A stretch of 64,000 nucleotides of DNA. Source: Streptomyces chartreusis (GTDB lineage Bacteria > Actinomycetota > Actinomycetes > Streptomycetales > Streptomycetaceae). Location: positions 7,998,001 to 8,062,000 of the forward strand of contig NZ_CP023689.1 in assembly GCF_008704715.1 (NCBI RefSeq), given 5' to 3'. The position numbers were made by a program, and so were the translations under genes. Positions 1 to 64,000 of the stretch are shown here, piece after piece (within the stretch, counting starts at the first letter, position 1; each line of letters opens with the position of its first letter). The notes under the pieces were generated by a model, which was given only the letters and a program-made list of their open reading frames with translations, did not search any database and was not told the origin of the DNA.

Positions 1-488
1 CCCGCCCCGCCCGGCTGGATCTTGTCCGTGCCGATCATGGCGAAGGGCACCACCGGCGCGCCGGTCATCAGCGTCAGCCGGGCGATGCCGGTACGGCCCC
101 GGTAGAGCCGCCCGTCGGGTGAGCGCGTGCCCTCGGGGTAGATGCCGAAGACCTTGCCCTCCTCCAGGATCCGGCGCCCCGTCATCAGCGCCGCCACACC
201 GCCCCGGCCGCCGTCCCGGTCCACCGGGATCATGCCGACGCCGGTGAAGAACCAGGCCATCAGGCGGCCTTTGAAGCCCTTGCCGGTGACGTACTCGTCC
301 TTGCCGATGAACAGCACCTGACGGTCGCAGACCAGCGGAAGGATCATCGAGTCGATGAAGGTGAGGTGGTTTCCGGCCAGGATGACCGGGCCGTCGCCCG
401 GAATGTGCTCGGCGCCCTCCACCTGCGGGCGGAACATCAGGCGCATGATCGGTCCGAGCACTGCCTTGATGAGCGCGAAGCGGGACAA
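1..488 (-). CDS. 1-acyl-glycerol-3-phosphate acyltransferase family protein (PlsC-like), C-terminus cut by window edge
   Basis: Acyltransferase of the PlsC/LPLAT family, expected at the inner face of the membrane, moving an acyl chain from acyl-CoA or acyl-ACP to a lysophospholipid. The visible N-terminal 162 residues contain the HX4D catalytic motif (NHLTFID, H41 and D46) and the glycerol-phosphate binding motif YPEGTRSPDG, followed by APVVPFAMIGTD. The TTG start at 488 is chosen because GGAGG lies 5 bases upstream; another in-frame TTG further upstream has no such site. The gene is divergent from glpQ and runs out of the window at base 1. The exact lipid substrate cannot be told from sequence. 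Confidence 0.85.
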   Translation of the reverse strand, partial: MSRFALIKAVLGPIMRLMFRPQVEGAEHIPGDGPVILAGNHLTFIDSMILPLVCDRQVLFIGKDEYVTGKGFKGRLMAWFFTGVGMIPVDRDGGRGGVAALMTGRRILEEGKVFGIYPEGTRSPDGRLYRGRTGIARLTLMTGAPVVPFAMIGTDKIQPGGA

Positions 489-853
489 CGGGCCCTCCGG
501 TGTCAAGGGATTCGTATATGTCTGTGCAGGTGAGGACGATACTCGCGGTCCAGGGGGTACCGCACATCGGGTGGGCCGACTTCACCGAGGTCTTACTCGC
601 CGTTGACGCACTTTTACCTGCGGTGACGCGACGCCGACCCTCCGTAACACGGGCGCAACGTGTGACGGACATCGCTCACGGGCACCCTGTGCGGGTGCCC
701 CGCGGGCCCGCGTCGAATCCGACGCGTCGTCACCTCGCCTTTCTCATGCGACATCCGGAGTCCCCCGCGAGTTACGCCCCAGGTCTCCCCCCTGTCATGG
801 ACGCGCACCTACGATCGGCCCGCATCGACGAGGAGAAGGCAGGAAGGGCGCTC
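489..853. other. Divergent intergenic region between plsC-like gene and glpQ
   Basis: 365 bases without a credible gene. The only notable content is a series of four 7-base direct-repeat-like units at 580-618 that resemble a Streptomyces PHO box (listed separately) and the glpQ ribosome binding site AGGAAGGG at 841-848. An open frame upstream of the glpQ ATG exists but shows no ribosome binding site. Confidence 0.5.
580..618 (+). promoter_or_regulatory. Candidate PHO box upstream of glpQ
   Basis: Units CTTCACC (580), CTTACTC (592), GTTGACG (602) and TTTTACC (612) recur every 10-12 bases. The Streptomyces PhoP site is built of 11-base direct-repeat units with GTTCACC-like heads. A glpQ gene of S. 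coelicolor is known to be under PhoR-PhoP control, so a PHO box here would fit. The match is imperfect, hence low confidence. Confidence 0.35.
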
Positions 854-2023
854 ATGGGAACCCAGGAGAACGAGCAGACGGCGGTAACCGGACGGCGGAT
901 GCTTCTCGGCGCGGCCGTGCTCGGCGCGGGCAGCGCGGTCCTCGGGCTGTCCGGTACGGCGAAGGCCGCGGAGGCCCGGCACGGAGGCGGTGGCGGTGGA
1001 GTGAAGAGCCTGCCGAAGCCGACGATCATCGGCCACCGGGGCGCCAGCGGCTACCGGCCCGAGCACACCCTCGGCTCCTACCAGCTGGCCCTCGACATGG
1101 GCGCGGACATCGTCGAGGCGGGCGACCTGGTGCCCACCAAGGACGGCCATCTGGTCTGCCGGCACGAGCCGGAGATCGGCGGCACGACCGACGTCGCGGA
1201 CCACCCCGAGTTCGCCGACCGCAGGAAGACGAAGTCCCTCGACGGCGTCGCCACGACCGGCTGGTTCACCGAGGACTTCACGCTCGCCGAGCTGAAGACC
1301 CTGCGCGCGACCGAGCGCATCCCGGCCAACCGCCCGCACAACACCCTCTACAACGGCCGCTGGGGGATCCCCACCTTCGAGGAGGTCCTGCGCTGGCAGG
1401 ACGAGCAGACCCGCAAGCGCGGCAAGCAGGTCTGGATCTACCCCGAGCTCAAGCACCCCACCTACTTCCGCAAGCAGGGCCTCGCCCTGGAGGAGCGGGT
1501 CGCCAAGGTGCTGCACAAGTACGGCCGCGACAGGCGGAACTCGCCGGTCATCCTCCAGTCCTTCGAGCCGACCAGCATCCAGCGTCTGAACAAGCTGGTC
1601 GACAACCCGCTGGTGGTCCTGCTCTCCGGCGCGGCCTCCCGCCCCTGGGACTTCGTCGAGACGGGCGACCCGCGCACCGTCGCCGACCTGGTCAAGCCGG
1701 CCGGCCTCAGGGAGATCGCCTCCTACGCCCAGGGCATCGGCCCCACCCTGGACCTGGTCATCCCGAAGGACGCGGCCGGCAACCTCACCACGCCGACCAC
1801 GCTGGTGGCGGACGCGCACAAGGTCGGGCTGATCCTGCACCCGTACACGATGCGCAACGAGAACCCCTTCCTGCCCGCGAACTTCCGCAAGGGCACCGAC
1901 GCGGACGCCTACGGCGACGTCTTCGGCGCCTACCGGACGTACTTCGCGACCGGCATCGACGGTGTCTTCACCGACAACCCCGACACCGGAGTGCTGGCCC
2001 GCGAGGACTTCGTCAACGGCTGA
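854..2023 (+). CDS. glpQ: Glycerophosphodiester phosphodiesterase, exported
   Basis: Hydrolyses glycerophosphodiesters (deacylated phospholipids, teichoic acid fragments) to glycerol-3-phosphate and an alcohol outside the cell, feeding phosphate or carbon scavenging. 389 residues. The N-terminus has a Tat-like signal (TGRRMLLGA, then a hydrophobic stretch ending near AKA, residue 38). The GDPD motif is visible as GHRGASG (H61, R62), E88, D91 and H104; the usual E-x-D metal pair is spaced E-x-x-D here. The ATG at 854 has AGGAAGGG 6 bases before it and puts the Tat motif at the N-terminus, so the longer upstream frame is rejected. A strong hairpin at 2051-2083 follows the stop codon. Confidence 0.93.
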   Translation: MGTQENEQTAVTGRRMLLGAAVLGAGSAVLGLSGTAKAAEARHGGGGGGVKSLPKPTIIGHRGASGYRPEHTLGSYQLALDMGADIVEAGDLVPTKDGHLVCRHEPEIGGTTDVADHPEFADRRKTKSLDGVATTGWFTEDFTLAELKTLRATERIPANRPHNTLYNGRWGIPTFEEVLRWQDEQTRKRGKQVWIYPELKHPTYFRKQGLALEERVAKVLHKYGRDRRNSPVILQSFEPTSIQRLNKLVDNPLVVLLSGAASRPWDFVETGDPRTVADLVKPAGLREIASYAQGIGPTLDLVIPKDAAGNLTTPTTLVADAHKVGLILHPYTMRNENPFLPANFRKGTDADAYGDVFGAYRTYFATGIDGVFTDNPDTGVLAREDFVNG

Positions 2024-2050
2024 GCCTTTCGCCCCGATTGGGGTGACCGC

Positions 2051-2083
2051 CGGCCGCCCGGGCAACCTCCGCCCGGGCGGCCG
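2051..2083 (+). terminator. Perfect 13-bp hairpin between glpQ and the sigma-like gene
   Basis: Arms 2051-2063 and 2071-2083 pair perfectly around a 7-base loop. It lies 27 bases after the glpQ stop and ends 4 bases before the GTG start of the next gene. It probably terminates glpQ; it also sits exactly where the next gene's ribosome binding site should be. Confidence 0.6.
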
Positions 2084-2087
2084 CGTC

Positions 2088-2606
2088 GTGCCGGATATGA
2101 GGGACGACCTGGTTTCCGCCCTGCGCCCGCTGCTCGTCGCGGAGGCCCGTGCCGAGGCACCCGCCTCCGGAGCGGAGCCGGGCGACCTGGAACAGGCGGT
2201 CTGGCTCCGCCTCCTGGAACGCCTCGACTCCGACGGCCCGCCCGCCGATCCGCACCGCTGGCTGCGCAGCGCCGTCCGCTTCGAGGCCCGCCGCAGCCGC
2301 CGTACGACGAGGCGCGAGCGGCCGTACGAGAACGAGCCCGCCGCCGACACCGATCGCCACGACCCCGAGCACCTCGCCCTGGCCGCCGCCCGGCACCGGG
2401 CGCTGCGCGACGCGGTCCGCCGGCTGCCCGGCCGTTGCCCCCGTCTCATGGAGGCGCTGCTCTCGCCGAACGACCTGACATACCGGGAAATCGCGGGGGA
2501 GTTGGGTATCTCACAGGGCAGTCTCGGCCCGGAACGTTCCAGATGCCTGGGATGTCTGCGCCGATTGCTCACGCCGGAGGTTGCGGCCCGCAGTGCGCGG
2601 GGATAG
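2088..2606 (+). CDS. Small sigma-70-like RNA polymerase sigma factor protein
   Basis: A 172-residue protein resembling a minimal ECF-type sigma factor. The C-terminal third has a region-4-like helix-turn-helix (LTYREIAGELGISQGSLG, then RSRCLGCLRRLL), which normally contacts the -35 element. The N-terminal part, with LEQAVWLRLLERL and RWLRSAVRFEARR, could correspond to region 2, though the -10 recognition motif is weak. The start may be GTG 2088 or ATG 2097; neither has a ribosome binding site because a 13-bp hairpin occupies the space just upstream. No anti-sigma gene is adjacent. It could also be a sigma-like transcription accessory protein. Confidence 0.75.
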   Translation: MPDMRDDLVSALRPLLVAEARAEAPASGAEPGDLEQAVWLRLLERLDSDGPPADPHRWLRSAVRFEARRSRRTTRRERPYENEPAADTDRHDPEHLALAAARHRALRDAVRRLPGRCPRLMEALLSPNDLTYREIAGELGISQGSLGPERSRCLGCLRRLLTPEVAARSARG

Positions 2607-2651
2607 GAGTGGGGGACAACAGGCGATCAGGTGAGCGGGAGGCGTGCGCAC

Positions 2652-3149
2652 ATGGGCATGAGCGTGACCATCTCTGCGGCGACCGAGCAGGACGCGGAGC
2701 AGATCTTCAGGTTGCAGTACCTGTGCTTCCAGAGCGAAGCGGCGCTGTATGGCAACTACCGCATCGACCCGCTCGTCCAAACCCTGGACTCGGTCCGGGC
2801 CGAGGTGACCGGGGACTGCGTCTTCGTGGCACGGCTCGGTGAAGAGGTGGTCGGCTCGGTGCGCGGCAGTGTCACCGCGGACGGCGCCGCCGCCATCGGC
2901 AAGCTCTGCGTCCACCCCCGCCTCCAGGGCCACGGCATCGGCGCGAGGCTGCTGCGCGCGGCGGAGGCGGCCCTGACCGAGCAGCGCGGCGCCAAGAGGT
3001 TCCGCCTCGAGGCCGGCCACCGCAGCGAGGGCAACCTCCGCCTGTACCGCAAGGTCGGCTACGAGGCGGTGGGCACGTCCAAGGGCGCCGACGGGGTCCC
3101 GATGGTCGTCCTGGAGAAGCCGGCCGGCGCCTTCGTCGCTACGGCTTAG
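2652..3149 (+). CDS. GNAT family N-acetyltransferase
   Basis: 165-residue single-domain acetyltransferase of the GNAT fold. The acetyl-CoA binding motif A is seen in VHPRLQGHGIGARLLRAAE, with a C-terminal LYRKVGYEAVGT segment typical of the family. Substrate unknown. The ATG at 2652 is preferred because GGGAGG lies 9 bases upstream; an upstream in-frame GTG at 2631 has no site. The 3' end overlaps the convergent membrane-protein gene by 11 bases. Confidence 0.88.
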   Translation: MGMSVTISAATEQDAEQIFRLQYLCFQSEAALYGNYRIDPLVQTLDSVRAEVTGDCVFVARLGEEVVGSVRGSVTADGAAAIGKLCVHPRLQGHGIGARLLRAAEAALTEQRGAKRFRLEAGHRSEGNLRLYRKVGYEAVGTSKGADGVPMVVLEKPAGAFVATA

Positions 3150-3555
3150 GGGTTCGCGCCCTGCGCAGCCAGTAGATGGCCGACAGCGGCAGCAGCACGG
3201 GGATGAACAGGTACCCCATGCCGTAGTCGGACCACACCGTCGCGTCGGGGAACGCCGAGGGCTCCACCAGGGTCCAGGTACCGACGATCAGCACGCCCGC
3301 GAGCTCGGCGGCGCAGCACACCAGCGCCGCCCTGCGGGCCTTTTCGCCACCCCTGACGAGCGTGTACGTGATGAACCCGTACACGATGCCCGCCAGCGCG
3401 GAGAGCGAGTAGGCGAGCGGCGCCCGGTCGAATTCCGTCGCGATCTGGTACGCCGACCGCGACACGGCCCCGACGACCATCACGCCGTACAGCCAGACCA
3501 GCAGCACCCCGGGCCCGCTGATCAGCCGCGTCGGCTTCTCCTCGGTCACGGCCAC
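3139..3555 (-). CDS. Small integral membrane protein
   Basis: 138-residue protein with about four predicted membrane segments (VLLVWLYGVMVVGAVS, YSLSALAGIVYGFITYTLV, ALVCCAAELAGVLIVGTWTLV, GMGYLFIPVLLPLSAIYWL). No recognised catalytic motif. The GTG start at 3555 has GGGGAGG 5 bases upstream and begins 1 base after the stop of the preceding membrane-protein gene, so the two are probably translationally coupled. Function unknown; the pair may form one membrane complex. Confidence 0.75.
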   Translation of the reverse strand: MAVTEEKPTRLISGPGVLLVWLYGVMVVGAVSRSAYQIATEFDRAPLAYSLSALAGIVYGFITYTLVRGGEKARRAALVCCAAELAGVLIVGTWTLVEPSAFPDATVWSDYGMGYLFIPVLLPLSAIYWLRRARTPKP

Positions 3556-3556
3556 C

Positions 3557-3916
3557 TCAGCCTCCCCAGATGTCAAAGAGCCGTACTTCCAGCACGGCCA
3601 GCACCACACCGCCGGCGGCCACCGTCACCGAACCCCACTTGGACCGCTCGGCCAGCGACATGAAGCCGGCGGCCGGCACGCACGCGAACGACCCCAGCAG
3701 ATACGCCACGAAGATCGTCGTGCCCTGCTCCGGCTTCTCGCCCCGCGCCAGCTGCACGATCCCGACCACCAGCTGCACCAGGGCCAGCAGCGTCACCACG
3801 GCCATCCCGATGAAGTGCCAGTCCTTGGTGGGCTGGTCACGGTAGGCCGCCCAGCCGCACCAGGCGGCGAGCAACAGCGCGGCGACCCCGGTCACCAGCG
3901 TCAGGGCATCAAACAT
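3557..3916 (-). CDS. Small integral membrane protein
   Basis: 119-residue protein, nearly all hydrophobic with three to four membrane segments (LTLVTGVAALLLAAWCGWAA, IGMAVVTLLALVQLVVGIVQL, IFVAYLLGSFACVPAAGFM, VTVAAGGVVLAVLEVRLF). First gene of a two-gene unit with the membrane protein at 3139-3555; its stop codon almost touches the next start. Divergent from the HAD phosphatase gene, sharing a 69-base intergenic region. No function assigned. Confidence 0.78.
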   Translation of the reverse strand: MFDALTLVTGVAALLLAAWCGWAAYRDQPTKDWHFIGMAVVTLLALVQLVVGIVQLARGEKPEQGTTIFVAYLLGSFACVPAAGFMSLAERSKWGSVTVAAGGVVLAVLEVRLFDIWGG

Positions 3917-3985
3917 GCGGCGAGCCTATTACGGCCCAAAAGACCTGATGCGGCCGCCCCCGGACGGCACCGTAGGGTCGGGGGC

Positions 3986-4633
3986 ATGAAGATCCGTGCA
4001 CATGCCCTCCTTTTCGACAACGACGGCACTCTCGTCTCCTCCCTCGCCTCCGTGGACCGCTGCTGGGCGCGGTGGGCCGAGGAGTACGGGATCACGGAGG
4101 AGTTCGGCAGGGTCGAGCTGCACGGACGTCCGGCCGTCGAGATAGTCGCCGAACTGCTGCCCGCCGACGTCGTACCGGAGGCTCTCGCACGCATCGAGGC
4201 GATGGAGGTCGAGGACGTGCCGAACGACGGGGTGCAACTGCTGCCCGGGACCAAGGCGTTCCTCGACTCGCTGCCCGCCGACCGCTGGGCCGTCGTCACC
4301 TCCGCCACCCGCCGCCTCGCCGAGGCCCGGCTCGACGCCGTCGGCATCCTCCCCAAGACGATGATCACCGCCGACGACATCACCCGCGGCAAGCCCGACC
4401 CCGAGCCCTACCTCCTCGCCGCCCGTGAACTGGGCGTCGATCCGGCCGACTGCGTCGTGTTCGAGGACGCCCCCGCCGGTCTCGCGGCCGGTCGCGCCGC
4501 CGGCATGACCACCGTGGCGTTGACCACAACCCACCAGGCCCACGAGGTCGACGCCGACCTCGTCGTGAAGGACCTGTCGGCCCTGTCCGCGCTGGTCAGC
4601 GACGGGCGAGTGGAGATCTCCGTCCGCGACTGA
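3986..4633 (+). CDS. HAD-superfamily hydrolase (phosphoglycolate/sugar-phosphatase type)
   Basis: 215-residue cytoplasmic phosphatase of the haloacid dehalogenase superfamily. Motif I is FDNDGTLV, with the nucleophile Asp at residue 10 and the general acid Asp at 12. Motif II is VVTSAT, motif III the Lys of GKPDPEPY and motif IV FEDAPAG. The alpha-helical cap inserted after motif I is the subfamily-I type seen in 2-deoxyglucose-6-phosphatase, beta-phosphoglucomutase and phosphoglycolate phosphatase. Substrate not deducible. A TAGGGT -10 box at 3973-3978 ends 7 bases before the ATG and there is no clear ribosome binding site, suggesting a leaderless mRNA. Confidence 0.88.
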   Translation: MKIRAHALLFDNDGTLVSSLASVDRCWARWAEEYGITEEFGRVELHGRPAVEIVAELLPADVVPEALARIEAMEVEDVPNDGVQLLPGTKAFLDSLPADRWAVVTSATRRLAEARLDAVGILPKTMITADDITRGKPDPEPYLLAARELGVDPADCVVFEDAPAGLAAGRAAGMTTVALTTTHQAHEVDADLVVKDLSALSALVSDGRVEISVRD

Positions 4634-4643
4634 GGACTGTCCA

Positions 4644-4668
4644 CCGCTGTCCGCAATGCGGACAGCGG
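4644..4668 (+). terminator. Intrinsic terminator after the HAD phosphatase
   Basis: An 11-bp perfect stem (4644-4654 with 4658-4668) around a 3-base loop, followed by TTCTT. It separates the phosphatase from the metN leader. Confidence 0.75.
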
Positions 4669-4671
4669 TTC

Positions 4672-4699
4672 TTGGTCAACGCAATACGTCTGATTTACT
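4672..4699 (+). promoter_or_regulatory. Probable promoter of the metNIQ leader transcript
   Basis: TTGGTC (4672-4677) and TTTACT (4694-4699) are separated by 16 bases. The expected transcription start falls at about 4706, which is the A of the leader-peptide ATG, so the mRNA would be leaderless. Confidence 0.5.
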
Positions 4700-4705
4700 G
4701 ATCGC

Positions 4706-4792
4706 ATGACCACGACGAGCTGCCGCACCACTGCGACCGAGGCGACCATGACGCCCGGTGCTCGTTGTATGTGTCGAATGCGCGCCTTCTAG
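4706..4792 (+). CDS. Short leader peptide with a Cys-Met-Cys-Arg-Met run upstream of metNIQ
   Basis: A 28-residue frame from ATG 4706 to TAG 4792 (an internal ATG at 4748 gives 14 residues ending GARCMCRMRAF). It has no known protein family. The C-terminal half holds two Cys codons (both TGT, rare in this GC-rich genome), a CGA Arg codon and two Met codons within five positions. It sits directly upstream of a methionine importer and starts about where transcription should begin. Leaderless Cys-rich short frames acting as cysteine-responsive attenuators are established in mycobacteria. Here the same role, ribosome stalling when sulfur amino acids are scarce, is an inference. A short hairpin (arms 4817-4821 and 4830-4834) follows. 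Confidence 0.6.
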   Translation: MTTTSCRTTATEATMTPGARCMCRMRAF

Positions 4793-4887
4793 AGGGCCCC
4801 CGCACCACTCCTGAGCCTCGCGCCCCGAAGCGAGCCGCCGTGGCACGTCCGTACGCCTGACGCCGTACGAGACCGAGTTGCCCGCGC

Positions 4888-5988
4888 ATGACTTCCCTCC
4901 CGTACCAGGGCACACCCACGCCCGCGTACTCGACAGTGACGGAACCCCCTGTGATCACGACATCAGGCCTGACCAAGGTCTATCGCTCACGCGGCCGCGA
5001 GGTCACCGCCCTCGACGGCGTCGATCTGCACGTCCGCGAAGGCGAGGTGTACGGCGTCATCGGCCAGTCCGGCGCCGGCAAGTCCTCGCTCATCCGCTGC
5101 GTCAACCTGCTGGAGCGCCCCACCTCCGGCACGGTGACCGTCGCCGGACAGGACCTCACCGCCCTCGCCGGACGCGGCCCCCGGGCCGGCAAGGAGCTGC
5201 GGCAGGCGCGCAGCCGTATCGGCATGGTCTTCCAGCACTTCAACCTGCTGTCCTCGCGGACGGTCCAGGACAACGTCGAGCTGCCGCTCGAGATCCTCGG
5301 CAAGTCGGGCAAGGAGCGCTCCCGCAAGGCGCTCGAACTCCTCGACCTCGTGGGCCTCGCGGACAAGGCCGGGGCCTACCCCGCCCAGCTCTCCGGCGGT
5401 CAGAAGCAGCGCGTCGGCATCGCCCGCGCCCTCGCCGGCGATCCCAAGGTGCTGCTCTCCGACGAGGCCACCAGCGCCCTCGACCCGGAGACCACCCGCT
5501 CCATCCTCCAGCTGCTGCGCGACCTGAACCGGCAGCTGGGCCTGACCGTCCTGCTCATCACCCACGAGATGGACGTCGTGAAGTCGATCTGCGACTCGGC
5601 CGCGCTGATGGAGAACGGCCGCGTCCTCGAGTCCGGCACCGTCAGCGAGCTGCTCGCGACGCCCGGCTCCGAACTGGCCTCGGCGCTCTTCCCGGTCGCC
5701 GGCGAGGCCTCCGCGGACGACCGCACCGTCGTCGACGTCACCTTCCACGGCGAGGCCGCCACCCAGCCGGTCATCTCCCAGCTCGCGCGGACCTACAACA
5801 TCGACATCTCCATCCTCGGCGCCGCCATCGACACCGTCGGCGGCCTCCAGGTCGGCCGGATGCGCATCGAACTGCCCGGCCGCTACGAGGACAACGTCGT
5901 GCCGATCGGCTTCCTGCGCGAACAGGGCCTCCAGATCGACGTACTGGGCCAGGAGCCCGTTCTGCTCAAGGAAGGTGCCCAGCTGTGA
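4888..5988 (+). CDS. metN: Methionine ABC transporter ATP-binding protein
   Basis: ATPase of the D/L-methionine importer MetNIQ, working as a dimer on the cytoplasmic face with MetI. 366 residues: ABC domain about 23-265 with Walker A GQSGAGKS (59-66), signature LSGGQKQR (168-175) and Walker B VLLSDE (188-193); a C-terminal NIL/ACT-like domain (about 285-355), the regulatory domain where methionine binds to inhibit transport. The ATG at 4888 has no good ribosome binding site, and GTG codons at 4936 and 4951 are alternatives that would trim up to 21 residues. It overlaps metI by 4 bases. The Cys/Met leader frame upstream suggests sulfur-responsive control. Confidence 0.95.
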   Translation: MTSLPYQGTPTPAYSTVTEPPVITTSGLTKVYRSRGREVTALDGVDLHVREGEVYGVIGQSGAGKSSLIRCVNLLERPTSGTVTVAGQDLTALAGRGPRAGKELRQARSRIGMVFQHFNLLSSRTVQDNVELPLEILGKSGKERSRKALELLDLVGLADKAGAYPAQLSGGQKQRVGIARALAGDPKVLLSDEATSALDPETTRSILQLLRDLNRQLGLTVLLITHEMDVVKSICDSAALMENGRVLESGTVSELLATPGSELASALFPVAGEASADDRTVVDVTFHGEAATQPVISQLARTYNIDISILGAAIDTVGGLQVGRMRIELPGRYEDNVVPIGFLREQGLQIDVLGQEPVLLKEGAQL

Positions 5989-6710
5989 CCTGGTCCGAAA
6001 TGCAGCCCCTGCTGGAGCAGGCGTGTTGGGACACCCTCTACATGGTCGGCTGGTCCACCCTCATCGCCGTCGTCGGCGGCCTGCCGCTCGGCATCCTGCT
6101 GGTCCTCACCGACCGGGGCGGTCTGCTTCAGAACGTCCTCGCCAACAAGGTCATCGGGCAGATCGTGAACGTCGCCCGGTCGATGCCGTTCATCATCCTG
6201 ATGGTCGCGCTGATGAGCTTCACGCGCTGGGTCACCGGGACGACCATCGGCCGTGAGGCCGCCATCGTGCCGCTCGCCATCGGCGCCATCCCGTTCTTCG
6301 CGCGCCTGGTCGAGACGGCCGTCCGCGAGGTGGACGGCGGGCTCGTCGAGGCCGTGCAGTCGATGGGCGGCAACACCTGGACCGTGGTGCGCAAGGTCCT
6401 CGTGCCCGAGTCACTGCCGTCCGTCATCGCCAGCACCACGACCACGATCGTCGCCCTCATCGGCTACTCCGCCATGGCGGGCACGGTCGGCGCGGGCGGC
6501 CTCGGCGACATCGCCATCCGCTACGGCTTCCAGCGCTTCGAGACCGAGCTGATGTGGATCACCGTCGCGATCCTCGCCGTCGTCATCTCCCTCATCCAGT
6601 CCGCCGGCGACTACGCGGCCCGCTCCCTGCACCGCCGCGGCGGCCAGTCGGGCCCGGCGCCGAAGCTGCGGCTGCTGAAGGCCTCCACGGCCACCAGCAA
6701 GACCGTCTGA
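5985..6710 (+). CDS. metI: Methionine ABC transporter permease
   Basis: Membrane subunit of MetNIQ, 241 residues with five to six membrane segments. The cytoplasmic coupling loop that touches MetN is visible as VEAVQSMGGNTWTVVRKVLVPE. The GTG start overlaps the metN stop as GTGA, with GAAGGTG upstream, so the two are translationally coupled. The C-terminal tail (about 30 residues, basic) is a little longer than in E. coli MetI. Confidence 0.95.
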   Translation: MTWSEMQPLLEQACWDTLYMVGWSTLIAVVGGLPLGILLVLTDRGGLLQNVLANKVIGQIVNVARSMPFIILMVALMSFTRWVTGTTIGREAAIVPLAIGAIPFFARLVETAVREVDGGLVEAVQSMGGNTWTVVRKVLVPESLPSVIASTTTTIVALIGYSAMAGTVGAGGLGDIAIRYGFQRFETELMWITVAILAVVISLIQSAGDYAARSLHRRGGQSGPAPKLRLLKASTATSKTV

Positions 6711-6775
6711 ACGCCCCCAGATCTCCCCGTACCACCACCACGGGGTCGCACCACCCATAAGGAAAGGCACTTTTC

Positions 6776-7609
6776 GTGCGTAACACCGCCAAGATCACCA
6801 CTGCCGTCCTCGCCGCCGGAGCCCTCACCCTCGGGCTCAGCGCCTGCGGCTCGGACAAGGACTCCGGCTCCGACGCGAGCGCCCCGCTGAAGGTCGCCGC
6901 CACGCCCACCCCGCAGGGCGAGATCCTCACCTACATCAAGGACAACCTCGCGAAGAAGGCCGGCCTCGAACTCGAGGTCAAGGAGTTCACCGACTACGTG
7001 ACGCCGAACACGGCCGTCCAGCAGGGTGAGGTCGACGCCAACTACTTCCAGCACCAGCCGTACCTGGACGACTTCAACAAGAAGAACGGCACCGACATCG
7101 TCGCCGTGCCGAACGCCACGGTGCACCTGGAGCCGCTCGGCGTGTACTCCCAGGGCGTCAAGAAGCTGACGGACCTGAAGAAGGGCGCCACCGTCGCCCT
7201 GCCGAACGACACCACCAACGAGGCCCGCGCGCTGAAGCTGCTCGAGGCCAACGGCCTGATCGAGCTCAAGGCCGGCGTCGGCTACGAGGCGACCCCGAAG
7301 GACATCGCCTCCAACCCGAAGAACCTTCAGTTCAAGGAACTGGAGGCGGCCCAGCTGCCGCGCTCCCTGAGCGACGTCGACGCCGCCGTCATCAACGGCA
7401 ACTACGCGCTGGAGGCCGACCTCAGCCCGGCCGAGAACGCCCTCGTCGCCGAGTCGCCCAAGGACAACCCGTACGGCAACTTCCTCGCCGTGAAGAAGGG
7501 CAACGAGGACGACCCGCGCGTCGAGAAGCTCGCCAAGCTGCTGACCTCGCCCGAGGTGAAGAAGTTCATCGAGGACAAGTACGACGGTGCGGTCGTCGCG
7601 GCGTTCTAA
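6776..7609 (+). CDS. metQ: Methionine-binding lipoprotein of the MetNIQ importer
   Basis: Extracytoplasmic substrate-binding lipoprotein of the NlpA/MetQ family that hands methionine to MetI. 277 residues with a lipoprotein signal ending LGLSAC, acylated Cys at residue 24. The NlpA-type body shows VKEFTDYVTPNTAVQQGEVDANYFQH and INGNYALEAD. GTG start preceded by AAGGAAAGG. It follows metI by 65 bases and is closed by a terminator at 7656-7690. Confidence 0.95.
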   Translation: MRNTAKITTAVLAAGALTLGLSACGSDKDSGSDASAPLKVAATPTPQGEILTYIKDNLAKKAGLELEVKEFTDYVTPNTAVQQGEVDANYFQHQPYLDDFNKKNGTDIVAVPNATVHLEPLGVYSQGVKKLTDLKKGATVALPNDTTNEARALKLLEANGLIELKAGVGYEATPKDIASNPKNLQFKELEAAQLPRSLSDVDAAVINGNYALEADLSPAENALVAESPKDNPYGNFLAVKKGNEDDPRVEKLAKLLTSPEVKKFIEDKYDGAVVAAF

Positions 7610-7655
7610 GAGGTCAAGCGTTATCTGGCGGTGCGTTTACCGCGTATCGCCACGC

Positions 7656-7690
7656 ACGGGGTCCACTCCTTCACTTGGTGTGGACCCCGT
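7656..7690 (+). terminator. Terminator of metNIQ
   Basis: Perfect 11-bp stem, 7656-7666 with 7680-7690, loop of 13 bases, 46 bases after the metQ stop. Confidence 0.75.
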
Positions 7691-7770
7691 GGTGCAGTTC
7701 AGTGCTTTCATGCTGCATGCTGGGCAGTTCAGCAGGCCTTGAACGTTCGTCGAAGGTTACGGAGCGTCGC

Positions 7771-8409
7771 ATGACTAGCACCTTCCCCAACATCTCCATC
7801 AGCACGGAGCGGTTGGTGCTGCGCCCCCTTGACGAGGACGACGTGCCCGCGCTGGCCGAGATGATGAACGACGAACAGGTCGGCGCCTGGACCGACGTCC
7901 CGCAGCCCTTCTCCGAGGAGGGCGCCCGCACCTGGATCGCCGATTACGCCCCGACGGAACGCGAGTCCGGCCGCGGACTCGACCTCGCCGTCACCGAGTT
8001 CCTCACCCAGCGCCTGGTCGGCGTCGTCCAGCTGACCAAGACGAACTGGCATGTGCGTGCCACCGAGTTGTCGTACATCGTCGCCCCCTGGGCCCGCGGC
8101 GAGGGGTACGCCTCCGAGGCCGCGCTCGCCACCGCCCAATGGCTGTTCACCGACCAGAAGTTCGAGCGCATCGAGCTGCGCACGGCCGCCGACAACACCG
8201 CCTCCCAGCAGGTCGCCCAGAAGATCGGCTGCATCAGCGAGGGAGTCCTGCGCAACGCGTGCATAGCGCACGTCCGCACGGACGACGGCACCTGGGCCGA
8301 CGTACGCACCGACTTCATCGTGTGGAGCCTCCTGCCGGAGGACCTCGACGGCGCCGGTGAGCAACTTGCCGACAGCGGCGGCTTCACGTCGTTCGGCGAG
8401 TGGAACTGA
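7771..8409 (+). CDS. GNAT family acetyltransferase, RimJ/RimL-like
   Basis: 212-residue acetyltransferase. The N-terminus (STERLVLRPLDEDDVPAL) is typical of RimJ/RimL-type enzymes that acetylate protein N-termini or antibiotics. The acetyl-CoA loop is seen in APWARGEGYASEA, and the C-terminal NTASQQVAQKIGCISEGVLR also fits. The true substrate is unknown. The ATG at 7771 has GGAG 8 bases upstream; longer upstream frames run through the metQ terminator and are rejected. Monocistronic. Confidence 0.87.
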   Translation: MTSTFPNISISTERLVLRPLDEDDVPALAEMMNDEQVGAWTDVPQPFSEEGARTWIADYAPTERESGRGLDLAVTEFLTQRLVGVVQLTKTNWHVRATELSYIVAPWARGEGYASEAALATAQWLFTDQKFERIELRTAADNTASQQVAQKIGCISEGVLRNACIAHVRTDDGTWADVRTDFIVWSLLPEDLDGAGEQLADSGGFTSFGEWN

Positions 8410-8524
8410 CGGAAAACGAACCCGTCGGCGGGGTCGGTGCCGAGCCGGTGACCAGGTACCCTCACGGAGCCTGCCCCTCGGGCTGCCCCGCAACGACCTG
8501 CGCAAACCCTGGAGACTGACGACG

Positions 8525-9742
8525 ATGGCCGACCGCGTCACGGTGATCGGCTGGGACGGCTCGCCGCTGACCGCCGCGGCCCGCTCAGCCCTCGGCGCCG
8601 CCACGCTCGTGGCCGGTGCCGCCCACCACCTGGCGCTCCCCGAGGTGCCGCCCAACGCTGAGCGCATCCGCCTCGGCAGCGTCTCCCTCGCCGCCCGCCG
8701 CATCGCGGGCCACCGCGGCACCGCGGTCGTGCTGGCCGATGGCGACCCCGCCTTCTTCGGCGTCGTACGGACCTTGCGCGCGCCCGAGTTCGGCCTGGAG
8801 GTCGAGGTCGTCCCCGCCGTCTCCTCGGTCGCCGCCGCCTTCGCCCGCGCCGGCATGCCCTGGGACGACGCACAAGTGGTCGTCGCACACCGGCGCACCC
8901 TGCGACGCGCGGTGAATGTGTGCCGAGCCCACACCAAGGTCGCCGTCCTCACGTCACCCGGCGCCGGCCCCGCCGAACTCGGCCTGCTGCTGGAGGGCGT
9001 CCACCGCACCTTCGTGATCTGCGAGGAACTGGGCACCGAGCGGGAACAGGTCACCGTCGTCACCTCCGACAAGGCCGCCGACCACACCTGGCGCGATCCG
9101 AACGTCGTCATCGTCATCGGCGGCCACGCCGGCACCACGGAGGCCGGGGAGTGGATCGCCGGCCGGGACCCGAGCGCCGGTCCGCGCGGCTGGACACTGC
9201 CCGCCGAGTCCTACGGCGGACTCATGAGCGAGAGCGAACTCGAACCGCTGCGTGCCGCCCAACTCGCCCGCCTCGGCCCGCGCGTCGGCGACCTCGTGTG
9301 GGACATCGGCTGTGCCAGCGGCGCCTTCGCCACCGAGGCCGCCCGGGCCGGCGCCGCCGTCATCGCCGTCGACCGCGACCCGCAGGCGTGCACCCGCACC
9401 GAGGCCAACGCACGCGCGTTCGGGGTCCAGCTCCAGATCGTCCACGGCACCGCCCCGCACGTCCTGGAGAACCTCCCCGAGCCGGACGTCGTCCGTGTCG
9501 GGGGCGGGGGAGCGGCCGTCGTGTCGGCCGTCGCCGACCGGCGCCCGCAGCGCATCGTCACGCACGCCGCGACCCGCGACGACGCCGAACTCATCGGCCG
9601 CGGCCTCTCCGAACACGGCTACGACGTCGAGTGCTCCCTCCTCCAGTCCGTCGAACTCGACACCCGGGCCTGGACGGAGCGCGAGCGCAGCGTCGCCTTC
9701 CTGCTCACCGGGCAGTTGGGACCGCGCCCGACGTCTCGCTGA
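8525..9742 (+). CDS. cobL: Precorrin-6Y C5,15-methyltransferase (decarboxylating), CbiE-CbiT fusion
   Basis: Bifunctional enzyme of the aerobic cobalamin pathway that methylates C-5 and C-15 of precorrin-6B and decarboxylates the C-12 acetate, giving precorrin-8. 405 residues. The N-terminal half (1 to about 205) is a CbiE-type tetrapyrrole methylase with VVLADGDPAFFG and VVPAVSSVAAAFARAG. The C-terminal half (about 230-400) is a CbiT-like Rossmann methyltransferase with the SAM motif VWDIGCASGAF near residue 258. ATG 8525 is preceded by GGAG. No B12 riboswitch core was found in the 115 bases upstream. Confidence 0.93.
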   Translation: MADRVTVIGWDGSPLTAAARSALGAATLVAGAAHHLALPEVPPNAERIRLGSVSLAARRIAGHRGTAVVLADGDPAFFGVVRTLRAPEFGLEVEVVPAVSSVAAAFARAGMPWDDAQVVVAHRRTLRRAVNVCRAHTKVAVLTSPGAGPAELGLLLEGVHRTFVICEELGTEREQVTVVTSDKAADHTWRDPNVVIVIGGHAGTTEAGEWIAGRDPSAGPRGWTLPAESYGGLMSESELEPLRAAQLARLGPRVGDLVWDIGCASGAFATEAARAGAAVIAVDRDPQACTRTEANARAFGVQLQIVHGTAPHVLENLPEPDVVRVGGGGAAVVSAVADRRPQRIVTHAATRDDAELIGRGLSEHGYDVECSLLQSVELDTRAWTERERSVAFLLTGQLGPRPTSR

Positions 9743-10158
9743 GCAACGCCGGTCGGGCGACGGGCGGGCACCGCCCGATCGCACGGTGTGACCGTCCACC
9801 CTCCCCGTGATCCTGTTGTCGTACCGCGCGCGGTAGGCTGGCCGATCGTTGTACCGCACTCGGTCGCCCGGCTATTCGTCGGTCAATGTCCGGAAAAACA
9901 TGCCCCGTTTGGGGTGGGTGTGGTACGGCGAAACCGGAGGACGCGCAACGTGGCGCAGTCCACATCGGCCTGTCGCGGATCAAGCTGTCGCGACGGACGA
10001 ATGACCACGACAATGCCACTGAATGGCTTTGTCGCCTTTTTGGGACGGGTCGTTCGTGCCGCTGGGCAAGCACGCTCGTTCTTCACTGCGGGGGCGGTCG
10101 GTGCGCCGTTCCCGGTGAGCTGGTCGTATAAGCACTAACCGATGGGCGAGGGGTACGC
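9743..10158 (+). other. 416-base leader region before the bluB-cobT fusion
   Basis: No credible protein gene: open frames here have third-position composition unlike real genes and match nothing recognised. The region is noticeably more AT-rich than its neighbours. It contains an imperfect direct repeat with GTTGT and GTACCGC elements (about 9818-9836 and 9847-9866), a tandem TGTCGCG (9971 and 9986) and a hairpin at 10008-10034 followed by five T. The start of bluB-cobT is preceded by GCGAGGGG. Confidence 0.5.
10008..10041 (+). terminator. Hairpin with T-run inside the bluB-cobT leader
   Basis: Outer stem 10008-10013 with 10029-10034, one T-T mismatch, inner stem 10015-10018 with 10024-10027, 5-base loop, then CC and TTTTT at 10037-10041. 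It resembles an intrinsic terminator placed 118 bases before the ATG, so it could be an attenuator or simply terminate transcription from cobL. Confidence 0.5.
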
Positions 10159-13100
10159 ATGACCGACACCGGCCAGGTCCCGGGCGAGGGACTGCCGGAG
10201 AGCGCAGGCACGGTGGAGCAGCCGGGCGCCCCCGCGGCGCACGGTACGTACACCTACCTCTCCGAGACCACCGCCGAGGACGAGGACCTCCTGATGCCCG
10301 GCACCCAGGGTGCCTGGGGCAATGAGGTCGCCCCACCCATGCCGGAGCCGGTCGTCGAGGCACTGCACGAGCCGGGCGCGCACGAGATGTCCGGCCGCGA
10401 TAGCGGCTCGGTCGACCTCAGCGCCGTCCGCCTCCCGGGCCCCACGGCTCCCACGTCGCCGATCCCGCCGATCACCCCGCGGCGCCCCCTGCACCTCGGC
10501 CCGCCCATCCCGGACGCCTCCGCGAGCCCGGTCCGCTCCCTCGCCGACCGCGGCGCCGTCGGCGCACCGGTCCGCCAGGCCGGCCCGGTCCCGGTGAGCC
10601 CCGAGTACCCGGACGCCACGGTCCCGCAGCCGGCGGCACCCTGGGGCGCCGCCGCCCAGATTCCGGCCCCCGGGCCGTCGAGCACGGAGGCGTTGGCTGC
10701 CGAAACGGTTATTCCCACGCAGCAGCCTGTCGGTGTGGCACAGGCGGCGGTGGCTCGGGCGGCCGGGTCCGCTCCGCAGGAGGGTGTGTACGCGGGGCAG
10801 GAGCCGGTTGCTGTTGCTGCTGCCGGTGTCGCGCCGGTTGCCGAGGCGATGCCCGGTCATGACGTTGCGCAGGGGCCGGTGGCCTCGGGCGCCGGGGAGG
10901 GCGACGGGGCTGTTTCCGGTGCCGAGGAGGGCGCGGGAGCCGTGCCCGTCGGCGCCGGTGACTCGGTCACTGGTGGGGGCGAGGCCGCTGACGCCGTGCC
11001 GACTGCTGGGCCCGTGCCCGGCGGGGACGGTGGCCAGGAGGTTCCGGGCGTCGGTGCGGCGTCGGAGGGTGACGCCGGGATCGGGCAGCGCCCGGTGGGT
11101 GCTGAGGGCACCGAGGTCGCTGGGGCTGTCGAGGCTCCGACGGTTGCCGAGCCGCTCGTGGCCGGAGAAGCGCCCGCCGGTGAGGCCGTTCCGGCCGCCG
11201 AGGTCGCGCAGGCTGCTGAGGGCTCGGTCCCTGAGGCTGCCCAGCCTTCCGAGGCACCCGCCGCCCAGGCCGACGACGTGATCGCCGACGCAGGCCAGGT
11301 GGCCGAAGGCGTCGCCGGGGATGTGGTTGCCGAAGCTGCCGCGCCTGACGCCGCCCAAGTTGCCGAGGCCAAAGCCGCTGAGGCCGGTCACATGGCCGAC
11401 GCCCCCGCCTCGCAGGGCCAGCCGCTTCCCGAGGCCGCGGCCCCCGACGCCGCACAGCTCCCGGGTGCTCCCGCTCCCGGCGCCGCACAGGTTCCCGGTG
11501 CCCCCGAGGCCGCCCAGGCCCCCGACGCCGTAGTCCCCGCCTCCGCCGAGGCCCCCGCACAGATCGTCGAGCCCCACGCCCCGCAGGCCGTGCCCGCTCC
11601 CGAGGCGGTTCTGCCGCCCGAGGGAGCCCTGCCGCCCGAGGCCGCGCAGTTCCCGGAAGCCGCGCAGTTCCCCGAAGCCGCGCAGGCTCCCGAAGCGGCA
11701 CAGCACCCCGAGGCCGCCCAGGCCCTCCCGGAAGCCTCTCAGGCCCCCCAGCTCGTGGACGTCGAGCACGCCGCTGCGGCCCCGCAGCCGGCCGACGCCG
11801 TCGCCGCGCCCACCGACGGCGCCCCCGCGGCCGTAGCCCCCGAAGCGACCCCGCAGCCCCAGGACGCGGATCAGCCCGTCCAGCAGGACGCCCCCGCCGT
11901 TCCGGCCGAGCTGCCCGCCCACGAGCCGCAGCAGGCACCGGCCCCCGAGGCCGTCCCGGACGCCGATCTCGTATCGGCCCCGGAGGCCGTCCCGGACGCC
12001 GGCCTCGCGCCGGCACCCGAGGTCCTCCCGGACGCCACCCCTGCACAGGGTCCCGGAGCCGTCCTCGCGCAGGCCCAGCAGAACCCCACGCAGGACGGAG
12101 TTCCGGTGAACGCCGACCCCGCCGCCCAGGCCACGGACGCGAGCGCGCCCGCCGCCGACGCGGAAGCCCCCGTAGCGGATCCCGCAGCCGAGGCCGACCC
12201 GACGGCCTTCGCGGCCCCGGCACCCGACGCCGCTCCGTCGGCCCCGCTTCCGGACGCCCCGCAGACACCGGACGGCGAACCGACCGGAGCCTCCCAGCCG
12301 GCCGCCGCGATGCCGCAGCCCCTCGCCGCCGCAACCGCCGGCCCGGGCATGACCGAGCACCCCGCGACCCCGGCCGAGACCTACGAGTCGTTCGTCGCCG
12401 AGCCCGCGGGCCCGCAGCTCCGGTCCCAGCCCCACCCCGCGCAACTCGCCGAGGACCCGGCCCGACCGGGCGTCGAGTCCGCGGCGTCCGGCGAGGCCGA
12501 GCCCGTCGCCGTGCTGCCGAGCGGCATCCCGCAGGAGTCCGCGCCCGGACAGCCGCTGGGCCAGTTCGTGCCGGTGGAGGGCTCGGTGCCGACCACCCCG
12601 CACCTCGCCCCGACCCCGCCGCAGCCGATCGTGCTGCCGGTGACGGAGGGGACCGGCCCCGCCGCCACGGTGCCCGCGCCCCGGGACGGCGACCCCGAAC
12701 TCGTACAGCACGCCGACGACCTGGACACCCGGGCCGCCGATCAGGAAGACCAGGAAGAGCAGGCGGAAGAGAGCACGGCCGTGGTCGAGGAAACACGACA
12801 GTCCACCGGTCCGGCGGCGCCCGCCTACGACGACGCCGAACGCGCGGCCGTCCTCAAGGTCATGCGCGAGCGCCGCGACATCCGCAACGGCTTCCGCAGC
12901 GACCCGATCCCGCACGAGGTCCTGCTCCGGGTCCTGGAGGCCGCCCACACCGCGCCCTCCGTCGGCCACTCCCAGCCCTGGGACTTCGTCGTCATCCGCT
13001 CCGCTGACACCCGGCGCACCATGCACGAGCTGGCGTCGCGTCAGCGCGAGGCTTACGCCAAGTCCCTCCCCAAGGGCCGCGCGAAGCAGTTCAAGGAACT

Positions 13101-14541
13101 GAAGATCGAGGCCATCCTCGACACCCCGGTGAACATCGTCGTCACCGCCGACCCGACCCGCGGCGGCCGCCACACCCTCGGCCGGCACACCCAGCCGCAG
13201 ATGGCCCCGTACTCCGCGGCTCTCGCCGTCGAGAACCTGTGGCTCGCCGCGCGCGCCGAGGGCCTCGGCGTCGGCTGGGTCAGCTTCTTCGACGAGCGCG
13301 AGATGGTCCGCGCGCTGGGGCTGCCCGAGCACCTGGAGGTCATCGCCTACCTGTGCGTCGGGTACGTCGACGAGTTCCCGGACGAGCCCGAGCTGATGCA
13401 GGCCGGCTGGTCCAAGCGCCGCCCGCTCTCCTGGGTCGTCCACGAGGAGACGTACGGCCGTCGTGCCCTGCCCGGCGAGGAGCCGCACGACCTGCTCGCC
13501 GAGACCGTCGCCCAGATCCGCCCGCTGGACGCCAAGGCGCTCGGCGAGGCCTGGGAGCGGCAGAAGCGGATGACGAAGCCGGCCGGCGCGCTCGGCATGC
13601 TGGAGATCATCTCCGCTCAGCTGTCCGGGCTCTCGCGCCAGTGCCCGCCGCCCATCCCGGAGCCCGCGGCCGTCGCGATCTTCGCCGGTGACCACGGCGT
13701 GCACGCCCAGGGCGTCACGCCGTGGCCCCAGGAGGTGACGGCCCAGATGGTCGCCAACTTCCTCGGCGGCGGCGCGGTCTGCAACGCCTTCGCAGGGCAG
13801 GTGGGCGCCGAGGTGTGCGTCGTCGACGTCGGCGTCGCGGCCGACCTCCCGGCCACCCCCGGCCTCCTGCCCCGCAAGGTCCGCGCGGGCACCTCGGACA
13901 TGACGACCGGCCCCGCGATGACCCGCGAGGAGGCCAAGCAGGCCATCGAGGTCGGCATCGAGACCGCCCGCGACCTGGTGGCGGCCGGCAACAAGGCGCT
14001 GCTGACCGGCGAGATGGGCATCGCCAACACGACCGCGTCGGCCGCCCTGATCTCCGTCTTCACGGGCGCTGACGCCGCCGAGGTCACCGGCCGCGGCACC
14101 GGCATCAACGACGAGACGCTGGCCCGCAAGACCGAGGTCGTGCGCCGCGCGATCGAGGTCCACCAGCCCGACCCGGCCGACCCCATCGGCGTCCTCGCCG
14201 CGATCGGCGGTTTCGAGCACGCCGCGCTCGTCGGGCTCCTGCTGGGCGGCGCGTCGCTGCGTACGCCGGTGATCCTCGACGGCGTCAGCGCCGGTGCCGC
14301 CGCCCTGGTGGCGCGCGCGATCGCCCCCGAGGTGCTCGCCGCCTGCATCGCGGGCCACCGCAGCGCCGAGCCGGGCCATGTGGCCGCCCTCAACAAGCTG
14401 GGCCTGCGCCCGCTGGTCGACCTCGACCTCCGCCTCGGCGAGGGCACGGGCGCCCTCCTCGCCCTCCCGCTGGTGCAGAGCACGGCGCGGGCGATGCACG
14501 AGGTGGCGACGTTCGACTCGGCCGGGGTCACCGAGAAGTAG
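10159..14541 (+). CDS. cobT: Fusion of 5,6-dimethylbenzimidazole synthase (BluB) and nicotinate-nucleotide-DMB phosphoribosyltransferase (CobT), with a giant disordered N-terminus
   Basis: 1460 residues. Residues 1 to about 180 are Pro-rich with a conserved-looking acidic patch (TAEDEDLLMPGTQG). Residues about 180-880 are an Ala/Pro/Glu/Gln/Val low-complexity tract with near-repeats such as FPEAAQ and PEAVPDA. Residues about 890-1100 are a BluB flavin-destructase domain (RRDIRNGFRSDPIP, HTAPSVGHSQPWDFVVI, LGVGWVSFF), which makes the lower ligand of B12. Residues about 1105-1460 are CobT (FAGDHGVH, GEMGIANTTASAA, catalytic Glu in LRLGEGTGA), which activates DMB to alpha-ribazole phosphate. Fusion couples making the base to its activation. 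Start ATG 10159 follows GCGAGGGG. Confidence 0.93.
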   Translation: MTDTGQVPGEGLPESAGTVEQPGAPAAHGTYTYLSETTAEDEDLLMPGTQGAWGNEVAPPMPEPVVEALHEPGAHEMSGRDSGSVDLSAVRLPGPTAPTSPIPPITPRRPLHLGPPIPDASASPVRSLADRGAVGAPVRQAGPVPVSPEYPDATVPQPAAPWGAAAQIPAPGPSSTEALAAETVIPTQQPVGVAQAAVARAAGSAPQEGVYAGQEPVAVAAAGVAPVAEAMPGHDVAQGPVASGAGEGDGAVSGAEEGAGAVPVGAGDSVTGGGEAADAVPTAGPVPGGDGGQEVPGVGAASEGDAGIGQRPVGAEGTEVAGAVEAPTVAEPLVAGEAPAGEAVPAAEVAQAAEGSVPEAAQPSEAPAAQADDVIADAGQVAEGVAGDVVAEAAAPDAAQVAEAKAAEAGHMADAPASQGQPLPEAAAPDAAQLPGAPAPGAAQVPGAPEAAQAPDAVVPASAEAPAQIVEPHAPQAVPAPEAVLPPEGALPPEAAQFPEAAQFPEAAQAPEAAQHPEAAQALPEASQAPQLVDVEHAAAAPQPADAVAAPTDGAPAAVAPEATPQPQDADQPVQQDAPAVPAELPAHEPQQAPAPEAVPDADLVSAPEAVPDAGLAPAPEVLPDATPAQGPGAVLAQAQQNPTQDGVPVNADPAAQATDASAPAADAEAPVADPAAEADPTAFAAPAPDAAPSAPLPDAPQTPDGEPTGASQPAAAMPQPLAAATAGPGMTEHPATPAETYESFVAEPAGPQLRSQPHPAQLAEDPARPGVESAASGEAEPVAVLPSGIPQESAPGQPLGQFVPVEGSVPTTPHLAPTPPQPIVLPVTEGTGPAATVPAPRDGDPELVQHADDLDTRAADQEDQEEQAEESTAVVEETRQSTGPAAPAYDDAERAAVLKVMRERRDIRNGFRSDPIPHEVLLRVLEAAHTAPSVGHSQPWDFVVIRSADTRRTMHELASRQREAYAKSLPKGRAKQFKELKIEAILDTPVNIVVTADPTRGGRHTLGRHTQPQMAPYSAALAVENLWLAARAEGLGVGWVSFFDEREMVRALGLPEHLEVIAYLCVGYVDEFPDEPELMQAGWSKRRPLSWVVHEETYGRRALPGEEPHDLLAETVAQIRPLDAKALGEAWERQKRMTKPAGALGMLEIISAQLSGLSRQCPPPIPEPAAVAIFAGDHGVHAQGVTPWPQEVTAQMVANFLGGGAVCNAFAGQVGAEVCVVDVGVAADLPATPGLLPRKVRAGTSDMTTGPAMTREEAKQAIEVGIETARDLVAAGNKALLTGEMGIANTTASAALISVFTGADAAEVTGRGTGINDETLARKTEVVRRAIEVHQPDPADPIGVLAAIGGFEHAALVGLLLGGASLRTPVILDGVSAGAAALVARAIAPEVLAACIAGHRSAEPGHVAALNKLGLRPLVDLDLRLGEGTGALLALPLVQSTARAMHEVATFDSAGVTEK

Positions 14542-14547
14542 CCGGGC

Positions 14548-14629
14548 GACTGGGGACCCGGGGACGTGCACCCCGGGTCCTCAGTCACGTCACTGCGACT
14601 CGGGGAAGCGCGATCCCGGGTCCCCAGTC
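14548..14629 (+). terminator. Terminator with a duplicated 3' arm after bluB-cobT
   Basis: The 5' arm 14548-14563 pairs with 14571-14586 (16 bp, one G-U, 7-base loop). A second copy of the 3' arm at 14615-14629 pairs perfectly over 15 bp with 14548-14562. The two arms sit in an imperfect tandem repeat, so two mutually exclusive hairpins are possible. Confidence 0.7.
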
Positions 14630-14741
14630 ATATCGCTGCGGTCGCCCAGCCACCGGACACTTGAACCGCCGAAACCGCCCGCAGCATAAAATCCGCACGT
14701 CAGGGCATCGCACCGCCGCCGCAAAAGGGAGCCGCACCCTC

Positions 14742-15974
14742 ATGGCCGAAAATCCCGCCTACCCCGTAGGCCTCCGCCTCACCGGCCGCCGGGTCGTCGT
14801 CCTCGGCGGCGGCCAGGTGGCCCAGCGCCGCCTCCCGGCCCTCGTCGCGGCGGGCGCCGACGTCCTCCTGGTGTCCCCCGAGGCGACCCCGTCGGTCGAG
14901 GCGATGGTGGACGCGGGCGAGGTCACCTGGCACCGGCGCCGTTACGAGGACGGCGACCTCGCCGACGCCTGGTACGCCCTGATCGCCACCAGCGACCACG
15001 AGGCCAACACCGCCGCCTCCGCCGAGGCCGAGCGCCACCGCGTGTGGTGCGTCCGCTCCGACGACGCCGACGCGGCCACCGCCTGGACCCCGGCCACCGG
15101 CCACAGCGAGGGCGTCACGGTCGCCGTCCTCACCACCGACGCACGCGGCCGCGACCCCCGCCACACCGCCGCCATCCGCGACGCGGTCGTCGAGGGCCTG
15201 CGCGACGGCACTCTCGTCGCCCCGCACCACCGCACCCGCACGCCCGGCGTCGCCCTCGTCGGCGGCGGCCCCGGCGACCCGGACCTGATCACCGTGCGCG
15301 GCCGCCGTCTGCTCGCCGAGGCCGACGTGGTCATCACCGACCACCTGGGCCCGCGCGACCTGCTCGCCGAACTGCCGCCGAGCGTCGAGGTGATCGACGC
15401 GGCGAAGCTGCCGTACGGCCGTTTCATGGCCCAGGAGGCCATCAACAACGCGCTGATCGAGCACGCCAAGCAGGGCAAGTCGGTGGTCCGCCTCAAGGGC
15501 GGCGACCCCTTCGTCTACGGCCGTGGCATGGAGGAGGTCAACGCGCTCGCCGAGGCCGGCGTCCCGTGCACGGTCGTGCCCGGCATCTCCAGCTCCATCT
15601 CGGTCCCGGGTGCCGCCGGCATCCCGGTCACCCACCGGGGCGTCGCCCATGAGTTCACCGTGGTCAGCGGCCACATCGCCCCCGATGACGAGCGCTCCCT
15701 CGTCGACTGGCCGTCGCTCGCCAAGCTCACCGGCACCCTGGTCGTCCTCATGGGCGTCGGCACCATCGGGAAGGTCGCCGAGACCCTCGTCGCGCACGGC
15801 AAGTCCCCCGACACCCCCGTCGCCCTGGTCCAGGAGGGCACGACGGCGGCCCAGCGCCGGGTCGACGCGACCCTCGCCACGGCGAGCCAGGCGGTGCTCG
15901 ACCACGAAGTGAAGCCGCCGGCGGTCATCGTCATCGGCGAGGTCGTGAAGGTCGGACCGACCCCTTCCGCGTAA
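14742..15974 (+). CDS. cysG: Siroheme synthase / uroporphyrinogen-III C-methyltransferase
   Basis: 410 residues. The N-terminal part (about 1-150) is a precorrin-2 dehydrogenase/ferrochelatase domain with NAD-binding VVVLGGGQVAQRR. The C-terminal part (about 165-405) is a SAM uroporphyrinogen-III methyltransferase with VALVGGGPGDPDLITVRG, RLKGGDPFVYGRG and VPGISSSISVPG. It converts uroporphyrinogen III to precorrin-2 and on to sirohydrochlorin or siroheme, the cofactor of sulfite and nitrite reductases, and precorrin-2 can feed B12. ATG 14742 has AAAGGGAG about 10 bases upstream. Compared with E. coli CysG the N-terminal domain is shorter. Neighbouring cobL and cobT make a tetrapyrrole cluster. 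Confidence 0.93.
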   Translation: MAENPAYPVGLRLTGRRVVVLGGGQVAQRRLPALVAAGADVLLVSPEATPSVEAMVDAGEVTWHRRRYEDGDLADAWYALIATSDHEANTAASAEAERHRVWCVRSDDADAATAWTPATGHSEGVTVAVLTTDARGRDPRHTAAIRDAVVEGLRDGTLVAPHHRTRTPGVALVGGGPGDPDLITVRGRRLLAEADVVITDHLGPRDLLAELPPSVEVIDAAKLPYGRFMAQEAINNALIEHAKQGKSVVRLKGGDPFVYGRGMEEVNALAEAGVPCTVVPGISSSISVPGAAGIPVTHRGVAHEFTVVSGHIAPDDERSLVDWPSLAKLTGTLVVLMGVGTIGKVAETLVAHGKSPDTPVALVQEGTTAAQRRVDATLATASQAVLDHEVKPPAVIVIGEVVKVGPTPSA

Positions 15975-16038
15975 CCGCGGGTAACCCAACCCGTCCCGAA
16001 CCGTTGGCACCGCACCCAGGACAAGGCAGTATCACTCT

Positions 16039-16857
16039 GTGGCCGATCTCATCACCGTCGATGACCCCACCGACCCGCGCCTGCGCGACTACACGGGCCT
16101 GACCGACGTCGAACTGCGCCGCAAGCGCGAACCGGCCGAGGGCCTGTTCATCGCCGAGGGCGAGAAGGTCATCAGACGGGCCAAGGAAGCCGGCTACGAG
16201 ATGCGGTCGATGCTGCTGTCGGCCAAGTGGGTCGACGTCATGCGCGACGTCATCGACGAACTCCCGGCCCCGGTGTACGCGGTCAGCCCGGAGCTCGCCG
16301 AGCAGGTCACCGGCTATCACGTGCACCGCGGAGCGCTCGCCTCCATGCAGCGCAAGCCGCTGCCGACGGCGACCGAGCTGCTCCAGACGGCCCGCCGCGT
16401 GGTGGTCATGGAGTCGGTCAACGACCACACCAACATCGGTGCCATCTTCCGCTCCGCCGCCGCCCTCGGCATGGACGCGGTCCTGCTCTCACCGGACTGC
16501 GCCGACCCGCTGTACCGCCGCAGCGTCAAGGTCTCCATGGGCGCGGTCTTCTCCGTGCCGTACGCCCGTCTCGACACCTGGCCCAAGGGCCTCGAATCCG
16601 TCCGCGAGGCCGGCTTCACCCTCCTCGCCCTCACCCCCGACGAGAAGGCCAAGACCCTCGACGAGGCCGCCCCGCACCGCATGGACCGGGTCGCGCTGAT
16701 GCTCGGCGCCGAGGGCGACGGCCTCTCCACCCAGGCTCTTGTCGCCGCCGACGAATGGGTCCGCATCCCGATGGCCCACGGAGTCGACTCCCTCAACGTC
16801 GGCGCGGCCGCCGCGGTCGCCTTCTACGCGGTGGCCACCGGCCGCCCCCGGCTTTAG
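16039..16857 (+). CDS. TrmH/SpoU-family RNA 2'-O-methyltransferase
   Basis: 272-residue SPOUT methyltransferase expected to 2'-O-methylate tRNA or rRNA using SAM. N-terminal substrate-binding domain (about 20-105: AEGLFIAEGEKVIRRA). SPOUT knot motifs: motif 1 NIGAIFRSAAALG, motif 2 VALMLGAEGDGLS, motif 3 IPMAHGVDSLNVGAAAAVA. GTG start; the nearest purine stretch is weak. Followed 11 bases later by the Nudix gene, probably one transcript. Which RNA is modified is not evident. Confidence 0.9.
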   Translation: MADLITVDDPTDPRLRDYTGLTDVELRRKREPAEGLFIAEGEKVIRRAKEAGYEMRSMLLSAKWVDVMRDVIDELPAPVYAVSPELAEQVTGYHVHRGALASMQRKPLPTATELLQTARRVVVMESVNDHTNIGAIFRSAAALGMDAVLLSPDCADPLYRRSVKVSMGAVFSVPYARLDTWPKGLESVREAGFTLLALTPDEKAKTLDEAAPHRMDRVALMLGAEGDGLSTQALVAADEWVRIPMAHGVDSLNVGAAAAVAFYAVATGRPRL

Positions 16858-16868
16858 GGCCTGCGCAC

Positions 16869-17264
16869 ATGAGCCGGGGTGAGGCGATCGTCGCGGTCCT
16901 GCTGCGCGCCGACCGCGTCCTGGCGATCCGCCGCGGCCCGTCCGTCGCACGCCCCGGCTACTGGCAGCCCGTCAGCGGCAGGATCGAGCCCGGGGAGTCC
17001 CAGCGCGACGCCGTCGCCCGGGAGGTCCACGAGGAGGTCGGCCTCACCGTCGTACCCCTGGCCAAGGTCTGGGAGTCGGAGACCGACGACGGCAGCTTCC
17101 GCCTGCACTGGTGGACGGCGCGGGCAGAGTCGGGCGACGTGGTGCCCGACCCGGACGAGGTCGCCGAGGCCCGCTGGGTCACACCGGGGGAGTTCCTGTC
17201 CCTGACCCCGGTCTTCGAGGGCGACCGGGAGTTCTTCGAACGGATCCTGCCCCCGCTCCTCTGA
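16869..17264 (+). CDS. Nudix hydrolase
   Basis: 131-residue pyrophosphohydrolase acting on a nucleoside diphosphate linked to some group X. The Nudix box reads from GRIEPGES at about residue 38 to REVHEEVGL, all catalytic Gly, Arg and Glu positions present. The family includes NTP clean-up, NADH and dihydroneopterin triphosphate hydrolases, and the substrate cannot be assigned. It starts 11 bases after the RNA methyltransferase and ends just before a convergent kinase gene. Confidence 0.9.
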   Translation: MSRGEAIVAVLLRADRVLAIRRGPSVARPGYWQPVSGRIEPGESQRDAVAREVHEEVGLTVVPLAKVWESETDDGSFRLHWWTARAESGDVVPDPDEVAEARWVTPGEFLSLTPVFEGDREFFERILPPLL

Positions 17265-17300
17265 CCCCGCGCACCCCCGGGAAAGACCCCCGGCGGGCTC

Positions 17301-18758
17301 CTACTCCGGAATCTCGAACGTCGACTCGTACCGCTCGGACATCGTTTCCTGGTCCAGCGGCTCGAAGTCCGAGTCCACCTGCTCCTGCTTCGGACGTACG
17401 ACATCCCCGTCGCCGTCCCCGCCGAGCCCGCGGTCCGGCCCCTGGCAGCCCTGGGCCGCCGCGATGCCGAGCGCCACGAGCAGCGTCACCACGACGAACA
17501 CGAACAGCCGCTGCCGTAGCAGCTGAGGGTTGGCAGGCCGCAGCCCCGTCCCGGTGTTCCGGGGAGCCGGCCGTCCGTTGCCACCGCGCGGGGCGGGCCG
17601 GTTGCCGTTGGGGGAGCGGGGCGAGGTACGCGGACCGGGCATCGGACGGCCCCCGGGGCGGCCCGACGCCGTACCGCTCTGCGGACCGCCGGCACCGCGC
17701 TGCGGCGGAGCCGTGTCACGGGCGGGACCGGGGACACGCGGGCCGCCGTTGCCCCGCGGCATACCGGTGCCGCGCGTCGGGGGAGTGCCCTGCGCGCGCC
17801 GCTGGGCACGCTGCTGATCGGCGTAGGTGTCGGCGAGCCGCCCCGTCGGCCGGTCCGACTCGGGGGAACGCTGGGCAGGCGGGCGCACGTCCGCGAACCC
17901 CTGCGCCTCCCGGGCCGCGATCTCCTTCAGCCGCAGCGACAGCTGAAGGGTGCTCGGCCGGTCCTCCGGATCCTTCGCCAGACAGGCCCGCACCAGCGGG
18001 GCCAGCGCGTCCGGCACGCCGTGCAGCTGCGCCTCCTCGTGGACGACGCGGTACAGCATCACCTCGGAACTGCCGTGCCCGAAGGGCGAGTCCCCCATCG
18101 ACGCGTACGCGAGCGTGGCGCCCAGCGAGAACACGTCCGTGGCCGGGGTGACGGCGGCGCCGCGCACCTGCTCGGGGGCGAGGAAGCCCGGCGAGCCGAC
18201 CGCCGTGCCGACGTGGGTGAGGGTCGAGGCCCCCGTGGCCCAGGCGATGCCGAAGTCGATGATCCTCGGCCCCTTGGGGGACAGCAGGATGTTGGACGGC
18301 TTCAGATCCCGGTGCACGACACCGGCCTCGTGGACGGCGACCAGCCCCTCGCTCAGGGCGGCCCCGACAGCGGCGACCTCCGCGGCGCCCAGAGCGCCCT
18401 CGTCGGCGACCTTGTCGTGCAGGGAGGGACCGGGCACGTACTGGGTGGCGAACCAGGGGCGCTCGGCCTCGAGATCGGCGGCCACCAGCCGGGCCGTGCA
18501 GCCACCGCGGATCCGCCGTGCCGCCGAGACCTCACGCGCGAAGCGGGAGCGGAACTCCTGATCCTCCGCCAGATCGGGCCGGATGACCTTGAGCGCGACC
18601 CGCTGCCCCTTCTTGTCGGAGCCCAGGTAGACGACGCCCATGCCGCCCGCGCCGAGCCGTCTGTGAAGCCTGAACGAGCCGACGACGCGCGGGTCCTCGC
18701 GCCTCAGGCGCATCATCGCCATGTTCATCCCCGCTGCCCGGTCCGTCTGACGAGCCAC
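17301..18758 (-). CDS. Serine/threonine protein kinase, membrane anchored
   Basis: 485 residues. N-terminal eukaryotic-type kinase domain (about 27-290): glycine loop LGAGGMGVVYLG, catalytic Lys in VALKVI, HRDLKPSNI loop, DFGIA and APEQ. Residues about 300-425 are a Pro/Arg/Gly-rich linker, followed by one membrane segment (LFVFVVVTLLVALGIAAA, about 427-446) and a short acidic outer tail of about 40 residues. It lacks PASTA repeats, so it is not the cell-wall kinase PknB itself. GTG start at 18758; internal ATGs at residues 11-15 are alternatives. Convergent with the Nudix gene. Ligand and targets unknown. Confidence 0.92.
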   Translation of the reverse strand: MARQTDRAAGMNMAMMRLRREDPRVVGSFRLHRRLGAGGMGVVYLGSDKKGQRVALKVIRPDLAEDQEFRSRFAREVSAARRIRGGCTARLVAADLEAERPWFATQYVPGPSLHDKVADEGALGAAEVAAVGAALSEGLVAVHEAGVVHRDLKPSNILLSPKGPRIIDFGIAWATGASTLTHVGTAVGSPGFLAPEQVRGAAVTPATDVFSLGATLAYASMGDSPFGHGSSEVMLYRVVHEEAQLHGVPDALAPLVRACLAKDPEDRPSTLQLSLRLKEIAAREAQGFADVRPPAQRSPESDRPTGRLADTYADQQRAQRRAQGTPPTRGTGMPRGNGGPRVPGPARDTAPPQRGAGGPQSGTASGRPGGRPMPGPRTSPRSPNGNRPAPRGGNGRPAPRNTGTGLRPANPQLLRQRLFVFVVVTLLVALGIAAAQGCQGPDRGLGGDGDGDVVRPKQEQVDSDFEPLDQETMSERYESTFEIPE

Positions 18759-18924
18759 AGCTTACGTTTCCGCGGGCCGCCGTGCGCAGAGGCCGCGCCC
18801 TCTCGGCCCGACGGATTGTCAGTGGTGGGTGGGAGACTTGAAAGGTGGTCAGAGGGTGGGCGAACAGGGCGACTTAGCAGCGAAGGCGCCCCCAACCACC
18901 CGTGACGAAAGGGGGATTGGGCCC

Positions 18925-19212
18925 GTGAAGGGTGATCGCGTGGAGATAGTCGTGGACGCCGGGGACACGACGCGCACGTACGAGGTGGTGGCGAGCAGGG
19001 CGGGCCGCAGGGTGGAGACGGCGGTGCGTCGAGGTGTCGTGGAAGTGAGCGAAGTCACCCGAAGCGGGTCCGTGGTGCGTACGGCGCGCTTCATGGCGAA
19101 CCGGGTCCTCGCGCTGGTCGAGCAGCCGATCCCGCGGGAGGACAGCTCGGAGCGGAGCCATGAGAAAGCGGGGCACACCGGGCGTCCCCTCGGGGATGAC
19201 CCCGAGACCTAG
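18925..19212 (+). CDS. Conserved hypothetical protein, small and basic/acidic
   Basis: 95-residue protein without membrane segments or a recognised domain. The first 60 residues (VEIVVDAGDTTRTYEVVASR and ARFMANRVLALVEQPI) read as beta-strands of a small compact domain, and the tail is hydrophilic. GTG 18925 is chosen because AAAGGGGG stands about 8 bases upstream; an in-frame ATG-led extension to 18829 has weak support. Divergent from the kinase gene. Function unknown. Confidence 0.7.
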   Translation: MKGDRVEIVVDAGDTTRTYEVVASRAGRRVETAVRRGVVEVSEVTRSGSVVRTARFMANRVLALVEQPIPREDSSERSHEKAGHTGRPLGDDPET

Positions 19213-19330
19213 GACCTCGTCTCCACCCAGGGGAGTACTCCGCAGGTCATGGCTCATCCTCCGGGAGGCCCGCCAATCGGTACGAGGGCATGACGTGCCG
19301 GAGCTGCCACCGGCCTAGATTTGAGGTCAA

Positions 19331-19374
19331 GCGGCGGGTGCAGCACTCGTCCCCCGAGGTCAGACACCCGCCGC
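19331..19374 (+). promoter_or_regulatory. Hairpin in the 5' leader of the small membrane gene
   Basis: 10-bp perfect stem, 19331-19340 with 19365-19374, around a 24-base loop. A TAGATT -10-like box lies at 19315-19320, so transcription would start near 19327 and the RNA would begin almost directly with this hairpin. Confidence 0.45.
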
Positions 19375-19411
19375 TGCCAAACGACAACTGACACAGGTCA
19401 GGAGAGGGACC

Positions 19412-19609
19412 ATGGCCCAGACGGCACCGCGGACAGTGATCCGCATGCAGGAGCGCACATGGCTGCGCCCCCGTCGCCAGGGCCGCCGCCACCCCCTGGT
19501 GGCGACGCTCATGGCCCTTCCCCTGGCGGCCCTGCTCCTCCTCGTCTTCGACGGCTGGGAGACAGTGGCCACACAGGCGTCGTCCGTGGGCGTGATGCTG
19601 GGGCGCTGA
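19412..19609 (+). CDS. Small single-pass membrane protein
   Basis: 65 residues: a basic N-terminus (RMQERTWLRPRRQGRRH), one membrane helix (LVATLMALPLAALLLLVF) and a short outer tail ending GVMLGR. Strong ribosome binding site GGAGAGGG before ATG 19412 and a perfect terminator afterwards make this a convincing small gene. Orientation with basic N-terminus inside is expected. No known function. Confidence 0.75.
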   Translation: MAQTAPRTVIRMQERTWLRPRRQGRRHPLVATLMALPLAALLLLVFDGWETVATQASSVGVMLGR

Positions 19610-19696
19610 GCGGCGACCCCAGGCCCGGAAGAGCGGTCCGGGCGGGGACATCCACCCATGAAACCCCGTGGGGACGGGGGTGCGGCGGACGGCAAA

Positions 19697-19730
19697 AATG
19701 CCGGCGCAGCTGGGGAGCTGCGCCGGCATT
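19697..19730 (+). terminator. Strong intrinsic terminator
   Basis: Perfect 15-bp stem 19697-19711 with 19716-19730, GGGG tetraloop, preceded by AAA and followed by GCTTTT, so it could work in both directions. Confidence 0.85.
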
Positions 19731-19830
19731 GCTTTTCCCTGAAACCGACGGGGGCGTTTGAGCACGGCCCGCATCATCCAGCCCGCCTGGTTCCCAGGCT
19801 CCGGGCCCCTTCCAGACGCCGGCCGTATCA

Positions 19831-19903
19831 TCCAGCCCGTCCGGCGTTTGAGGACGAGGCCCCTTCAGGGCCGAAGCGGGGGTCTGGGGGCGGCAGCCCC
19901 CAG
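19831..19903 (+). repeat. Intergenic repeat family A, copy 1
   Basis: Begins with CCAGCCCGTCCGGCGTTTG, continues AGGACGAGGCC and ends with the palindromic GTCTGGGGG(C)GGCAGCCCCCAG. A second copy is at 44951-45014. Short repeats of this type are common between Streptomyces genes; their role is not established. Confidence 0.75.
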
Positions 19904-19985
19904 TCAAGGCCCCATCGACGCCGAGCACAAAGATCGCCCCGGCGCCCAGCGACCCGGCTCAGCCAACCCGCGCACAAGGGACCCC

Positions 19986-20924
19986 GTGACCTCCACCCCG
20001 CTCCTGCCCGACCTCACCGCGCAAGCGATAGCCGCGGCTCACTCACGCACGTCCGCCTGTCCCTGCGGAGCAACCGTCACCCTCGCCGAGCGCCCCGACG
20101 CCACCGTCGTCCGGCACGCCGACACCGTCGCCAAGGCCCACGCCCCGGACATGGACGCCACCGACCTGGCGTCCCGCATGGCGGCAGCCACCCGCCTCCC
20201 CGGGATACTCCTGCCCCCGCTCACCCCCATACCCGTCGACCTCCACGACCGGCCCGTGAGCTTCTGGCCGTACGGCACCCCGGTCGACCCGGAAGACCCG
20301 GACGCGGCCCCCTGGGAAGCCGCCGCAACCCTGCTCGCCCGTCTCCACCGCACCCCCGCGCCCGTCCCGCTCCCGCCCATGCGCGGACCGGCCAAGGCGG
20401 CCCTCGCCCTGTTCCGCCTCCGCGCGACCACCGACGGCACCCTCGCCACCCCGGTCCTCCGCGCCTGGGACACCCTCCCCGCCTGGGCCCGCGGCGAGGC
20501 TCCCCAGCCGGACGCCACCACCCTCTGCCACGGCGACCTCCACCTCGGCCAGCTCGTCCGGCACCCGGTCCCGGACGGCCCCTGGCGACTCATAGACGTC
20601 GACGACCTCGGCGTAGGAGTACCGGCCTGGGACCTGGCCCGCCCGGCCGCCTGGTTCGCGTGCGGCCTGCTCCCGCCCGACGAATGGCACCGGTTCCTCA
20701 CCGCCTACCGCGCCGCCGGCGGCCCGGCCGTGCCCGCCGACGGCGACCCCTGGCCCGCGCTGGACGTCCCCGCCCGCGCCCTCACCGTGCAGACCGCCGC
20801 CCGCGCGATCACCAAGGCCACCGCCGAGGGGCGCCGCCCGGACGAGATCGAGCAGGCCCTGATCGACGCCTGTGACCGAATGGGGTCCGTCCCCCCGGAG
20901 TTGGTCCGAGAAGAGGCGAAGTAG
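19986..20924 (+). CDS. Aminoglycoside phosphotransferase (APH) family kinase
   Basis: 312-residue protein-kinase-like small-molecule kinase. The catalytic loop is CHGDLHLGQL near residue 180, with the general base Asp and a Gln in place of the usual metal-binding Asn. The metal-binding Asp is in LIDVDDLGVGVPAWDLA. The N-terminal lobe is divergent and has two Cys (SACPCG). Family members phosphorylate aminoglycosides, choline, homoserine, sugars or others, so resistance should not be assumed. GTG 19986 has AAGGGA 4 bases upstream. Confidence 0.8.
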   Translation: MTSTPLLPDLTAQAIAAAHSRTSACPCGATVTLAERPDATVVRHADTVAKAHAPDMDATDLASRMAAATRLPGILLPPLTPIPVDLHDRPVSFWPYGTPVDPEDPDAAPWEAAATLLARLHRTPAPVPLPPMRGPAKAALALFRLRATTDGTLATPVLRAWDTLPAWARGEAPQPDATTLCHGDLHLGQLVRHPVPDGPWRLIDVDDLGVGVPAWDLARPAAWFACGLLPPDEWHRFLTAYRAAGGPAVPADGDPWPALDVPARALTVQTAARAITKATAEGRRPDEIEQALIDACDRMGSVPPELVREEAK

Positions 20925-21004
20925 GGTGCAACCGACCGCAGCCGGACAGAGTCTGTCCTGGCGATACACGAAGCAGGACCGACCGGCGAGGAGTTGACTC
21001 GAGC

Positions 21005-21298
21005 ATGCAGTGTCCGAAGTGCCATGCGCCGATGCACACGTACAACCGCAACGGTGTCCAGATCGAGCAGTGCAGTGGCTGCCGCGGGATCTTTCTCGAC
21101 TACGGCGAGCTGGAGGCGCTGACCCGCCTGGAGTCCCAGTACACCCAGCCCGCCCCGCCGCCCCCGGCCGCCCCGCAGGCCTACCCGGCCCCCGCCCCGC
21201 AGGCCCCCGCCTGGGGCGCCCCGCACGGTGGCCACCACGGCGGTCACTACGGTCACAAGCGCCACAAGAGCTTCGGCCACATGCTGTTCTCCAGCTGA
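21005..21298 (+). CDS. TFIIB-type zinc-ribbon protein with Pro- and His-rich tail
   Basis: 97 residues. The N-terminal 41 residues are a zinc-ribbon (zf-TFIIB family) with Cys pairs MQCPKCHAPM and EQCSGCRGIFLDYGELE. Then follows a Pro/Ala linker and a His/Gly-rich tail (GGHHGGHYGHKRHK) that may bind metal. Proteins of this kind are widespread but uncharacterised. ATG 21005 follows GAGGAG, and a TAGGGT box at 20923-20928 may be its -10. Confidence 0.8.
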   Translation: MQCPKCHAPMHTYNRNGVQIEQCSGCRGIFLDYGELEALTRLESQYTQPAPPPPAAPQAYPAPAPQAPAWGAPHGGHHGGHYGHKRHKSFGHMLFSS

Positions 21299-21316
21299 GC
21301 CGCACGAGACCACGAA

Positions 21317-21346
21317 GAAGCCCCCGGTCGTCTGACCGGGGGCTTC
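21317..21346 (+). terminator. Bidirectional terminator between the zinc-ribbon gene and the tRNA cluster
   Basis: Perfect 13-bp stem 21317-21329 with 21334-21346, loop GTCT. It lies between convergent units and can serve both. Confidence 0.8.
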
Positions 21347-21352
21347 GGGGTG

Positions 21353-21424
21353 TGGACGATACTGGGATTGAACCAGTGACCTCTTCCGTGTCAGGGAAGC
21401 GCTCTCCCGCTGAGCTAATCGTCC
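21353..21424 (-). tRNA. tRNA-Val(GAC), copy 3 of the cluster
   Basis: 72 bases including discriminator A, cloverleaf with 7-bp acceptor GGACGAT/ATCGTCC, anticodon loop CTGACAC giving anticodon GAC. Nearly identical to the two other Val copies upstream. No encoded CCA. Confidence 0.95.
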
Positions 21425-21470
21425 TCGGGGCCGTGATCGACGATCGATCCGAAGATCACGGATTGCTGCG

Positions 21471-21542
21471 TGCGCGATACTGGGATTGAACCAGTGACCT
21501 CTTCCGTGTCAGGGAAGCGCTCTCCCGCTGAGCTAATCGCGC
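21471..21542 (-). tRNA. tRNA-Val(GAC), copy 2 of the cluster
   Basis: Same body and GAC anticodon as its neighbours, but the acceptor stem is GCGCGAT/ATCGCGC instead of GGACGAT/ATCGTCC, showing compensatory changes on both strands. Confidence 0.95.
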
Positions 21543-21576
21543 GGGCCAGACCTTCGATGATCTGTCGAAGATCCAG

Positions 21577-21648
21577 TGGACGATACTGGGATTGAACCAG
21601 TGACCTCTTCCGTGTCAGGGAAGCGCTCTCCCGCTGAGCTAATCGTCC
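21577..21648 (-). tRNA. tRNA-Val(GAC), copy 1 of the cluster
   Basis: Acceptor stem GGACGAT/ATCGTCC, anticodon GAC; identical to the copy at 21353-21424. Discriminator A, no encoded CCA. Confidence 0.95.
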
Positions 21649-21652
21649 TTGG

Positions 21653-21723
21653 AGGTGGAGACGGGATTTGAACCCGTGTAGACGGCTTTGCAGGCCGTTG
21701 CCTCGCCTCTCGGCCACTCCACC
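21653..21723 (-). tRNA. tRNA-Cys(GCA)
   Basis: Acceptor GGTGGAG/CTCCACC, discriminator U as required for Cys, anticodon loop CTGCAAA giving GCA. Second gene of the Gly-Cys-Val-Val-Val transcript. Confidence 0.95.
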
Positions 21724-21761
21724 AGGAGTGTAGGGGTTCGGGATGATCCCCTGTTCCTTCG

Positions 21762-21834
21762 AGCGGACGACGAGGCTCGAACTCGCGACCTCAACCTTGG
21801 CAAGGTTGCGCTCTACCAACTGAGCTACGTCCGC
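21762..21834 (-). tRNA. tRNA-Gly(GCC)
   Basis: Acceptor GCGGACG/CGTCCGC, discriminator U as in Gly tRNAs, anticodon loop TTGCCAA giving GCC. First gene of the minus-strand tRNA cluster. Confidence 0.95.
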
Positions 21835-22012
21835 TTGTCGTTTCGTTCCGCTCCCGCGGCCCGGCGACGTGTTGAACTCTAGCGGATTCCGGGGCCAGCA
21901 CAAAAACGCGTTTGTGCAGCGTGCTGCGCTTCACCTGCTCAGGGACCCGGCGGAGCTCCCCGAGGGGACATGGCCAGGTCACCCGCAGGACACCGGCCAT
22001 AGACTCGACTGC

Positions 22013-23059
22013 GTGCTCGACCTCCCTCCCCTCGCCCGCTTCGGCGACCGCGTCGCCACCGGCCTCCTCGATGTCACCAGCGACCTCGCGGCCCTGGACT
22101 CCAGTGGTTTCTGGGCCGTCTGCGCCGACTTCGAGGGCGGTCTGACCTGCGCCCGCTTCCGGGACGTACGCGAGGAGCCAGTGCCCGCCCCGGTGCCGGG
22201 GGAGTGGCTGGGCCCCACCGCCGATGACTGGACGTCGTCCCTCGATCGCGCCGCGTACACGGCGGGAGTACGGCGGATCCGTGAGTACATCGCGGCCGGC
22301 GAGGTCTATCAGGCGAATCTGTGCCGGGTGCTGAGCGCGCCGATCGGGGCGGGCGCCGATGTGGACGCCCTGACCGCCCTGTTGGCCCTCGGCAACCCCG
22401 CACCGTATGCAGGAACGATCCGGCTGCCGGGGCACGGAGTCGAGATAGCCACCGCCTCTCCCGAACTCTTCCTGCGTCGCGACGGGCGTGTCGTCGAGTC
22501 CGGGCCGATCAAGGGCACCGGGCGCACCGAGGCGGACCTGCTGGAGAAGGACTTCGCCGAGAACGTGATGATCGTGGACCTCGTGCGCAACGACATCGGC
22601 CGCGTGTGCGCCACCGGGACTGTGACCGTCCCCGATCTGTGCGCCGTGGAGAAGCACCCGGGCCTCGTGCACCTGGTGTCCACCGTGCGCGGTGAGCTGC
22701 GGTCCGGCGCCGGCTGGCCGGAGCTGCTCGGCGCCGCGTTCCCGCCCGGCTCGGTCACCGGCGCGCCCAAGTCGAGCGCGCTGCGGATCATCGACGAGCT
22801 GGAGACGGCGCCCCGCGGGCCGTACTGCGGCGGCATCGGGTGGGTCGACGCCGACCGGGGCGTCGGCGAGCTGGCCGTCGGGATCCGTACGTTCTGGATC
22901 GACCGGGGCGACGGAATGCTGCGTTTCGGAACCGGCGCGGGGATCACCTGGGGATCGGATCCCGAGGGCGAGTGGCGGGAGACCGAGCTGAAGGCGTCCC
23001 GGCTGCTCGCGGTAGCGTCGGGGGCGTACGAGGTGAGTGGAGAGGGACTGCAATCGTGA
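22013..23059 (+). CDS. pabB: Aminodeoxychorismate synthase component I
   Basis: Chorismate-binding enzyme that, with a glutamine amidotransferase (PabA, not in the window), turns chorismate into 4-amino-4-deoxychorismate for folate or PABA-derived products. 348 residues. The chorismate-binding core shows PIKGTGRTE, VDLVRNDIGRV and GSVTGAPK. The Lys in PIKGT, as opposed to PIAGT of anthranilate synthase, marks ADC synthases. The N-terminal domain is short. GTG 22013 is chosen because TAGACT (22000-22005) ends 7 bases earlier, giving a leaderless mRNA, and because upstream frame sequence is not protein-like. It overlaps the next gene by 4 bases. Confidence 0.85.
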   Translation: MLDLPPLARFGDRVATGLLDVTSDLAALDSSGFWAVCADFEGGLTCARFRDVREEPVPAPVPGEWLGPTADDWTSSLDRAAYTAGVRRIREYIAAGEVYQANLCRVLSAPIGAGADVDALTALLALGNPAPYAGTIRLPGHGVEIATASPELFLRRDGRVVESGPIKGTGRTEADLLEKDFAENVMIVDLVRNDIGRVCATGTVTVPDLCAVEKHPGLVHLVSTVRGELRSGAGWPELLGAAFPPGSVTGAPKSSALRIIDELETAPRGPYCGGIGWVDADRGVGELAVGIRTFWIDRGDGMLRFGTGAGITWGSDPEGEWRETELKASRLLAVASGAYEVSGEGLQS

Positions 23060-23877
23060 GGATCTGGCTCGACGGCGGGCTCCAGGACAGCGAGTCCGCC
23101 CGTGTCTCCGTCTTCGACCACGGGCTGACCGTGGGCGACGGCATCTTCGAGACCGTGAAGGCGGTGGACGGCCGTCCGTTCGCACTGACCCGGCACCTCG
23201 ACCGGCTGACCCGCTCGGCACTCGGTCTGGGCCTGCCCGAGCCCGACCACGACGAGGTCCGCCACGCCTGCGCCGCCGTCCTGGAGGCCAACCCGATGCC
23301 GCTCGGCAGGATGCGCATCACCTACACCGGCGGCCACGGTCCCCTCGGCTCGGACCGCGGTGACCAGGGCCCGACCCTCGTCGTCGCCCTCGGTGAGACC
23401 AGCCGCCGGCCCGACTCCACGGCCGTGATCACGGTGCCCTGGACCCGTAACGAACGCGGCGCCCTCACCGGCCTGAAGACCACCTCGTACGCCGAGAACG
23501 TGATCGCTCTCGCCCGCGCCCATGAACGCGGTGCGAGTGAGGCGCTGTTCGCGAACACCGTCGGCCAACTCTGCGAGGGCACCGGCTCGAACGTCTTCGT
23601 CGTCCTGGACGGCGAGATCCACACCCCGCCGGTCGCATCGGGCTGCCTCGCGGGCATCACCCGTGCGCTCACCGTCGACTGGACCGGCGCCAGGGAGACC
23701 GACCTGCCGCTGGACGCGCTGGAGCGGGCCGAAGAGGTCTTCCTCACCTCCACCCTGCGGGACGTCCAGGCCGTGCACCGCGTCGACGACCGCGAACTGC
23801 CGGGCGCACCGGGCCCGGTGACCGCCAAGGCCATGCGGATCTTCGAGGAGCGGTCCGGCGACGACCTGGATCCCTGA
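23056..23877 (+). CDS. pabC: Class IV aminotransferase, probable aminodeoxychorismate lyase
   Basis: PLP enzyme of fold type IV, 273 residues. The catalytic Lys is in GLKTTSYAENV (about residue 141), and the phosphate-binding region is EGTGSNVFVVLDGEI. FDHGLTVGDGIFET at the N-terminus and TSTLRDVQAVHRV at the C-terminus are usual for ADC lyases and branched-chain aminotransferases. The GTG start overlapping the pabB stop points to ADC lyase, which releases pyruvate and PABA. A D-amino acid or branched-chain role cannot be excluded by sequence. Confidence 0.82.
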   Translation: MRIWLDGGLQDSESARVSVFDHGLTVGDGIFETVKAVDGRPFALTRHLDRLTRSALGLGLPEPDHDEVRHACAAVLEANPMPLGRMRITYTGGHGPLGSDRGDQGPTLVVALGETSRRPDSTAVITVPWTRNERGALTGLKTTSYAENVIALARAHERGASEALFANTVGQLCEGTGSNVFVVLDGEIHTPPVASGCLAGITRALTVDWTGARETDLPLDALERAEEVFLTSTLRDVQAVHRVDDRELPGAPGPVTAKAMRIFEERSGDDLDP

Positions 23878-23928
23878 GGACCGGAAAATGGGCTGCAGTG
23901 GCTCGGCAGGGTGGGTAGAACACCCCTG

Positions 23929-24753
23929 ATGACCACGACCCTGCGGCCGACCGAGCCGCTTCAGCACAACGCGGACGGGACGCGTTCGCGCCGCTACCAG
24001 GTGTGCGTGAACAGCCGTCCCGTCGGCGGGATACGACTGGCCACGCACGCCCAGTACGGCCCGACCGTGGCCTGCGTCTCCGAGCTGCGCATCGAGGAAC
24101 CGGACCGCGGGCGCGGCCGTGCCACGGTGGCCGCGCTGGCCGCCGAGGAGGTCCTGCGCGGCTGGGGCTGCAGGCGCGTCGAGGCGTCCGTGCCGGGCGG
24201 CGCCGACGTCGCGCTCCGGCTCGCCCGGGCCCTCGGGTACGTCGTGCGCAGCCGCAACATGACCAAGCGGCTGAACGGCACCCCGCCCGTACTCCCCGCA
24301 GGCAGCGTCCCCCGGCCCATGACCGAGGCCGAGTTCGGCCCCTGGCTGGCCTATGAGCGCGAGGAGTTCGCGCGCAGTCTGATCGCGAGCGGGGTGCCCG
24401 CCGCCGACGCGTACAAGAAGGCGGACGACGGGCACAACAGGTTCCTGCCGGACGGGCTCGCCACCGAGAACACGCTGATCAGCGTGCTGGAGCACGAGGG
24501 CGAAGCGGTCGGCAAGCTGTGGCTGGGCCTGTGGCCCGAGACCGCGTACGTCCTCGATGTCGAGGCCGACTCACGCTTCCGCGGACGTGGCCACGGCCGG
24601 GCCCTGATGCTGCTGGCCGAGGCGCAGGCCGCCGCCGGCGGCAAGGACCGCGTCGGCCTGCACGTCTTCGCCGGCAACGCCCCGGCGGAGCGGCTGTACG
24701 AGTCGCTGGGCTACGAGACGACCGCGTACAACCTGGGCAAGGACCTGCTGTAG
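23929..24753 (+). CDS. Tandem GNAT-fold acetyltransferase
   Basis: 274 residues with two GNAT-like modules. The first (about 15-110) contains RIEEPDRGRGRATVAALAAEEVL. The second (about 125-270) contains VLDVEADSRFRGRGHGRALMLLAEA and ERLYESLGYETTAYNLGK, the better conserved acetyl-CoA site. Such double modules resemble mycothiol synthase-like proteins, but the substrate here is unknown. ATG 23929 lies 7 bases after TAGAAC (23916-23921) and lacks a ribosome binding site, so it is probably leaderless. Confidence 0.82.
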   Translation: MTTTLRPTEPLQHNADGTRSRRYQVCVNSRPVGGIRLATHAQYGPTVACVSELRIEEPDRGRGRATVAALAAEEVLRGWGCRRVEASVPGGADVALRLARALGYVVRSRNMTKRLNGTPPVLPAGSVPRPMTEAEFGPWLAYEREEFARSLIASGVPAADAYKKADDGHNRFLPDGLATENTLISVLEHEGEAVGKLWLGLWPETAYVLDVEADSRFRGRGHGRALMLLAEAQAAAGGKDRVGLHVFAGNAPAERLYESLGYETTAYNLGKDLL

Positions 24754-24780
24754 CACCGAGCCGGGGCTCGGCGCCGGGGC

Positions 24781-25308
24781 CTAGGCCCCGGTCCCGTCCG
24801 CCAGCAGTCGGTCCGCGATCTCCTCGATGCGGGCGCGCAGGCCCTCCTGGCTCTTGCCGCCGTCGAGGCGCTCGCCGTCGATCACATAGGTCGGGGTGCC
24901 GGTCACGCCGATCGCCTTGCCCTCGGCCTGGTCGGCGTCGACGATCAGGATGTGCCGCCCGTCGATCAGGGCGATGTCGAACTCCTCGGCGTCCAGACCG
25001 AGTTCCCGGGCCACCTCGATGAGGAAGGGCTCTCCCTCGCGGTCCAGCTCCTCGACCCGGCCGAGCACGGCCTCGACGTACTCCCAGCCCTTGCCCTGCT
25101 CCAGCGCCTCCTCGGCGGCCTGCGCGGCGGCGAAGGCGTGCTTGTGCTTCTCCAGCGGGAAGTGCCGCAGCCGCAGCTCCAGCCGGTCGCCGTAGCGGGC
25201 GCGCAGGGCACGGAGATCGTCCAGGGCGCTGCGGCAGTCGGGGCACTGGAGCTCGCACCACACGTCGAGGACGGGGGCGGCGGGACGGTCGGGGGAGGAG
25301 TCGCTCAT
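24781..25308 (-). CDS. DsbA/FrnE-like thioredoxin-fold oxidoreductase
   Basis: 175-residue cytoplasmic protein (no signal peptide). Active site CPDC at residues 22-25 and the cis-proline loop GTPTYVI, the hallmarks of the DsbA/2-hydroxychromene isomerase branch of the thioredoxin superfamily. Probably a thiol-disulfide oxidoreductase; mycothiol is the main thiol in these bacteria. ATG 25308 gives a compact protein; the in-frame upstream extension is Pro/Arg-rich and rejected. Divergent from the membrane protein at 25524. Confidence 0.85.
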   Translation of the reverse strand: MSDSSPDRPAAPVLDVWCELQCPDCRSALDDLRALRARYGDRLELRLRHFPLEKHKHAFAAAQAAEEALEQGKGWEYVEAVLGRVEELDREGEPFLIEVARELGLDAEEFDIALIDGRHILIVDADQAEGKAIGVTGTPTYVIDGERLDGGKSQEGLRARIEEIADRLLADGTGA

Positions 25309-25523
25309 TGCCCCAGTCTCCCAGCCCCGGCCCGCACGACCCAATCCGACCTGGGGCTTCCGCGCGGGCCGGTCCGGGTACCGCGAGCCGACCGGCACCT
25401 GCGGAGGAGGCGACCCGGAGATGTCCCTGATGTCGGGCCCAGGCATGGCCGGGCGGGCCCGGAACGGTGCAGGATGGAAGGGACGAAGTGCCCTGTCCCG
25501 ACCCGGCATGCCTGGAGGCCCGG

Positions 25524-25967
25524 ATGATTGCCGAGACCGTTTGTTCAGCCGTCGCCGCGGCCGGCCTGGGCATCGCGGCGGTCACGGCGTACCGCAAGCG
25601 TTTCCTCGCGGCCACGCGCATCGCCGCCTACTCCCTCGTGCCCCTCGGCCTGGTGATGACCGGAGTCGTCGAGTGGCTCGCGGACACCGCGTTCAGCCCG
25701 ACGGCCTGGGCGGGCTTCGGAGTCCTCGGAGTCGCATGGGTGCTGTTCATGACCACCCGGGCGGTGGAGCGCCGCCGCGGCGGTACGCGCAGGGAGCGCA
25801 AGGAGGCCCGTGCCGCCGCGCAGCGCGACGCGGTGGCCCCGGCGGCCTCGGCGCCGTCGCTCGGCGCGGGCTCCCGGCAGTCGACCCGGCCCGCGACCGC
25901 GCCCAAGGCGCAGGGCGGGGACGACTTCAGCGACATCGAGGCCATCCTCAAGAAGCACGGCATATGA
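25524..25967 (+). CDS. Small membrane protein with conserved C-terminal peptide
   Basis: 147 residues, three membrane segments (TVCSAVAAAGLGIAAVTAY, YSLVPLGLVMTGVVEWL, WAGFGVLGVAWVLFMTT), then a charged, disordered tail ending in FSDIEAILKKHGI, which looks like a short binding peptide. ATG 25524 has GGAGG 5 bases upstream. GTG 25488, also with a good site (GGAAGGGA), would add 12 residues. Relatives are sometimes labelled cellulose synthase, but nothing here supports that activity. Confidence 0.78.
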   Translation: MIAETVCSAVAAAGLGIAAVTAYRKRFLAATRIAAYSLVPLGLVMTGVVEWLADTAFSPTAWAGFGVLGVAWVLFMTTRAVERRRGGTRRERKEARAAAQRDAVAPAASAPSLGAGSRQSTRPATAPKAQGGDDFSDIEAILKKHGI

Positions 25968-26120
25968 CCCCTGCGCAGGGGATGAAACGACACAGTGGGT
26001 CGTGCCGCGGCCGTAAGTGATCAAGACTCGAAGCGGACATCACGGAATCCAGCGAACTCCCGCTCATTCCGGGCGTGTTGATCGCGCGGTGACGTGGATC
26101 TACGTCATCATCGCCGCGAG

Positions 26121-26273
26121 ATGCTGGACACGACACAGAGCGAGGCCACTCCGTCTCAGGACGAGCCTCGTGGGTGCCTCTTCGCCCTTTCCCAGCCACC
26201 GCTGATGATCTTCCTTGCGGTGATCGGGTGTCTGCTCCTCATGGCTGCGCTGCACGACCTGCTGCTGCTCTGA
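26121..26273 (+). CDS. Small single-pass membrane protein, 50 residues
   Basis: Frame from ATG 26121 to TGA 26273. The first 25 residues are hydrophilic and acidic (MLDTTQSEATPSQDEPRG), followed by one long hydrophobic helix (PPLMIFLAVIGCLLLMAALH) running to the last residue LLLL. A terminator at 26288-26308 closes it, and it is convergent with the CGNR gene. No good ribosome binding site is seen; a GTG at 26094 is an alternative start. The organised N-terminal/membrane layout and good placement support a real gene of unknown function. Confidence 0.6.
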   Translation: MLDTTQSEATPSQDEPRGCLFALSQPPLMIFLAVIGCLLLMAALHDLLLL

Positions 26274-26287
26274 GCCGTACCCGCGGC

Positions 26288-26308
26288 CCCCGGCGCCACC
26301 CGCCGGGG
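26288..26308 (+). terminator. Terminator between the small membrane gene and the CGNR gene
   Basis: 8-bp GC stem 26288-26295 with 26301-26308 and loop CCACC, between two convergent genes. Confidence 0.6.
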
Positions 26309-26347
26309 TCCGCGTCGACACACATCTCGTGCCGGGCGGGCAGCCGC

Positions 26348-26905
26348 TCAGCCGGCCGCTTCCTTGCGGCGCGCACGGTAGGCGGCCACATGCAGACGGT
26401 TCCCACAGGTACGGCTGTCGCAGTAGCGCCGGGACCGGTTGCGGGAGAGGTCCACGAAGGCGTGCCGGCAGTCGGGCGCCTCGCAGCGGCGCAGCCGCTC
26501 CTCCTCACCGGCGACCACGAAGAACGCCAGCGCCATGCCGCAGTCCGCCGCGAGATGGTCGGCGACGGAGGCGCCGGGGGCGAAGTAGTGCACATGCCAG
26601 TCGTAGCCGTCGTGGTCGGTGAGCCGCGGGGTGGTGCCCGCGGCGGCGACCAGCTCGTTGATCAGGCTCGCGGCGCTCCGGGGATCCGGCGCCGCGAAGA
26701 TCGCGGCGAACCGTGCGCGCACCTTGCGCACCGCCGACAGATCGAACTCCGAGAGGACCCCGACATCGCTGATTTCGTGCTTTCCTACGAAATCCTCCAG
26801 GGCGGCGACATCCGGCAGCCCGTCCGACGTCCCGTCCTCCGGCACGGTGTTCACCAGATCCACCACGGCATCGAGTGCACACCGGGTGTCATGGGTGATC
26901 AGCAC
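26348..26905 (-). CDS. CGNR zinc-finger (ABATE domain) protein
   Basis: 185 residues. The N-terminal 130 residues correspond to the putative stress-induced ABATE domain. The C-terminal CGNR zinc finger is RRCEAPDCRHAFVDLS followed by RRYCDSRTCGNRLHVAAYR, giving the four Cys and the CGNR motif. Such proteins are thought to be transcription regulators that bind DNA with the zinc finger. GTG start at 26905 preceded by GGGAG. Its promoter may use TACCAT at 26962-26957 on the minus strand. Confidence 0.88.
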   Translation of the reverse strand: MLITHDTRCALDAVVDLVNTVPEDGTSDGLPDVAALEDFVGKHEISDVGVLSEFDLSAVRKVRARFAAIFAAPDPRSAASLINELVAAAGTTPRLTDHDGYDWHVHYFAPGASVADHLAADCGMALAFFVVAGEEERLRRCEAPDCRHAFVDLSRNRSRRYCDSRTCGNRLHVAAYRARRKEAAG

Positions 26906-27222
26906 GTTTCGCTCCCTGGCCTGGTGGTCGGGCGGGGTGCCCGCCGATGCTGGCCGATGGTAGTGGCTCGCGGAGCCCCCACACGGGCCGCGCCCGTGCG
27001 CGGCTTCCGATTACAACGCCACAGCGGCGCCGACGGTTCCCGCTGGAGCGGACCTCGTCCGCCTCAGGCGCCTCTCCCGCCCCGTGGGCGCCTCTGCCCC
27101 ACACGCACACCAGCGCCGCCCCCGCGGAGCGGAGACGGCGCTGCTGTGTGCCGTATGCGGTTGTCTTGGCCCGAGCCGTCTCCCCGAGTCGACGGCGCCG
27201 GGCGGCTTGTGGGGACCTCGCC
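26906..27222. other. Intergenic region between the CGNR gene and ssgB
   Basis: 317 bases. The left part is the upstream region of the CGNR gene. A 6-bp stem at 27175-27196 downstream of ssgB might be a weak terminator. No convincing small gene was seen. Confidence 0.45.
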
Positions 27223-27636
27223 CTAACTTTCCGCCAGGATGTGTGACAGCTCCTGATCGAGGTCGAAATGCCGATGCTCCGTACCGGGAGGCACGGCGGC
27301 ATCCGTCCGCTTCAGGAACGACTCCAGGGCACGCGCAGGCGCTTCGAGCAGCGCCTCGCCCTCAGGAGAGCTCAGGGCGATGCAGACGACGCCCTGACCA
27401 TGACTGCGCGACGGCCAGACACGGACGTCGCCGGTGCCGGTGGGCCGATGCAGCCCCTCCGCAAGGAGGTCACGGGCGAACACCCACTCGACGGTCTCTT
27501 CGGCTCCGGTGTGGAAGGTGGCGTGCACGGCGTAGGGGTCGGCCGTGTCGTACCGCAGGCCTGCGGGGACAGGCAGGGATGACTCGCTCGACACAACGAG
27601 GCGCAGGTGCAGCTCGCAGCTGACCGTGGTGTTCAT
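27223..27636 (-). CDS. ssgB: Sporulation and cell division protein SsgB
   Basis: 137-residue SsgA-like protein. In sporulating Streptomyces SsgB marks future septum sites together with SsgA, recruits FtsZ and stimulates its polymerisation. The sequence starting MNTTVSCELHLRLVV, with DPYAVHATFHTGAEETVEW and WPSRSHGQGVVCIALSSPEG, is essentially the well-known SsgB, which is extremely conserved between species, and the length is the same. ATG 27636 is chosen on that basis; the in-frame extension is basic and unlike the family. A stress-sigma-like promoter candidate lies at 27699-27722 on the minus strand. Confidence 0.97.
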   Translation of the reverse strand: MNTTVSCELHLRLVVSSESSLPVPAGLRYDTADPYAVHATFHTGAEETVEWVFARDLLAEGLHRPTGTGDVRVWPSRSHGQGVVCIALSSPEGEALLEAPARALESFLKRTDAAVPPGTEHRHFDLDQELSHILAES

Positions 27637-27698
27637 AAGCGCCAGGGCCTTTCGCTCAGTGTGCGCTCGGGGATTCGCACGTCGGCGAAATCGACATG

Positions 27699-27722
27699 CC
27701 ACCTACGGTGCCGTTGTAAACC
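27699..27722 (-). promoter_or_regulatory. Candidate SigH-type promoter of ssgB
   Basis: On the minus strand GTTT (27722-27719) and GGTGGC (27704-27699) are separated by 14 bases, similar to the GTTT-N14-16-GGGTA type read by the SigB/SigH group. ssgB of S. coelicolor is known to depend on SigH. The -10 half is a partial match only. Confidence 0.35.
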
Positions 27723-27827
27723 CCTCTGAGTGTTTTGCGTGTCTTTACGTAACTCTTCCGGCCGAGAACCTGTTCGCGAGGTACGCCCATTCCGGTGACT
27801 GGTTTCGGTCCGGTAGGGTTTGGCCGT

Positions 27828-28286
27828 ATGAATACGGGGAGTAACGAGCCGGGCGATGTTGCCATGGCTGCAGACGAGACCGAAGTGGACGGAGTGAAGG
27901 ACGACAGCGAGCAGGGCCTGGGCTCGAAAGCGCCGGAGTTCATCAAGGCGCGCCGTGTGCTGCACCTGAGCTGGCAGGTGGGCGTCTTCATCATCGGTCT
28001 CGCGATAGTGGGCGCCGGCATCGTCATGCTGCCGCTGCCGGGCCCCGGCTGGGTCGTGATCTTCGGAGGCATGGCGGTCTGGGCGACCGAGTTCGTCTGG
28101 GCCCAGCTGGTGCTGCGCTGGACCAAGCGCAAGGTCACCGAGGCGGCCCAGAAGGCGCTCGACCCGAAGGTGCGCCGCCGCAACATCATCCTGACTTCGA
28201 TCGGCCTCGTGATCATCGGCGTGCTCGTCGGGATCTACCTCTGGAAGTTCGGCATCGTCATGCCCTGGAAGATCAAGGACCAGTGA
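27828..28286 (+). CDS. PGPGW-motif transmembrane protein (TIGR02611 type)
   Basis: 152 residues. About 50 hydrophilic residues, then the PGPGW membrane module: two membrane helices around LPLPGPGWVVIFGGMAVW and a final helix (ILTSIGLVIIGVLVGIYLW). The basic segment RWTKRKVTEAAQKALDPK lies between helices. The family is widespread in actinobacteria without known function. ATG 27828 follows TAGGGT (27814-27819) by 8 bases, with no ribosome binding site, so a leaderless start is likely. Divergent from ssgB. Confidence 0.87.
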   Translation: MNTGSNEPGDVAMAADETEVDGVKDDSEQGLGSKAPEFIKARRVLHLSWQVGVFIIGLAIVGAGIVMLPLPGPGWVVIFGGMAVWATEFVWAQLVLRWTKRKVTEAAQKALDPKVRRRNIILTSIGLVIIGVLVGIYLWKFGIVMPWKIKDQ

Positions 28287-28374
28287 TCCACGAGGGGGGT
28301 GCGGACGTCGGCCGGTGCGCGTTCGCGCTGGTCACGCGCACCCCCTGACATGGGGTAATGTTCTTCCTGCGTCC

Positions 28375-28446
28375 GGGCGATTAGCTCAGTGGGAGAGCGC
28401 TTCGTTCACACCGAAGAGGTCACTGGTTCGAACCCAGTATCGCCCA
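28375..28446 (+). tRNA. tRNA-Val(CAC), copy 1
   Basis: Acceptor GGGCGAT/ATCGCCC, discriminator A, anticodon loop TTCACAC giving CAC. Identical over the full length to the gene at 38603-38674. No encoded CCA. Confidence 0.95.
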
Positions 28447-28457
28447 CCCGGATCCGA

Positions 28458-28487
28458 CGGCCCGTCTGCGACTGAGCAGGCGGGCCG
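28458..28487 (+). terminator. Terminator of tRNA-Val(CAC) copy 1
   Basis: 12-bp stem 28458-28469 with 28476-28487 (one G-U pair), loop GACTGA, directly after the tRNA. Confidence 0.75.
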
Positions 28488-28721
28488 CCGGCGTTCGTGC
28501 GGCAAGAGGCATTCCTGGCGCGCCGGTGTCCGGCGCCTCCGAAGCCGTCGAGGGCGTCGGCGCCTTCGGTCGAGAGGCAGTCGCCCGCCGCACCCCGCCC
28601 GCCGTTCGGCCCGTCGGCCGTGCGCCCCTCACCTGCGGCGTCGCACCGCCTGCCCGGCCCGCCGGACCTCACGCGCCGTCAACTCGGCCGCCGGGTCCGC
28701 AAGAAATTCCTGTCCGAGTCA

Positions 28722-28750
28722 TTGACGCACCCCGAGGCCCTCCGTAGCTT
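28722..28750 (+). promoter_or_regulatory. Promoter of the sugar ABC transporter operon
   Basis: TTGACG (28722-28727) and TAGCTT (28745-28750) separated by exactly 17 bases, the best vegetative-type promoter in the window. Transcription would start near 28757, inside the operator. Confidence 0.75.
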
Positions 28751-28758
28751 GTGCCAGC

Positions 28759-28781
28759 AAGCGCTTACTTGAAACGATTCA
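28759..28781 (+). promoter_or_regulatory. LacI-type operator overlapping the transcription start
   Basis: The 8-base palindrome AAGCGCTT (28759-28766), typical of LacI-family repressor sites, is followed by the imperfect palindrome TGAAACGATTCA (28770-28781). The position at the transcription start fits repression by a sugar-responsive regulator encoded elsewhere. Confidence 0.6.
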
Positions 28782-28817
28782 TGCAGGCGGCGACGACGCT
28801 GCGGAGGGGGCCCGACT

Positions 28818-30107
28818 GTGGGAACCAACAGGAATGTCGACAGGCGCACGATCCTGAAGGCGGCCGGTGCCACGGCTGCCACGATCGGGCTCGCCTCGAC
28901 CACGGCGTGCGGGGGCGACGGGGGTGCCTCCGCCGACGGGACGGTGACGATCCGTTACGCATGGTGGGGCGCCGAGGACCGCGCCGAACGGATCAACAAG
29001 ACCATCGCGCTCTTCGAGAAGAAGTACCCGAAGATCAAGGTCAAGACGGACTTTCAGCCGTACACCGACTTCTGGAAGAAGTTCAACACCCAGGCCTCCG
29101 GGGGGAATCCGCCGGACGTGTTCCAGAATGCGATTGGATTCCTGCGCAAATACGACGCGAAGAATGTGCTGCTCGATCTGAGCGAGCAGGTCGAGGCCGG
29201 CAACCTCTCCATGGACGGCTTCCGCGCGGGCCTGGACAAGTTCGGTGAGATCGACGGCAAGCTCCTCGGTGTCCCGGTCGGCTCCAACTCCATGGCGCTG
29301 GTCATCGACAAGCCCGTCTACACCAAGGCCGGCGTCAAGCCGGAACAGGGCTGGACCTGGGACGACTTCGACGCGGCGATGAAGCGGATCCGCGACAGGG
29401 CCGGCCGCGCGGGCGACAGCGGCATGTACGGGGTCATGTACCTCTACGACCTCTACCTCCGCCAGAACGGCAAGGCGTTCTTCACCGAGGACGGACTCGG
29501 CTTCACCGAGACGGATCTGACGGACTGGTGGACCAAGGCCGAGAAGGGCGTCGAGGAGGGCGTCTACGCGGACGCCAAGAAGGTCGCCCAGATCAAGCCC
29601 AAGTCGGCGGTCTCCGCCGAGCTCGCCGGTGGCGAGTTCACCTGGGACAACTTCACCGTTCGCTACACCTCCGAGGGCAAGAGCGAGTACGGCCTCGCAC
29701 CGATCCCGACGACGGACGGCAAGAAGACCGGCCAGTACCTCGGCTCCCTGATGCTCAGCGCCTCCAAGCGCACCCAGCACCCGAAGGAGGTCGCCCAGTT
29801 CATCGACTTCATGGTCCACGAGCCCGAGGTCGCCAAGATCATGGGCTACGACCGGGGCGTGCCCGCCACCCAGGCCCAGTTCGACGCCTTCCAGCCGACG
29901 GACGAGGTCAACAAGGGGATCGCCGCCTACGAGACCTCCCTCGTCGAGGCGGGCGTCCTGGAGCCGATCACCCCGCACCCGAACGGCGCGGACATCTGTG
30001 AGGCCGCGTTCCTGCGCATCGCCGAGGAGCTCGCGCTCGGCAAGCGCTCGGTCGACGAGGCCGTCAAGCAGTTCTTCACCGAGTCGAAGACGGCTCTCGT
30101 CGTCTGA
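28818..30107 (+). CDS. Sugar ABC transporter substrate-binding lipoprotein
   Basis: 429-residue extracellular solute-binding protein of family 1 (oligosaccharide type). The N-terminus combines a twin-arginine motif (DRRTILKAAGAT) with a lipobox ending TTAC (Cys31), so it is probably Tat-exported and lipid anchored. Then follow the binding-protein segments IRYAWWGAEDRAERINKT and NPPDVFQNAIGF. It delivers sugar to the two permeases encoded directly downstream; its TGA overlaps the next ATG by one base. GTG start. The downstream PcRGLX/YetA-like gene suggests a rhamnogalacturonan- or pectin-derived ligand. Confidence 0.92.
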   Translation: MGTNRNVDRRTILKAAGATAATIGLASTTACGGDGGASADGTVTIRYAWWGAEDRAERINKTIALFEKKYPKIKVKTDFQPYTDFWKKFNTQASGGNPPDVFQNAIGFLRKYDAKNVLLDLSEQVEAGNLSMDGFRAGLDKFGEIDGKLLGVPVGSNSMALVIDKPVYTKAGVKPEQGWTWDDFDAAMKRIRDRAGRAGDSGMYGVMYLYDLYLRQNGKAFFTEDGLGFTETDLTDWWTKAEKGVEEGVYADAKKVAQIKPKSAVSAELAGGEFTWDNFTVRYTSEGKSEYGLAPIPTTDGKKTGQYLGSLMLSASKRTQHPKEVAQFIDFMVHEPEVAKIMGYDRGVPATQAQFDAFQPTDEVNKGIAAYETSLVEAGVLEPITPHPNGADICEAAFLRIAEELALGKRSVDEAVKQFFTESKTALVV

Positions 30108-31105
30108 TGGGGATGACCGTGACACACGCCCCTGCCACGGAGGACCTGACCAAGGTCTCCGAGCCGCGGCACGGACCGGTGAAGCCCGAGCGACCCGCCG
30201 CCCTCAAGCGGCGGGTCCGCCGGGAGAACCTGGCCGGCTACCTCTTCATGTCCCCCTGGATCGCCGGGTTCCTGCTGCTCACAGCGGGCCCGATGATCGC
30301 CTCGCTCTACTTCGCCTTCACCGACTACAACCTCTTCGACGCACCCAAGTGGATCGGCCTCGACAACTTCTCCGAGATGTTCGGCGATCCCCGCTGGCGC
30401 CACTCGGTGCAGGTCACGCTCCGGTACGTCGTCGTCGGCACGCCCCTGAAGCTGCTCGCGGCGCTCGGCGTGGCCCTGCTCCTCGCGCAGAAGCGGCGCG
30501 GCCAGGCCTTCTACCGGGCCGCCTTCTACGCCCCGTCGCTGATCGGCGCGAGCGTCTCCGTGGCCATCGTCTGGAAGGCGATCTTCTCGGACGACGCGAT
30601 CGTGGACCGTACGCAGAAGATCTTCGGGATCGACGTCGGCGGCTGGACCGGCGACCCGGACCTGATCATCTACAGCCTGGTGGCGCTCACCGTCTGGCAG
30701 TTCGGCGCCCCGATGGTCATCTTCCTCGCCGGCCTCAAGCAGGTCCCGCGCGAGCTGTACGAGGCCGCCGAGGTCGACGGGGCCGGCAGGCTCCGCCGGT
30801 TCTGGAACATCACGCTGCCGATGATCTCCCCCGTCCTCTTCTTCAACGTCCTGCTGGAGACCATCCACTCCTTCCAGATCTTCAGCTCGGCCTACATCGT
30901 CGGCGGCGGCGCCGGAGGCAACGCCTGCGGTCCGGCCGACGGCTCGATGGTCTACACCTGCTACCTCTACGTCCAGGGCTTCGAGAACAGCCGTATGGGC
31001 CTGGCCTCCGCCATGGCCTGGATGCTGCTCGTCGCGGTCGCCCTGGTCACGGCGGTGCTGTTCTGGTCCCAGCGGCGCTGGGTGCACTACGAGGAGAGCG
31101 CCTGA
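30107..31105 (+). CDS. Sugar ABC transporter permease (MalF/LplB type)
   Basis: 332 residues with six membrane segments and the coupling EAA loop (EAAEVDGAGRLRRFWNITLP) that binds the ATPase. It pairs with the permease encoded next (1-base overlap on either side). No ATPase gene is present. In Streptomyces a shared ATPase, MsiK, serves many such CUT1 importers. A second ATG at 30113 is possible. Confidence 0.92.
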   Translation: MGMTVTHAPATEDLTKVSEPRHGPVKPERPAALKRRVRRENLAGYLFMSPWIAGFLLLTAGPMIASLYFAFTDYNLFDAPKWIGLDNFSEMFGDPRWRHSVQVTLRYVVVGTPLKLLAALGVALLLAQKRRGQAFYRAAFYAPSLIGASVSVAIVWKAIFSDDAIVDRTQKIFGIDVGGWTGDPDLIIYSLVALTVWQFGAPMVIFLAGLKQVPRELYEAAEVDGAGRLRRFWNITLPMISPVLFFNVLLETIHSFQIFSSAYIVGGGAGGNACGPADGSMVYTCYLYVQGFENSRMGLASAMAWMLLVAVALVTAVLFWSQRRWVHYEESA

Positions 31106-31983
31106 TGAGCACCACCGGTATCCCGACCTCGCGCGCCGGGGCCCTGCGCCGCAGGCTGCCCGGGTCCGTCGCCTGGCACATCGGCTCCCTGCTGGTCCTG
31201 GCCGTGATCCTCTACCCGGTCATCTGGGTCGTCGGCGGCTCCTTCAAGAAGAGTGAGGACATCGTCGGCAGCCTGGACCTGTTCCCGGGCGAGCCGGTCC
31301 TGTCCAACTACACGAGCCTCGCCGACGGCATCGCCGACATCTCCATCTCCACCTTCTTCTTCAACTCGCTCTTCCTCGCGGTCGGCTCGGTGATCGGGAT
31401 CGTGGTGTCCTGCTCGCTGACGGCCTACGCCTTCGCGAGGATCAGGTTCGCCGGGCGGAATCTGCTCTTCACGCTGATGATCGGCACGCTCCTGCTGCCG
31501 TACCACGTACTGCTGATCCCGCAGTACGTGCTGTTCCGCAACATGGAGATGATCAACACCTACACCCCGCTGCTGCTGGGGAAGTACCTCGCCACGGAGG
31601 CGTTCTTCGTCTTCCTGATGGTGCAGTTCATGCGGAACCTGCCGAAGGAACTCGACGAGGCGGCCCGCCTGGACGGCTGCGGGCACCTCAGGATCTACTG
31701 GTCGATCATGCTGCCGCTGTGCCGGCCGGCGCTCATCACCAGCGCGATCTTCACCTTCATCAACGCCTGGAACGACTTCATGGGCCCGCTGATCTACCTC
31801 AACGAGCCCGACAAGTACACCGTCTCCCTCGGTCTGAAGATGTTCGTCGACCAGGAGGGCCTGGCGAACTACGGCGGCATGATCGCCATGTCCCTCGTCG
31901 CCCTGCTGCCGGTGCTCGCCTTCTTCCTCGCCTTCCAGCGGTATCTGATCGACGGAATGGCCACCTCCGGACTGAAGGGCTGA
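31105..31983 (+). CDS. Sugar ABC transporter permease (MalG/LplC type)
   Basis: 292 residues, six membrane segments, coupling loop DEAARLDGCGHLRIYWSIML and the typical final segment FLAFQRYLIDGMATSGLKG. Forms the heterodimeric channel with the preceding permease. Start ATG overlaps the preceding TGA by one base. Confidence 0.92.
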   Translation: MSTTGIPTSRAGALRRRLPGSVAWHIGSLLVLAVILYPVIWVVGGSFKKSEDIVGSLDLFPGEPVLSNYTSLADGIADISISTFFFNSLFLAVGSVIGIVVSCSLTAYAFARIRFAGRNLLFTLMIGTLLLPYHVLLIPQYVLFRNMEMINTYTPLLLGKYLATEAFFVFLMVQFMRNLPKELDEAARLDGCGHLRIYWSIMLPLCRPALITSAIFTFINAWNDFMGPLIYLNEPDKYTVSLGLKMFVDQEGLANYGGMIAMSLVALLPVLAFFLAFQRYLIDGMATSGLKG

Positions 31984-31993
31984 GGCGGTCACG

Positions 31994-32596
31994 ATGGCCC
32001 GAGCGCGCACGAAGGCACGTACGGCAGCCGGCGGGGAGTCGGTCCTCGCCGAGCGGTTCGGCCTGTTCGCCGAGTGTCTGCTCACCGGGGTGTGGATCGC
32101 CGTGGCCTCCCTCGGCGTGCTGACCTACCCGGCCGCCTTCGCCGCCGGGGCCCGGCATCTGCACCGCCGGATCGCCCATGAGAGCGGGGGTCTGCGGGAG
32201 TTCGCCGCCGACTTCCGGGTGGCCGTGCGCGGCGGTTGGGTCGTCGGGCTCGCCGGGTGGGCCGTGGTCGCCGCGGTCTGGGTCGATGTCCAGGCCGCGC
32301 GTGCCGGGATTCCCGGTGGGCCGCTGGTCGGCGCGATCGGGGTGCTCGCGCTGATCGGGGCCGTCGTGGCGCTGCTGCGGGCGGCGGCCGCCTGGACTCC
32401 GGACGCCGGCTGGCGGGCGCTGCTCGCGGGCGCCGGACGACGGACCGTGCTCGACCCCGCCGGGTCCTTCCTGATCGTCGGCGGACTCGCCGTCGTGGCC
32501 GCGTCCGCCTGGTTCTCCGCGCCGTTGGCGGTGCCCGTGCTGGGGGCCGTCACGGCGGCGGCCGTCGCCGTGGAGGAGCGGCACCGGCACCGCTGA
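31994..32596 (+). CDS. YesL/DUF624-like membrane protein
   Basis: 200 residues with about five membrane segments (LTGVWIAVASLGVLTYPAAFAA, WVVGLAGWAVVAAVWV, LVGAIGVLALIGAVVALLRAAA, and a last pair near 165-190). It resembles the DUF624 (YesL) proteins found next to CUT1 importers and pectin-lyase genes in Bacillus. Starts 10 bases after the permease stop, so it belongs to the operon. Its function is unknown; a role in transport of the same sugar is inferred from position only. Confidence 0.7.
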   Translation: MARARTKARTAAGGESVLAERFGLFAECLLTGVWIAVASLGVLTYPAAFAAGARHLHRRIAHESGGLREFAADFRVAVRGGWVVGLAGWAVVAAVWVDVQAARAGIPGGPLVGAIGVLALIGAVVALLRAAAAWTPDAGWRALLAGAGRRTVLDPAGSFLIVGGLAVVAASAWFSAPLAVPVLGAVTAAAVAVEERHRHR

Positions 32597-32716
32597 GCGG
32601 CGGTGTCCCGCCGTACGAAGGCCGGTGCTCTTCAACAAGGCCGGCGCTCCCGGGCGCCGCACCTCTCTCTGTCATGCCCCTGACCATCCCTTGCACGCGC
32701 ACGGAAAGGAAAGGCC

Positions 32717-35452
32717 ATGTCCCCCATCCCCCGCAGGTCCCTTCTCAAGGCGGCCGCGGTCGCCGGAGCCGCCGCACAGTTCAGCTGGGCGCCAGGGGCG
32801 AAGGACGCGCAGGCCGCGCCCCGAGCCGAGGCCGCCGATGCGGAGCCCGTGACCCTGGACTGGCTGGAGGACGGCGGCCTGGGCGCCGCACCCGGCTCCA
32901 CCGTCGGTGTGCCCTGGCCGAAGGGCACGTACCAGGAGGACCAGACGTTCGCGCTGACGGACGCCGACGGCAAGGCCGTCCCCGTGCAGTCGTGGCCGAT
33001 CGCCTACTGGCCCGACGGCTCCCTCAAGTGGACGGCGCACGCGGTCGGTTCGGGCGACGGCAAGCTCACCCTCACCGCGGGGGAGCCCGCCGCCCCCGCC
33101 AGGAAGGTCACCGTCGACAGGAGCGGCGGGACCATCGACGTCTCGACCGGCGTCATCACCGCGAGGATCGGCAAGTCGGGCGCGACCCTCGTCAAGTCGG
33201 TCACCCGCGGCTCCACGGAGATCGCCAGGAACGGCCGGCTCGTGCTGATCCGCCAGCCCGAGATCGAGGACGAGGACCAGGGCGCGGTCAGGACGGAGCG
33301 TTTCGAGGGCGCGATCTCCGAGGTCACGGTCGAGCAGGAGGGACCGGTCCGCGCGGTCGTCCGGATCGACGGAAAGCACCGCAAGGGCAGCCGCAGCTGG
33401 CTCCCCTTCTCCATCCGGCTCTACTTCTACGCGGGCGCCGACTCCTTCCGCATGGTGCACACGATCACCTTCGACGGCACGCAGGAGCCGGGCAGGGCGA
33501 GCGGCGACTTCATCCGCGGCATCGGCGTGCGCTTCACGGTGCCGATGCGGGACCAGTCCTACGACCGTCACATCCGCATCGGCGGCGAGGGCACCGGCAT
33601 GCTCCGCGAGGCCGTCAAGGGCATCACCGGACTGCGCCGCGACCCCGGGGCGGCCGTACAGGCGGCGCAGTTCGCAGGGGAGAAGCTGCCCGACCCGGCC
33701 ACCTGGGACCAGCGCGTCACCACCCGCCTCCAGTACATCCCCGAGTGGGGCGACTACACCCTCTCCCAGCTCTCCGCCGACGGCTTCACCCTGCGCAAGC
33801 GGACCAAGAAGGGGTACGGCTGGATCGGCGCCGGCGGTGGGCGGCGGGCCTCCGGGTTCGCCTACGTCGGCGGTGCCGGCGGCGGACTCTCGCTCGGGCT
33901 GCGGGACTTCTGGGAGAAGTACCCCGCCCAGCTCGACATCCGCGACGCCCACACCGACGCGGCCGAGGTCACCATGTGGCTCTGGTCGCCCGAGGCCCAG
34001 CCCATGGACCTGCGCTTCTACCACGACGGCATGGGCCAGGACACCTACCCCGAGCAGCTCGAGGGCCTCAACATCACCTACGAGGACTACGAGCCGGAGT
34101 TCGGCACGCCCTACGGCATCGCCCGTACCTCGGAACTGCTCTTCTGGGCCAACGAGTCGACGCCCGCGCCGGCCGCCCTGGCCCGGCAGGTCGAGGCCGT
34201 ACGGGTGCTGCCGCAGCTCGCCGCGCCGCCCGGGCAGCTCATCCGGGCCAAGGTCTTCGGGCCGGGGCTCTACTCCGAGCCGGACCGCTCCACACCCGCG
34301 AAGGCGAAGATCGAGGACCACCTCGACTTCCTCTTCACCTACTACAAGGACCAGGTGGAGCAGCGCCGTTGGTACGGCTTCTGGGACCACGGCGACATCA
34401 TGCACACCTACGACACCGTCAGACACCAGTGGCGGTACGACATCGGCGGCTACGCCTGGGACAACTCCGAGCTCTCGCCCGACCTCTGGCTCTGGTTCGC
34501 GTATCTGCGCTCCGGCCGCGCGGACATCTTCCGCTTCGCCGAGGCGATGACCCGGCACACCGGCGAGGTCGACGTCTACCACCTCGGCGAATGGGCCGGC
34601 CTCGGCACCCGGCACGGCGTCCAGCACTACGCCGACAGCGCCAAGCAGCAGCGGATCGCCAACACGACGTACCGCCGCTACTACTACTTCCTCACCGCGG
34701 ACGAGCGCGTCGGCGACCTCATGCACGCCAACGTCGACTCCGACGAGACCTTCCTCGTCCTGGACCCGATCCGCAAGATCCGCACCGAGCCGTACACCCC
34801 GGACCGGCACGCGCTGTCGATCGGCTTCGGCACGGACTGGAGCGGGCTCGTCTCGGCGTGGCTGACCGAGTGGGAGCGCAAGGGCCCCAAGTGGGAGAAG
34901 GCCAAGGCGCGGGTGCTGTCGACGATGGAGACCATCGCCGCGCAGCCGAACGGGTTCGTGCAGGGCAGCGGGCTGTACGACCTCGACACGGGCAGGTTCG
35001 CGATCGCGGCGGAGCCGGTGGTCGGGGTCTCGCACCTGTCCGCCGTCTTCGGGCTCAATGAACTGTGCGCCGAGCTCATCGACCTCGTCGACATGCCGGA
35101 GTTCGACGAGGCGTACTTCGACTACTGCCGGTACTTCAACGCCACGAAGGCGGAGCAGGCGGCGCGGTACGGGTCCAACTTCGGGTCGCTGCTGCTGTTC
35201 CAGGGACACTCGCGGCTGGACGCCTACGCGGCCGTGCGGACGGGGGACGCGAAGCTGGCCGCCCGCGCGTGGGAGAAGTTCTACAACTCCGACGGGTACA
35301 AGGAGTCGGCGCCCTGGAAGACGAAGGCGCTGAGTGGGCCGACTGGCTTGGTACCGGGTAGTGAGGCCGCCTGGGTGTCGACGAATGACACGGCGCTGTA
35401 CGGGCTTGCCGCCATCGAGAACCTGGCGCTGCTCGGGGACAGGATGCCGTGA
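32717..35452 (+). CDS. Tat-exported PcRGLX/YetA-like protein, candidate exo-rhamnogalacturonan lyase (PL26-like)
   Basis: 911 residues. Tat signal with PRRSLLKAAAVAGAAAQF, cleavage near residue 35. The body matches my memory of the three-part PcRGLX/YetA architecture: an N-terminal RIFT-related barrel (about 45-130, with TVGVPWPKGT and SWPIAYWPDGSLKW), a beta-sandwich (about 130-480) and a C-terminal alpha/alpha toroid (about 500-905, with WDHGDIMHTYDT, YAWDNSEL, HHxxYY-like RRYYYFLT). Fungal PcRGLX is an exo-rhamnogalacturonan lyase that removes disaccharides from pectin. Last gene of the importer operon after a 120-base gap with AAGGAAAGG before ATG. Exact substrate unproved. Confidence 0.78.
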   Translation: MSPIPRRSLLKAAAVAGAAAQFSWAPGAKDAQAAPRAEAADAEPVTLDWLEDGGLGAAPGSTVGVPWPKGTYQEDQTFALTDADGKAVPVQSWPIAYWPDGSLKWTAHAVGSGDGKLTLTAGEPAAPARKVTVDRSGGTIDVSTGVITARIGKSGATLVKSVTRGSTEIARNGRLVLIRQPEIEDEDQGAVRTERFEGAISEVTVEQEGPVRAVVRIDGKHRKGSRSWLPFSIRLYFYAGADSFRMVHTITFDGTQEPGRASGDFIRGIGVRFTVPMRDQSYDRHIRIGGEGTGMLREAVKGITGLRRDPGAAVQAAQFAGEKLPDPATWDQRVTTRLQYIPEWGDYTLSQLSADGFTLRKRTKKGYGWIGAGGGRRASGFAYVGGAGGGLSLGLRDFWEKYPAQLDIRDAHTDAAEVTMWLWSPEAQPMDLRFYHDGMGQDTYPEQLEGLNITYEDYEPEFGTPYGIARTSELLFWANESTPAPAALARQVEAVRVLPQLAAPPGQLIRAKVFGPGLYSEPDRSTPAKAKIEDHLDFLFTYYKDQVEQRRWYGFWDHGDIMHTYDTVRHQWRYDIGGYAWDNSELSPDLWLWFAYLRSGRADIFRFAEAMTRHTGEVDVYHLGEWAGLGTRHGVQHYADSAKQQRIANTTYRRYYYFLTADERVGDLMHANVDSDETFLVLDPIRKIRTEPYTPDRHALSIGFGTDWSGLVSAWLTEWERKGPKWEKAKARVLSTMETIAAQPNGFVQGSGLYDLDTGRFAIAAEPVVGVSHLSAVFGLNELCAELIDLVDMPEFDEAYFDYCRYFNATKAEQAARYGSNFGSLLLFQGHSRLDAYAAVRTGDAKLAARAWEKFYNSDGYKESAPWKTKALSGPTGLVPGSEAAWVSTNDTALYGLAAIENLALLGDRMP

Positions 35453-35460
35453 CGGTTCGT

Positions 35461-35500
35461 GGGGAACTGCGGACCGTTGTGGCTGGTCGCGCAGTTCCCC
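35461..35500 (+). terminator. Terminator-like hairpin, part of intergenic repeat family B
   Basis: 11-bp stem 35461-35471 with 35490-35500, 18-base loop, between the convergent PcRGLX-like gene and the large membrane-protein gene. Confidence 0.6.
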
Positions 35501-35514
35501 GCACCCCTTTCAGG
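35478..35514 (-). repeat. Intergenic repeat family B, copy 1 (inverted)
   Basis: Read on the minus strand it is AAAGGGGTGCGGGGAACTGC followed by GCGACCAGCC. It matches the copy at 41461-41493 with one or two changes. This is a sequence often met between Streptomyces genes. Confidence 0.7.
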
Positions 35515-35520
35515 GGCGTT

Positions 35521-38004
35521 TCAGTGCATGTTGCCCAGGAAGTCCCGCATCTTTCGGGCGTCCCTGAGGCGTTGCTCGTACGTCGCTCCGATGGCCAGCA
35601 GGAGGAGGCCGGCCAGGGCCGGGGGTACCCAGCGGGGGAGTGCGTCGGTCACCTGGGCGATGTACGGGGCGAGTTCGTGCAGGGCGTCCAGGGCCAGTAC
35701 CGCGCCGCCGAGCATGAGCGGTGCCTGGAGGTGGTGACGGGCGCCGAGCAGGGTGACCGCCAGGGCCGCGAGGCCGAGCAGCAGGGGGCGGGTCCACTGC
35801 GGGTCGCCCCAGGCCGCGAGGAGGCTCGGCACGAGGGTGGCGGCGAGTCCGGGGCCGTACGCCGTCCAGGACGAGGTCTGCGGATCGCGCCGCCTGCGCA
35901 GGGCGCCGACCAGCAGCGCCGGGACGCTGACCGGCAGGGTGTACGCCTCGGGGGTCCCGACGTCCCAGGCCGCCAGGCGCACCCAAGTGGCCAGCACGAA
36001 CAGCGCGGCGGAGGCGTAGGCCACGGACCGGCGTTCCGGGCGGACGGCGACACCGGCGGTGATCACACCGCACAGCGCCAGCACCAGGGCCAGCATCGGC
36101 AGGTCGGCCGGGGCCGCGGCCAGTGCGACGGCGAGCAGCGCGGCGAGCGCGCCCGTCACCTCGACCGGCACCGTCGCCCGCGCGTCACCGAGCCGTGCCG
36201 CGAGCAGAGCCGCCGCCACCGGGACCACCAGGACCAGCAGGGCGACGTACTGCGACTGCCAGCCGGCCGCAGCCCCCGCCGCACAGGCCAGTCCGGCGGC
36301 GTACGCGAGCCCGGCCGGTGCCGTGACCGGGGCGAGGTGCGTCTCCCAGGAGGCCGCCGCGAAGAGCGCCGTCAGCACGGCGAGCACGGTGAGGGTCGCG
36401 GCCTCGGTGGTCAGCGAGAGGAAGGCGAGGGGGAGGGAGGTGAGGAGGGCGAGGACCGTGGCGGTCGTGCGCGGGGTGGGGAAACCGATGGGAGCGGCCG
36501 TAGCGGCTGAGGGCTGTTCCGCGGAGGTGGTCGTGGGTTCCTCCGTGGAGGCCGCCGCTGGCTCCTCCGTCGTGTCCGGCTGCTCGGACGGCCGTATCCA
36601 CGCGGCCGCCGAGAGGGCGCCGGCCGTGGTGATCGCAAGTACCACCAGGCCCATGGCGTAGGGGAGTTCGAGCACGGCGGGCAGGACCAGCGCCGTCGCC
36701 CATGCCAGGACCAGCGATCCGGTCAGGGCCCGGGTCCGCCACGCGGCGTCGCGTGCCGCGAGGAGCAGTACGGCGGCGACGATCGCCAGGACGACCGGCA
36801 CCGTCTCCGTGTCCGGCGGCCACGGAGCGTCGACCGCCATGGCCTGCCGCACATCGCCCGGCGCCCCGGACCACACCTGCTCCACCCAGGCGACCGGACC
36901 CACCAGCGCGAGCGCCACCGGCGGCAGCGTCCACAGCAGGGCCAGTCCCTGTACGGCGGCGGAGGCCCGGACGAGCCCGTCGCGCAACGCCTGCGGCAGC
37001 CGGTCCGCCCAGATCGCCGCCGGCAGGGCGATCCCGCACACCAGATACACCGGAACCGTCCACGCCTCCGGCAGCACGGGACGGGCGGTGCCGCCGAGCG
37101 CGGCGACCGTGAGGAGGCCGGCGGCGACGGAGAGGCCGAGGGCCTGCTTCGCGGCGGCCTGCTGCCACGCCGCCGTGACCGCGATGCCCGCGGCCAAGAG
37201 GAGGAGCGCCGCCGCACGGGCGGCGGCGCTCGGGCCGGTGGCCGTCCAGGACAGCCAGCCGGCGGCCCACACGCCCCAGGCGCCCATGCCGTACGCGCCG
37301 ATCACCGCGGTGATCCGCACGGACCCGGCAGGCGCCCGGAGCGCCACACCCGCGTCGAACCCGGCCGTCACCAGCACGGCGGCCGTGATCCCGAACAGGC
37401 TCGCGTCGGCCGCCACCGCCCACAGCGTGAGCGGGAGTTGGGCGGCGAGCAGAGCGGCGGGCAGGGGCAGACGCAGCTCGCAGGTGCGCGGCAGCAGGCC
37501 GTACGCCGTCCACAGGGCCGCCAGCACCGCCGAAGCGGCCGCGAGATACCCCGTGGCGTCCACGTCGGCCAGTCCGACCTCGTGCAGCGCGTAGGCGTCG
37601 AGCACCGTCAGTACGAGCCCGAGGCCCGCCACCGACTCGGCCGTCGACCGCAGCCCGCGCTTCAGCAGCGGCACCGGCGCGGCGAGCACCGCCACCGTGA
37701 CCGCGCCGAGCACCAGGGCCCGCCCGGCGATCCCCATGTGCCCCCAGCTGACCAGTGTGAACGCCATCGCGGCGATCGTCAGCAGGACACCGCCCAGCAC
37801 GAGCAGGACGTTCTGGACCCGGGGCGCCGAGGCCTCGGGGCGAGGTGGGGCGAGAGGCGCCGGAGCGGACCGGGGCGCCGCCGCTTGCAGCGCGGTGACC
37901 AGCCAGGCTCGGCGGTGCAGCAACTGGGCCCGGCGGGCGTCCAGTTGGCGCAGCTCGAGGTCGAGGAGCCGCAACTCCTCGGCCGGGGGCGGAAAGTGCG
38001 TCAT
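35521..38004 (-). CDS. Large polytopic membrane protein of unknown function
   Basis: 827 residues, of which residues about 70-820 consist of some twenty or more hydrophobic segments. The N-terminal 60 residues are charged and helical (EELRLLDLELRQLDARRAQLLHRR in part), followed by a Pro/Ala linker. Near the middle is a Thr/Ser/Glu-rich insert (about residues 510-545). The C-terminus is basic (TYEQRLRDARKMRDFL). No transporter or transferase motif is recognised. ATG 38004 is preferred; an ATG 15 codons upstream is possible. Divergent from the SRPBCC gene. Confidence 0.75.
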   Translation of the reverse strand: MTHFPPPAEELRLLDLELRQLDARRAQLLHRRAWLVTALQAAAPRSAPAPLAPPRPEASAPRVQNVLLVLGGVLLTIAAMAFTLVSWGHMGIAGRALVLGAVTVAVLAAPVPLLKRGLRSTAESVAGLGLVLTVLDAYALHEVGLADVDATGYLAAASAVLAALWTAYGLLPRTCELRLPLPAALLAAQLPLTLWAVAADASLFGITAAVLVTAGFDAGVALRAPAGSVRITAVIGAYGMGAWGVWAAGWLSWTATGPSAAARAAALLLLAAGIAVTAAWQQAAAKQALGLSVAAGLLTVAALGGTARPVLPEAWTVPVYLVCGIALPAAIWADRLPQALRDGLVRASAAVQGLALLWTLPPVALALVGPVAWVEQVWSGAPGDVRQAMAVDAPWPPDTETVPVVLAIVAAVLLLAARDAAWRTRALTGSLVLAWATALVLPAVLELPYAMGLVVLAITTAGALSAAAWIRPSEQPDTTEEPAAASTEEPTTTSAEQPSAATAAPIGFPTPRTTATVLALLTSLPLAFLSLTTEAATLTVLAVLTALFAAASWETHLAPVTAPAGLAYAAGLACAAGAAAGWQSQYVALLVLVVPVAAALLAARLGDARATVPVEVTGALAALLAVALAAAPADLPMLALVLALCGVITAGVAVRPERRSVAYASAALFVLATWVRLAAWDVGTPEAYTLPVSVPALLVGALRRRRDPQTSSWTAYGPGLAATLVPSLLAAWGDPQWTRPLLLGLAALAVTLLGARHHLQAPLMLGGAVLALDALHELAPYIAQVTDALPRWVPPALAGLLLLAIGATYEQRLRDARKMRDFLGNMH

Positions 38005-38104
38005 GCCAGGAGTGTGGTCCGCGTCACGCCGCAGGACATGAGTGCGCATACTCAGTCCGTACTCAGATACGGCACAAACGCCCTGGCGGGGGCAGACTCG
38101 GCCC

Positions 38105-38563
38105 ATGGACTGGAGCCACTACCGCTTCCGCGCCCTGTGGGCCCTGCCCGCGCCGCCCGCCGCCGTCTACGACGCCCTCGAACGGGCCGAGGACTACCCC
38201 GGCTGGTGGCCGCAGGTCCGCGAGGTGACCAGGACCGACGACACCAGCGGCGTGATCACGATCCGCTCGGTCCTGCCGTACGCCATGACCTTCACCGCGC
38301 GCGAGGTGCTCCGGGACCGTGCGGCCGGAGTGCTGGAGGTCGCCATGAGCGGCGACATCGACGGCTGGGCGCGCTGGACCGTCACCCCGCGCGGCGGCGG
38401 GAGTCTGGCTCGCTACGAGCAGGTCGTCGACGTGAACAAGCCGTTGCTGCGGCGGCTCGCGGTGCCCGGGCGGCCCTTCTTCCGTGCCAACCACTGGCTG
38501 ATGATGCGCTCCGGACGGCGCGGTCTCACGGCCCACCTGGCCGGAGGTCATCAAGCGGTTTGA
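38105..38563 (+). CDS. SRPBCC (START-like) family protein
   Basis: 152 residues with the polyketide-cyclase/START fold: an N-terminal strand RFRALWALPAPPAAVYDAL, helix EDYPGWWPQV (typical of the family), and a C-terminal helix. These proteins bind hydrophobic ligands in a deep pocket; the ligand here is unknown. CAGACT ends 6 bases before ATG 38105 and no ribosome binding site is present, indicating a leaderless transcript. Confidence 0.83.
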   Translation: MDWSHYRFRALWALPAPPAAVYDALERAEDYPGWWPQVREVTRTDDTSGVITIRSVLPYAMTFTAREVLRDRAAGVLEVAMSGDIDGWARWTVTPRGGGSLARYEQVVDVNKPLLRRLAVPGRPFFRANHWLMMRSGRRGLTAHLAGGHQAV

Positions 38564-38602
38564 AGGAAACGCGCGGGGACCTGTATTGTTCAGTGCGTTC
38601 CC

Positions 38603-38674
38603 GGGCGATTAGCTCAGTGGGAGAGCGCTTCGTTCACACCGAAGAGGTCACTGGTTCGAACCCAGTATCGCCCA
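38603..38674 (+). tRNA. tRNA-Val(CAC), copy 2
   Basis: Base-for-base identical to 28375-28446: acceptor GGGCGAT/ATCGCCC, anticodon CAC. Followed by a rho-independent terminator. Confidence 0.95.
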
Positions 38675-38684
38675 CCGGGAAGAG

Positions 38685-38714
38685 GCCGGTCCGCAGCAGC
38701 GGACCGGCTTTTTT
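38685..38714 (+). terminator. Rho-independent terminator of tRNA-Val(CAC) copy 2
   Basis: Perfect 10-bp stem 38685-38694 with 38699-38708, loop AGCA, then six T. The most canonical terminator in the window. Confidence 0.9.
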
Positions 38715-38739
38715 CGTCGTGGTGGCGGACCCTCCTTCC

Positions 38740-39465
38740 TCATGCCGCCGCCGGCAGGTCCGGGCGCAGTGGCCACGCCGGGTCCACCGCCTCGTCGTTG
38801 CCGCTGCGGGCGAACCACGCCTGGAGGCCGCGCGCCTGCGCCGCGTGCCACACCGCCTGGAGCGTGTGCAGCTCCGCGGGGGACAGCCGCTCCAGCCGGG
38901 CCGCGAAACGCCGCCCCACGGCCCGTACCACCTCCAGTGACGCCAGTGCGTCGGCCGCCGCCTCGTGCGCGCCGTCCAGCGTGACGCCGTAGTGCTCGCA
39001 CAGGTCCGTCAGGGTGCGACGGCCCTTGCGGTAGCGGTCCAGGTGTTTGTCGAGGACGCGCGGGTCCAGCACCAGCATCGGAGTCGTCTCGAACCAGTGG
39101 TCCAGCGACGACGCGCGATGGCGGCGCAACTCGCGGTCCAGCAACGTCAGATCGAACGGTGCGTTCATCACCACGATCGGCCGGTTCACCGCGGCCTGCG
39201 CCGCCAGTTCCTCGGCTATCTCATGCATCACCGGCGCCGGCCAGCGGCCGTTGCGCTGCAGATGCTCATCCGTCAGTCCGTGCACCGCCGTCGCCGCCTC
39301 CGGCACCGGTACGCCCGGGTTGACCAGCCACCGGATCACCCGGGGCCGGGCCCCCGGGGCGTCCTGGACGACGACGGCCGCCGAGACGATCCGGTCGGTC
39401 TCGACGTCCACGCCTGTTGTCTCCGTGTCGAATGCCGCCAGCGGGCCCTCATACCAGCACGCCAT
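38740..39465 (-). CDS. DEDDh 3'-5' exonuclease (DnaQ/epsilon-like)
   Basis: 241-residue exonuclease of the DnaQ superfamily. The acidic residues sit in Exo I (FDTETTG), Exo II (NAPFDLTLLDREL) and Exo III (HEAAADALASLEVV), with the catalytic His five residues before Asp as in DEDDh enzymes; HGLTDEHLQ also fits. It is not attached to a polymerase and lacks a BRCT or UvrC part, so a stand-alone repair or RNA-processing nuclease is likely. ATG 39465. Its 3' end faces the tRNA-Val terminator. Confidence 0.88.
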   Translation of the reverse strand: MACWYEGPLAAFDTETTGVDVETDRIVSAAVVVQDAPGARPRVIRWLVNPGVPVPEAATAVHGLTDEHLQRNGRWPAPVMHEIAEELAAQAAVNRPIVVMNAPFDLTLLDRELRRHRASSLDHWFETTPMLVLDPRVLDKHLDRYRKGRRTLTDLCEHYGVTLDGAHEAAADALASLEVVRAVGRRFAARLERLSPAELHTLQAVWHAAQARGLQAWFARSGNDEAVDPAWPLRPDLPAAA

Positions 39466-39633
39466 AACTACACAACCCCTCGTTCACCCACGGCAGCTGA
39501 CGTACCGTCTTCTGCCCGTTTGGTGATACCCGGGCCGTTTGCGACGTACGCCGGAAGGACACAACAGGAGTGCGGGTCTTTGCAGTTCAGCGGCCCGGTA
39601 CGGGGATTCACCTTGCGTGGAAGGCTGTTGGTC

Positions 39634-40200
39634 ATGGCGATAGCGCAGCCCGAGCGGGGCGGGCTGCTGCCCGAACGCACGGGCCCCCATCGCGGTTCAC
39701 TCGCCACCACCGCCTGCATGGAGACATTGCAGGTGGGCTATCTGCACGCCGTCGCCGCGGCGTCGGGATGCTCGCTGTCCCAGCCATTTCCGGACAACGG
39801 CATCGACTGGCACGTCAGCCACAGCGCGCCCGGCCACACGGTCGACGACGAGGTCACCATCAAGGTGCAGCTCAAGGCGACCTATCAGCTCGCGCCGAAC
39901 CCGCCCGGCCGCTTCTTCTCCTTCACGCTCGACAACGACCATCTGGCGAAGCTCGCCCGGACCCCGGTCTCGGTGCACAAGATCCTGGTCGTGATGATCG
40001 TCCCGCGGTCGCAGGAACAGTGGCTGCGCGCCGGTCACGACCGCCTCGACCTGCGGCACTGCTGCTACTGGGTCAACCTGGCCGGGCACCCGATCACCGG
40101 GCGGCGCCGCACCACCGTGCGGATACCGACCTCACGCATCTTCGACGACCGGGCGCTCTGCGAGATCATGACGCGCGTCGGGACGGGAGGCAGACCATGA
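39634..40200 (+). CDS. DUF4365 protein, PD-(D/E)XK nuclease-like
   Basis: 188 residues. The layout E30 in ATTACMETL, D58 in NGIDWHV and Q79-L-K81 in VTIKVQLKAT fits the PD-(D/E)XK restriction-endonuclease-like core of DUF4365 proteins (Q in place of the second acidic residue occurs in relatives). If active, it would cut DNA or RNA with metal; this is not demonstrated. ATG 39634 has GGAAGG 10 bases upstream. Its stop overlaps the next start as ATGA, so the two products probably work together. Confidence 0.75.
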   Translation: MAIAQPERGGLLPERTGPHRGSLATTACMETLQVGYLHAVAAASGCSLSQPFPDNGIDWHVSHSAPGHTVDDEVTIKVQLKATYQLAPNPPGRFFSFTLDNDHLAKLARTPVSVHKILVVMIVPRSQEQWLRAGHDRLDLRHCCYWVNLAGHPITGRRRTTVRIPTSRIFDDRALCEIMTRVGTGGRP

Positions 40201-41420
40201 CGCACCGCCCCCTGGAGGAGCCGATACGACCAGCGAGGCCGCACCCGGCCGACGCGTCCTGGGAGCGTCCCCCCGCGCCCGGCGAGGTCGACCCCGCCGT
40301 CCTCAGCGCCCTGCTGCACAGGCACGGCTGGCAGCGGCGCGGGGGAGCGGCCGGGCGCTACGGCCGCTGGACCCCGCCCGGCCCGGGCGGCAACGGCACC
40401 AGCCTGCTCGTCCCCGAGTCCCGCGCCTTCCCCGACAGCGACGACCTGCTCGGCGAGGCGCTCATCGCCCTGTCCCGCAGTGGCACGCCCTCCGCGCGCG
40501 AGGTGCTGGTCGGGCTCGCCGTGCCCAGCGACGAGGTGCGCTGGTGGCGGGACGCGCCGAGCGGGCCGGCCGGAGCCGCGCCCTGGACCGTCGAGGAGGA
40601 ACTGCGCACCGCCGCCCGCCAGATGCTCCTCGCCGCGGCTCTCGCCACCCGCGCCCGGGCCGGCTACTACGGCGCCCGGCACCGCCGCTCGGCCGCCGCC
40701 ATGCTGGAGAGCGTCCTCGTCGGCTCCGGCGGTCACCACCTCGCCGCCTTCGTGCCGGTCGGGGCGGCCCGACCGCTCGCCGTGCGCCTCCACCAGGCCC
40801 TGTACGCCGCCCGCGAGGCCATCGACTACCAGCGGGCCACCGGCGGCATGGACGCCTTCGACGGTGCCGTCGAGGCGGGTGTCAGCAGGGAGCTCACGGA
40901 AGCGCTGGTGATGCTGGTGCGCGGCACCGAGGGCGCGCGCATCGCCGTCGACTGGTCGCCCGCGGCCGGGGTGCCCGCGGACTGCGCGGCCGGGGTCGAG
41001 CCCGTCGAGTTCTCGCCGGGCGACCTGCCCGTGCTGCGCGAGGCCGGCGCCCGCTATCTGCGCGAGGAGCCGTCCGTGCCGGTCAGGATCACGGGCGCGG
41101 TCGTCCGAATGCGCAGGTCGGGGCCGCGCGGCGAGGGCACCGTACGGCTGCGCGTCATAGCGGGCGCCGAGGTGCCGCACGTCCGGCTGACCCTGGACGA
41201 GGAGGCGTACCGCATCGCGGGCCACGCCCATCTCGTCGGTCTCCCCGTCCGGGTGCACGGACGGCTGGAGAGCCGGGGCGGCTTCCGCAAGATCACCGAC
41301 GCCTCCGGGGTCGTACCGGTCCAGGTGGACGAGGCCGAGCGGGACCGGCTGATGAAGTCGCTCCAGGAGGATCTGGACTTCTTCGAGGAGGCGTGCGGCG
41401 GGGAGGACGCCGGCGACTGA
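40197..41420 (+). CDS. Hypothetical protein with possible OB-like C-terminal region
   Basis: 407 residues, no known domain recognised. The N-terminal 100 residues (PAVLSALLHRHGWQRRGG and GRYGRWTPP) are followed by a mainly helical section. Residues about 290-390 (VRITGAVVRMRRSG, VRLRVIAGAEV, VGLPVRVHGRLESRGGF) read as alternating strands like an OB-fold, and the C-terminus is acidic. Overlaps the DUF4365 gene by 4 bases and has no other near partner. Repeat family B and the thrS leader follow. Confidence 0.7.
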   Translation: MTHRPLEEPIRPARPHPADASWERPPAPGEVDPAVLSALLHRHGWQRRGGAAGRYGRWTPPGPGGNGTSLLVPESRAFPDSDDLLGEALIALSRSGTPSAREVLVGLAVPSDEVRWWRDAPSGPAGAAPWTVEEELRTAARQMLLAAALATRARAGYYGARHRRSAAAMLESVLVGSGGHHLAAFVPVGAARPLAVRLHQALYAAREAIDYQRATGGMDAFDGAVEAGVSRELTEALVMLVRGTEGARIAVDWSPAAGVPADCAAGVEPVEFSPGDLPVLREAGARYLREEPSVPVRITGAVVRMRRSGPRGEGTVRLRVIAGAEVPHVRLTLDEEAYRIAGHAHLVGLPVRVHGRLESRGGFRKITDASGVVPVQVDEAERDRLMKSLQEDLDFFEEACGGEDAGD

Positions 41421-41460
41421 AGGCGGCCTGAACTGGTCGACGCGGGGTTCGGCAGCGCCG

Positions 41461-41493
41461 GAAAGGGGCGCGGGGAACTGCGCGACCAGCCAC
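41461..41493 (+). repeat. Intergenic repeat family B, copy 2
   Basis: GAAAGGGGCGCGGGGAACTG followed by CGCGACCAGCCAC, in the gap after the hypothetical gene and before thrS. Copy 1 is inverted at 35478-35514. Confidence 0.7.
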
Positions 41494-41579
41494 GACGGCG
41501 CCGCAGACGACGACCGACCCGTCACGGCCCTCCCAGCGGAGCGGAGCGCACCGTTTCGCGGTCGGCCGTCCGAGGTCGG

Positions 41580-41663
41580 TACGATCGCGTAATGCGCGCG
41601 CTCCTGGTATGGCGCCGCACCCCACCTTCAGTCAGGAGAGACCGGTGTCAGACGTCCGTGTGA
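41580..41663 (+). promoter_or_regulatory. thrS promoter -10 box and overlapping leader frame
   Basis: TACGAT (41580-41585) ends 6 bases before an ATG at 41592 that opens a 23-codon frame ([16 protein letters not shown] at its start) ending at TGA 41663, inside thrS and in another frame. Transcription starting at 41592 would make this frame leaderless. Whether it is translated is unknown. Confidence 0.4.
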
Positions 41664-43621
41664 TCATCCAACGCGATTCCGAGCGGGAAGAGCGCGTGGT
41701 GACAACGGGGACTACGGCCGCCGACCTCTTCGCCGGCGAGCGCTCGATCATCGCCGCGCGCGTGGGCGGCGAGCTCAAGGACCTGTCGTACGTCCTCGCC
41801 GACGGCGAAGAGGTCGAGGGCGTCGAGATCTCCTCCGAGGACGGTCTGGGCATCCTGCGGCACTCCACCGCGCACGTGATGGCGCAGGCCGTGCAGGAGC
41901 TGTTCCCCGAGGCCAAGCTGGGCATCGGCCCGCCCGTCAAGGACGGCTTCTACTACGACTTCGACGTCGAGAAGCCGTTCACGCCCGAGGATCTCAAGGC
42001 CATCGAGAAGAAGATGCAGGAGATCCAGAAGCGCGGGCAGAAGTTCGCCCGCCGCGTCGTCACCGACGAGGCCGCCCGCGAGGAGCTCGCCGCCGAGCCC
42101 TACAAGCTGGAGCTGATCGGCCTCAAGGGCTCCGCGTCCTCCGACGACGGCGCGGACGTCGAGGTCGGCGCCGGTGAGCTGACGATCTACGACAACCTCG
42201 ACGCGAAGACCGGCGACCTGTGCTGGAAGGACCTCTGCCGCGGTCCCCACCTGCCGTCGACCCGCGCGATCCCCGCGTTCAAGCTGATGCGCAACGCCGC
42301 CGCCTACTGGCGCGGCAGCGAGAAGAACCCGATGCTCCAGCGCATCTACGGCACCGCCTGGCCGTCCAAGGACGAGCTGAAGGGGTACCTCGACTTCCTC
42401 GCCGAGGCCGAGAAGCGCGACCACCGCAAGCTGGGCAACGAGCTCGACCTGTTCTCCATCCCGGAGCAGATCGGCTCCGGCCTCGCCGTCTTCCACCCCA
42501 AGGGCGGCATCATCCGCCGGGTCATGGAGGACTACTCGCGCCGCCGGCACGAGGAGGAGGGCTACGAGTTCGTCTACACCCCGCACGCCACGAAGGGGAA
42601 GCTCTTCGAGACGTCCGGGCACCTGGACTGGTACGCCGAGGGCATGTACCCGCCCATGCAGCTCGACGAGGGCGTGGACTACTACCTCAAGCCCATGAAC
42701 TGCCCGATGCACAACCTGATCTTCGACGCGCGCGGCCGCTCCTACCGCGAACTGCCGCTGCGCCTCTTCGAGTTCGGCACCGTGTACCGGTACGAGAAGT
42801 CGGGCGTCGTGCACGGCCTGACCCGCGCGCGTGGCTTCACGCAGGACGACGCGCACATCTACTGCACCCGCGAGCAGATGTCGGAGGAGCTCGACAAGAC
42901 GCTCACCTTCGTCCTCGGCCTGCTGCGCGACTACGGCCTGACCGACTTCTACCTGGAGCTGTCCACCAAGGACCCGGAGAAGTTCGTCGGCTCCGACGAG
43001 GTCTGGGAGGAGGCCACGGAGACGCTCCGCCAGGTCGCCGAGAAGCAGGGCCTGCCCCTGGTCCCGGACCCGGGCGGCGCCGCCTTCTACGGCCCGAAGA
43101 TCTCCGTCCAGACCAAGGACGCCATCGGCCGCACCTGGCAGATGTCGACCATCCAGCTCGACTTCAACCTGCCGGAGCGCTTCGACCTGGAATACACCTC
43201 CGCGGACGGCTCCAAGCAGCGCCCGGTCATGATCCACCGCGCGCTGTTCGGTTCGATCGAGCGGTTCTTCGCGGTGCTCCTGGAGCACTACGCGGGTGCC
43301 TTCCCGGCCTGGCTGGCCCCGGTCCAGGCGATCGGCATCCCGATCGGCGACGGGCACGTGGACTACCTGGAGAAGTTCGCCGCGGCCGCCAAGAAGAAGG
43401 GCCTGCGCGTCGAGGTCGACTCCTCCTCGGACCGCATGCAGAAGAAGATCCGCAACGCCCAGAAGCAGAAGGTGCCCTTCATGGTCATCGCGGGCGACGA
43501 GGACATGGCCAACAACGCCGTCTCCTTCCGCTACCGCGACGGCTCGCAGGAGAACGGCATCCCGTTCGACGAGGCCATCGCGAAGATCGCGCAGGTCGTC
43601 GAGGAGCGGGCGCAGGTCTGA
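41645..43621 (+). CDS. thrS: Threonyl-tRNA synthetase
   Basis: Class II synthetase charging tRNA-Thr, 658 residues. N-terminal TGS domain (1 to about 65), editing domain with [11 protein letters not shown] (His pair for clearing Ser-tRNA), catalytic core with zinc ligands in KPMNCPMHN and motif 2 [13 protein letters not shown], motif 3 in [12 protein letters not shown], and anticodon-binding domain from about residue 550. GTG 41645 is chosen for AGGAGAG 5 bases upstream and because the TGS fold begins there. An in-frame ATG at 41609 would add 12 residues. First gene of the conserved thrS-HIT-PI lipid block. Confidence 0.97.
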
Positions 43622-43640
43622 TCCGGCCGAACACGGTCAC

Positions 43641-43675
43641 GAAGCCCCCGGGAAGCTCAGCTCTCCGGGGGCTTC
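43641..43675. terminator. Bidirectional terminator between thrS and the potassium channel gene
   Basis: 11-bp stem 43641-43651 with 43665-43675. The stop codon of the channel gene (43657-43659) lies inside the loop, so the hairpin serves both convergent genes very compactly. Confidence 0.75.
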
Positions 43676-44316
43676 GTGTCGCTCTCGCGGGAGAAGATCT
43701 GCAGCAGCCAGGACGAGAACGAGCCCGTCACCGCGCCGAGCAGGGCCAGCCCGCCCACCATCATCCCGATCGCGATCGACCGGCCACGCGTGGTCACCGG
43801 GGTGATGTCGCCGTATCCGACCGTGGTGAGGGTCGCGGAGGCCCACCACAGCGCGTCCCCGAAGGTCTTCATGGTGGCGTCGGGCGCTCCGCGTTCGGCC
43901 TGGTAGACCGCCAGGGAGCCGGCGAAGCCGAGCAGCAGGGTGGCCAGGCTCGCGTAAGCGATCACGCGGGCGTGCAGCGAGATCCGGGGCTGCCCCTGCC
44001 GGCGCTGGATCACGTCGTAGAGCGGCACGATCCGCAGCGGCCGCAGGAGCGGCAGGATGACCACGACCGTGTGCAGGAAGTGGGTCCTGGCGAAGTGCAG
44101 GAAGCGCCCCCCGAAGAGCCGCCAGCGCACGATGTAGTCCACGGCGAACAGCAGCCAGAGCGCGATGTTCGTGTAGACGCACACGTCCCTCCAGAAGGAC
44201 GGCATGCCCACGGCGAGAACACGGGCGGCATAGGCGCCCAGGAAGAGCAGCGAGGCCAGGAACAGCGGGATCTCGGTGCGCTGCTCCCAGCGGGAATAGG
44301 GGCTGTCGTCGTCCAC
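43657..44316 (-). CDS. Potassium channel protein, six-transmembrane KCNQ-like
   Basis: 219 residues. The selectivity filter TTVGYGD is intact between the S5-like helix (IAYASLATLLLGFAGSLAVY) and S6-like helix (AIGMMVGGLALLGAVTGSFSSW). Three to four membrane segments precede it, including VVVILPLLRPLRIVPLYDV, a reduced voltage-sensor with few arginines. There is no RCK/TrkA-N domain at the C-terminus. GTG 44316 is chosen from family length; longer frames begin with TTG. Inserted antisense between thrS and the HIT gene, a place where mycobacteria have no such gene. Confidence 0.88.
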   Translation of the reverse strand: MDDDSPYSRWEQRTEIPLFLASLLFLGAYAARVLAVGMPSFWRDVCVYTNIALWLLFAVDYIVRWRLFGGRFLHFARTHFLHTVVVILPLLRPLRIVPLYDVIQRRQGQPRISLHARVIAYASLATLLLGFAGSLAVYQAERGAPDATMKTFGDALWWASATLTTVGYGDITPVTTRGRSIAIGMMVGGLALLGAVTGSFSSWLLQIFSRESDTKPPES

Positions 44317-44375
44317 CGGCTCAGCTTGGCCGGTGCCTGCCCTGCCGTCGCCCCGGCGACACGCCGCGAATGGAC

Positions 44376-44390
44376 GAAGCAATATGCTTC
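44376..44390 (+). promoter_or_regulatory. Palindrome over the -10 region of the HIT gene
   Basis: GAAGCA and TGCTTC form 6-base arms around ATA; the CAATAT -10-like element (44380-44385) lies in the centre. It may be an operator. ATG 44395 follows closely, so the mRNA is probably leaderless. Confidence 0.35.
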
Positions 44391-44394
44391 ACGC

Positions 44395-44943
44395 ATGACG
44401 AGTGAGCCGGAGCAGCAGTGGGGAGTGGGGATCCAGGACGCGTTCCAGCGCCTGTGGACGCCCCATCGGATGGCCTACATCCAGGGTGAGAACAAGCCGA
44501 CCGGTCCCGGTGCCGACGACGGCTGCCCCTTCTGCTCGATCCCGGCCAAGTCCGACGAGGACGGCCTGGTCGTCAAGCGCGGGGAGCAGGTGTACGCGGT
44601 CCTCAACCTGTACCCCTACAACGGCGGCCACCTGATGGTCGTCCCCTACCGTCACGTCGCCGACTACACCGACCTCACCGAGCCGGAGACCATCGAGCTC
44701 GCCGCGCTGACCAAGCAGGCGATGACCGCTCTGCGCACCGCCTCGGGCGCCCACGGCTTCAACATCGGCATGAATCAGGGCACGGTCGCCGGCGCCGGCA
44801 TCGCGGCCCATCTGCACCAGCACATCGTCCCGCGCTGGGGCGGCGACACGAACTTCATGCCGGTCGTCGGCCACACGCGAGTCCTGCCGCAGCTCCTGGC
44901 GGACACGAGGAAGATGCTGGCGGAGGTCTGGCCGACGGCCTGA
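44395..44943 (+). CDS. HIT family protein, AP4A-phosphorylase/hydrolase-like
   Basis: 182 residues. The histidine triad is HLHQHIVPR (HxHxH) near residue 144, with the upstream CPFCSIP zinc-type motif and LNLYPYNGGHLMVVPYRHV. In Mycobacterium the orthologue between thrS and the PI-phosphate synthase gene (Rv2613c) is a diadenosine tetraphosphate phosphorylase, so this activity is likely here. Followed directly by repeat family A. Confidence 0.93.
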   Translation: MTSEPEQQWGVGIQDAFQRLWTPHRMAYIQGENKPTGPGADDGCPFCSIPAKSDEDGLVVKRGEQVYAVLNLYPYNGGHLMVVPYRHVADYTDLTEPETIELAALTKQAMTALRTASGAHGFNIGMNQGTVAGAGIAAHLHQHIVPRWGGDTNFMPVVGHTRVLPQLLADTRKMLAEVWPTA

Positions 44944-44950
44944 CCATTGA

Positions 44951-45014
44951 GCCCGTCCGGCGTTTGAGGACGAGGCCGTTCAGGCCGAAGGGGGTCTGGG
45001 GGCGCAGCCCCCAG
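44951..45014 (+). repeat. Intergenic repeat family A, copy 2
   Basis: GCCCGTCCGGCGTTTGAGGA then CGAGGCCGTTCAGGCCGA and the palindromic GTCTGGGGGCGCAGCCCCCAG end, only 7 bases after the HIT stop. Very similar to 19831-19903. The palindromic end could act as a terminator. Confidence 0.75.
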
Positions 45015-45060
45015 GGCACGGTCACCCAGACCCACCCGACGCGGCCGGACCGGCGGAGCC

Positions 45061-46722
45061 TTACGCGTCGTACAGGTCCGCCTTCCGCGGCGACGGATCC
45101 TGCACCGCGGTGCTCAGGAACGACGACCTCGCGCCGAACTTCTCGGTGTCCACGCCGTTCTCGGCCAGCACCTTGATCGCCGCGGCATGCACCACCCGCA
45201 GCACCGGAGTGGCCGCGCGCAGCGCGTCGTCCGCCATGAAGCGGTGCCGCCACGGCTGGTCCGCCCACGCGTGCCGCACTCCGAACGGCTCGGGCAGCCC
45301 GATCGTCCCGCCCAGCCAGTTCAGCAGTGGCGGATACCAGGAGATCGGGGCCCGCACCGCCAGCCGTACCACCTCGTCGGTGTTGACCAGCGGAAGCTTC
45401 ACCTTGCGGGTCTCCCACGGCTTGAACGACTTGGTGACCTCCTTGGTCGGCGCCTCGGGCTTCTCCTGGAACAGCCCGTTCACCGGACCGAGGGCGTGCC
45501 CGGTCACCTCGATGCGCAGCGTCTCGTGCAGCACGGTCACCGTGATCAGCATCGTGATGATCAACTGGCCGTCCCACAGCGTCCACTGGACGCCCAGATA
45601 GTGCCGGTCGCCGCTGCCGAACTGCTGCTTGTTGCAGATGTCCTGGATGGCGTGCGACTTGACCTGGTACGCCTCGACGTCCGTGCCCTCCGGCCGGGAC
45701 ACGGCCTTGGCGCCCTCGGCGATCGGCGTGACGACCCAGTGCCGTATCGAAGCCTTCGGGAAACCGCCGGTGTTCAGCGGGCCGCGCTCCAGCATGCGCA
45801 GCTGGTCGTGGATCGCGCGGATCACGTCCCAGCTGCGGAAGGGGTGGATCTCGCGGGTGGAGTCGGCGGCCACCAGGTCCTCGGCGAGCTGCCAGCTGCC
45901 CCAGCGCGTGCCCATGCCCAGTATCCCCTTGGGCCCCGCGTAGAACACGGAGTTGGACTGCTGCTCGGCGCTCAGCTTGGCCAGGGACTGGCGCAGCTGC
46001 TCGGCCTGGGTCTCGGTCGGACTGGTCGGCACCGCCTCCGGCACCTTCGCGCCGACGCTGCTGCCGGCCAGCAGGCTGTCCCACCGCTCCCGCAGATCCC
46101 GCGCGGTGCGCTCGCAGACCTGCTTCGCCCAGAACCAGCCGACGACCGGCATGAGTACACAGGCTCGCGCGTACCAGGCCCAGAAGCCGGTGAACGGCAT
46201 CTTCAGCAGGAAGAGCACGGCGAACGCCCCCGCCGCGACGAGCAGCACGGAGGCGAGCGCGCCGCCCCGCTTCGCGTCCCGCTTGACGATGGTGGTGCGC
46301 AGCGTGAAGACCAGCAGCCACAGCAGCAGCCCGGGCAGGAACAGCACGCCGCAGACGACCATGATGCCGCTCAGCATGCGGTCGCGGGTCTTGCGGATGT
46401 TGTTGGCGGCCAGTGCGTGCTCGACCACTACCTGCGGCTCGGTGCCGAAGGACTGGATCAGCGGCTTGCGGCCGCTGCCGAGCATGCGGTCGACGACCGC
46501 CCGCGAGTAGGCCTCACCCAGGTTGGGCCGGAAGATCTTGGCCCACTTCCGACCGGCCTTGACATCGGTCTTGTGCCATTCGTTGTCGGCCTTCTTGATG
46601 TCCTCGTACGGGTTGTCCCGATAGGCCGCCGAGGCCAGCGCGAACGTCGCCGTCTGCCCCTCGCCGGCCGTGCGAGGCACCTGCGGACCGAAGATGTCCG
46701 CGTAACCGCCCTCAACGGTCAT
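45061..46722 (-). CDS. Conserved membrane protein of unknown function
   Basis: 553 residues. The N-terminal 115 residues are hydrophilic. Three membrane segments lie at about 116-140 (MVVCGVLFLPGLLLWLLVFTL), 155-175 (SVLLVAAGAFAVLFLLKM) and 178-200 (WAWYARACVLMPVVGWFWAK). The long remainder is soluble with FYAGPKGILGMGTRWGSW, RHWVVTPIAEGAKAVS and ITVTVLHETLRIEVTGH. No enzyme motif recognised. ATG 46722 is chosen because it stands next to a GGGGGCGGGA purine stretch; the in-frame extension to 46782 has no site. Lies antisense between the HIT gene and the EF-G-like gene. Confidence 0.75.
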   Translation of the reverse strand: MTVEGGYADIFGPQVPRTAGEGQTATFALASAAYRDNPYEDIKKADNEWHKTDVKAGRKWAKIFRPNLGEAYSRAVVDRMLGSGRKPLIQSFGTEPQVVVEHALAANNIRKTRDRMLSGIMVVCGVLFLPGLLLWLLVFTLRTTIVKRDAKRGGALASVLLVAAGAFAVLFLLKMPFTGFWAWYARACVLMPVVGWFWAKQVCERTARDLRERWDSLLAGSSVGAKVPEAVPTSPTETQAEQLRQSLAKLSAEQQSNSVFYAGPKGILGMGTRWGSWQLAEDLVAADSTREIHPFRSWDVIRAIHDQLRMLERGPLNTGGFPKASIRHWVVTPIAEGAKAVSRPEGTDVEAYQVKSHAIQDICNKQQFGSGDRHYLGVQWTLWDGQLIITMLITVTVLHETLRIEVTGHALGPVNGLFQEKPEAPTKEVTKSFKPWETRKVKLPLVNTDEVVRLAVRAPISWYPPLLNWLGGTIGLPEPFGVRHAWADQPWRHRFMADDALRAATPVLRVVHAAAIKVLAENGVDTEKFGARSSFLSTAVQDPSPRKADLYDA

Positions 46723-46893
46723 TCCCGCCCCCAGTCGCCGCACTGTCGCTTCTGCGGCCTTCCCGACTTCCGTATCGCGCACACCTGTTGATCAATGATC
46801 AGAGTATCCCCAGCCACCGACAACCGTCGGCGGACGGCCGAAGCCGCCCGCCGACGCGGAGGGGAGTCGCCGGTGTGCGCCCGGCGCCAACTG

Positions 46894-49089
46894 CTAGGCG
46901 TCGCGCGCCTCTTCACGGATCCTTTCCGCTATCTGCTGCGGCATCGGCTCGTGCCGCGCGTACGACCGGTTGAAGCGCGCGGTGCCGTGCGAGAGCGACC
47001 GCAGGTCGACCGAGTACCGGCCGATCTCGATCTCGGGCACCTCGGCCTTGATGACGGTGCGGTTCCCGCTGGTCTGCTCGGTGCCGAGGACACGGCCGCG
47101 CCGCCCGGACAGGTCGCTCATCACGGCGCCGACGTAGTCGTCGCCGACGAGCACGGACACCTCGGCCACCGGCTCCAGCAGATGGATCTTCGCGTCCCCC
47201 GCCGCCTCCCGCAGCGCCAGCGCGCCCGCCGTCTGGAACGCGGCGTCGGAGGAGTCCACCGAGTGCGCCTTGCCGTCCAGCAGCGTGACCCGGACGTCGA
47301 CGAGCGGATGGCCCGCCGCGACGCCTCTGGCCGCCTGGGCCCGGATGCCCTTCTCCACCGACGGGATGAACTGCCGGGGCACCGCGCCGCCGACCACCTT
47401 GTCCACGAACTCGATGCCCGAGCCGCCCGGCAGCGGCTCCACCTCGATCTCGCAGATCGCGTACTGCCCGTGGCCGCCGGACTGCTTCACATGCCGGCCG
47501 CGGCCCGCCGACCGGTCGGCGAAGGTCTCGCGCAGGGAGACCTTGTGCGGCACGAGGTCGACCTGCACGCCGTAGCGGCTGCGCAGCCGTTCCAGGGCGA
47601 CGTCCGCGTGCGCCTCGCCCAGGCACCACAGCACCACCTGGTGGGTGGACTGGTTCTGCTCCAGACGCATGGTCGGGTCCTCGGCGACCAGCCTCGACAG
47701 ACCCTGTGACAGCTTGTCCTCGTCGGCCTTGCTGTGCGCCTCGATGGCCAGCGGCAGCAGCGGATCCGGCATCTGCCAGGGCTCCATCAGCAGCGGGTCG
47801 TCCTTGGCCGACAGGGTGTCGCCGGTCTCCGCGCGGCTCAGCTTCGCCACACATGCCAGGTCCCCGGCGATGCAGTGGCTGAGCTGGCGCTGCTGCTTGC
47901 CGAACGGGGCCGACAGGGCGCCGATCCGCTCGTCGACGTCGTGGTCCTCGTGCCCGCGGTCCTCCAGGCCGTGCCCGGAGACGTGCACCGTCTCGTCGGG
48001 GCGCAGGGTGCCGGAGAAGACCCGGACCAGCGAGACCCGGCCGACGTACGGGTCGGACGCGGTCTTCACGACCTCCGCGACCAGCGGGCCGTCCGGATCG
48101 CACAGGTTCAGCTCGCGCGGCTTGCCGTCGACCGTGGTCACCCGGGGGGCCTCACGCTCCAGCGGGGTCGGGAAGCCCCGTGTGATCAGCTCCAGCACCT
48201 CGACGGTGCCGAGGCCCTGCCGGGCACCTTCGGCGGCGGGCGCGGCGGCCAGCACGGGGAAGAACGTGCCGCGCGCGACGGCCCGCTCCAGGTCCTCGAT
48301 GAGCGTCCTGACGTCGACCTGCTCGCCGCCGAGATAGCGGTCCATGAGGGTCTCGTCCTCGCTCTCGGCGATGATCCCCTCGATCAGCCGGTTGCGGGCC
48401 TCGTCGATCTCGGGCAGCTGGTCCTCGCCCGGCTCGGACTCCTTGCGCTCCCCGGAGGAGTACTCGAACAGCTTCTGCGACAGCAGCCCTATCAGTCCGG
48501 TCACGGGCGCGTGCCCGTCGGGACCCTGGGGGCCGTGCAGCGGCAGATACAGCGGGAGCACCGCGTCGGGGTCGTCGCCGCCGAAGGCCTCCGCGCAGAT
48601 CCGCGTCATCTCCTCGTAGTCGGCCCGCGCGGCCTCCAGGTGCGTGACGACGATCGCGCGCGGCATGCCGACGGCCGCGCACTCCTCCCACACCATGCGC
48701 GTCGAGCCGTCCACGCCGTCCGAGGCCGAGACGACGAAAAGGGCCGCGTCCGCCGCTCGCAGACCGGCCCTGAGTTCCCCGACGAAGTCGGCGTATCCGG
48801 GGGTGTCCAGAAGATTGATCTTGATGCCGTCCCAGTCGACCGGCACCAGGGAGAGCTGTACCGAGCGTTGCTGCCGGTGCTCGATCTCGTCGTAGTCCGA
48901 GACCGTGCCGCCGTCCTCCACGCGGCCCGCCCGGTTCACCGCCCCCGCCGTCAGCGCGAGGGCCTCCACCAATGTGGTCTTGCCCGATCCGGAGTGGCCG
49001 ACCAGCACCACATTCCGTACGGACGCGGGTTGGTCGGCCGCCGTAGCCCTGCCGGCGGCCCCAGGGTGTGCGTTCGCCTTGTCGCCCAT
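46894..49089 (-). CDS. EF-G-like translational GTPase (EF-G2 type)
   Basis: 731 residues, paralogue of elongation factor G. G1 is GHSGSGKT, G3 DTPGYADF. Where EF-G has NKxD (G4), this protein reads THLE in AIVVTHLEAARADYEE. Domains II to V follow (SDPYVGRVSLVRVFSGTL, SHGTARFNRSYARHEPMPQ at the C-terminus). Housekeeping EF-G is encoded with str genes elsewhere, and such second proteins have uncertain roles (ribosome recycling, stress or resistance). ATG 49089 follows GGGAGG by 7 bases. Divergent from the PI-phosphate synthase gene. Confidence 0.9.
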   Translation of the reverse strand: MGDKANAHPGAAGRATAADQPASVRNVVLVGHSGSGKTTLVEALALTAGAVNRAGRVEDGGTVSDYDEIEHRQQRSVQLSLVPVDWDGIKINLLDTPGYADFVGELRAGLRAADAALFVVSASDGVDGSTRMVWEECAAVGMPRAIVVTHLEAARADYEEMTRICAEAFGGDDPDAVLPLYLPLHGPQGPDGHAPVTGLIGLLSQKLFEYSSGERKESEPGEDQLPEIDEARNRLIEGIIAESEDETLMDRYLGGEQVDVRTLIEDLERAVARGTFFPVLAAAPAAEGARQGLGTVEVLELITRGFPTPLEREAPRVTTVDGKPRELNLCDPDGPLVAEVVKTASDPYVGRVSLVRVFSGTLRPDETVHVSGHGLEDRGHEDHDVDERIGALSAPFGKQQRQLSHCIAGDLACVAKLSRAETGDTLSAKDDPLLMEPWQMPDPLLPLAIEAHSKADEDKLSQGLSRLVAEDPTMRLEQNQSTHQVVLWCLGEAHADVALERLRSRYGVQVDLVPHKVSLRETFADRSAGRGRHVKQSGGHGQYAICEIEVEPLPGGSGIEFVDKVVGGAVPRQFIPSVEKGIRAQAARGVAAGHPLVDVRVTLLDGKAHSVDSSDAAFQTAGALALREAAGDAKIHLLEPVAEVSVLVGDDYVGAVMSDLSGRRGRVLGTEQTSGNRTVIKAEVPEIEIGRYSVDLRSLSHGTARFNRSYARHEPMPQQIAERIREEARDA

Positions 49090-49364
49090 GATCCTGCCTC
49101 CCGTGCACGGTGAGGTCACTGTGGGCGCGGACATCAGCATCCGCGTGCGATGGCGGCTTCGATGACGCCCGCGGTCCTTCGAGCTTTCCACTCCCGTCAC
49201 GGTGCGTCCATACGGCGGACGGGATCCTGCCATCCGGGACCGGTGGACCGGTGCCGCCGACGGCCTGTGCGAGTGCCCGGCGGTCGCACGCACGCGCGCG
49301 TGGCTACGATGGGCCAGCCGGTGGCCAGTGGGGCCGCGGCGTCACACCGACCCTCGGGAAGGCC

Positions 49365-50054
49365 ATGCTGAACAAGTACGCGCGTGCATTCTTCACGCGT
49401 GTCCTCACACCGTTCGCCGCGTTTCTGATCCGGCGGGGCGTCAGCCCCGACACCGTGACGCTCATCGGCACGGCCGGTGTGGTCGCGGGCGCGCTGGTCT
49501 TCTACCCCATGGGCGAGTTCTTCTGGGGCACGGTCGTGATCACGCTCTTCGTGTTCTCCGACCTCGTCGACGGCAACATGGCCCGGCAGCTCGGCCGCTC
49601 CAGCCGCTGGGGCGCCTTCCTCGACTCCACGCTCGACCGGGTCGCCGACGCCGCGATCTTCGGCGGCTTCATCCTCTGGTACGCCGGTGACGGCGACGAC
49701 CTCGTGCTGTGCGCCGTCTCGATCTTCTGCCTCGCCAGCGGCCAGGTGGTGTCGTACACCAAGGCGCGCGGCGAGTCGATCGGCCTGCCGGTCGCCGTCA
49801 ACGGCCTGGTCGAGCGCGCCGAGCGGCTGGTGATCTCGCTGGTCGCGGCCGGTTTCGCGGGCCTGCACAAGTTCGGCGTGCCCGGCATCCAGTACCTGCT
49901 GCCCGTCGCCCTGTGGATCGTCGCCGTCGGCAGCCTGGTGACGCTGATCCAGCGCGTCGTCACGGTCCGCCGCGAGTCCGCCGAGGCGGAGGCCGCCGCG
50001 GCCGCGGCGGAGAAGCCGCAGAACGCCTCCCACGGGAGCGAGGCAGCCAAGTGA
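49365..50054 (+). CDS. pgsA: Phosphatidylinositol-phosphate synthase (CDP-alcohol phosphatidyltransferase)
   Basis: 229-residue membrane enzyme that joins CDP-diacylglycerol and inositol-1-phosphate, the first step to phosphatidylinositol and its mannosides in actinobacteria. The family signature is complete: DG then AR eight residues before G, then D and D (in DLVDGNMARQLG and WGAFLDSTLDR). About six membrane segments and an Ala/Glu-rich tail. Location beside PatA and PimA identifies it as the PI-type rather than the PG-type enzyme. ATG 49365 after GGGAAGG. Overlaps the next gene by 4 bases. Confidence 0.93.
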   Translation: MLNKYARAFFTRVLTPFAAFLIRRGVSPDTVTLIGTAGVVAGALVFYPMGEFFWGTVVITLFVFSDLVDGNMARQLGRSSRWGAFLDSTLDRVADAAIFGGFILWYAGDGDDLVLCAVSIFCLASGQVVSYTKARGESIGLPVAVNGLVERAERLVISLVAAGFAGLHKFGVPGIQYLLPVALWIVAVGSLVTLIQRVVTVRRESAEAEAAAAAAEKPQNASHGSEAAK

Positions 50055-50983
50055 GTGCCCGGGACCGGCTCACGGACGCGCTGTACGGACTCGGCTGGGG
50101 CACCGTCAAGAAGCTCCCCGAGCCGGTCGCCGTACGGCTCGGCCGCACCATCGCCGACCTCGCCTGGAAGCAGCGCGGCAAGGGCGTCAAGCGGCTGGAG
50201 AGCAACTACGCGCGCGTGGTGCCCGACGCGAGCCCGGAACGCCTCGCGGAGCTCTCGCGCGCCGGCATGCGCTCCTACCTGCGCTACTGGATGGAGTCCT
50301 TCCGGCTGCCCGCCTGGAGCCCCGAGCGCATAAGGAACGGCTTCGACCCCAAGGACGTCCACCACCTCACCGACGGCCTGGCCTCCGACCGGGGCGTCAT
50401 CCTCGCCCTGCCGCACCTGGGCAACTGGGACCTCGCGGGCGCCTGGGTCACCACCAAGCTGGAGACACCGTTCACGACGGTCGCCGAGCGCCTCAAGCCC
50501 GAGACGCTCTACGACCGCTTCGTCGCCTACCGCGAGGGCCTCGGCATGGAGGTCCTGCCGCACAGCGGCGGCACCGCCTTCGGCACGCTGGCCCGCAGAC
50601 TGCGCGACGGCGGCCTGGTCTGCCTGGTCTCCGACCGCGACCTGTCCGCCTCCGGCGTCGAGGTGGACTTCTTCGGCGCCACGGCCCGGATGCCGGCCGG
50701 TCCCGCGCTGCTCGCCCAGCAGACCGGGGCGCTGCTGCTCCCCGTGACGCTCTGGTACGACGACTCGCCCGTCATGCAGGGCCGGGTGCATCCCCCGATC
50801 GAGGTACCCGAGTCAGGTACCCGGGCCGAGAAGACGTCTGTCATGACACAGGCGCTGGCCGATGCCTTCGCCTCGGGGATCGCGGAACATCCGGAGGACT
50901 GGCACATGCTCCAGCGCTTGTGGCTCGACGACCTTGAACCACGACCATCGGCCGCCGGCGCCCGGGACGGGGAACGTCCGTGA
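50051..50983 (+). CDS. Phosphatidylinositol mannoside acyltransferase
   Basis: 310-residue LpxL/HtrB-type acyltransferase. Catalytic HX4D is in LPHLGNWDLAG, and an acidic residue in AEHPEDWHMLQ is expected to assist. In mycobacteria the orthologue (PatA) adds palmitate to the mannose at position 2 of phosphatidylinositol mannoside on the inner membrane. GTGA overlap with pgsA and with pimA make this a tight three-gene unit. Confidence 0.92.
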   Translation: MSARDRLTDALYGLGWGTVKKLPEPVAVRLGRTIADLAWKQRGKGVKRLESNYARVVPDASPERLAELSRAGMRSYLRYWMESFRLPAWSPERIRNGFDPKDVHHLTDGLASDRGVILALPHLGNWDLAGAWVTTKLETPFTTVAERLKPETLYDRFVAYREGLGMEVLPHSGGTAFGTLARRLRDGGLVCLVSDRDLSASGVEVDFFGATARMPAGPALLAQQTGALLLPVTLWYDDSPVMQGRVHPPIEVPESGTRAEKTSVMTQALADAFASGIAEHPEDWHMLQRLWLDDLEPRPSAAGARDGERP

Positions 50984-52155
50984 GGATCGGCATCGTCTGC
51001 CCCTACTCCTGGGACGTCCCCGGTGGCGTCCAGTTCCACATCCGCGACCTCGCCGAGTACTTCATCCGGCTCGGCCACGAGGTGTCGGTCCTCGCCCCCG
51101 CCGACGACGACACCCCGCTCCCGCCCTACGTCGTCTCGGCGGGCCGCGCCGTGCCGGTGCCGTACAACGGCTCGGTCGCGCGCCTGAACTTCGGGTTCCT
51201 CTCGGCCGCCCGGGTGCGCCGCTGGCTGCACGACGGCCGGTTCGACGTCATCCACATCCACGAGCCGACGTCACCCTCCCTCGGCCTGCTGGCGTGCTGG
51301 GCCGCGCAGGGACCGATCGTGGCGACCTTCCACACCTCCAACCCGCGCTCCCGGGCCATGATCGCCGCGTACGCCATCCTCCAGGCGGCCCTGGAGAAGA
51401 TCAGCGCCCGGATCGCGGTCAGCGAGTACGCCCGCCGCACGCTGGTGGAGCACCTCGGCGGCGACGCGGTCGTCATCCCCAACGGCGTCGACGTCGACTT
51501 CTTCGCCGAGGCCGAGCCCAACCCCGAGTGGCAGGGCGACACGCTCGGCTTCATCGGCCGCATCGACGAGCCCCGCAAGGGCCTGCCCGTCCTGATGCGG
51601 GCCCTGCCGAAGATCCTCGCGGCCCGCCCGCAGACCAGGCTCCTGGTGGCCGGCCGGGGCGACGAGAAGGAGGCGGTGGAGTCCCTGCCCGCCGAGCTGC
51701 GCTCCCGCGTCGAGTTCCTCGGCATGGTCAGCGACGAGGACAAGGCCCGCTTCCTGCGCAGCGTCGACCTGTACGTCGCCCCCAACACCGGCGGCGAGAG
51801 CTTCGGGATCATCCTGGTCGAGGCATTGTCGGCCGGCGCCCCGGTCCTCGCCTCCGACCTCGACGCGTTCGCCCAGGTCCTGGACCAGGGCGCGGCCGGC
51901 GAACTCTTCGCCAACGAGGACGCAGACGCCCTCGCCGAGGCCGCCGTACGTCTCCTGGATGACCCGGTCCGCCGGGCCGAGCTGCAGAAGCGGGGCAGCG
52001 CACACGTCCGCCGCTTCGACTGGTCGACGGTCGGCGCGGACATCCTGTCCGTGTACGAGACGGTGACCGCGGGCGCGGCGGCGGTGGCGGCCGACGACCG
52101 CCCCTCGGGCGGCGGGAGCGGGCTACGGGCCCGGCTGGGGCTGGCGCGGGACTGA
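50980..52155 (+). CDS. pimA: Phosphatidyl-myo-inositol alpha-mannosyltransferase
   Basis: 391-residue GT4 glycosyltransferase that transfers the first mannose from GDP-mannose to the 2-position of phosphatidylinositol. Two Rossmann domains: N-terminal with CPYSWDVPGGVQFHIRDLA (glycine-rich loop), C-terminal with IGRIDEPRKGLPVLM and the E-x7-E motif in GGESFGIILVEAL. The extra 20 residues at the C-terminus are disordered. GTG start overlaps the acyltransferase stop by 4 bases. Confidence 0.94.
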   Translation: MRIGIVCPYSWDVPGGVQFHIRDLAEYFIRLGHEVSVLAPADDDTPLPPYVVSAGRAVPVPYNGSVARLNFGFLSAARVRRWLHDGRFDVIHIHEPTSPSLGLLACWAAQGPIVATFHTSNPRSRAMIAAYAILQAALEKISARIAVSEYARRTLVEHLGGDAVVIPNGVDVDFFAEAEPNPEWQGDTLGFIGRIDEPRKGLPVLMRALPKILAARPQTRLLVAGRGDEKEAVESLPAELRSRVEFLGMVSDEDKARFLRSVDLYVAPNTGGESFGIILVEALSAGAPVLASDLDAFAQVLDQGAAGELFANEDADALAEAAVRLLDDPVRRAELQKRGSAHVRRFDWSTVGADILSVYETVTAGAAAVAADDRPSGGGSGLRARLGLARD

Positions 52156-52243
52156 CCACCGTAGTGCCGGGTGAGCCGGCCGTCCGGGGCACGGGCGGGC
52201 CGAGCGGTTCACCCGGCGGGGCACCCCCGTAGGCTTTCCGCCC

Positions 52244-52786
52244 GTGACGGCAACTCTCATCTGGATTCTCGTCGCCCTCGTGGCGATCGGCCTCTACCTG
52301 AGCTGGACCGCGGGGCGCCTCGACCGCCTGCACGCCAGGATCGACGCGGCGCGTGCCGCACTCGACGCGCAGCTGTTGCGCCGGGCTTCCGTGGCCCAGG
52401 AACTGGCCACCTCAGGCGTGCTCGACCCGGCCGCGTCCATCGTCCTCTACGAGGCCGCGCACGCCGCCCGGCAGGCCGAGGAGGAACAGCGGGAGGTCTC
52501 CGAGAGCGAGCTGACCCAGGCGCTGCGGGCCGTGTTCGCCGAACCCCAGCAGGTGGAGGCCGTACGGGAGGCGCCCGGGGGAGAGGAAGCGGCCCGTGAG
52601 CTGACCGAGGCGGTGCGCCGGGTACCGATGGCCCGGCGGTTCCACAACGACGCCGTACGGGCGGCCAGGGCGCTGCGCCGGCACCGCAAGGTCCGCTGGT
52701 TCCGGCTGGCCGGACACGCGCCGTTCCCGATGGCGTTCGAGATGGACGACGAGCCCCCCACGGCACTGGTCGCACGGGCCGCCTGA
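52244..52786 (+). CDS. LemA-like single-pass membrane protein
   Basis: 180 residues. N-terminal membrane helix (LIWILVALVAIGLYLSW), then a long helical section and a C-terminal segment (RRFHNDAVRAARALRRHRKV, FRLAGHAPFPMAFEMDD) that resembles the LemA family end. LemA proteins have unknown function. TAGGCT (52230-52235) ends 8 bases before GTG 52244 with no ribosome binding site, so it is probably leaderless. It occupies the place of other genes (Nudix, thioesterase) found between pimA and pdxS in Mycobacterium. Confidence 0.7.
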   Translation: MTATLIWILVALVAIGLYLSWTAGRLDRLHARIDAARAALDAQLLRRASVAQELATSGVLDPAASIVLYEAAHAARQAEEEQREVSESELTQALRAVFAEPQQVEAVREAPGGEEAARELTEAVRRVPMARRFHNDAVRAARALRRHRKVRWFRLAGHAPFPMAFEMDDEPPTALVARAA

Positions 52787-52912
52787 CCGGCGCGAACACC
52801 GCGAGGGCCGGCAAAACGATCCACCGGCTTGTCATTGGCCCTTGCTGTGGCCTGGTCCGTTCCCGTTTCCTCAGTGCTTGCAGTAACCCTCTTTCACCGT
52901 GTGAGGTCACCC

Positions 52913-53818
52913 GTGTCCAACTCCGAAAACCAGACCCCCGAGATCGGCACCGCCCGTGTGAAGCGCGGCATGGCCGAGCAGCTCAAGGGTGGCGTGATCA
53001 TGGACGTCGTCACGCCGGAGCAGGCGAAGATCGCCGAGGACGCGGGCGCCGTCGCCGTGATGGCCCTGGAGCGGGTCCCGGCCGACATCCGCAAGGACGG
53101 CGGCGTGGCCCGGATGTCCGACCCGGACATGATCGAAGGCATCATCGAGGCCGTCTCGATCCCGGTCATGGCCAAGTCCCGCATCGGCCACTTCGTCGAG
53201 GCCCAGGTCCTGCAGTCCCTCGGCGTCGACTACATCGACGAGTCCGAGGTCCTCACCCCGGCCGACGAGGTCAACCACTCCGACAAGTGGTCCTTCACGA
53301 CCCCCTTCGTCTGCGGCGCCACCAACCTCGGTGAGGCCCTGCGCCGGATCGCCGAGGGCGCGGCCATGATCCGCTCAAAGGGCGAGGCCGGCACCGGCAA
53401 CGTCGTCGAGGCCGTCCGCCACCTGCGCCAGATCAAGAACGAGATCGCCAAGCTGCGCGGCTTCGACAACCACGAGCTGTACGCCGCCGCCAAGGAGCTG
53501 CGCGCCCCGTACGAGCTCGTCAAGGAGGTCGCCGAGCTCGGCAAGCTGCCGGTCGTGCTGTTCTCCGCCGGCGGTGTCGCCACCCCGGCCGACGCCGCGC
53601 TGATGCGCCAGCTCGGCGCCGAGGGCGTCTTCGTCGGCTCCGGCATCTTCAAGTCCGGCGACCCGGCCAAGCGCGCCGCCGCCATCGTGAAGGCCACGAC
53701 CTTCTACGACGACCCGAAGATCATCGCGGACGCGTCCCGCAACCTCGGCGAGGCCATGGTCGGCATCAACTGCGACACCCTCCCCGAGACCGAGCGCTAC
53801 GCCAACCGCGGCTGGTAA
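52913..53818 (+). CDS. pdxS: Pyridoxal 5'-phosphate synthase, lyase subunit
   Basis: 301 residues, (beta/alpha)8 barrel forming a dodecamer. It combines ribose 5-phosphate, glyceraldehyde 3-phosphate and ammonia into PLP. The two catalytic Lys lie in [10 protein letters not shown] and [10 protein letters not shown]. The protein is highly conserved over its whole length. GTG 52913 follows GAGG by 7 bases, and the upstream in-frame stretch is not like the family. Works with PdxT encoded 13 bases downstream. Confidence 0.97.
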
Positions 53819-53831
53819 GGCGCTGCGTCCC

Positions 53832-54440
53832 ATGAGCAACACCCCCGTCATAGGCGTCCTGGCCCTCCAGGGCGACGTACGGGAGCACCTCATCGCCCTG
53901 GCCGCGGTCGACGCCGTGGCCAGGCCGGTGCGGCGCCCCGAGGAACTCGCCGAGATCGACGGTCTCGTCATCCCCGGCGGCGAGTCCACGACCATCTCCA
54001 AGTTGGCCGTCCTGTTCGGCGTGATGGACCCGCTGCGCGCACGCGTGCGTGACGGCCTCCCCGTCTACGGCACCTGCGCCGGCATGATCATGCTCGCCGA
54101 CAAGATCCTCGACCCGCGCTCGGGTCAGGAGACCATCGGCGGCATCGACATGATCGTGCGCCGCAACGCCTTCGGCCGCCAGAACGAGTCCTTCGAAGCC
54201 GCACTCGACGTGAAGGGCATCGCGGGCGATCCTGTGGAGGGCGTCTTCATCCGCGCCCCCTGGGTCGAGTCCGTCGGCGCCGAGGCCGAGGTCCTCGCCG
54301 AGCACGAGGGCCACATCGTCGCGGTCCGTCAGGGCAACGCGCTGGCCACGTCGTTCCACCCGGAACTGACCGGCGACCACCGCGTGCACGGTCTGTTCGC
54401 CGACATGGTGCGCGCGAACCGGACAGCGGAGTCCTTGTAG
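53832..54440 (+). CDS. pdxT: Pyridoxal 5'-phosphate synthase, glutaminase subunit
   Basis: 202-residue class-I type amidotransferase that supplies ammonia from glutamine to PdxS. Catalytic Cys in [11 protein letters not shown] and the His-Glu pair in [14 protein letters not shown]-terminal [14 protein letters not shown] and [10 protein letters not shown] are typical. Follows pdxS by 13 bases in one operon. Confidence 0.97.
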
Positions 54441-54488
54441 GATCTCTGGGGTTCGTTCATAGATGGGTTACGCGAAGGAGACAGGCAG

Positions 54489-55241
54489 ATGTCCGGCCAC
54501 TCTAAATGGGCCACGACGAAGCACAAGAAGGCCGTGATCGACGCCAAGCGCGGCAAGCTCTTCGCGAAGCTGATCAAGAACATCGAGGTCGCGGCGCGTA
54601 TGGGCGGCGTCGACATCGAGGGGAACCCGACGCTCTACGACGCCATCCAGAAGGCGAAGAAGCAGTCGGTCCCGAACAAGAACATCGACTCCGCGGTCAA
54701 GCGCGGAGGCGGTCTCGAGGCCGGTGGCGCCGACTACGAGACGATCATGTACGAGGGTTACGGCCCGAACGGTGTCGCGGTGCTCATCGAGTGCCTCACC
54801 GACAACCGCAATCGCGCCGCCTCCGACGTCCGCGTCGCCATGACCCGCAACGGCGGCAACATGGCCGACCCCGGCTCGGTGTCGTACATGTTCAGCCGCA
54901 AGGGCGTCATCATCGTCCCCAAGGGCGAGCTGAGCGAGGACGACGTCCTCACCGCGGTCCTCGAGGCGGGCGCCGAGGAGGTCAACGACCTCGGTGAGTC
55001 CTTCGAGGTGCTCAGCGAGGCCACCGACCTGGTCACGGTCCGCACCGCCCTCCAGGAGGCCGGCATCGACTACGACTCCGCGGACTCCAGCTTCGTGCCG
55101 TCCGTCCAGGTCGAGCTGGACGAGGAGGGCGCCAAGAAGATCTTCAAGCTGATCGACGCGCTCGAGGACAGCGACGACGTGCAGAACGTCTTCGCCAACT
55201 TCGACGTCAGCGACGAGATCATGGAGAAGGTCGACGCGTAA
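54489..55241 (+). CDS. yebC: YebC/PmpR family protein
   Basis: 250 residues, YebC fold of three domains ([20 protein letters not shown] at the N-terminus and the acidic middle [15 protein letters not shown]). Described as a transcription regulator in some bacteria and, more recently, as a factor easing ribosome stalling at proline stretches. Strong site GAAGGAG before ATG. Commonly next to ruvC in actinobacteria. Followed by a terminator. Confidence 0.95.
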
Positions 55242-55266
55242 CGCGGTCGCGAGCTGCACGGACTCA

Positions 55267-55297
55267 ACGGGCCGACGGGGCATCCCCGTCGGCCCGT
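55267..55297 (+). terminator. Terminator after yebC
   Basis: Perfect 14-bp stem 55267-55280 with 55284-55297, loop CAT, followed by CGCTTTG. Confidence 0.8.
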
Positions 55298-55380
55298 CGC
55301 TTTGTCGGGAGTTGCTGACCGGCGTTGTCGGTGGCACCGGATAGCCTGCACAAACAGGCGATCGAAGGAGGGGGCGCGGG

Positions 55381-55923
55381 GTGCGCGTACTGGGGGTGGA
55401 CCCGGGGCTGACGCGATGCGGTGTCGGTGTGGTCGAAGGCGTCGCCGGACGCCCGCTCACCATGCTCGGCGTCGGTGTCGTACGGACGCCCGCGGACGCC
55501 GAGTTGGGCCACCGCCTCGTCGCCGTCGAGCAGGGCATCGAGATGTGGCTGGACGAGCACCGGCCCGAATTCGTCGCCGTGGAGCGGGTGTTCAGCCAGC
55601 ACAACGTCCGCACCGTGATGGGCACCGCCCAGGCCAGCGCCGTCGCCATGCTCTGCGCCGCCCGCCGCGGCATCCCCGTCGCCCTGCACACCCCCAGCGA
55701 GGTCAAGGCGGCCGTCACCGGCTCGGGCCGCGCCGACAAGGCACAGGTCGGTGCCATGGTCACCCGCCTGCTGCGGCTCAGCGCCCCGCCCAAACCGGCC
55801 GACGCCGCCGACGCCCTCGCACTCGCCATCTGTCACATCTGGCGGGCCCCCGCACAGAACCGACTCCAGCAGGCCGTCGCCCTGCACTCCGCCAAGGCTC
55901 CCTCGAAAGGCCGTCTCGCATGA
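55381..55923 (+). CDS. ruvC: Holliday junction endodeoxyribonuclease RuvC
   Basis: 180 residues, RNase-H fold resolvase that cuts four-way junctions after branch migration by RuvAB. Acidic catalytic residues D7 (VDPGLTRCG), E68 (VERVF), D141 and D144 ([12 protein letters not shown]) are present. GTG start with GGAGGG upstream. Four-base overlap with ruvA. Confidence 0.97.
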
Positions 55924-56525
55924 TCGCGTCTCTCAGCGGCCCGGTCGCCGCGCTCGCCCCCGACTCCGCGGTGGTGGAGGTCGGCGGGATCGGCATCGCC
56001 GTCCAGTGCACGCCGAACACCCTCTCGGGCCTGCGGATGGGCCAGCAGACCAAGCTGGCCACCTCCCTCGTCGTCCGTGAGGACTCACTCACCCTGTACG
56101 GCTTCGCCGACGACGACGAGCGTCAGACCTTCGAGCTGCTCCAGACCGCGAGCGGCGTCGGCCCGCGCCTGGCCCAGGCGATGCTGGCCGTGCACTCGCC
56201 CGACGCCCTGCGAAGAGCGGTGGCCACCGCCGACGAGAAGTCGCTCACCGCCGTACCCGGCATCGGCAAGAAGGGCGCCCAGAAGCTGCTCCTGGAGCTG
56301 AAGGACCGCCTGGGCGAGCCCATCGGCGCGCCCGCCGTCGGCGCCCCGGTCAGCCAGGGCTGGCGCGACCAGCTGCACGCGGCCCTGATCGGCCTGGGAT
56401 ACGCGACCCGCGAGGCCGACGAGGCGGTGACCGCCGTGACACCGCAGGCCGAGGCCGCCGAGGGCACGCCCCAGGTGGGGCAGCTGCTGAAGGCCGCGCT
56501 TCAGACCCTGAACAGAGCGCGCTGA
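55920..56525 (+). CDS. ruvA: Holliday junction branch migration protein RuvA
   Basis: 201 residues; tetramer that grips the junction and targets RuvB. N-terminal OB domain, two helix-hairpin-helix motifs ([17 protein letters not shown] and [17 protein letters not shown]), C-terminal RuvB-binding domain (about 150-200). ATG overlaps ruvC stop. Confidence 0.97.
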
Positions 56526-56685
56526 CCCGGTGGCGTCCCGGGACGGCCCGAAAGTGCCGGTCCCGGGGACGTCCCGCCCCTCTCGCCCGACCCGTCCGAC
56601 CGCGACCCCGAGGCACACCCGGGGGCCGGCCCCCGGACCCCGGCCGCCCCTACCGTCCGGCGCTTTCATCGCTAGGAGAACCGCA

Positions 56686-57756
56686 GTGAACTGGGACGAC
56701 ACCACCGACAGCCCCGCCGCCGAGCGGCTCGTCGGTTCGTCGGCCGACCGTGAGGACCAGGCCGTCGAGGCCGCGCTGCGCCCGAAGGACCTGGGCGAGT
56801 TCATCGGCCAGGAGAAGGTCCGCGAACAGCTTGACCTGGTCCTGCGCGCCGCACGCGCGCGTGGCGCCACCGCCGATCACGTGCTGCTCTCCGGCGCCCC
56901 CGGCCTGGGCAAGACCACCCTCTCGATGATCATCGCGGCCGAGATGGGCGCCCCCATCCGCATCACCAGCGGCCCCGCCATCCAGCACGCCGGCGACCTC
57001 GCCGCGATCCTCTCCTCCCTCCAGGAGGGCGAGGTCCTCTTCCTCGACGAGATCCACCGGATGTCCCGGCCCGCCGAGGAGATGCTGTACATGGCGATGG
57101 AGGACTTCCGCGTCGACGTGATCGTCGGCAAGGGCCCCGGCGCCACCGCCATCCCGCTGGAGCTGCCCCCGTTCACCCTGGTCGGGGCCACCACCCGGGC
57201 CGGTCTGCTGCCGCCGCCGCTGCGTGATCGCTTCGGCTTCACCGCGCACATGGAGTTCTACGAGCCCGCCGAGCTGGAGCGCGTCATCCACCGCTCGGCG
57301 AACCTCCTCGACGTCGAGATCGAGGCCGACGGCGCCGCCGAGATCGCCGGCCGCTCCCGCGGCACCCCCCGTATCGCCAACCGCCTGCTGCGCCGCGTAC
57401 GCGACTATGCCCAGGTCAAGGCGGACGGGATCATCACCCGGGACATCGCCGGAGCCGCCCTCGCCGTGTACGAGGTCGACGCCCGCGGACTCGACCGGCT
57501 GGACCGCGGTGTCCTGGAGGCCCTGCTCAAGCTGTTCGGCGGCGGCCCGGTCGGCCTTTCCACGCTCGCTGTCGCTGTGGGGGAGGAGCGTGAGACCGTG
57601 GAGGAAGTCGCCGAACCCTTCCTCGTACGGGAGGGCCTGCTCGCCCGGACCCCGCGCGGACGCGTCGCGACGCCTGCCGCGTGGGCACATCTCGGACTGA
57701 CCCCGCCGCGCTCGTCAGCTGCGGGAAACGGACAAGGGGACCTCTTCGGGGCGTGA
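56686..57756 (+). CDS. ruvB: Holliday junction branch migration ATPase RuvB
   Basis: 356-residue AAA+ motor. Walker [10 protein letters not shown] (about residue 71), Walker [10 protein letters not shown], sensor 1 GATTRAGLL, arginine finger in PLRDRFGF, C-terminal winged helix (about 270-340). GTG 56686 follows AGGAGA. The 160-base gap after ruvA contains nothing recognised. Confidence 0.97.
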
Positions 57757-57814
57757 TGGGGCGGTGACGGCGAGCTTGGTGGCCGGAGTAGGAACCCCGG
57801 TGCCATGCTGAGCG

Positions 57815-57872
57815 TTGTTCCATGCGCGGAGACTCGCTTAGACTCCGCCGATGCCGCCTTTGTCGGCGGCAT
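57815..57872 (+). promoter_or_regulatory. yajC-secDF promoter and 5'-terminal hairpin
   Basis: TTGTTC (57815-57820) and TAGACT (57839-57844) separated by 18 bases predict a start near 57851. The perfect 8-bp hairpin 57851-57858 with 57865-57872 would then form the very 5' end of the mRNA. Confidence 0.5.
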
Positions 57873-57931
57873 ACAATCCCCCAACCATCAGGCCGCTCAC
57901 CATCGCGGTCGTGTGAAGGAAGTTCCGACCC

Positions 57932-58435
57932 GTGAGTCTCGTGACCCTCCTCCCGTTCATCGTGCTCATCGGGGCCATGTTCCTGATGACCCGGTCTGCG
58001 AAGAAGAAGCAGCAGCAGGCCGCCGACATGCGGAACCAGATGCAGCCCGGATCCGGTGTCCGCACCATCGGTGGCATGTACGGCACCGTCAAGGAGGTCA
58101 GCGACGACACCGTCCTCGTTGACGCCGGCCCGGGCGTGGAGCTTCTCTTCGCCAAGAACGCGATCGGTGCCGTCCTCTCCGACGACGAGTACAACCGGAT
58201 CGTGCACGGCATCGAGCACGACCTGAAGTCCGACGTCGTACCGGACGACGCCTCCTCCCTCACCGAGACCGACGAGCCCGACGCTGCCGCCGCCTCCGAC
58301 GAGAAGGCCGTCGACCTCGGTAAGAAGGACGAGAACGACGAGGCCGAGGAGCCGTCCGACGCCTCCGTCGCCGCCGACGCGAAGTCGGACGACGAGCCGA
58401 AGAAGACCGACGGCGGCGACTCCGACGCGAAGTAG
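57932..58435 (+). CDS. yajC: Preprotein translocase subunit YajC
   Basis: 167 residues: one N-terminal membrane helix (LVTLLPFIVLIGAMFLMT), a conserved soluble domain (QPGSGVRTIGGMYGTVKEVS) and a long acidic Asp/Glu/Ala-rich tail of about 65 residues, longer than in E. coli YajC (110 residues). Forms the auxiliary SecDF-YajC complex. GTG start with GAAGGAAG upstream. Confidence 0.95.
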   Translation: MSLVTLLPFIVLIGAMFLMTRSAKKKQQQAADMRNQMQPGSGVRTIGGMYGTVKEVSDDTVLVDAGPGVELLFAKNAIGAVLSDDEYNRIVHGIEHDLKSDVVPDDASSLTETDEPDAAAASDEKAVDLGKKDENDEAEEPSDASVAADAKSDDEPKKTDGGDSDAK

Positions 58436-58444
58436 CCATGTTCC

Positions 58445-58473
58445 GGGGCGCGCGGGCCACGCCTGCGCGCCCC
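58445..58473 (+). terminator. Hairpin between yajC and secD
   Basis: 9-bp GC stem 58445-58453 with 58465-58473, followed by CCCCGGG rather than T. Partial attenuator or mRNA-processing site. Confidence 0.4.
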
Positions 58474-58567
58474 CGGGCATGCCGACTTCGCACGGGATCC
58501 CGACACCATGTCATGGCCGCCAGCCCGTCGATCCGGAGTGAGGCGGCCCGAGAGGGAGTACGAGAAG

Positions 58568-60295
58568 GTGGCAGCACCTAAGAAGGGCCGGAGCGCGAGC
58601 GCCCAGAGCAAGCCAGGGCGCTCGCTGGCCCTCATCCTGATCGCCATCGCGGCGCTCACCGGAGGGATGTTCGCCTCGGGGCACACCACTCCGCGACTCG
58701 GTATCGACCTGGCAGGCGGCACGAGCATCACGCTTCGCGCGGTCGCCGAGCCCGGCCAGGAATCCGCGATCAACAAGACCAACATGGACACCGCGGTCGA
58801 CATCATGGAGCGCCGTGTCAATGGTCTGGGTGTCTCGGAGGCCGAGGTACAGACCCAGGGCGATCGCAACATCATCGTCAACATCCCCAAGGGCACCAAC
58901 TCCAAGGAAGCCCGGGACCAGGTCGGCACCACCGCCAAGCTCTACTTCCGTCCGGTGATCGCCACCGAGGTCGCCGGCGCCGCCGCGACGCCGACCCCGT
59001 CGCCGAGCGCCTCCTCCAGCCCGTCGGGCAGCTCCGGCGACGAGGCGACGGACAAGTCGACCCCCTCCGGCACGCCGTCGGCGAGCTCCACCACCCAGGG
59101 CCGCGCGGTCACCGACGCCCTGAAGGCCGACTCCACGCCGTCCCCGAGCGCCACCCCCACCGGTGACGGCGCCGGGAGCAAGCTCGAAGCGCAGTACGCC
59201 GCGCTCGACTGCACCAAGAAGTCGGCCCGCGCCAAGGCGGGCGACGGAGCCAAGCCCACCGACTACACGGTCGCCTGCGGTCAGAACTCGTCCGGGCAGT
59301 GGCAGAAGTACATCCTCGGCCCCGCCGAGGTCGACGGCACCGACGTCGACAAGGCCCAGGCCGTCCTGAACACGCAGACCGGCGCCGGCTGGACCGTGAC
59401 CATGGACTTCACGAACGGTGGCAGCAAGAAGTTCGCCGCCATCACCGGCAAGCTGGCCAAGAACCAGTCCCCGCAGAACCAGTTCGCGATCGTCCTGGAC
59501 GGCGAGGTCGTCTCCGACCCCTTCGTGCGCCAGGCCCTGACGGGCGGCAACGCCGAGATCTCCGGCAACTTCAACCAGGAGTCGGCCCAGGCCCTCGCCA
59601 ACATGCTGTCGTACGGCGCCCTGCCGCTGACCTTCCAGGAGGACAGCGTCACCACGGTGACCGCCGCGCTCGGCGGTGAGCAGCTGCACGCCGGTCTGAT
59701 CGCCGGTGCGATCGGCCTCGGCCTGGTCGTGATCTACCTGCTGATCTACTACCGCGGCCTGTCGGTGATCGCCCTGCTGTCGCTGCTGGTCTCCGCGGCC
59801 CTGACCTACACGCTGATGGCGCTGCTCGGCCCGGCCATCGGCTTCGCGCTGAACCTGCCGGCCGTCTGTGGAGCGATCGTCGCCATCGGCATCACAGCGG
59901 ACTCGTTCATCGTGTACTTCGAACGCGTCCGCGACGAGATCCGCGAGGGCCGCTCGCTGCGCCCCGCCGTCGAGCGTGCCTGGCCGCGTGCCCGGCGCAC
60001 CATCCTGGTCTCCGACTTCGTGTCGTTCCTCGCCGCCGCGGTGCTCTTCATCGTCACCGTCGGCAAGGTCCAGGGCTTCGCGTTCACGCTCGGCCTGACC
60101 ACCCTGCTCGACGTGGTCGTCGTGTTCCTGTTCACCAAGCCGCTGCTGACGATCCTGGCCCGCACCAAGTTCTTCGGGAACGGCCACCCGTGGTCCGGTC
60201 TCGATCCCAAGCGACTGGGCGCCAAGCCGCCGCTGCGCCGCACCCGCCGTCCCGCCAGCCCTGCCGCGGGCCCTGTCGACCCGAAGGAGGCGTGA
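58568..60295 (+). CDS. secD: Protein translocase subunit SecD
   Basis: 575 residues. First membrane helix (ALILIAIAALTGGMFA), P1 base domain with LGIDLAGGTSITL, then a Ser/Thr/Pro-rich insert (about 137-202) inside the extracytoplasmic head, then P1 foot and five membrane segments with GLVVIYLLIYYRG, AIGITADSFIVYFERVRDE and KVQGFAFTLGL. With SecF and the proton gradient it pulls exported proteins outwards. GTG 58568 gives the family-like N-terminus. Ends one base before secF. Confidence 0.95.
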   Translation: MAAPKKGRSASAQSKPGRSLALILIAIAALTGGMFASGHTTPRLGIDLAGGTSITLRAVAEPGQESAINKTNMDTAVDIMERRVNGLGVSEAEVQTQGDRNIIVNIPKGTNSKEARDQVGTTAKLYFRPVIATEVAGAAATPTPSPSASSSPSGSSGDEATDKSTPSGTPSASSTTQGRAVTDALKADSTPSPSATPTGDGAGSKLEAQYAALDCTKKSARAKAGDGAKPTDYTVACGQNSSGQWQKYILGPAEVDGTDVDKAQAVLNTQTGAGWTVTMDFTNGGSKKFAAITGKLAKNQSPQNQFAIVLDGEVVSDPFVRQALTGGNAEISGNFNQESAQALANMLSYGALPLTFQEDSVTTVTAALGGEQLHAGLIAGAIGLGLVVIYLLIYYRGLSVIALLSLLVSAALTYTLMALLGPAIGFALNLPAVCGAIVAIGITADSFIVYFERVRDEIREGRSLRPAVERAWPRARRTILVSDFVSFLAAAVLFIVTVGKVQGFAFTLGLTTLLDVVVVFLFTKPLLTILARTKFFGNGHPWSGLDPKRLGAKPPLRRTRRPASPAAGPVDPKEA

Positions 60296-60296
60296 G

Positions 60297-61421
60297 ATGT
60301 CGAAGCTCGGCAACCTCGGCGCCCGACTGCACCGTGGCGAGGTCGGCTACGACTTCGTCGGCAACCGCAAGATCTGGTACGGCCTCTCCATCCTGATCAC
60401 CATCACGGCCATCGTCGGCCTGGCGGTGCGCGGCCTGAACATGGGCATCGAGTTCCAGGGCGGAGCCGTCTTCAACACCCCGAAGACCAGCGTCTCGGTC
60501 GCACAGGCGCAGGAGTACGCGGAAGAGGCGTCCGGCCACGACGCGATCGTCCAGAAGCTCGGCAGCGGTGACGACGCCAAGCTGCGCATCCAGGTCTCGG
60601 GCATCGACACCAGCCAGGCCGACAAGGTCTCGGCCGAGCTGGCCGAGAAGCTGGGCGTCAACGAGAACGACGTCACCGGCGAGCTGGTCGGCCCCAGCTG
60701 GGGTGAGCAGATCGCCAACAAGGCCTGGCAGGGCCTGGGGATCTTCCTGGTCCTAGTGGTGATCTATCTGGCGATCGCGTTCGAGTGGCGCATGGCACTC
60801 GCCGCGTTCGTTGCGCTGATCCACGACATCACCATCACGGTCGGCATCTACGCCCTCGTCGGCTTCGAGGTCACGCCAGGCACCGTGATCGGTCTGCTGA
60901 CGATCCTCGGTTATTCGCTCTACGACACTGTCGTCGTCTTCGACAGCCTCAAGGAGCAGACGAAGGACATCACCAAGCAGACCCGCTGGACGTACAGCGA
61001 CGTCGCCAACCGTTCGATCAACAGCACCCTGGTCCGCTCGATCAACACCACGGTGGTCGCGCTGCTGCCGGTGGCGGGCCTGCTGTTCATCGGTGGCGGC
61101 TTCCTCGGCGCCGGCATGCTCAACGACATCTCCCTGTCGCTGTTCGTCGGTCTCGCCGCCGGTGCGTACTCCTCGATCTTCATCGCCACGCCGCTCGTCG
61201 CCGACCTCAAGGAGCGCGAGCCGCAGATGAAGGCCCTGAAGAAGCGTGTGCTCGCCAAGCGGGCCCAGGGCGCCGCGCAGGGCGAGGCCCCGGAGCCCCA
61301 GGTCGCCGACGAGTACTACGACGACGAGCCGGAGGACGCCGCCCCCGCGGTCGTCGGCCCCCGCAACCAGCCCTCGTCCCGTAACCGGGGCCGTGGCCGT
61401 CCTTCGGGGAAGCGCCGATGA
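60297..61421 (+). CDS. secF: Protein translocase subunit SecF
   Basis: 374 residues. First helix, P4-like extracytoplasmic domain with NMGIEFQGGAVF, then five membrane segments with the motif GYSLYDTVVVFDSLKE, which holds residues for proton coupling. The C-terminal 65 residues are charged and disordered, ending GRGRPSGKRR. AGGAGG overlaps the secD end and serves as the ribosome binding site. Overlaps apt by 4 bases. Confidence 0.96.
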   Translation: MSKLGNLGARLHRGEVGYDFVGNRKIWYGLSILITITAIVGLAVRGLNMGIEFQGGAVFNTPKTSVSVAQAQEYAEEASGHDAIVQKLGSGDDAKLRIQVSGIDTSQADKVSAELAEKLGVNENDVTGELVGPSWGEQIANKAWQGLGIFLVLVVIYLAIAFEWRMALAAFVALIHDITITVGIYALVGFEVTPGTVIGLLTILGYSLYDTVVVFDSLKEQTKDITKQTRWTYSDVANRSINSTLVRSINTTVVALLPVAGLLFIGGGFLGAGMLNDISLSLFVGLAAGAYSSIFIATPLVADLKEREPQMKALKKRVLAKRAQGAAQGEAPEPQVADEYYDDEPEDAAPAVVGPRNQPSSRNRGRGRPSGKRR

Positions 61422-61957
61422 CCGGCATCCAGGAGCTCCTGCTCAGCCGCATCCGTGACGTGGCGGACTACCCGGAGCCGGGCGTGATGTTCAAGGACAT
61501 CACCCCGCTCCTGGCGGACCCGGCGGCGTTCACGGCGCTCACCGACGCGCTGGCGGAGATCGTCGTGAGCACCGCCGCCACGAAGATCGTCGGCCTGGAG
61601 GCCCGCGGCTTCATCCTCGGGGCGCCGGTCGCCGTCCGCGCGGGCGTCGGCTTCATCCCCGTACGCAAGGCGGGCAAGCTCCCCGGGGCGACCCTCAGCC
61701 AGGCGTACGACCTGGAGTACGGCTCCGCGGAGATCGAGGTGCACGCCGAGGACCTGGCCGCGGGCGACCGCGTCCTCGTCGTCGACGACGTCCTGGCGAC
61801 GGGCGGCACCGCCGAGGCCTCGATCCGGCTGATCCGCCGGGCCGGCGCCGACGTGGCGGGCCTCGCCGTCCTGATGGAGCTGGGCTTCCTCGGCGGCCGT
61901 GCCCGCCTGGAGCCGGCCCTGTCCGGAGCCCCGCTGGAGTCGCTGCTCACGGTCTGA
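61418..61957 (+). CDS. apt: Adenine phosphoribosyltransferase
   Basis: 179 residues; makes AMP from adenine and PRPP. PRPP-binding motif VLVVDDVLATGGTAEA near residue 126, and LEARGFILGAPVA and PVRKAGKLPG. ATG overlaps the secF stop. Apt directly before rel is a conserved actinobacterial arrangement. Confidence 0.96.
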   Translation: MTGIQELLLSRIRDVADYPEPGVMFKDITPLLADPAAFTALTDALAEIVVSTAATKIVGLEARGFILGAPVAVRAGVGFIPVRKAGKLPGATLSQAYDLEYGSAEIEVHAEDLAAGDRVLVVDDVLATGGTAEASIRLIRRAGADVAGLAVLMELGFLGGRARLEPALSGAPLESLLTV

Positions 61958-62355
61958 GCGACCCCCGTTCCACCGCACGTATGCCGCGCGCCCCGAAGTC
62001 GAGGGCGCGCGGCATACGCGCATCCGGGGGCAGGACCCGCACGCGCCCCCAGGCGCTACGGCGTGCACGCCCGCCCGCTCGGCCACCCCCGCACCCCGTG
62101 GCTCAAAACAAACGCTGCGAGCCTCGAACGGGCCCTCCACGACGGCGTACGCAAACCTCACGTCAGCCCCGGGCAACGCACACGCCACCGCCAGGACACG
62201 GGCCGGAAGGCACGGAGGAATCCGGCGGCAGCCCCTTGTGTTTCTCCGGTAGACGGCCCTCACATCGGCCTGAAGGCGATCCTGCGGCCCAGGATCGCTA
62301 CCATGGGGTCTCCGGAGCCTGACCGGGGGACCCGGATCGCGCACGAGGAGTCCTC
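61958..62355 (+). other. rel upstream region
   Basis: 398 bases. It contains the apt terminator (61979-62017), about 250 bases with no gene, and a 9-bp hairpin 62276-62284 with 62290-62298 directly before a TACCAT -10-like box (62299-62304). GAGGAG at 62345-62350 is the ribosome binding site of rel. Confidence 0.55.
61979..62017 (+). terminator. Terminator after apt
   Basis: Perfect 15-bp stem 61979-61993 with 62003-62017 and a 9-base loop. Confidence 0.8.

Positions 62356-64000
<1,645 letters not shown>

Follow-up and report, generated by a model that had tools for sequence, protein, structure and literature searches.

An overlapping DUF4365 nuclease-like gene and its predicted OB-fold partner, resident beside thrS in Streptomyces, form a candidate immune pair

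Within a 64,000-nucleotide stretch of the Streptomyces chartreusis chromosome (contig NZ_CP023689.1, positions 7,998,001 to 8,062,000, in a 9.9 Mb genome that forms one contig; hereafter the window), two overlapping genes encode a nuclease-like protein and a partner that by their sequence matches correspond to an already catalogued two-gene candidate defence system, PDC-M02. Gene A (39634..40200, + strand) encodes a DUF4365 protein of 188 amino acids assigned to PDC-M02A from Pfam, PADLOC-DB, alignment and structure matches, and gene B (40197..41420, +) encodes a 407-amino-acid protein assigned to PDC-M02B from PADLOC-DB, a structure model and structure matches. We rate the chances as about even that the two form an effector nuclease of the immune type gated by B, comparable to SPARDA (short Argonaute with DREN-APAZ), which is now a resident pair with an immune or genome-protection role. 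The original prediction had spoken of an 'undescribed' defence or repair module, a word that has to be given up, as the pair is PADLOC's PDC-M02.

Both open reading frames, including the expected 407 residues of B, were confirmed in the sequence, as was the ATGA (40197..40200, +) in which the stop of A overlaps the start of B. An overlap of 4 or 1 bases between the two genes was present in 49 of 50 loci having both, some of which share a genome (in L022 the start of B could not be placed). This overlap is not due to chance, and it would couple the translation of B to that of A. Upstream of A, in divergent orientation, lies the DEDDh-type exonuclease gene that had been predicted next door (exo; 38740-39465, −; NCBIfam PRK07942, E 1.3e-91), and downstream of B is thrS, identified from sequence, which starts 224 bases past B. 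The intergenic region between exo and A (39466..39633) contains a block at ~39520-39545 that is strongly conserved over 50 loci, and this region is probably the promoter of A; searches of it for a LexA-type box and for a simple sigma-70 pattern found neither. The neighbours scanned around the pair comprised the exonuclease, a polyketide-cyclase-like protein, thrS, an ion channel and an HIT protein, and neither a methyltransferase nor a defence gene was found among them. Elsewhere in the window, two identical 74-nt tRNA-Val(CAC) genes (28375-28448 and 38603-38676) flank 10.2 kb of DNA encoding a sugar ABC transporter and a rhamnogalacturonan-lyase-like protein (32717-35452). Two tRNA-Val genes are spaced much more closely in relatives, and the segment is possibly an inserted sugar-use cassette. 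An 861-amino-acid protein (35521-38106), membrane-like by sequence and with no Pfam match at E≤1, also occurs near the A-B locus in several relatives.

Protein A matched Pfam DUF4365 (PF14280) over residues 34-181 of 188 (E 4.4e-22, 79.1 bits against a gathering cutoff of 24.3) and PDC-M02A in PADLOC-DB (E 1.2e-93); all NCBIfam matches of A and B fell below cutoff. In an alignment of 14 diverse A proteins, D54, D58, Q79 and K81 were invariant and E30 was kept in 12. A thus has the conserved acidic residue and the (D/E/Q)xK of the PD-(D/E)XK superfamily, and the original description of a PD-(D/E)XK-like protein with E30, D58, Q79 and K81 is borne out by the residues themselves, by their conservation and by the DUF4365 match. 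Against PDB sequences, the A profile weakly matched EcoRV (E 0.066), and profiles A3 and A4 had no relatives at E≤10. The QLK stretch of A faces the DIK of EcoRV in this match, so that Q in A takes the place of the second acidic residue of EcoRV. The structure model of A was poor (mean pLDDT 52.6), and the fold searches depend on this low-confidence model. Its element order fits a PD-(D/E)XK core, and the top eleven Foldseek matches were all SPARDA chains (E 1.4e-3 to 4.6e-2), with the DREN domain as best counterpart. With VIA-align the best match was SwaI (Z 6.0, 127 aligned, 3.6 Å), and Holliday-junction resolvases (Hjc) were among the weaker structural matches. A therefore likely adopts a PD-(D/E)XK-type nuclease fold in the model and may act as an effector nuclease with putative metal-dependent cleavage. 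The SPARDA DREN domain, a DNA and RNA effector nuclease that equals DUF4365, is reported to have D41, Q60 and K62 as catalytic residues and, as an isolated domain, to show no detectable activity until tetramerised (PMC12205087); for TmuRE, a DREN relative, mutation of Q62 and K64 is reported to be inactivating (PMC10810196).

Protein B had no Pfam family at E≤1 and no PDB chain better than E 0.06 by sequence. Its match to PDC-M02B (E 1e-183) overturns the claim that it belongs to no known family. The model of B (mean pLDDT 69.3) comprises a low-confidence N-terminal part, a helical middle at ~130-240 and a C-terminal unit. Within the latter, residues 294-374 (41076..41318, +) are predicted, at a block pLDDT of 79-93, to follow the beta-beta-beta-alpha-beta-beta order of an OB-fold, that is, five strands with the helix between strands 3 and 4. 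By Foldseek, B matched an RPA subunit as well as SSB proteins of mycobacteria and Streptomyces (E 1.2e-3 to 3.4e-3). VIA-align, with matches over residues ~293-376, returned SilF at the top, SSBb, PriB, RecO and others at Z 8 to 9.7, and also OB domains of asparaginyl- and aspartyl-tRNA synthetases. The OB-like C-terminus that had been foreseen therefore appears in the model and in its structural matches. These matches are generic and OB-folds are versatile; binding of single-stranded DNA by B is suggested by the modelled fold. In a Nostoc plasmid and a Tolypothrix plasmid, a B of 180 amino acids (L207 5001-5543 and L208 5001-5543) consists of the N-terminal and OB modules and still lies beside A, which in Tolypothrix is in two pieces. 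Because this cyanobacterial plasmid B lacks the middle and still adjoins A, the middle module seems dispensable to the pair.

Across 392 genomes of the genus, B was matched in 345 (E≤1e-3) and A in 327 (E≤1e-15). The two genome lists, compared by eye and drawn at these different thresholds, gave 327 genomes with both genes, none with A only, 18 with B only and 47 with neither; the Fisher p of 3e-46 is overstated because the genomes are related, and G063 was scored A-positive though it holds only A residues 1-70. Chance adjacency of A and B is ruled out by this co-occurrence together with the conserved overlap. The order exo, A, B, thrS recurred in every Streptomyces locus long enough to show it. 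In the family, B was matched in 76 of the 121 genomes, spread over 11 of the 17 genera, and 13 of 13 loci from ten other family genera, chosen from B matches, carried A, B and thrS in that order, 12 of them also with exo (A is split in two in G919).

Distances for A and for B tracked those of exo over 57 loci (Mantel Spearman 0.92 and 0.94, with 0 of 999 permutations as high; six loci, mainly duplicates, were omitted: L011, L016, L032, L034, L049 and L221). Median dN/dS was 0.139 for A, 0.221 for B, 0.170 for exo and 0.155 for thrS, showing that A is about as constrained as its exo and thrS neighbours; some loci of the overlap, dN/dS and family-locus sets share a genome (G007 and G011, for example, occur twice). 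Recent horizontal gain at the thrS site is unsupported, as all 13 family loci are thrS-linked and the distances follow exo. Together, these comparisons of sequences indicate that the pair at thrS has descended vertically under purifying selection and has long belonged to the inherited genome. Exo itself was still detectable at 14 of 20 thrS loci picked mostly for being without the pair (in pieces in G108). For this reason we did not count it in the A-B unit and set aside the functional link that the original prediction had implied; the divergent exonuclease is probably unrelated to the pair. G019, G301 and G948 each carry a divergent second A-B pair at another chromosomal place, and in G060 a pair is present away from the thrS site, which itself has none. 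Four loci (L190, L196, L197 and L225) hold divergent A-B pairs at other places in chromosomes of this bacterial family, with A 34-52% and B 29-30% identical to those of the window, and two of these pairs adjoin a YaaC-like gene.

Outside the family the pair is patchy, since matches at class and phylum level fell mostly within the genus: the B profile matched 24 of 296 genomes of the class, 22 of them in the window's genus, and the PDC-M02B model PDLC04335 matched 11 of 246 genomes of the phylum, 7 of them in the genus. The pair was found in the same gene order on plasmids, prophage-like contigs and other genomes of distant bacteria, with hosts including Tistrella, Gluconobacter, Methylobacterium, Phaeobacter, Caballeronia, Entomospira, Pusillibacter, Nostoc, Bifidobacterium and Sphaerisporangium. 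The A and B profiles were applied to 26 loci away from the thrS site, a set in which some organisms occur twice and which includes four second copies from within the family or similar cases. In 25 of them A adjoined B and ran in the same direction; among these, L203, L206 and L208 have an A match that is incomplete, weak or split in two. The A profile found no A at L199, where a 110-amino-acid open reading frame on a Pigmentibacter plasmid (4672-5004) lies 5' of B with a 4-base overlap and is not recognised as A. A scan of contigs for such pairs used a single narrow pattern and gave only 5 loci. The genes are thus not separate in most genomes, A being without B in 0 of 392 and adjacency holding also away from thrS.

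Several neighbours of these relatives are defence-related or phage-related: L101 has an EcoEI-type R subunit, L102 an MvaI/BcnI endonuclease, L209 a C5 methylase, L083 McrC, L211 a phage S24 repressor, L100 a ShosA-like DprA, and L201 three DUF262 genes with an Abi gene. YaaC proteins are further neighbours, in L190 and L196. These examples were selected after looking and carry no background rate. When 10 further neighbours were compared with PADLOC, one matched, weakly, as HNH. The window's B had no match in phage records, and no relatives of profile A1 were confirmed in viral contigs. Overall, the pair resembles a mobile defence cassette outside the family and a core gene pair within it.

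This suggests a model in which A and B act as one functional unit, a DUF4365 (DREN-like) effector nuclease with a dedicated partner. B would hold A, probably via its N-terminal module, and the predicted C-terminal OB-fold would sense single-stranded DNA that has become exposed, or some other nucleic acid that signals invasion; OB-fold binding would then gather A subunits, upon which nucleic acid would be cut. Elsewhere in bacteria the unit would be a travelling cassette and anti-phage candidate (PDC-M02). Among Streptomyces-like bacteria and their related genera, where one copy is fixed beside thrS and passes down vertically, it would most likely be a standing immune or genome-protection nuclease. 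The earlier idea of a two-part nucleic-acid-processing unit gains support from the protein families, the co-occurrence and the adjacency across phyla. Against a defence role stands the setting itself: anti-phage systems are not typically fixed among housekeeping genes and inherited vertically. The generic OB matches, the poor A model, the survival of B without A, the genome G184 described below, the single PADLOC match among ten further neighbours and the lack of a phage record for B also count against the model.

The same setting would suit a housekeeping DNA-repair or recombination complex, in which the OB-fold of B would bind single-stranded DNA where there is damage or stalling, leaving A to trim or cleave the structure; the mobile relatives would be offshoots, or unrelated in their use. 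The pair is core and syntenic in the family, where it descends vertically, A is as constrained as exo and thrS, the OB-fold of B resembles those of SSB, RPA, PriB and RecO, and Holliday-junction resolvases appear among the weaker matches of the A model. However, about one genus genome in eight (47 of 392) has neither gene and shows no replacement at the site, most of the phylum is without the pair, relatives are carried by plasmids and prophage-like contigs or adjoin restriction genes, and the best structural matches of A are immune effector nucleases. We therefore regard a repair complex as unlikely, though as a reading to be taken seriously. A bolder reading, which we rate as unlikely, is an immune pair domesticated in this family: a B sensing single-stranded DNA and the DREN-like A, no longer a mobile cassette, would serve as a resident checkpoint, with DNA being destroyed once single-stranded DNA builds up. 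Compartments of the mycelium that are invaded, mating or dying may be examples of such settings.

How the pair is lost bears on the relation between the two proteins. At the thrS locus, read in 17 of the 18 B-only genomes (G048 was left out), 8 had an open B without the A core, 2 loci were cut by contig ends, 4 had B fragments only and 3 had no B there. G063 is a ninth genome with an open B and without the A core, the first 70 residues of A preceding B. In such genomes dN/dS of B ranged from 0.14 to 0.47 (nine pairs of >60% identity), compared with a median of 0.22 in intact pairs, indicating that B without the A core is partly constrained and partly relaxed. In 5 of the 9 genomes the B match starts only at residue 54 to 112. 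Given its survival in these nine genomes, B may have an independent role. At the thrS site, remnants of either gene persist, for example in G147, G061, G165 and G374, showing that loss of the pair happened in place. A counter-example is G184 (L188 646-1718), in which A is unbroken and only residues 26-155 of B are left, shortly before thrS. Frameshifts in B next to an unbroken A are also seen in G354, G239, G135 and G117; in the first two, genes nearby are broken as well, pointing to sequencing errors, and G135 and G117 are not explained in this way.

That A never occurs without B, that B occurs without A in 18 of 392 genomes and that the genes overlap would be expected of a toxin-antitoxin-like pair, in which A is toxic alone and restrained by B and which persists by addiction, or by abortive infection if B is disturbed. 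We consider this improbable. B is large and outlasts A, whereas an antitoxin is expected to decay after loss of its toxin, and G184 keeps A beside a truncated B. The presumed toxin would also be the first gene, which is the less usual order in toxin-antitoxin pairs, and the related DREN domain is reported to be inactive alone (PMC12205087). An RNA-directed pair, with the B OB-fold binding tRNA or other RNA like anticodon-binding OB domains, A cutting RNA and the site beside thrS and a tRNA-Val gene being meaningful, could draw on the synthetase OB domains among the B matches, the fixed place beside thrS and the description of DREN as a DNA and RNA effector nuclease (PMC12205087), but is very improbable, as relatives elsewhere are as a rule not near synthetase genes (in Pusillibacter trpS is ~3 kb away), thrS begins 224 bases after B, and SSB and RPA outrank synthetases in Foldseek.

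If the preferred reading, an effector nuclease gated by B, is true, the pair would be a resident device for immunity or genome surveillance, in bacteria that matter for antibiotics. As a rule, defence systems are mobile and patchy; a candidate pair that descends vertically, under constraint similar to that of its housekeeping neighbours, and occurs in most of the genus genomes examined would be rare. It would also offer a two-protein setting for asking how a DUF4365 nuclease switches on without an Argonaute. At the same time, the single label PDC-M02 may span mobile defence and resident functions.

Among known systems, the type II restriction endonucleases EcoRV and SwaI share with A the PD-(D/E)XK arrangement; a restriction function of their type differs in that no methyltransferase was present among the A-B neighbours scanned, and in that A has Q for the second acidic residue of EcoRV. 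SSB, RPA32 and PriB share the five-strand OB order predicted for ~80 C-terminal residues of B; unlike them, B carries some 290 further residues. Literature searches combining OB-fold with nuclease, anti-phage and further terms, and searches for the presumed locus tags SCO1532-SCO1534, returned no paper. SPARDA is close to the pair in its DUF4365 effector nuclease with D..QxK, and provided the best structural matches of A. SPARDA nevertheless has an APAZ fusion (residues 161-442 as reported for NbaSPARDA, PMC12205087), whereas A is DUF4365 alone in 188 residues, and its partner is a short Argonaute (MID-PIWI), whereas B is without a Piwi Pfam match (E≤1) and has a predicted OB-fold instead. With no Argonaute and no APAZ, membership in SPARDA is ruled out. 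A full-text search for PDC-M02 returned no paper and no published validation or anti-phage test, and PADLOC PDC systems are described as putative and mostly unvalidated (PMC12988326). It is this system (PADLOC-DB 2.0.0, M02A + M02B) that the pair most fully resembles, both components being matched over nearly their full length in adjacent, overlapping genes; PDC-M02 is patchy and mobile, whereas the pair described here is fixed at a single chromosomal site and vertically inherited.
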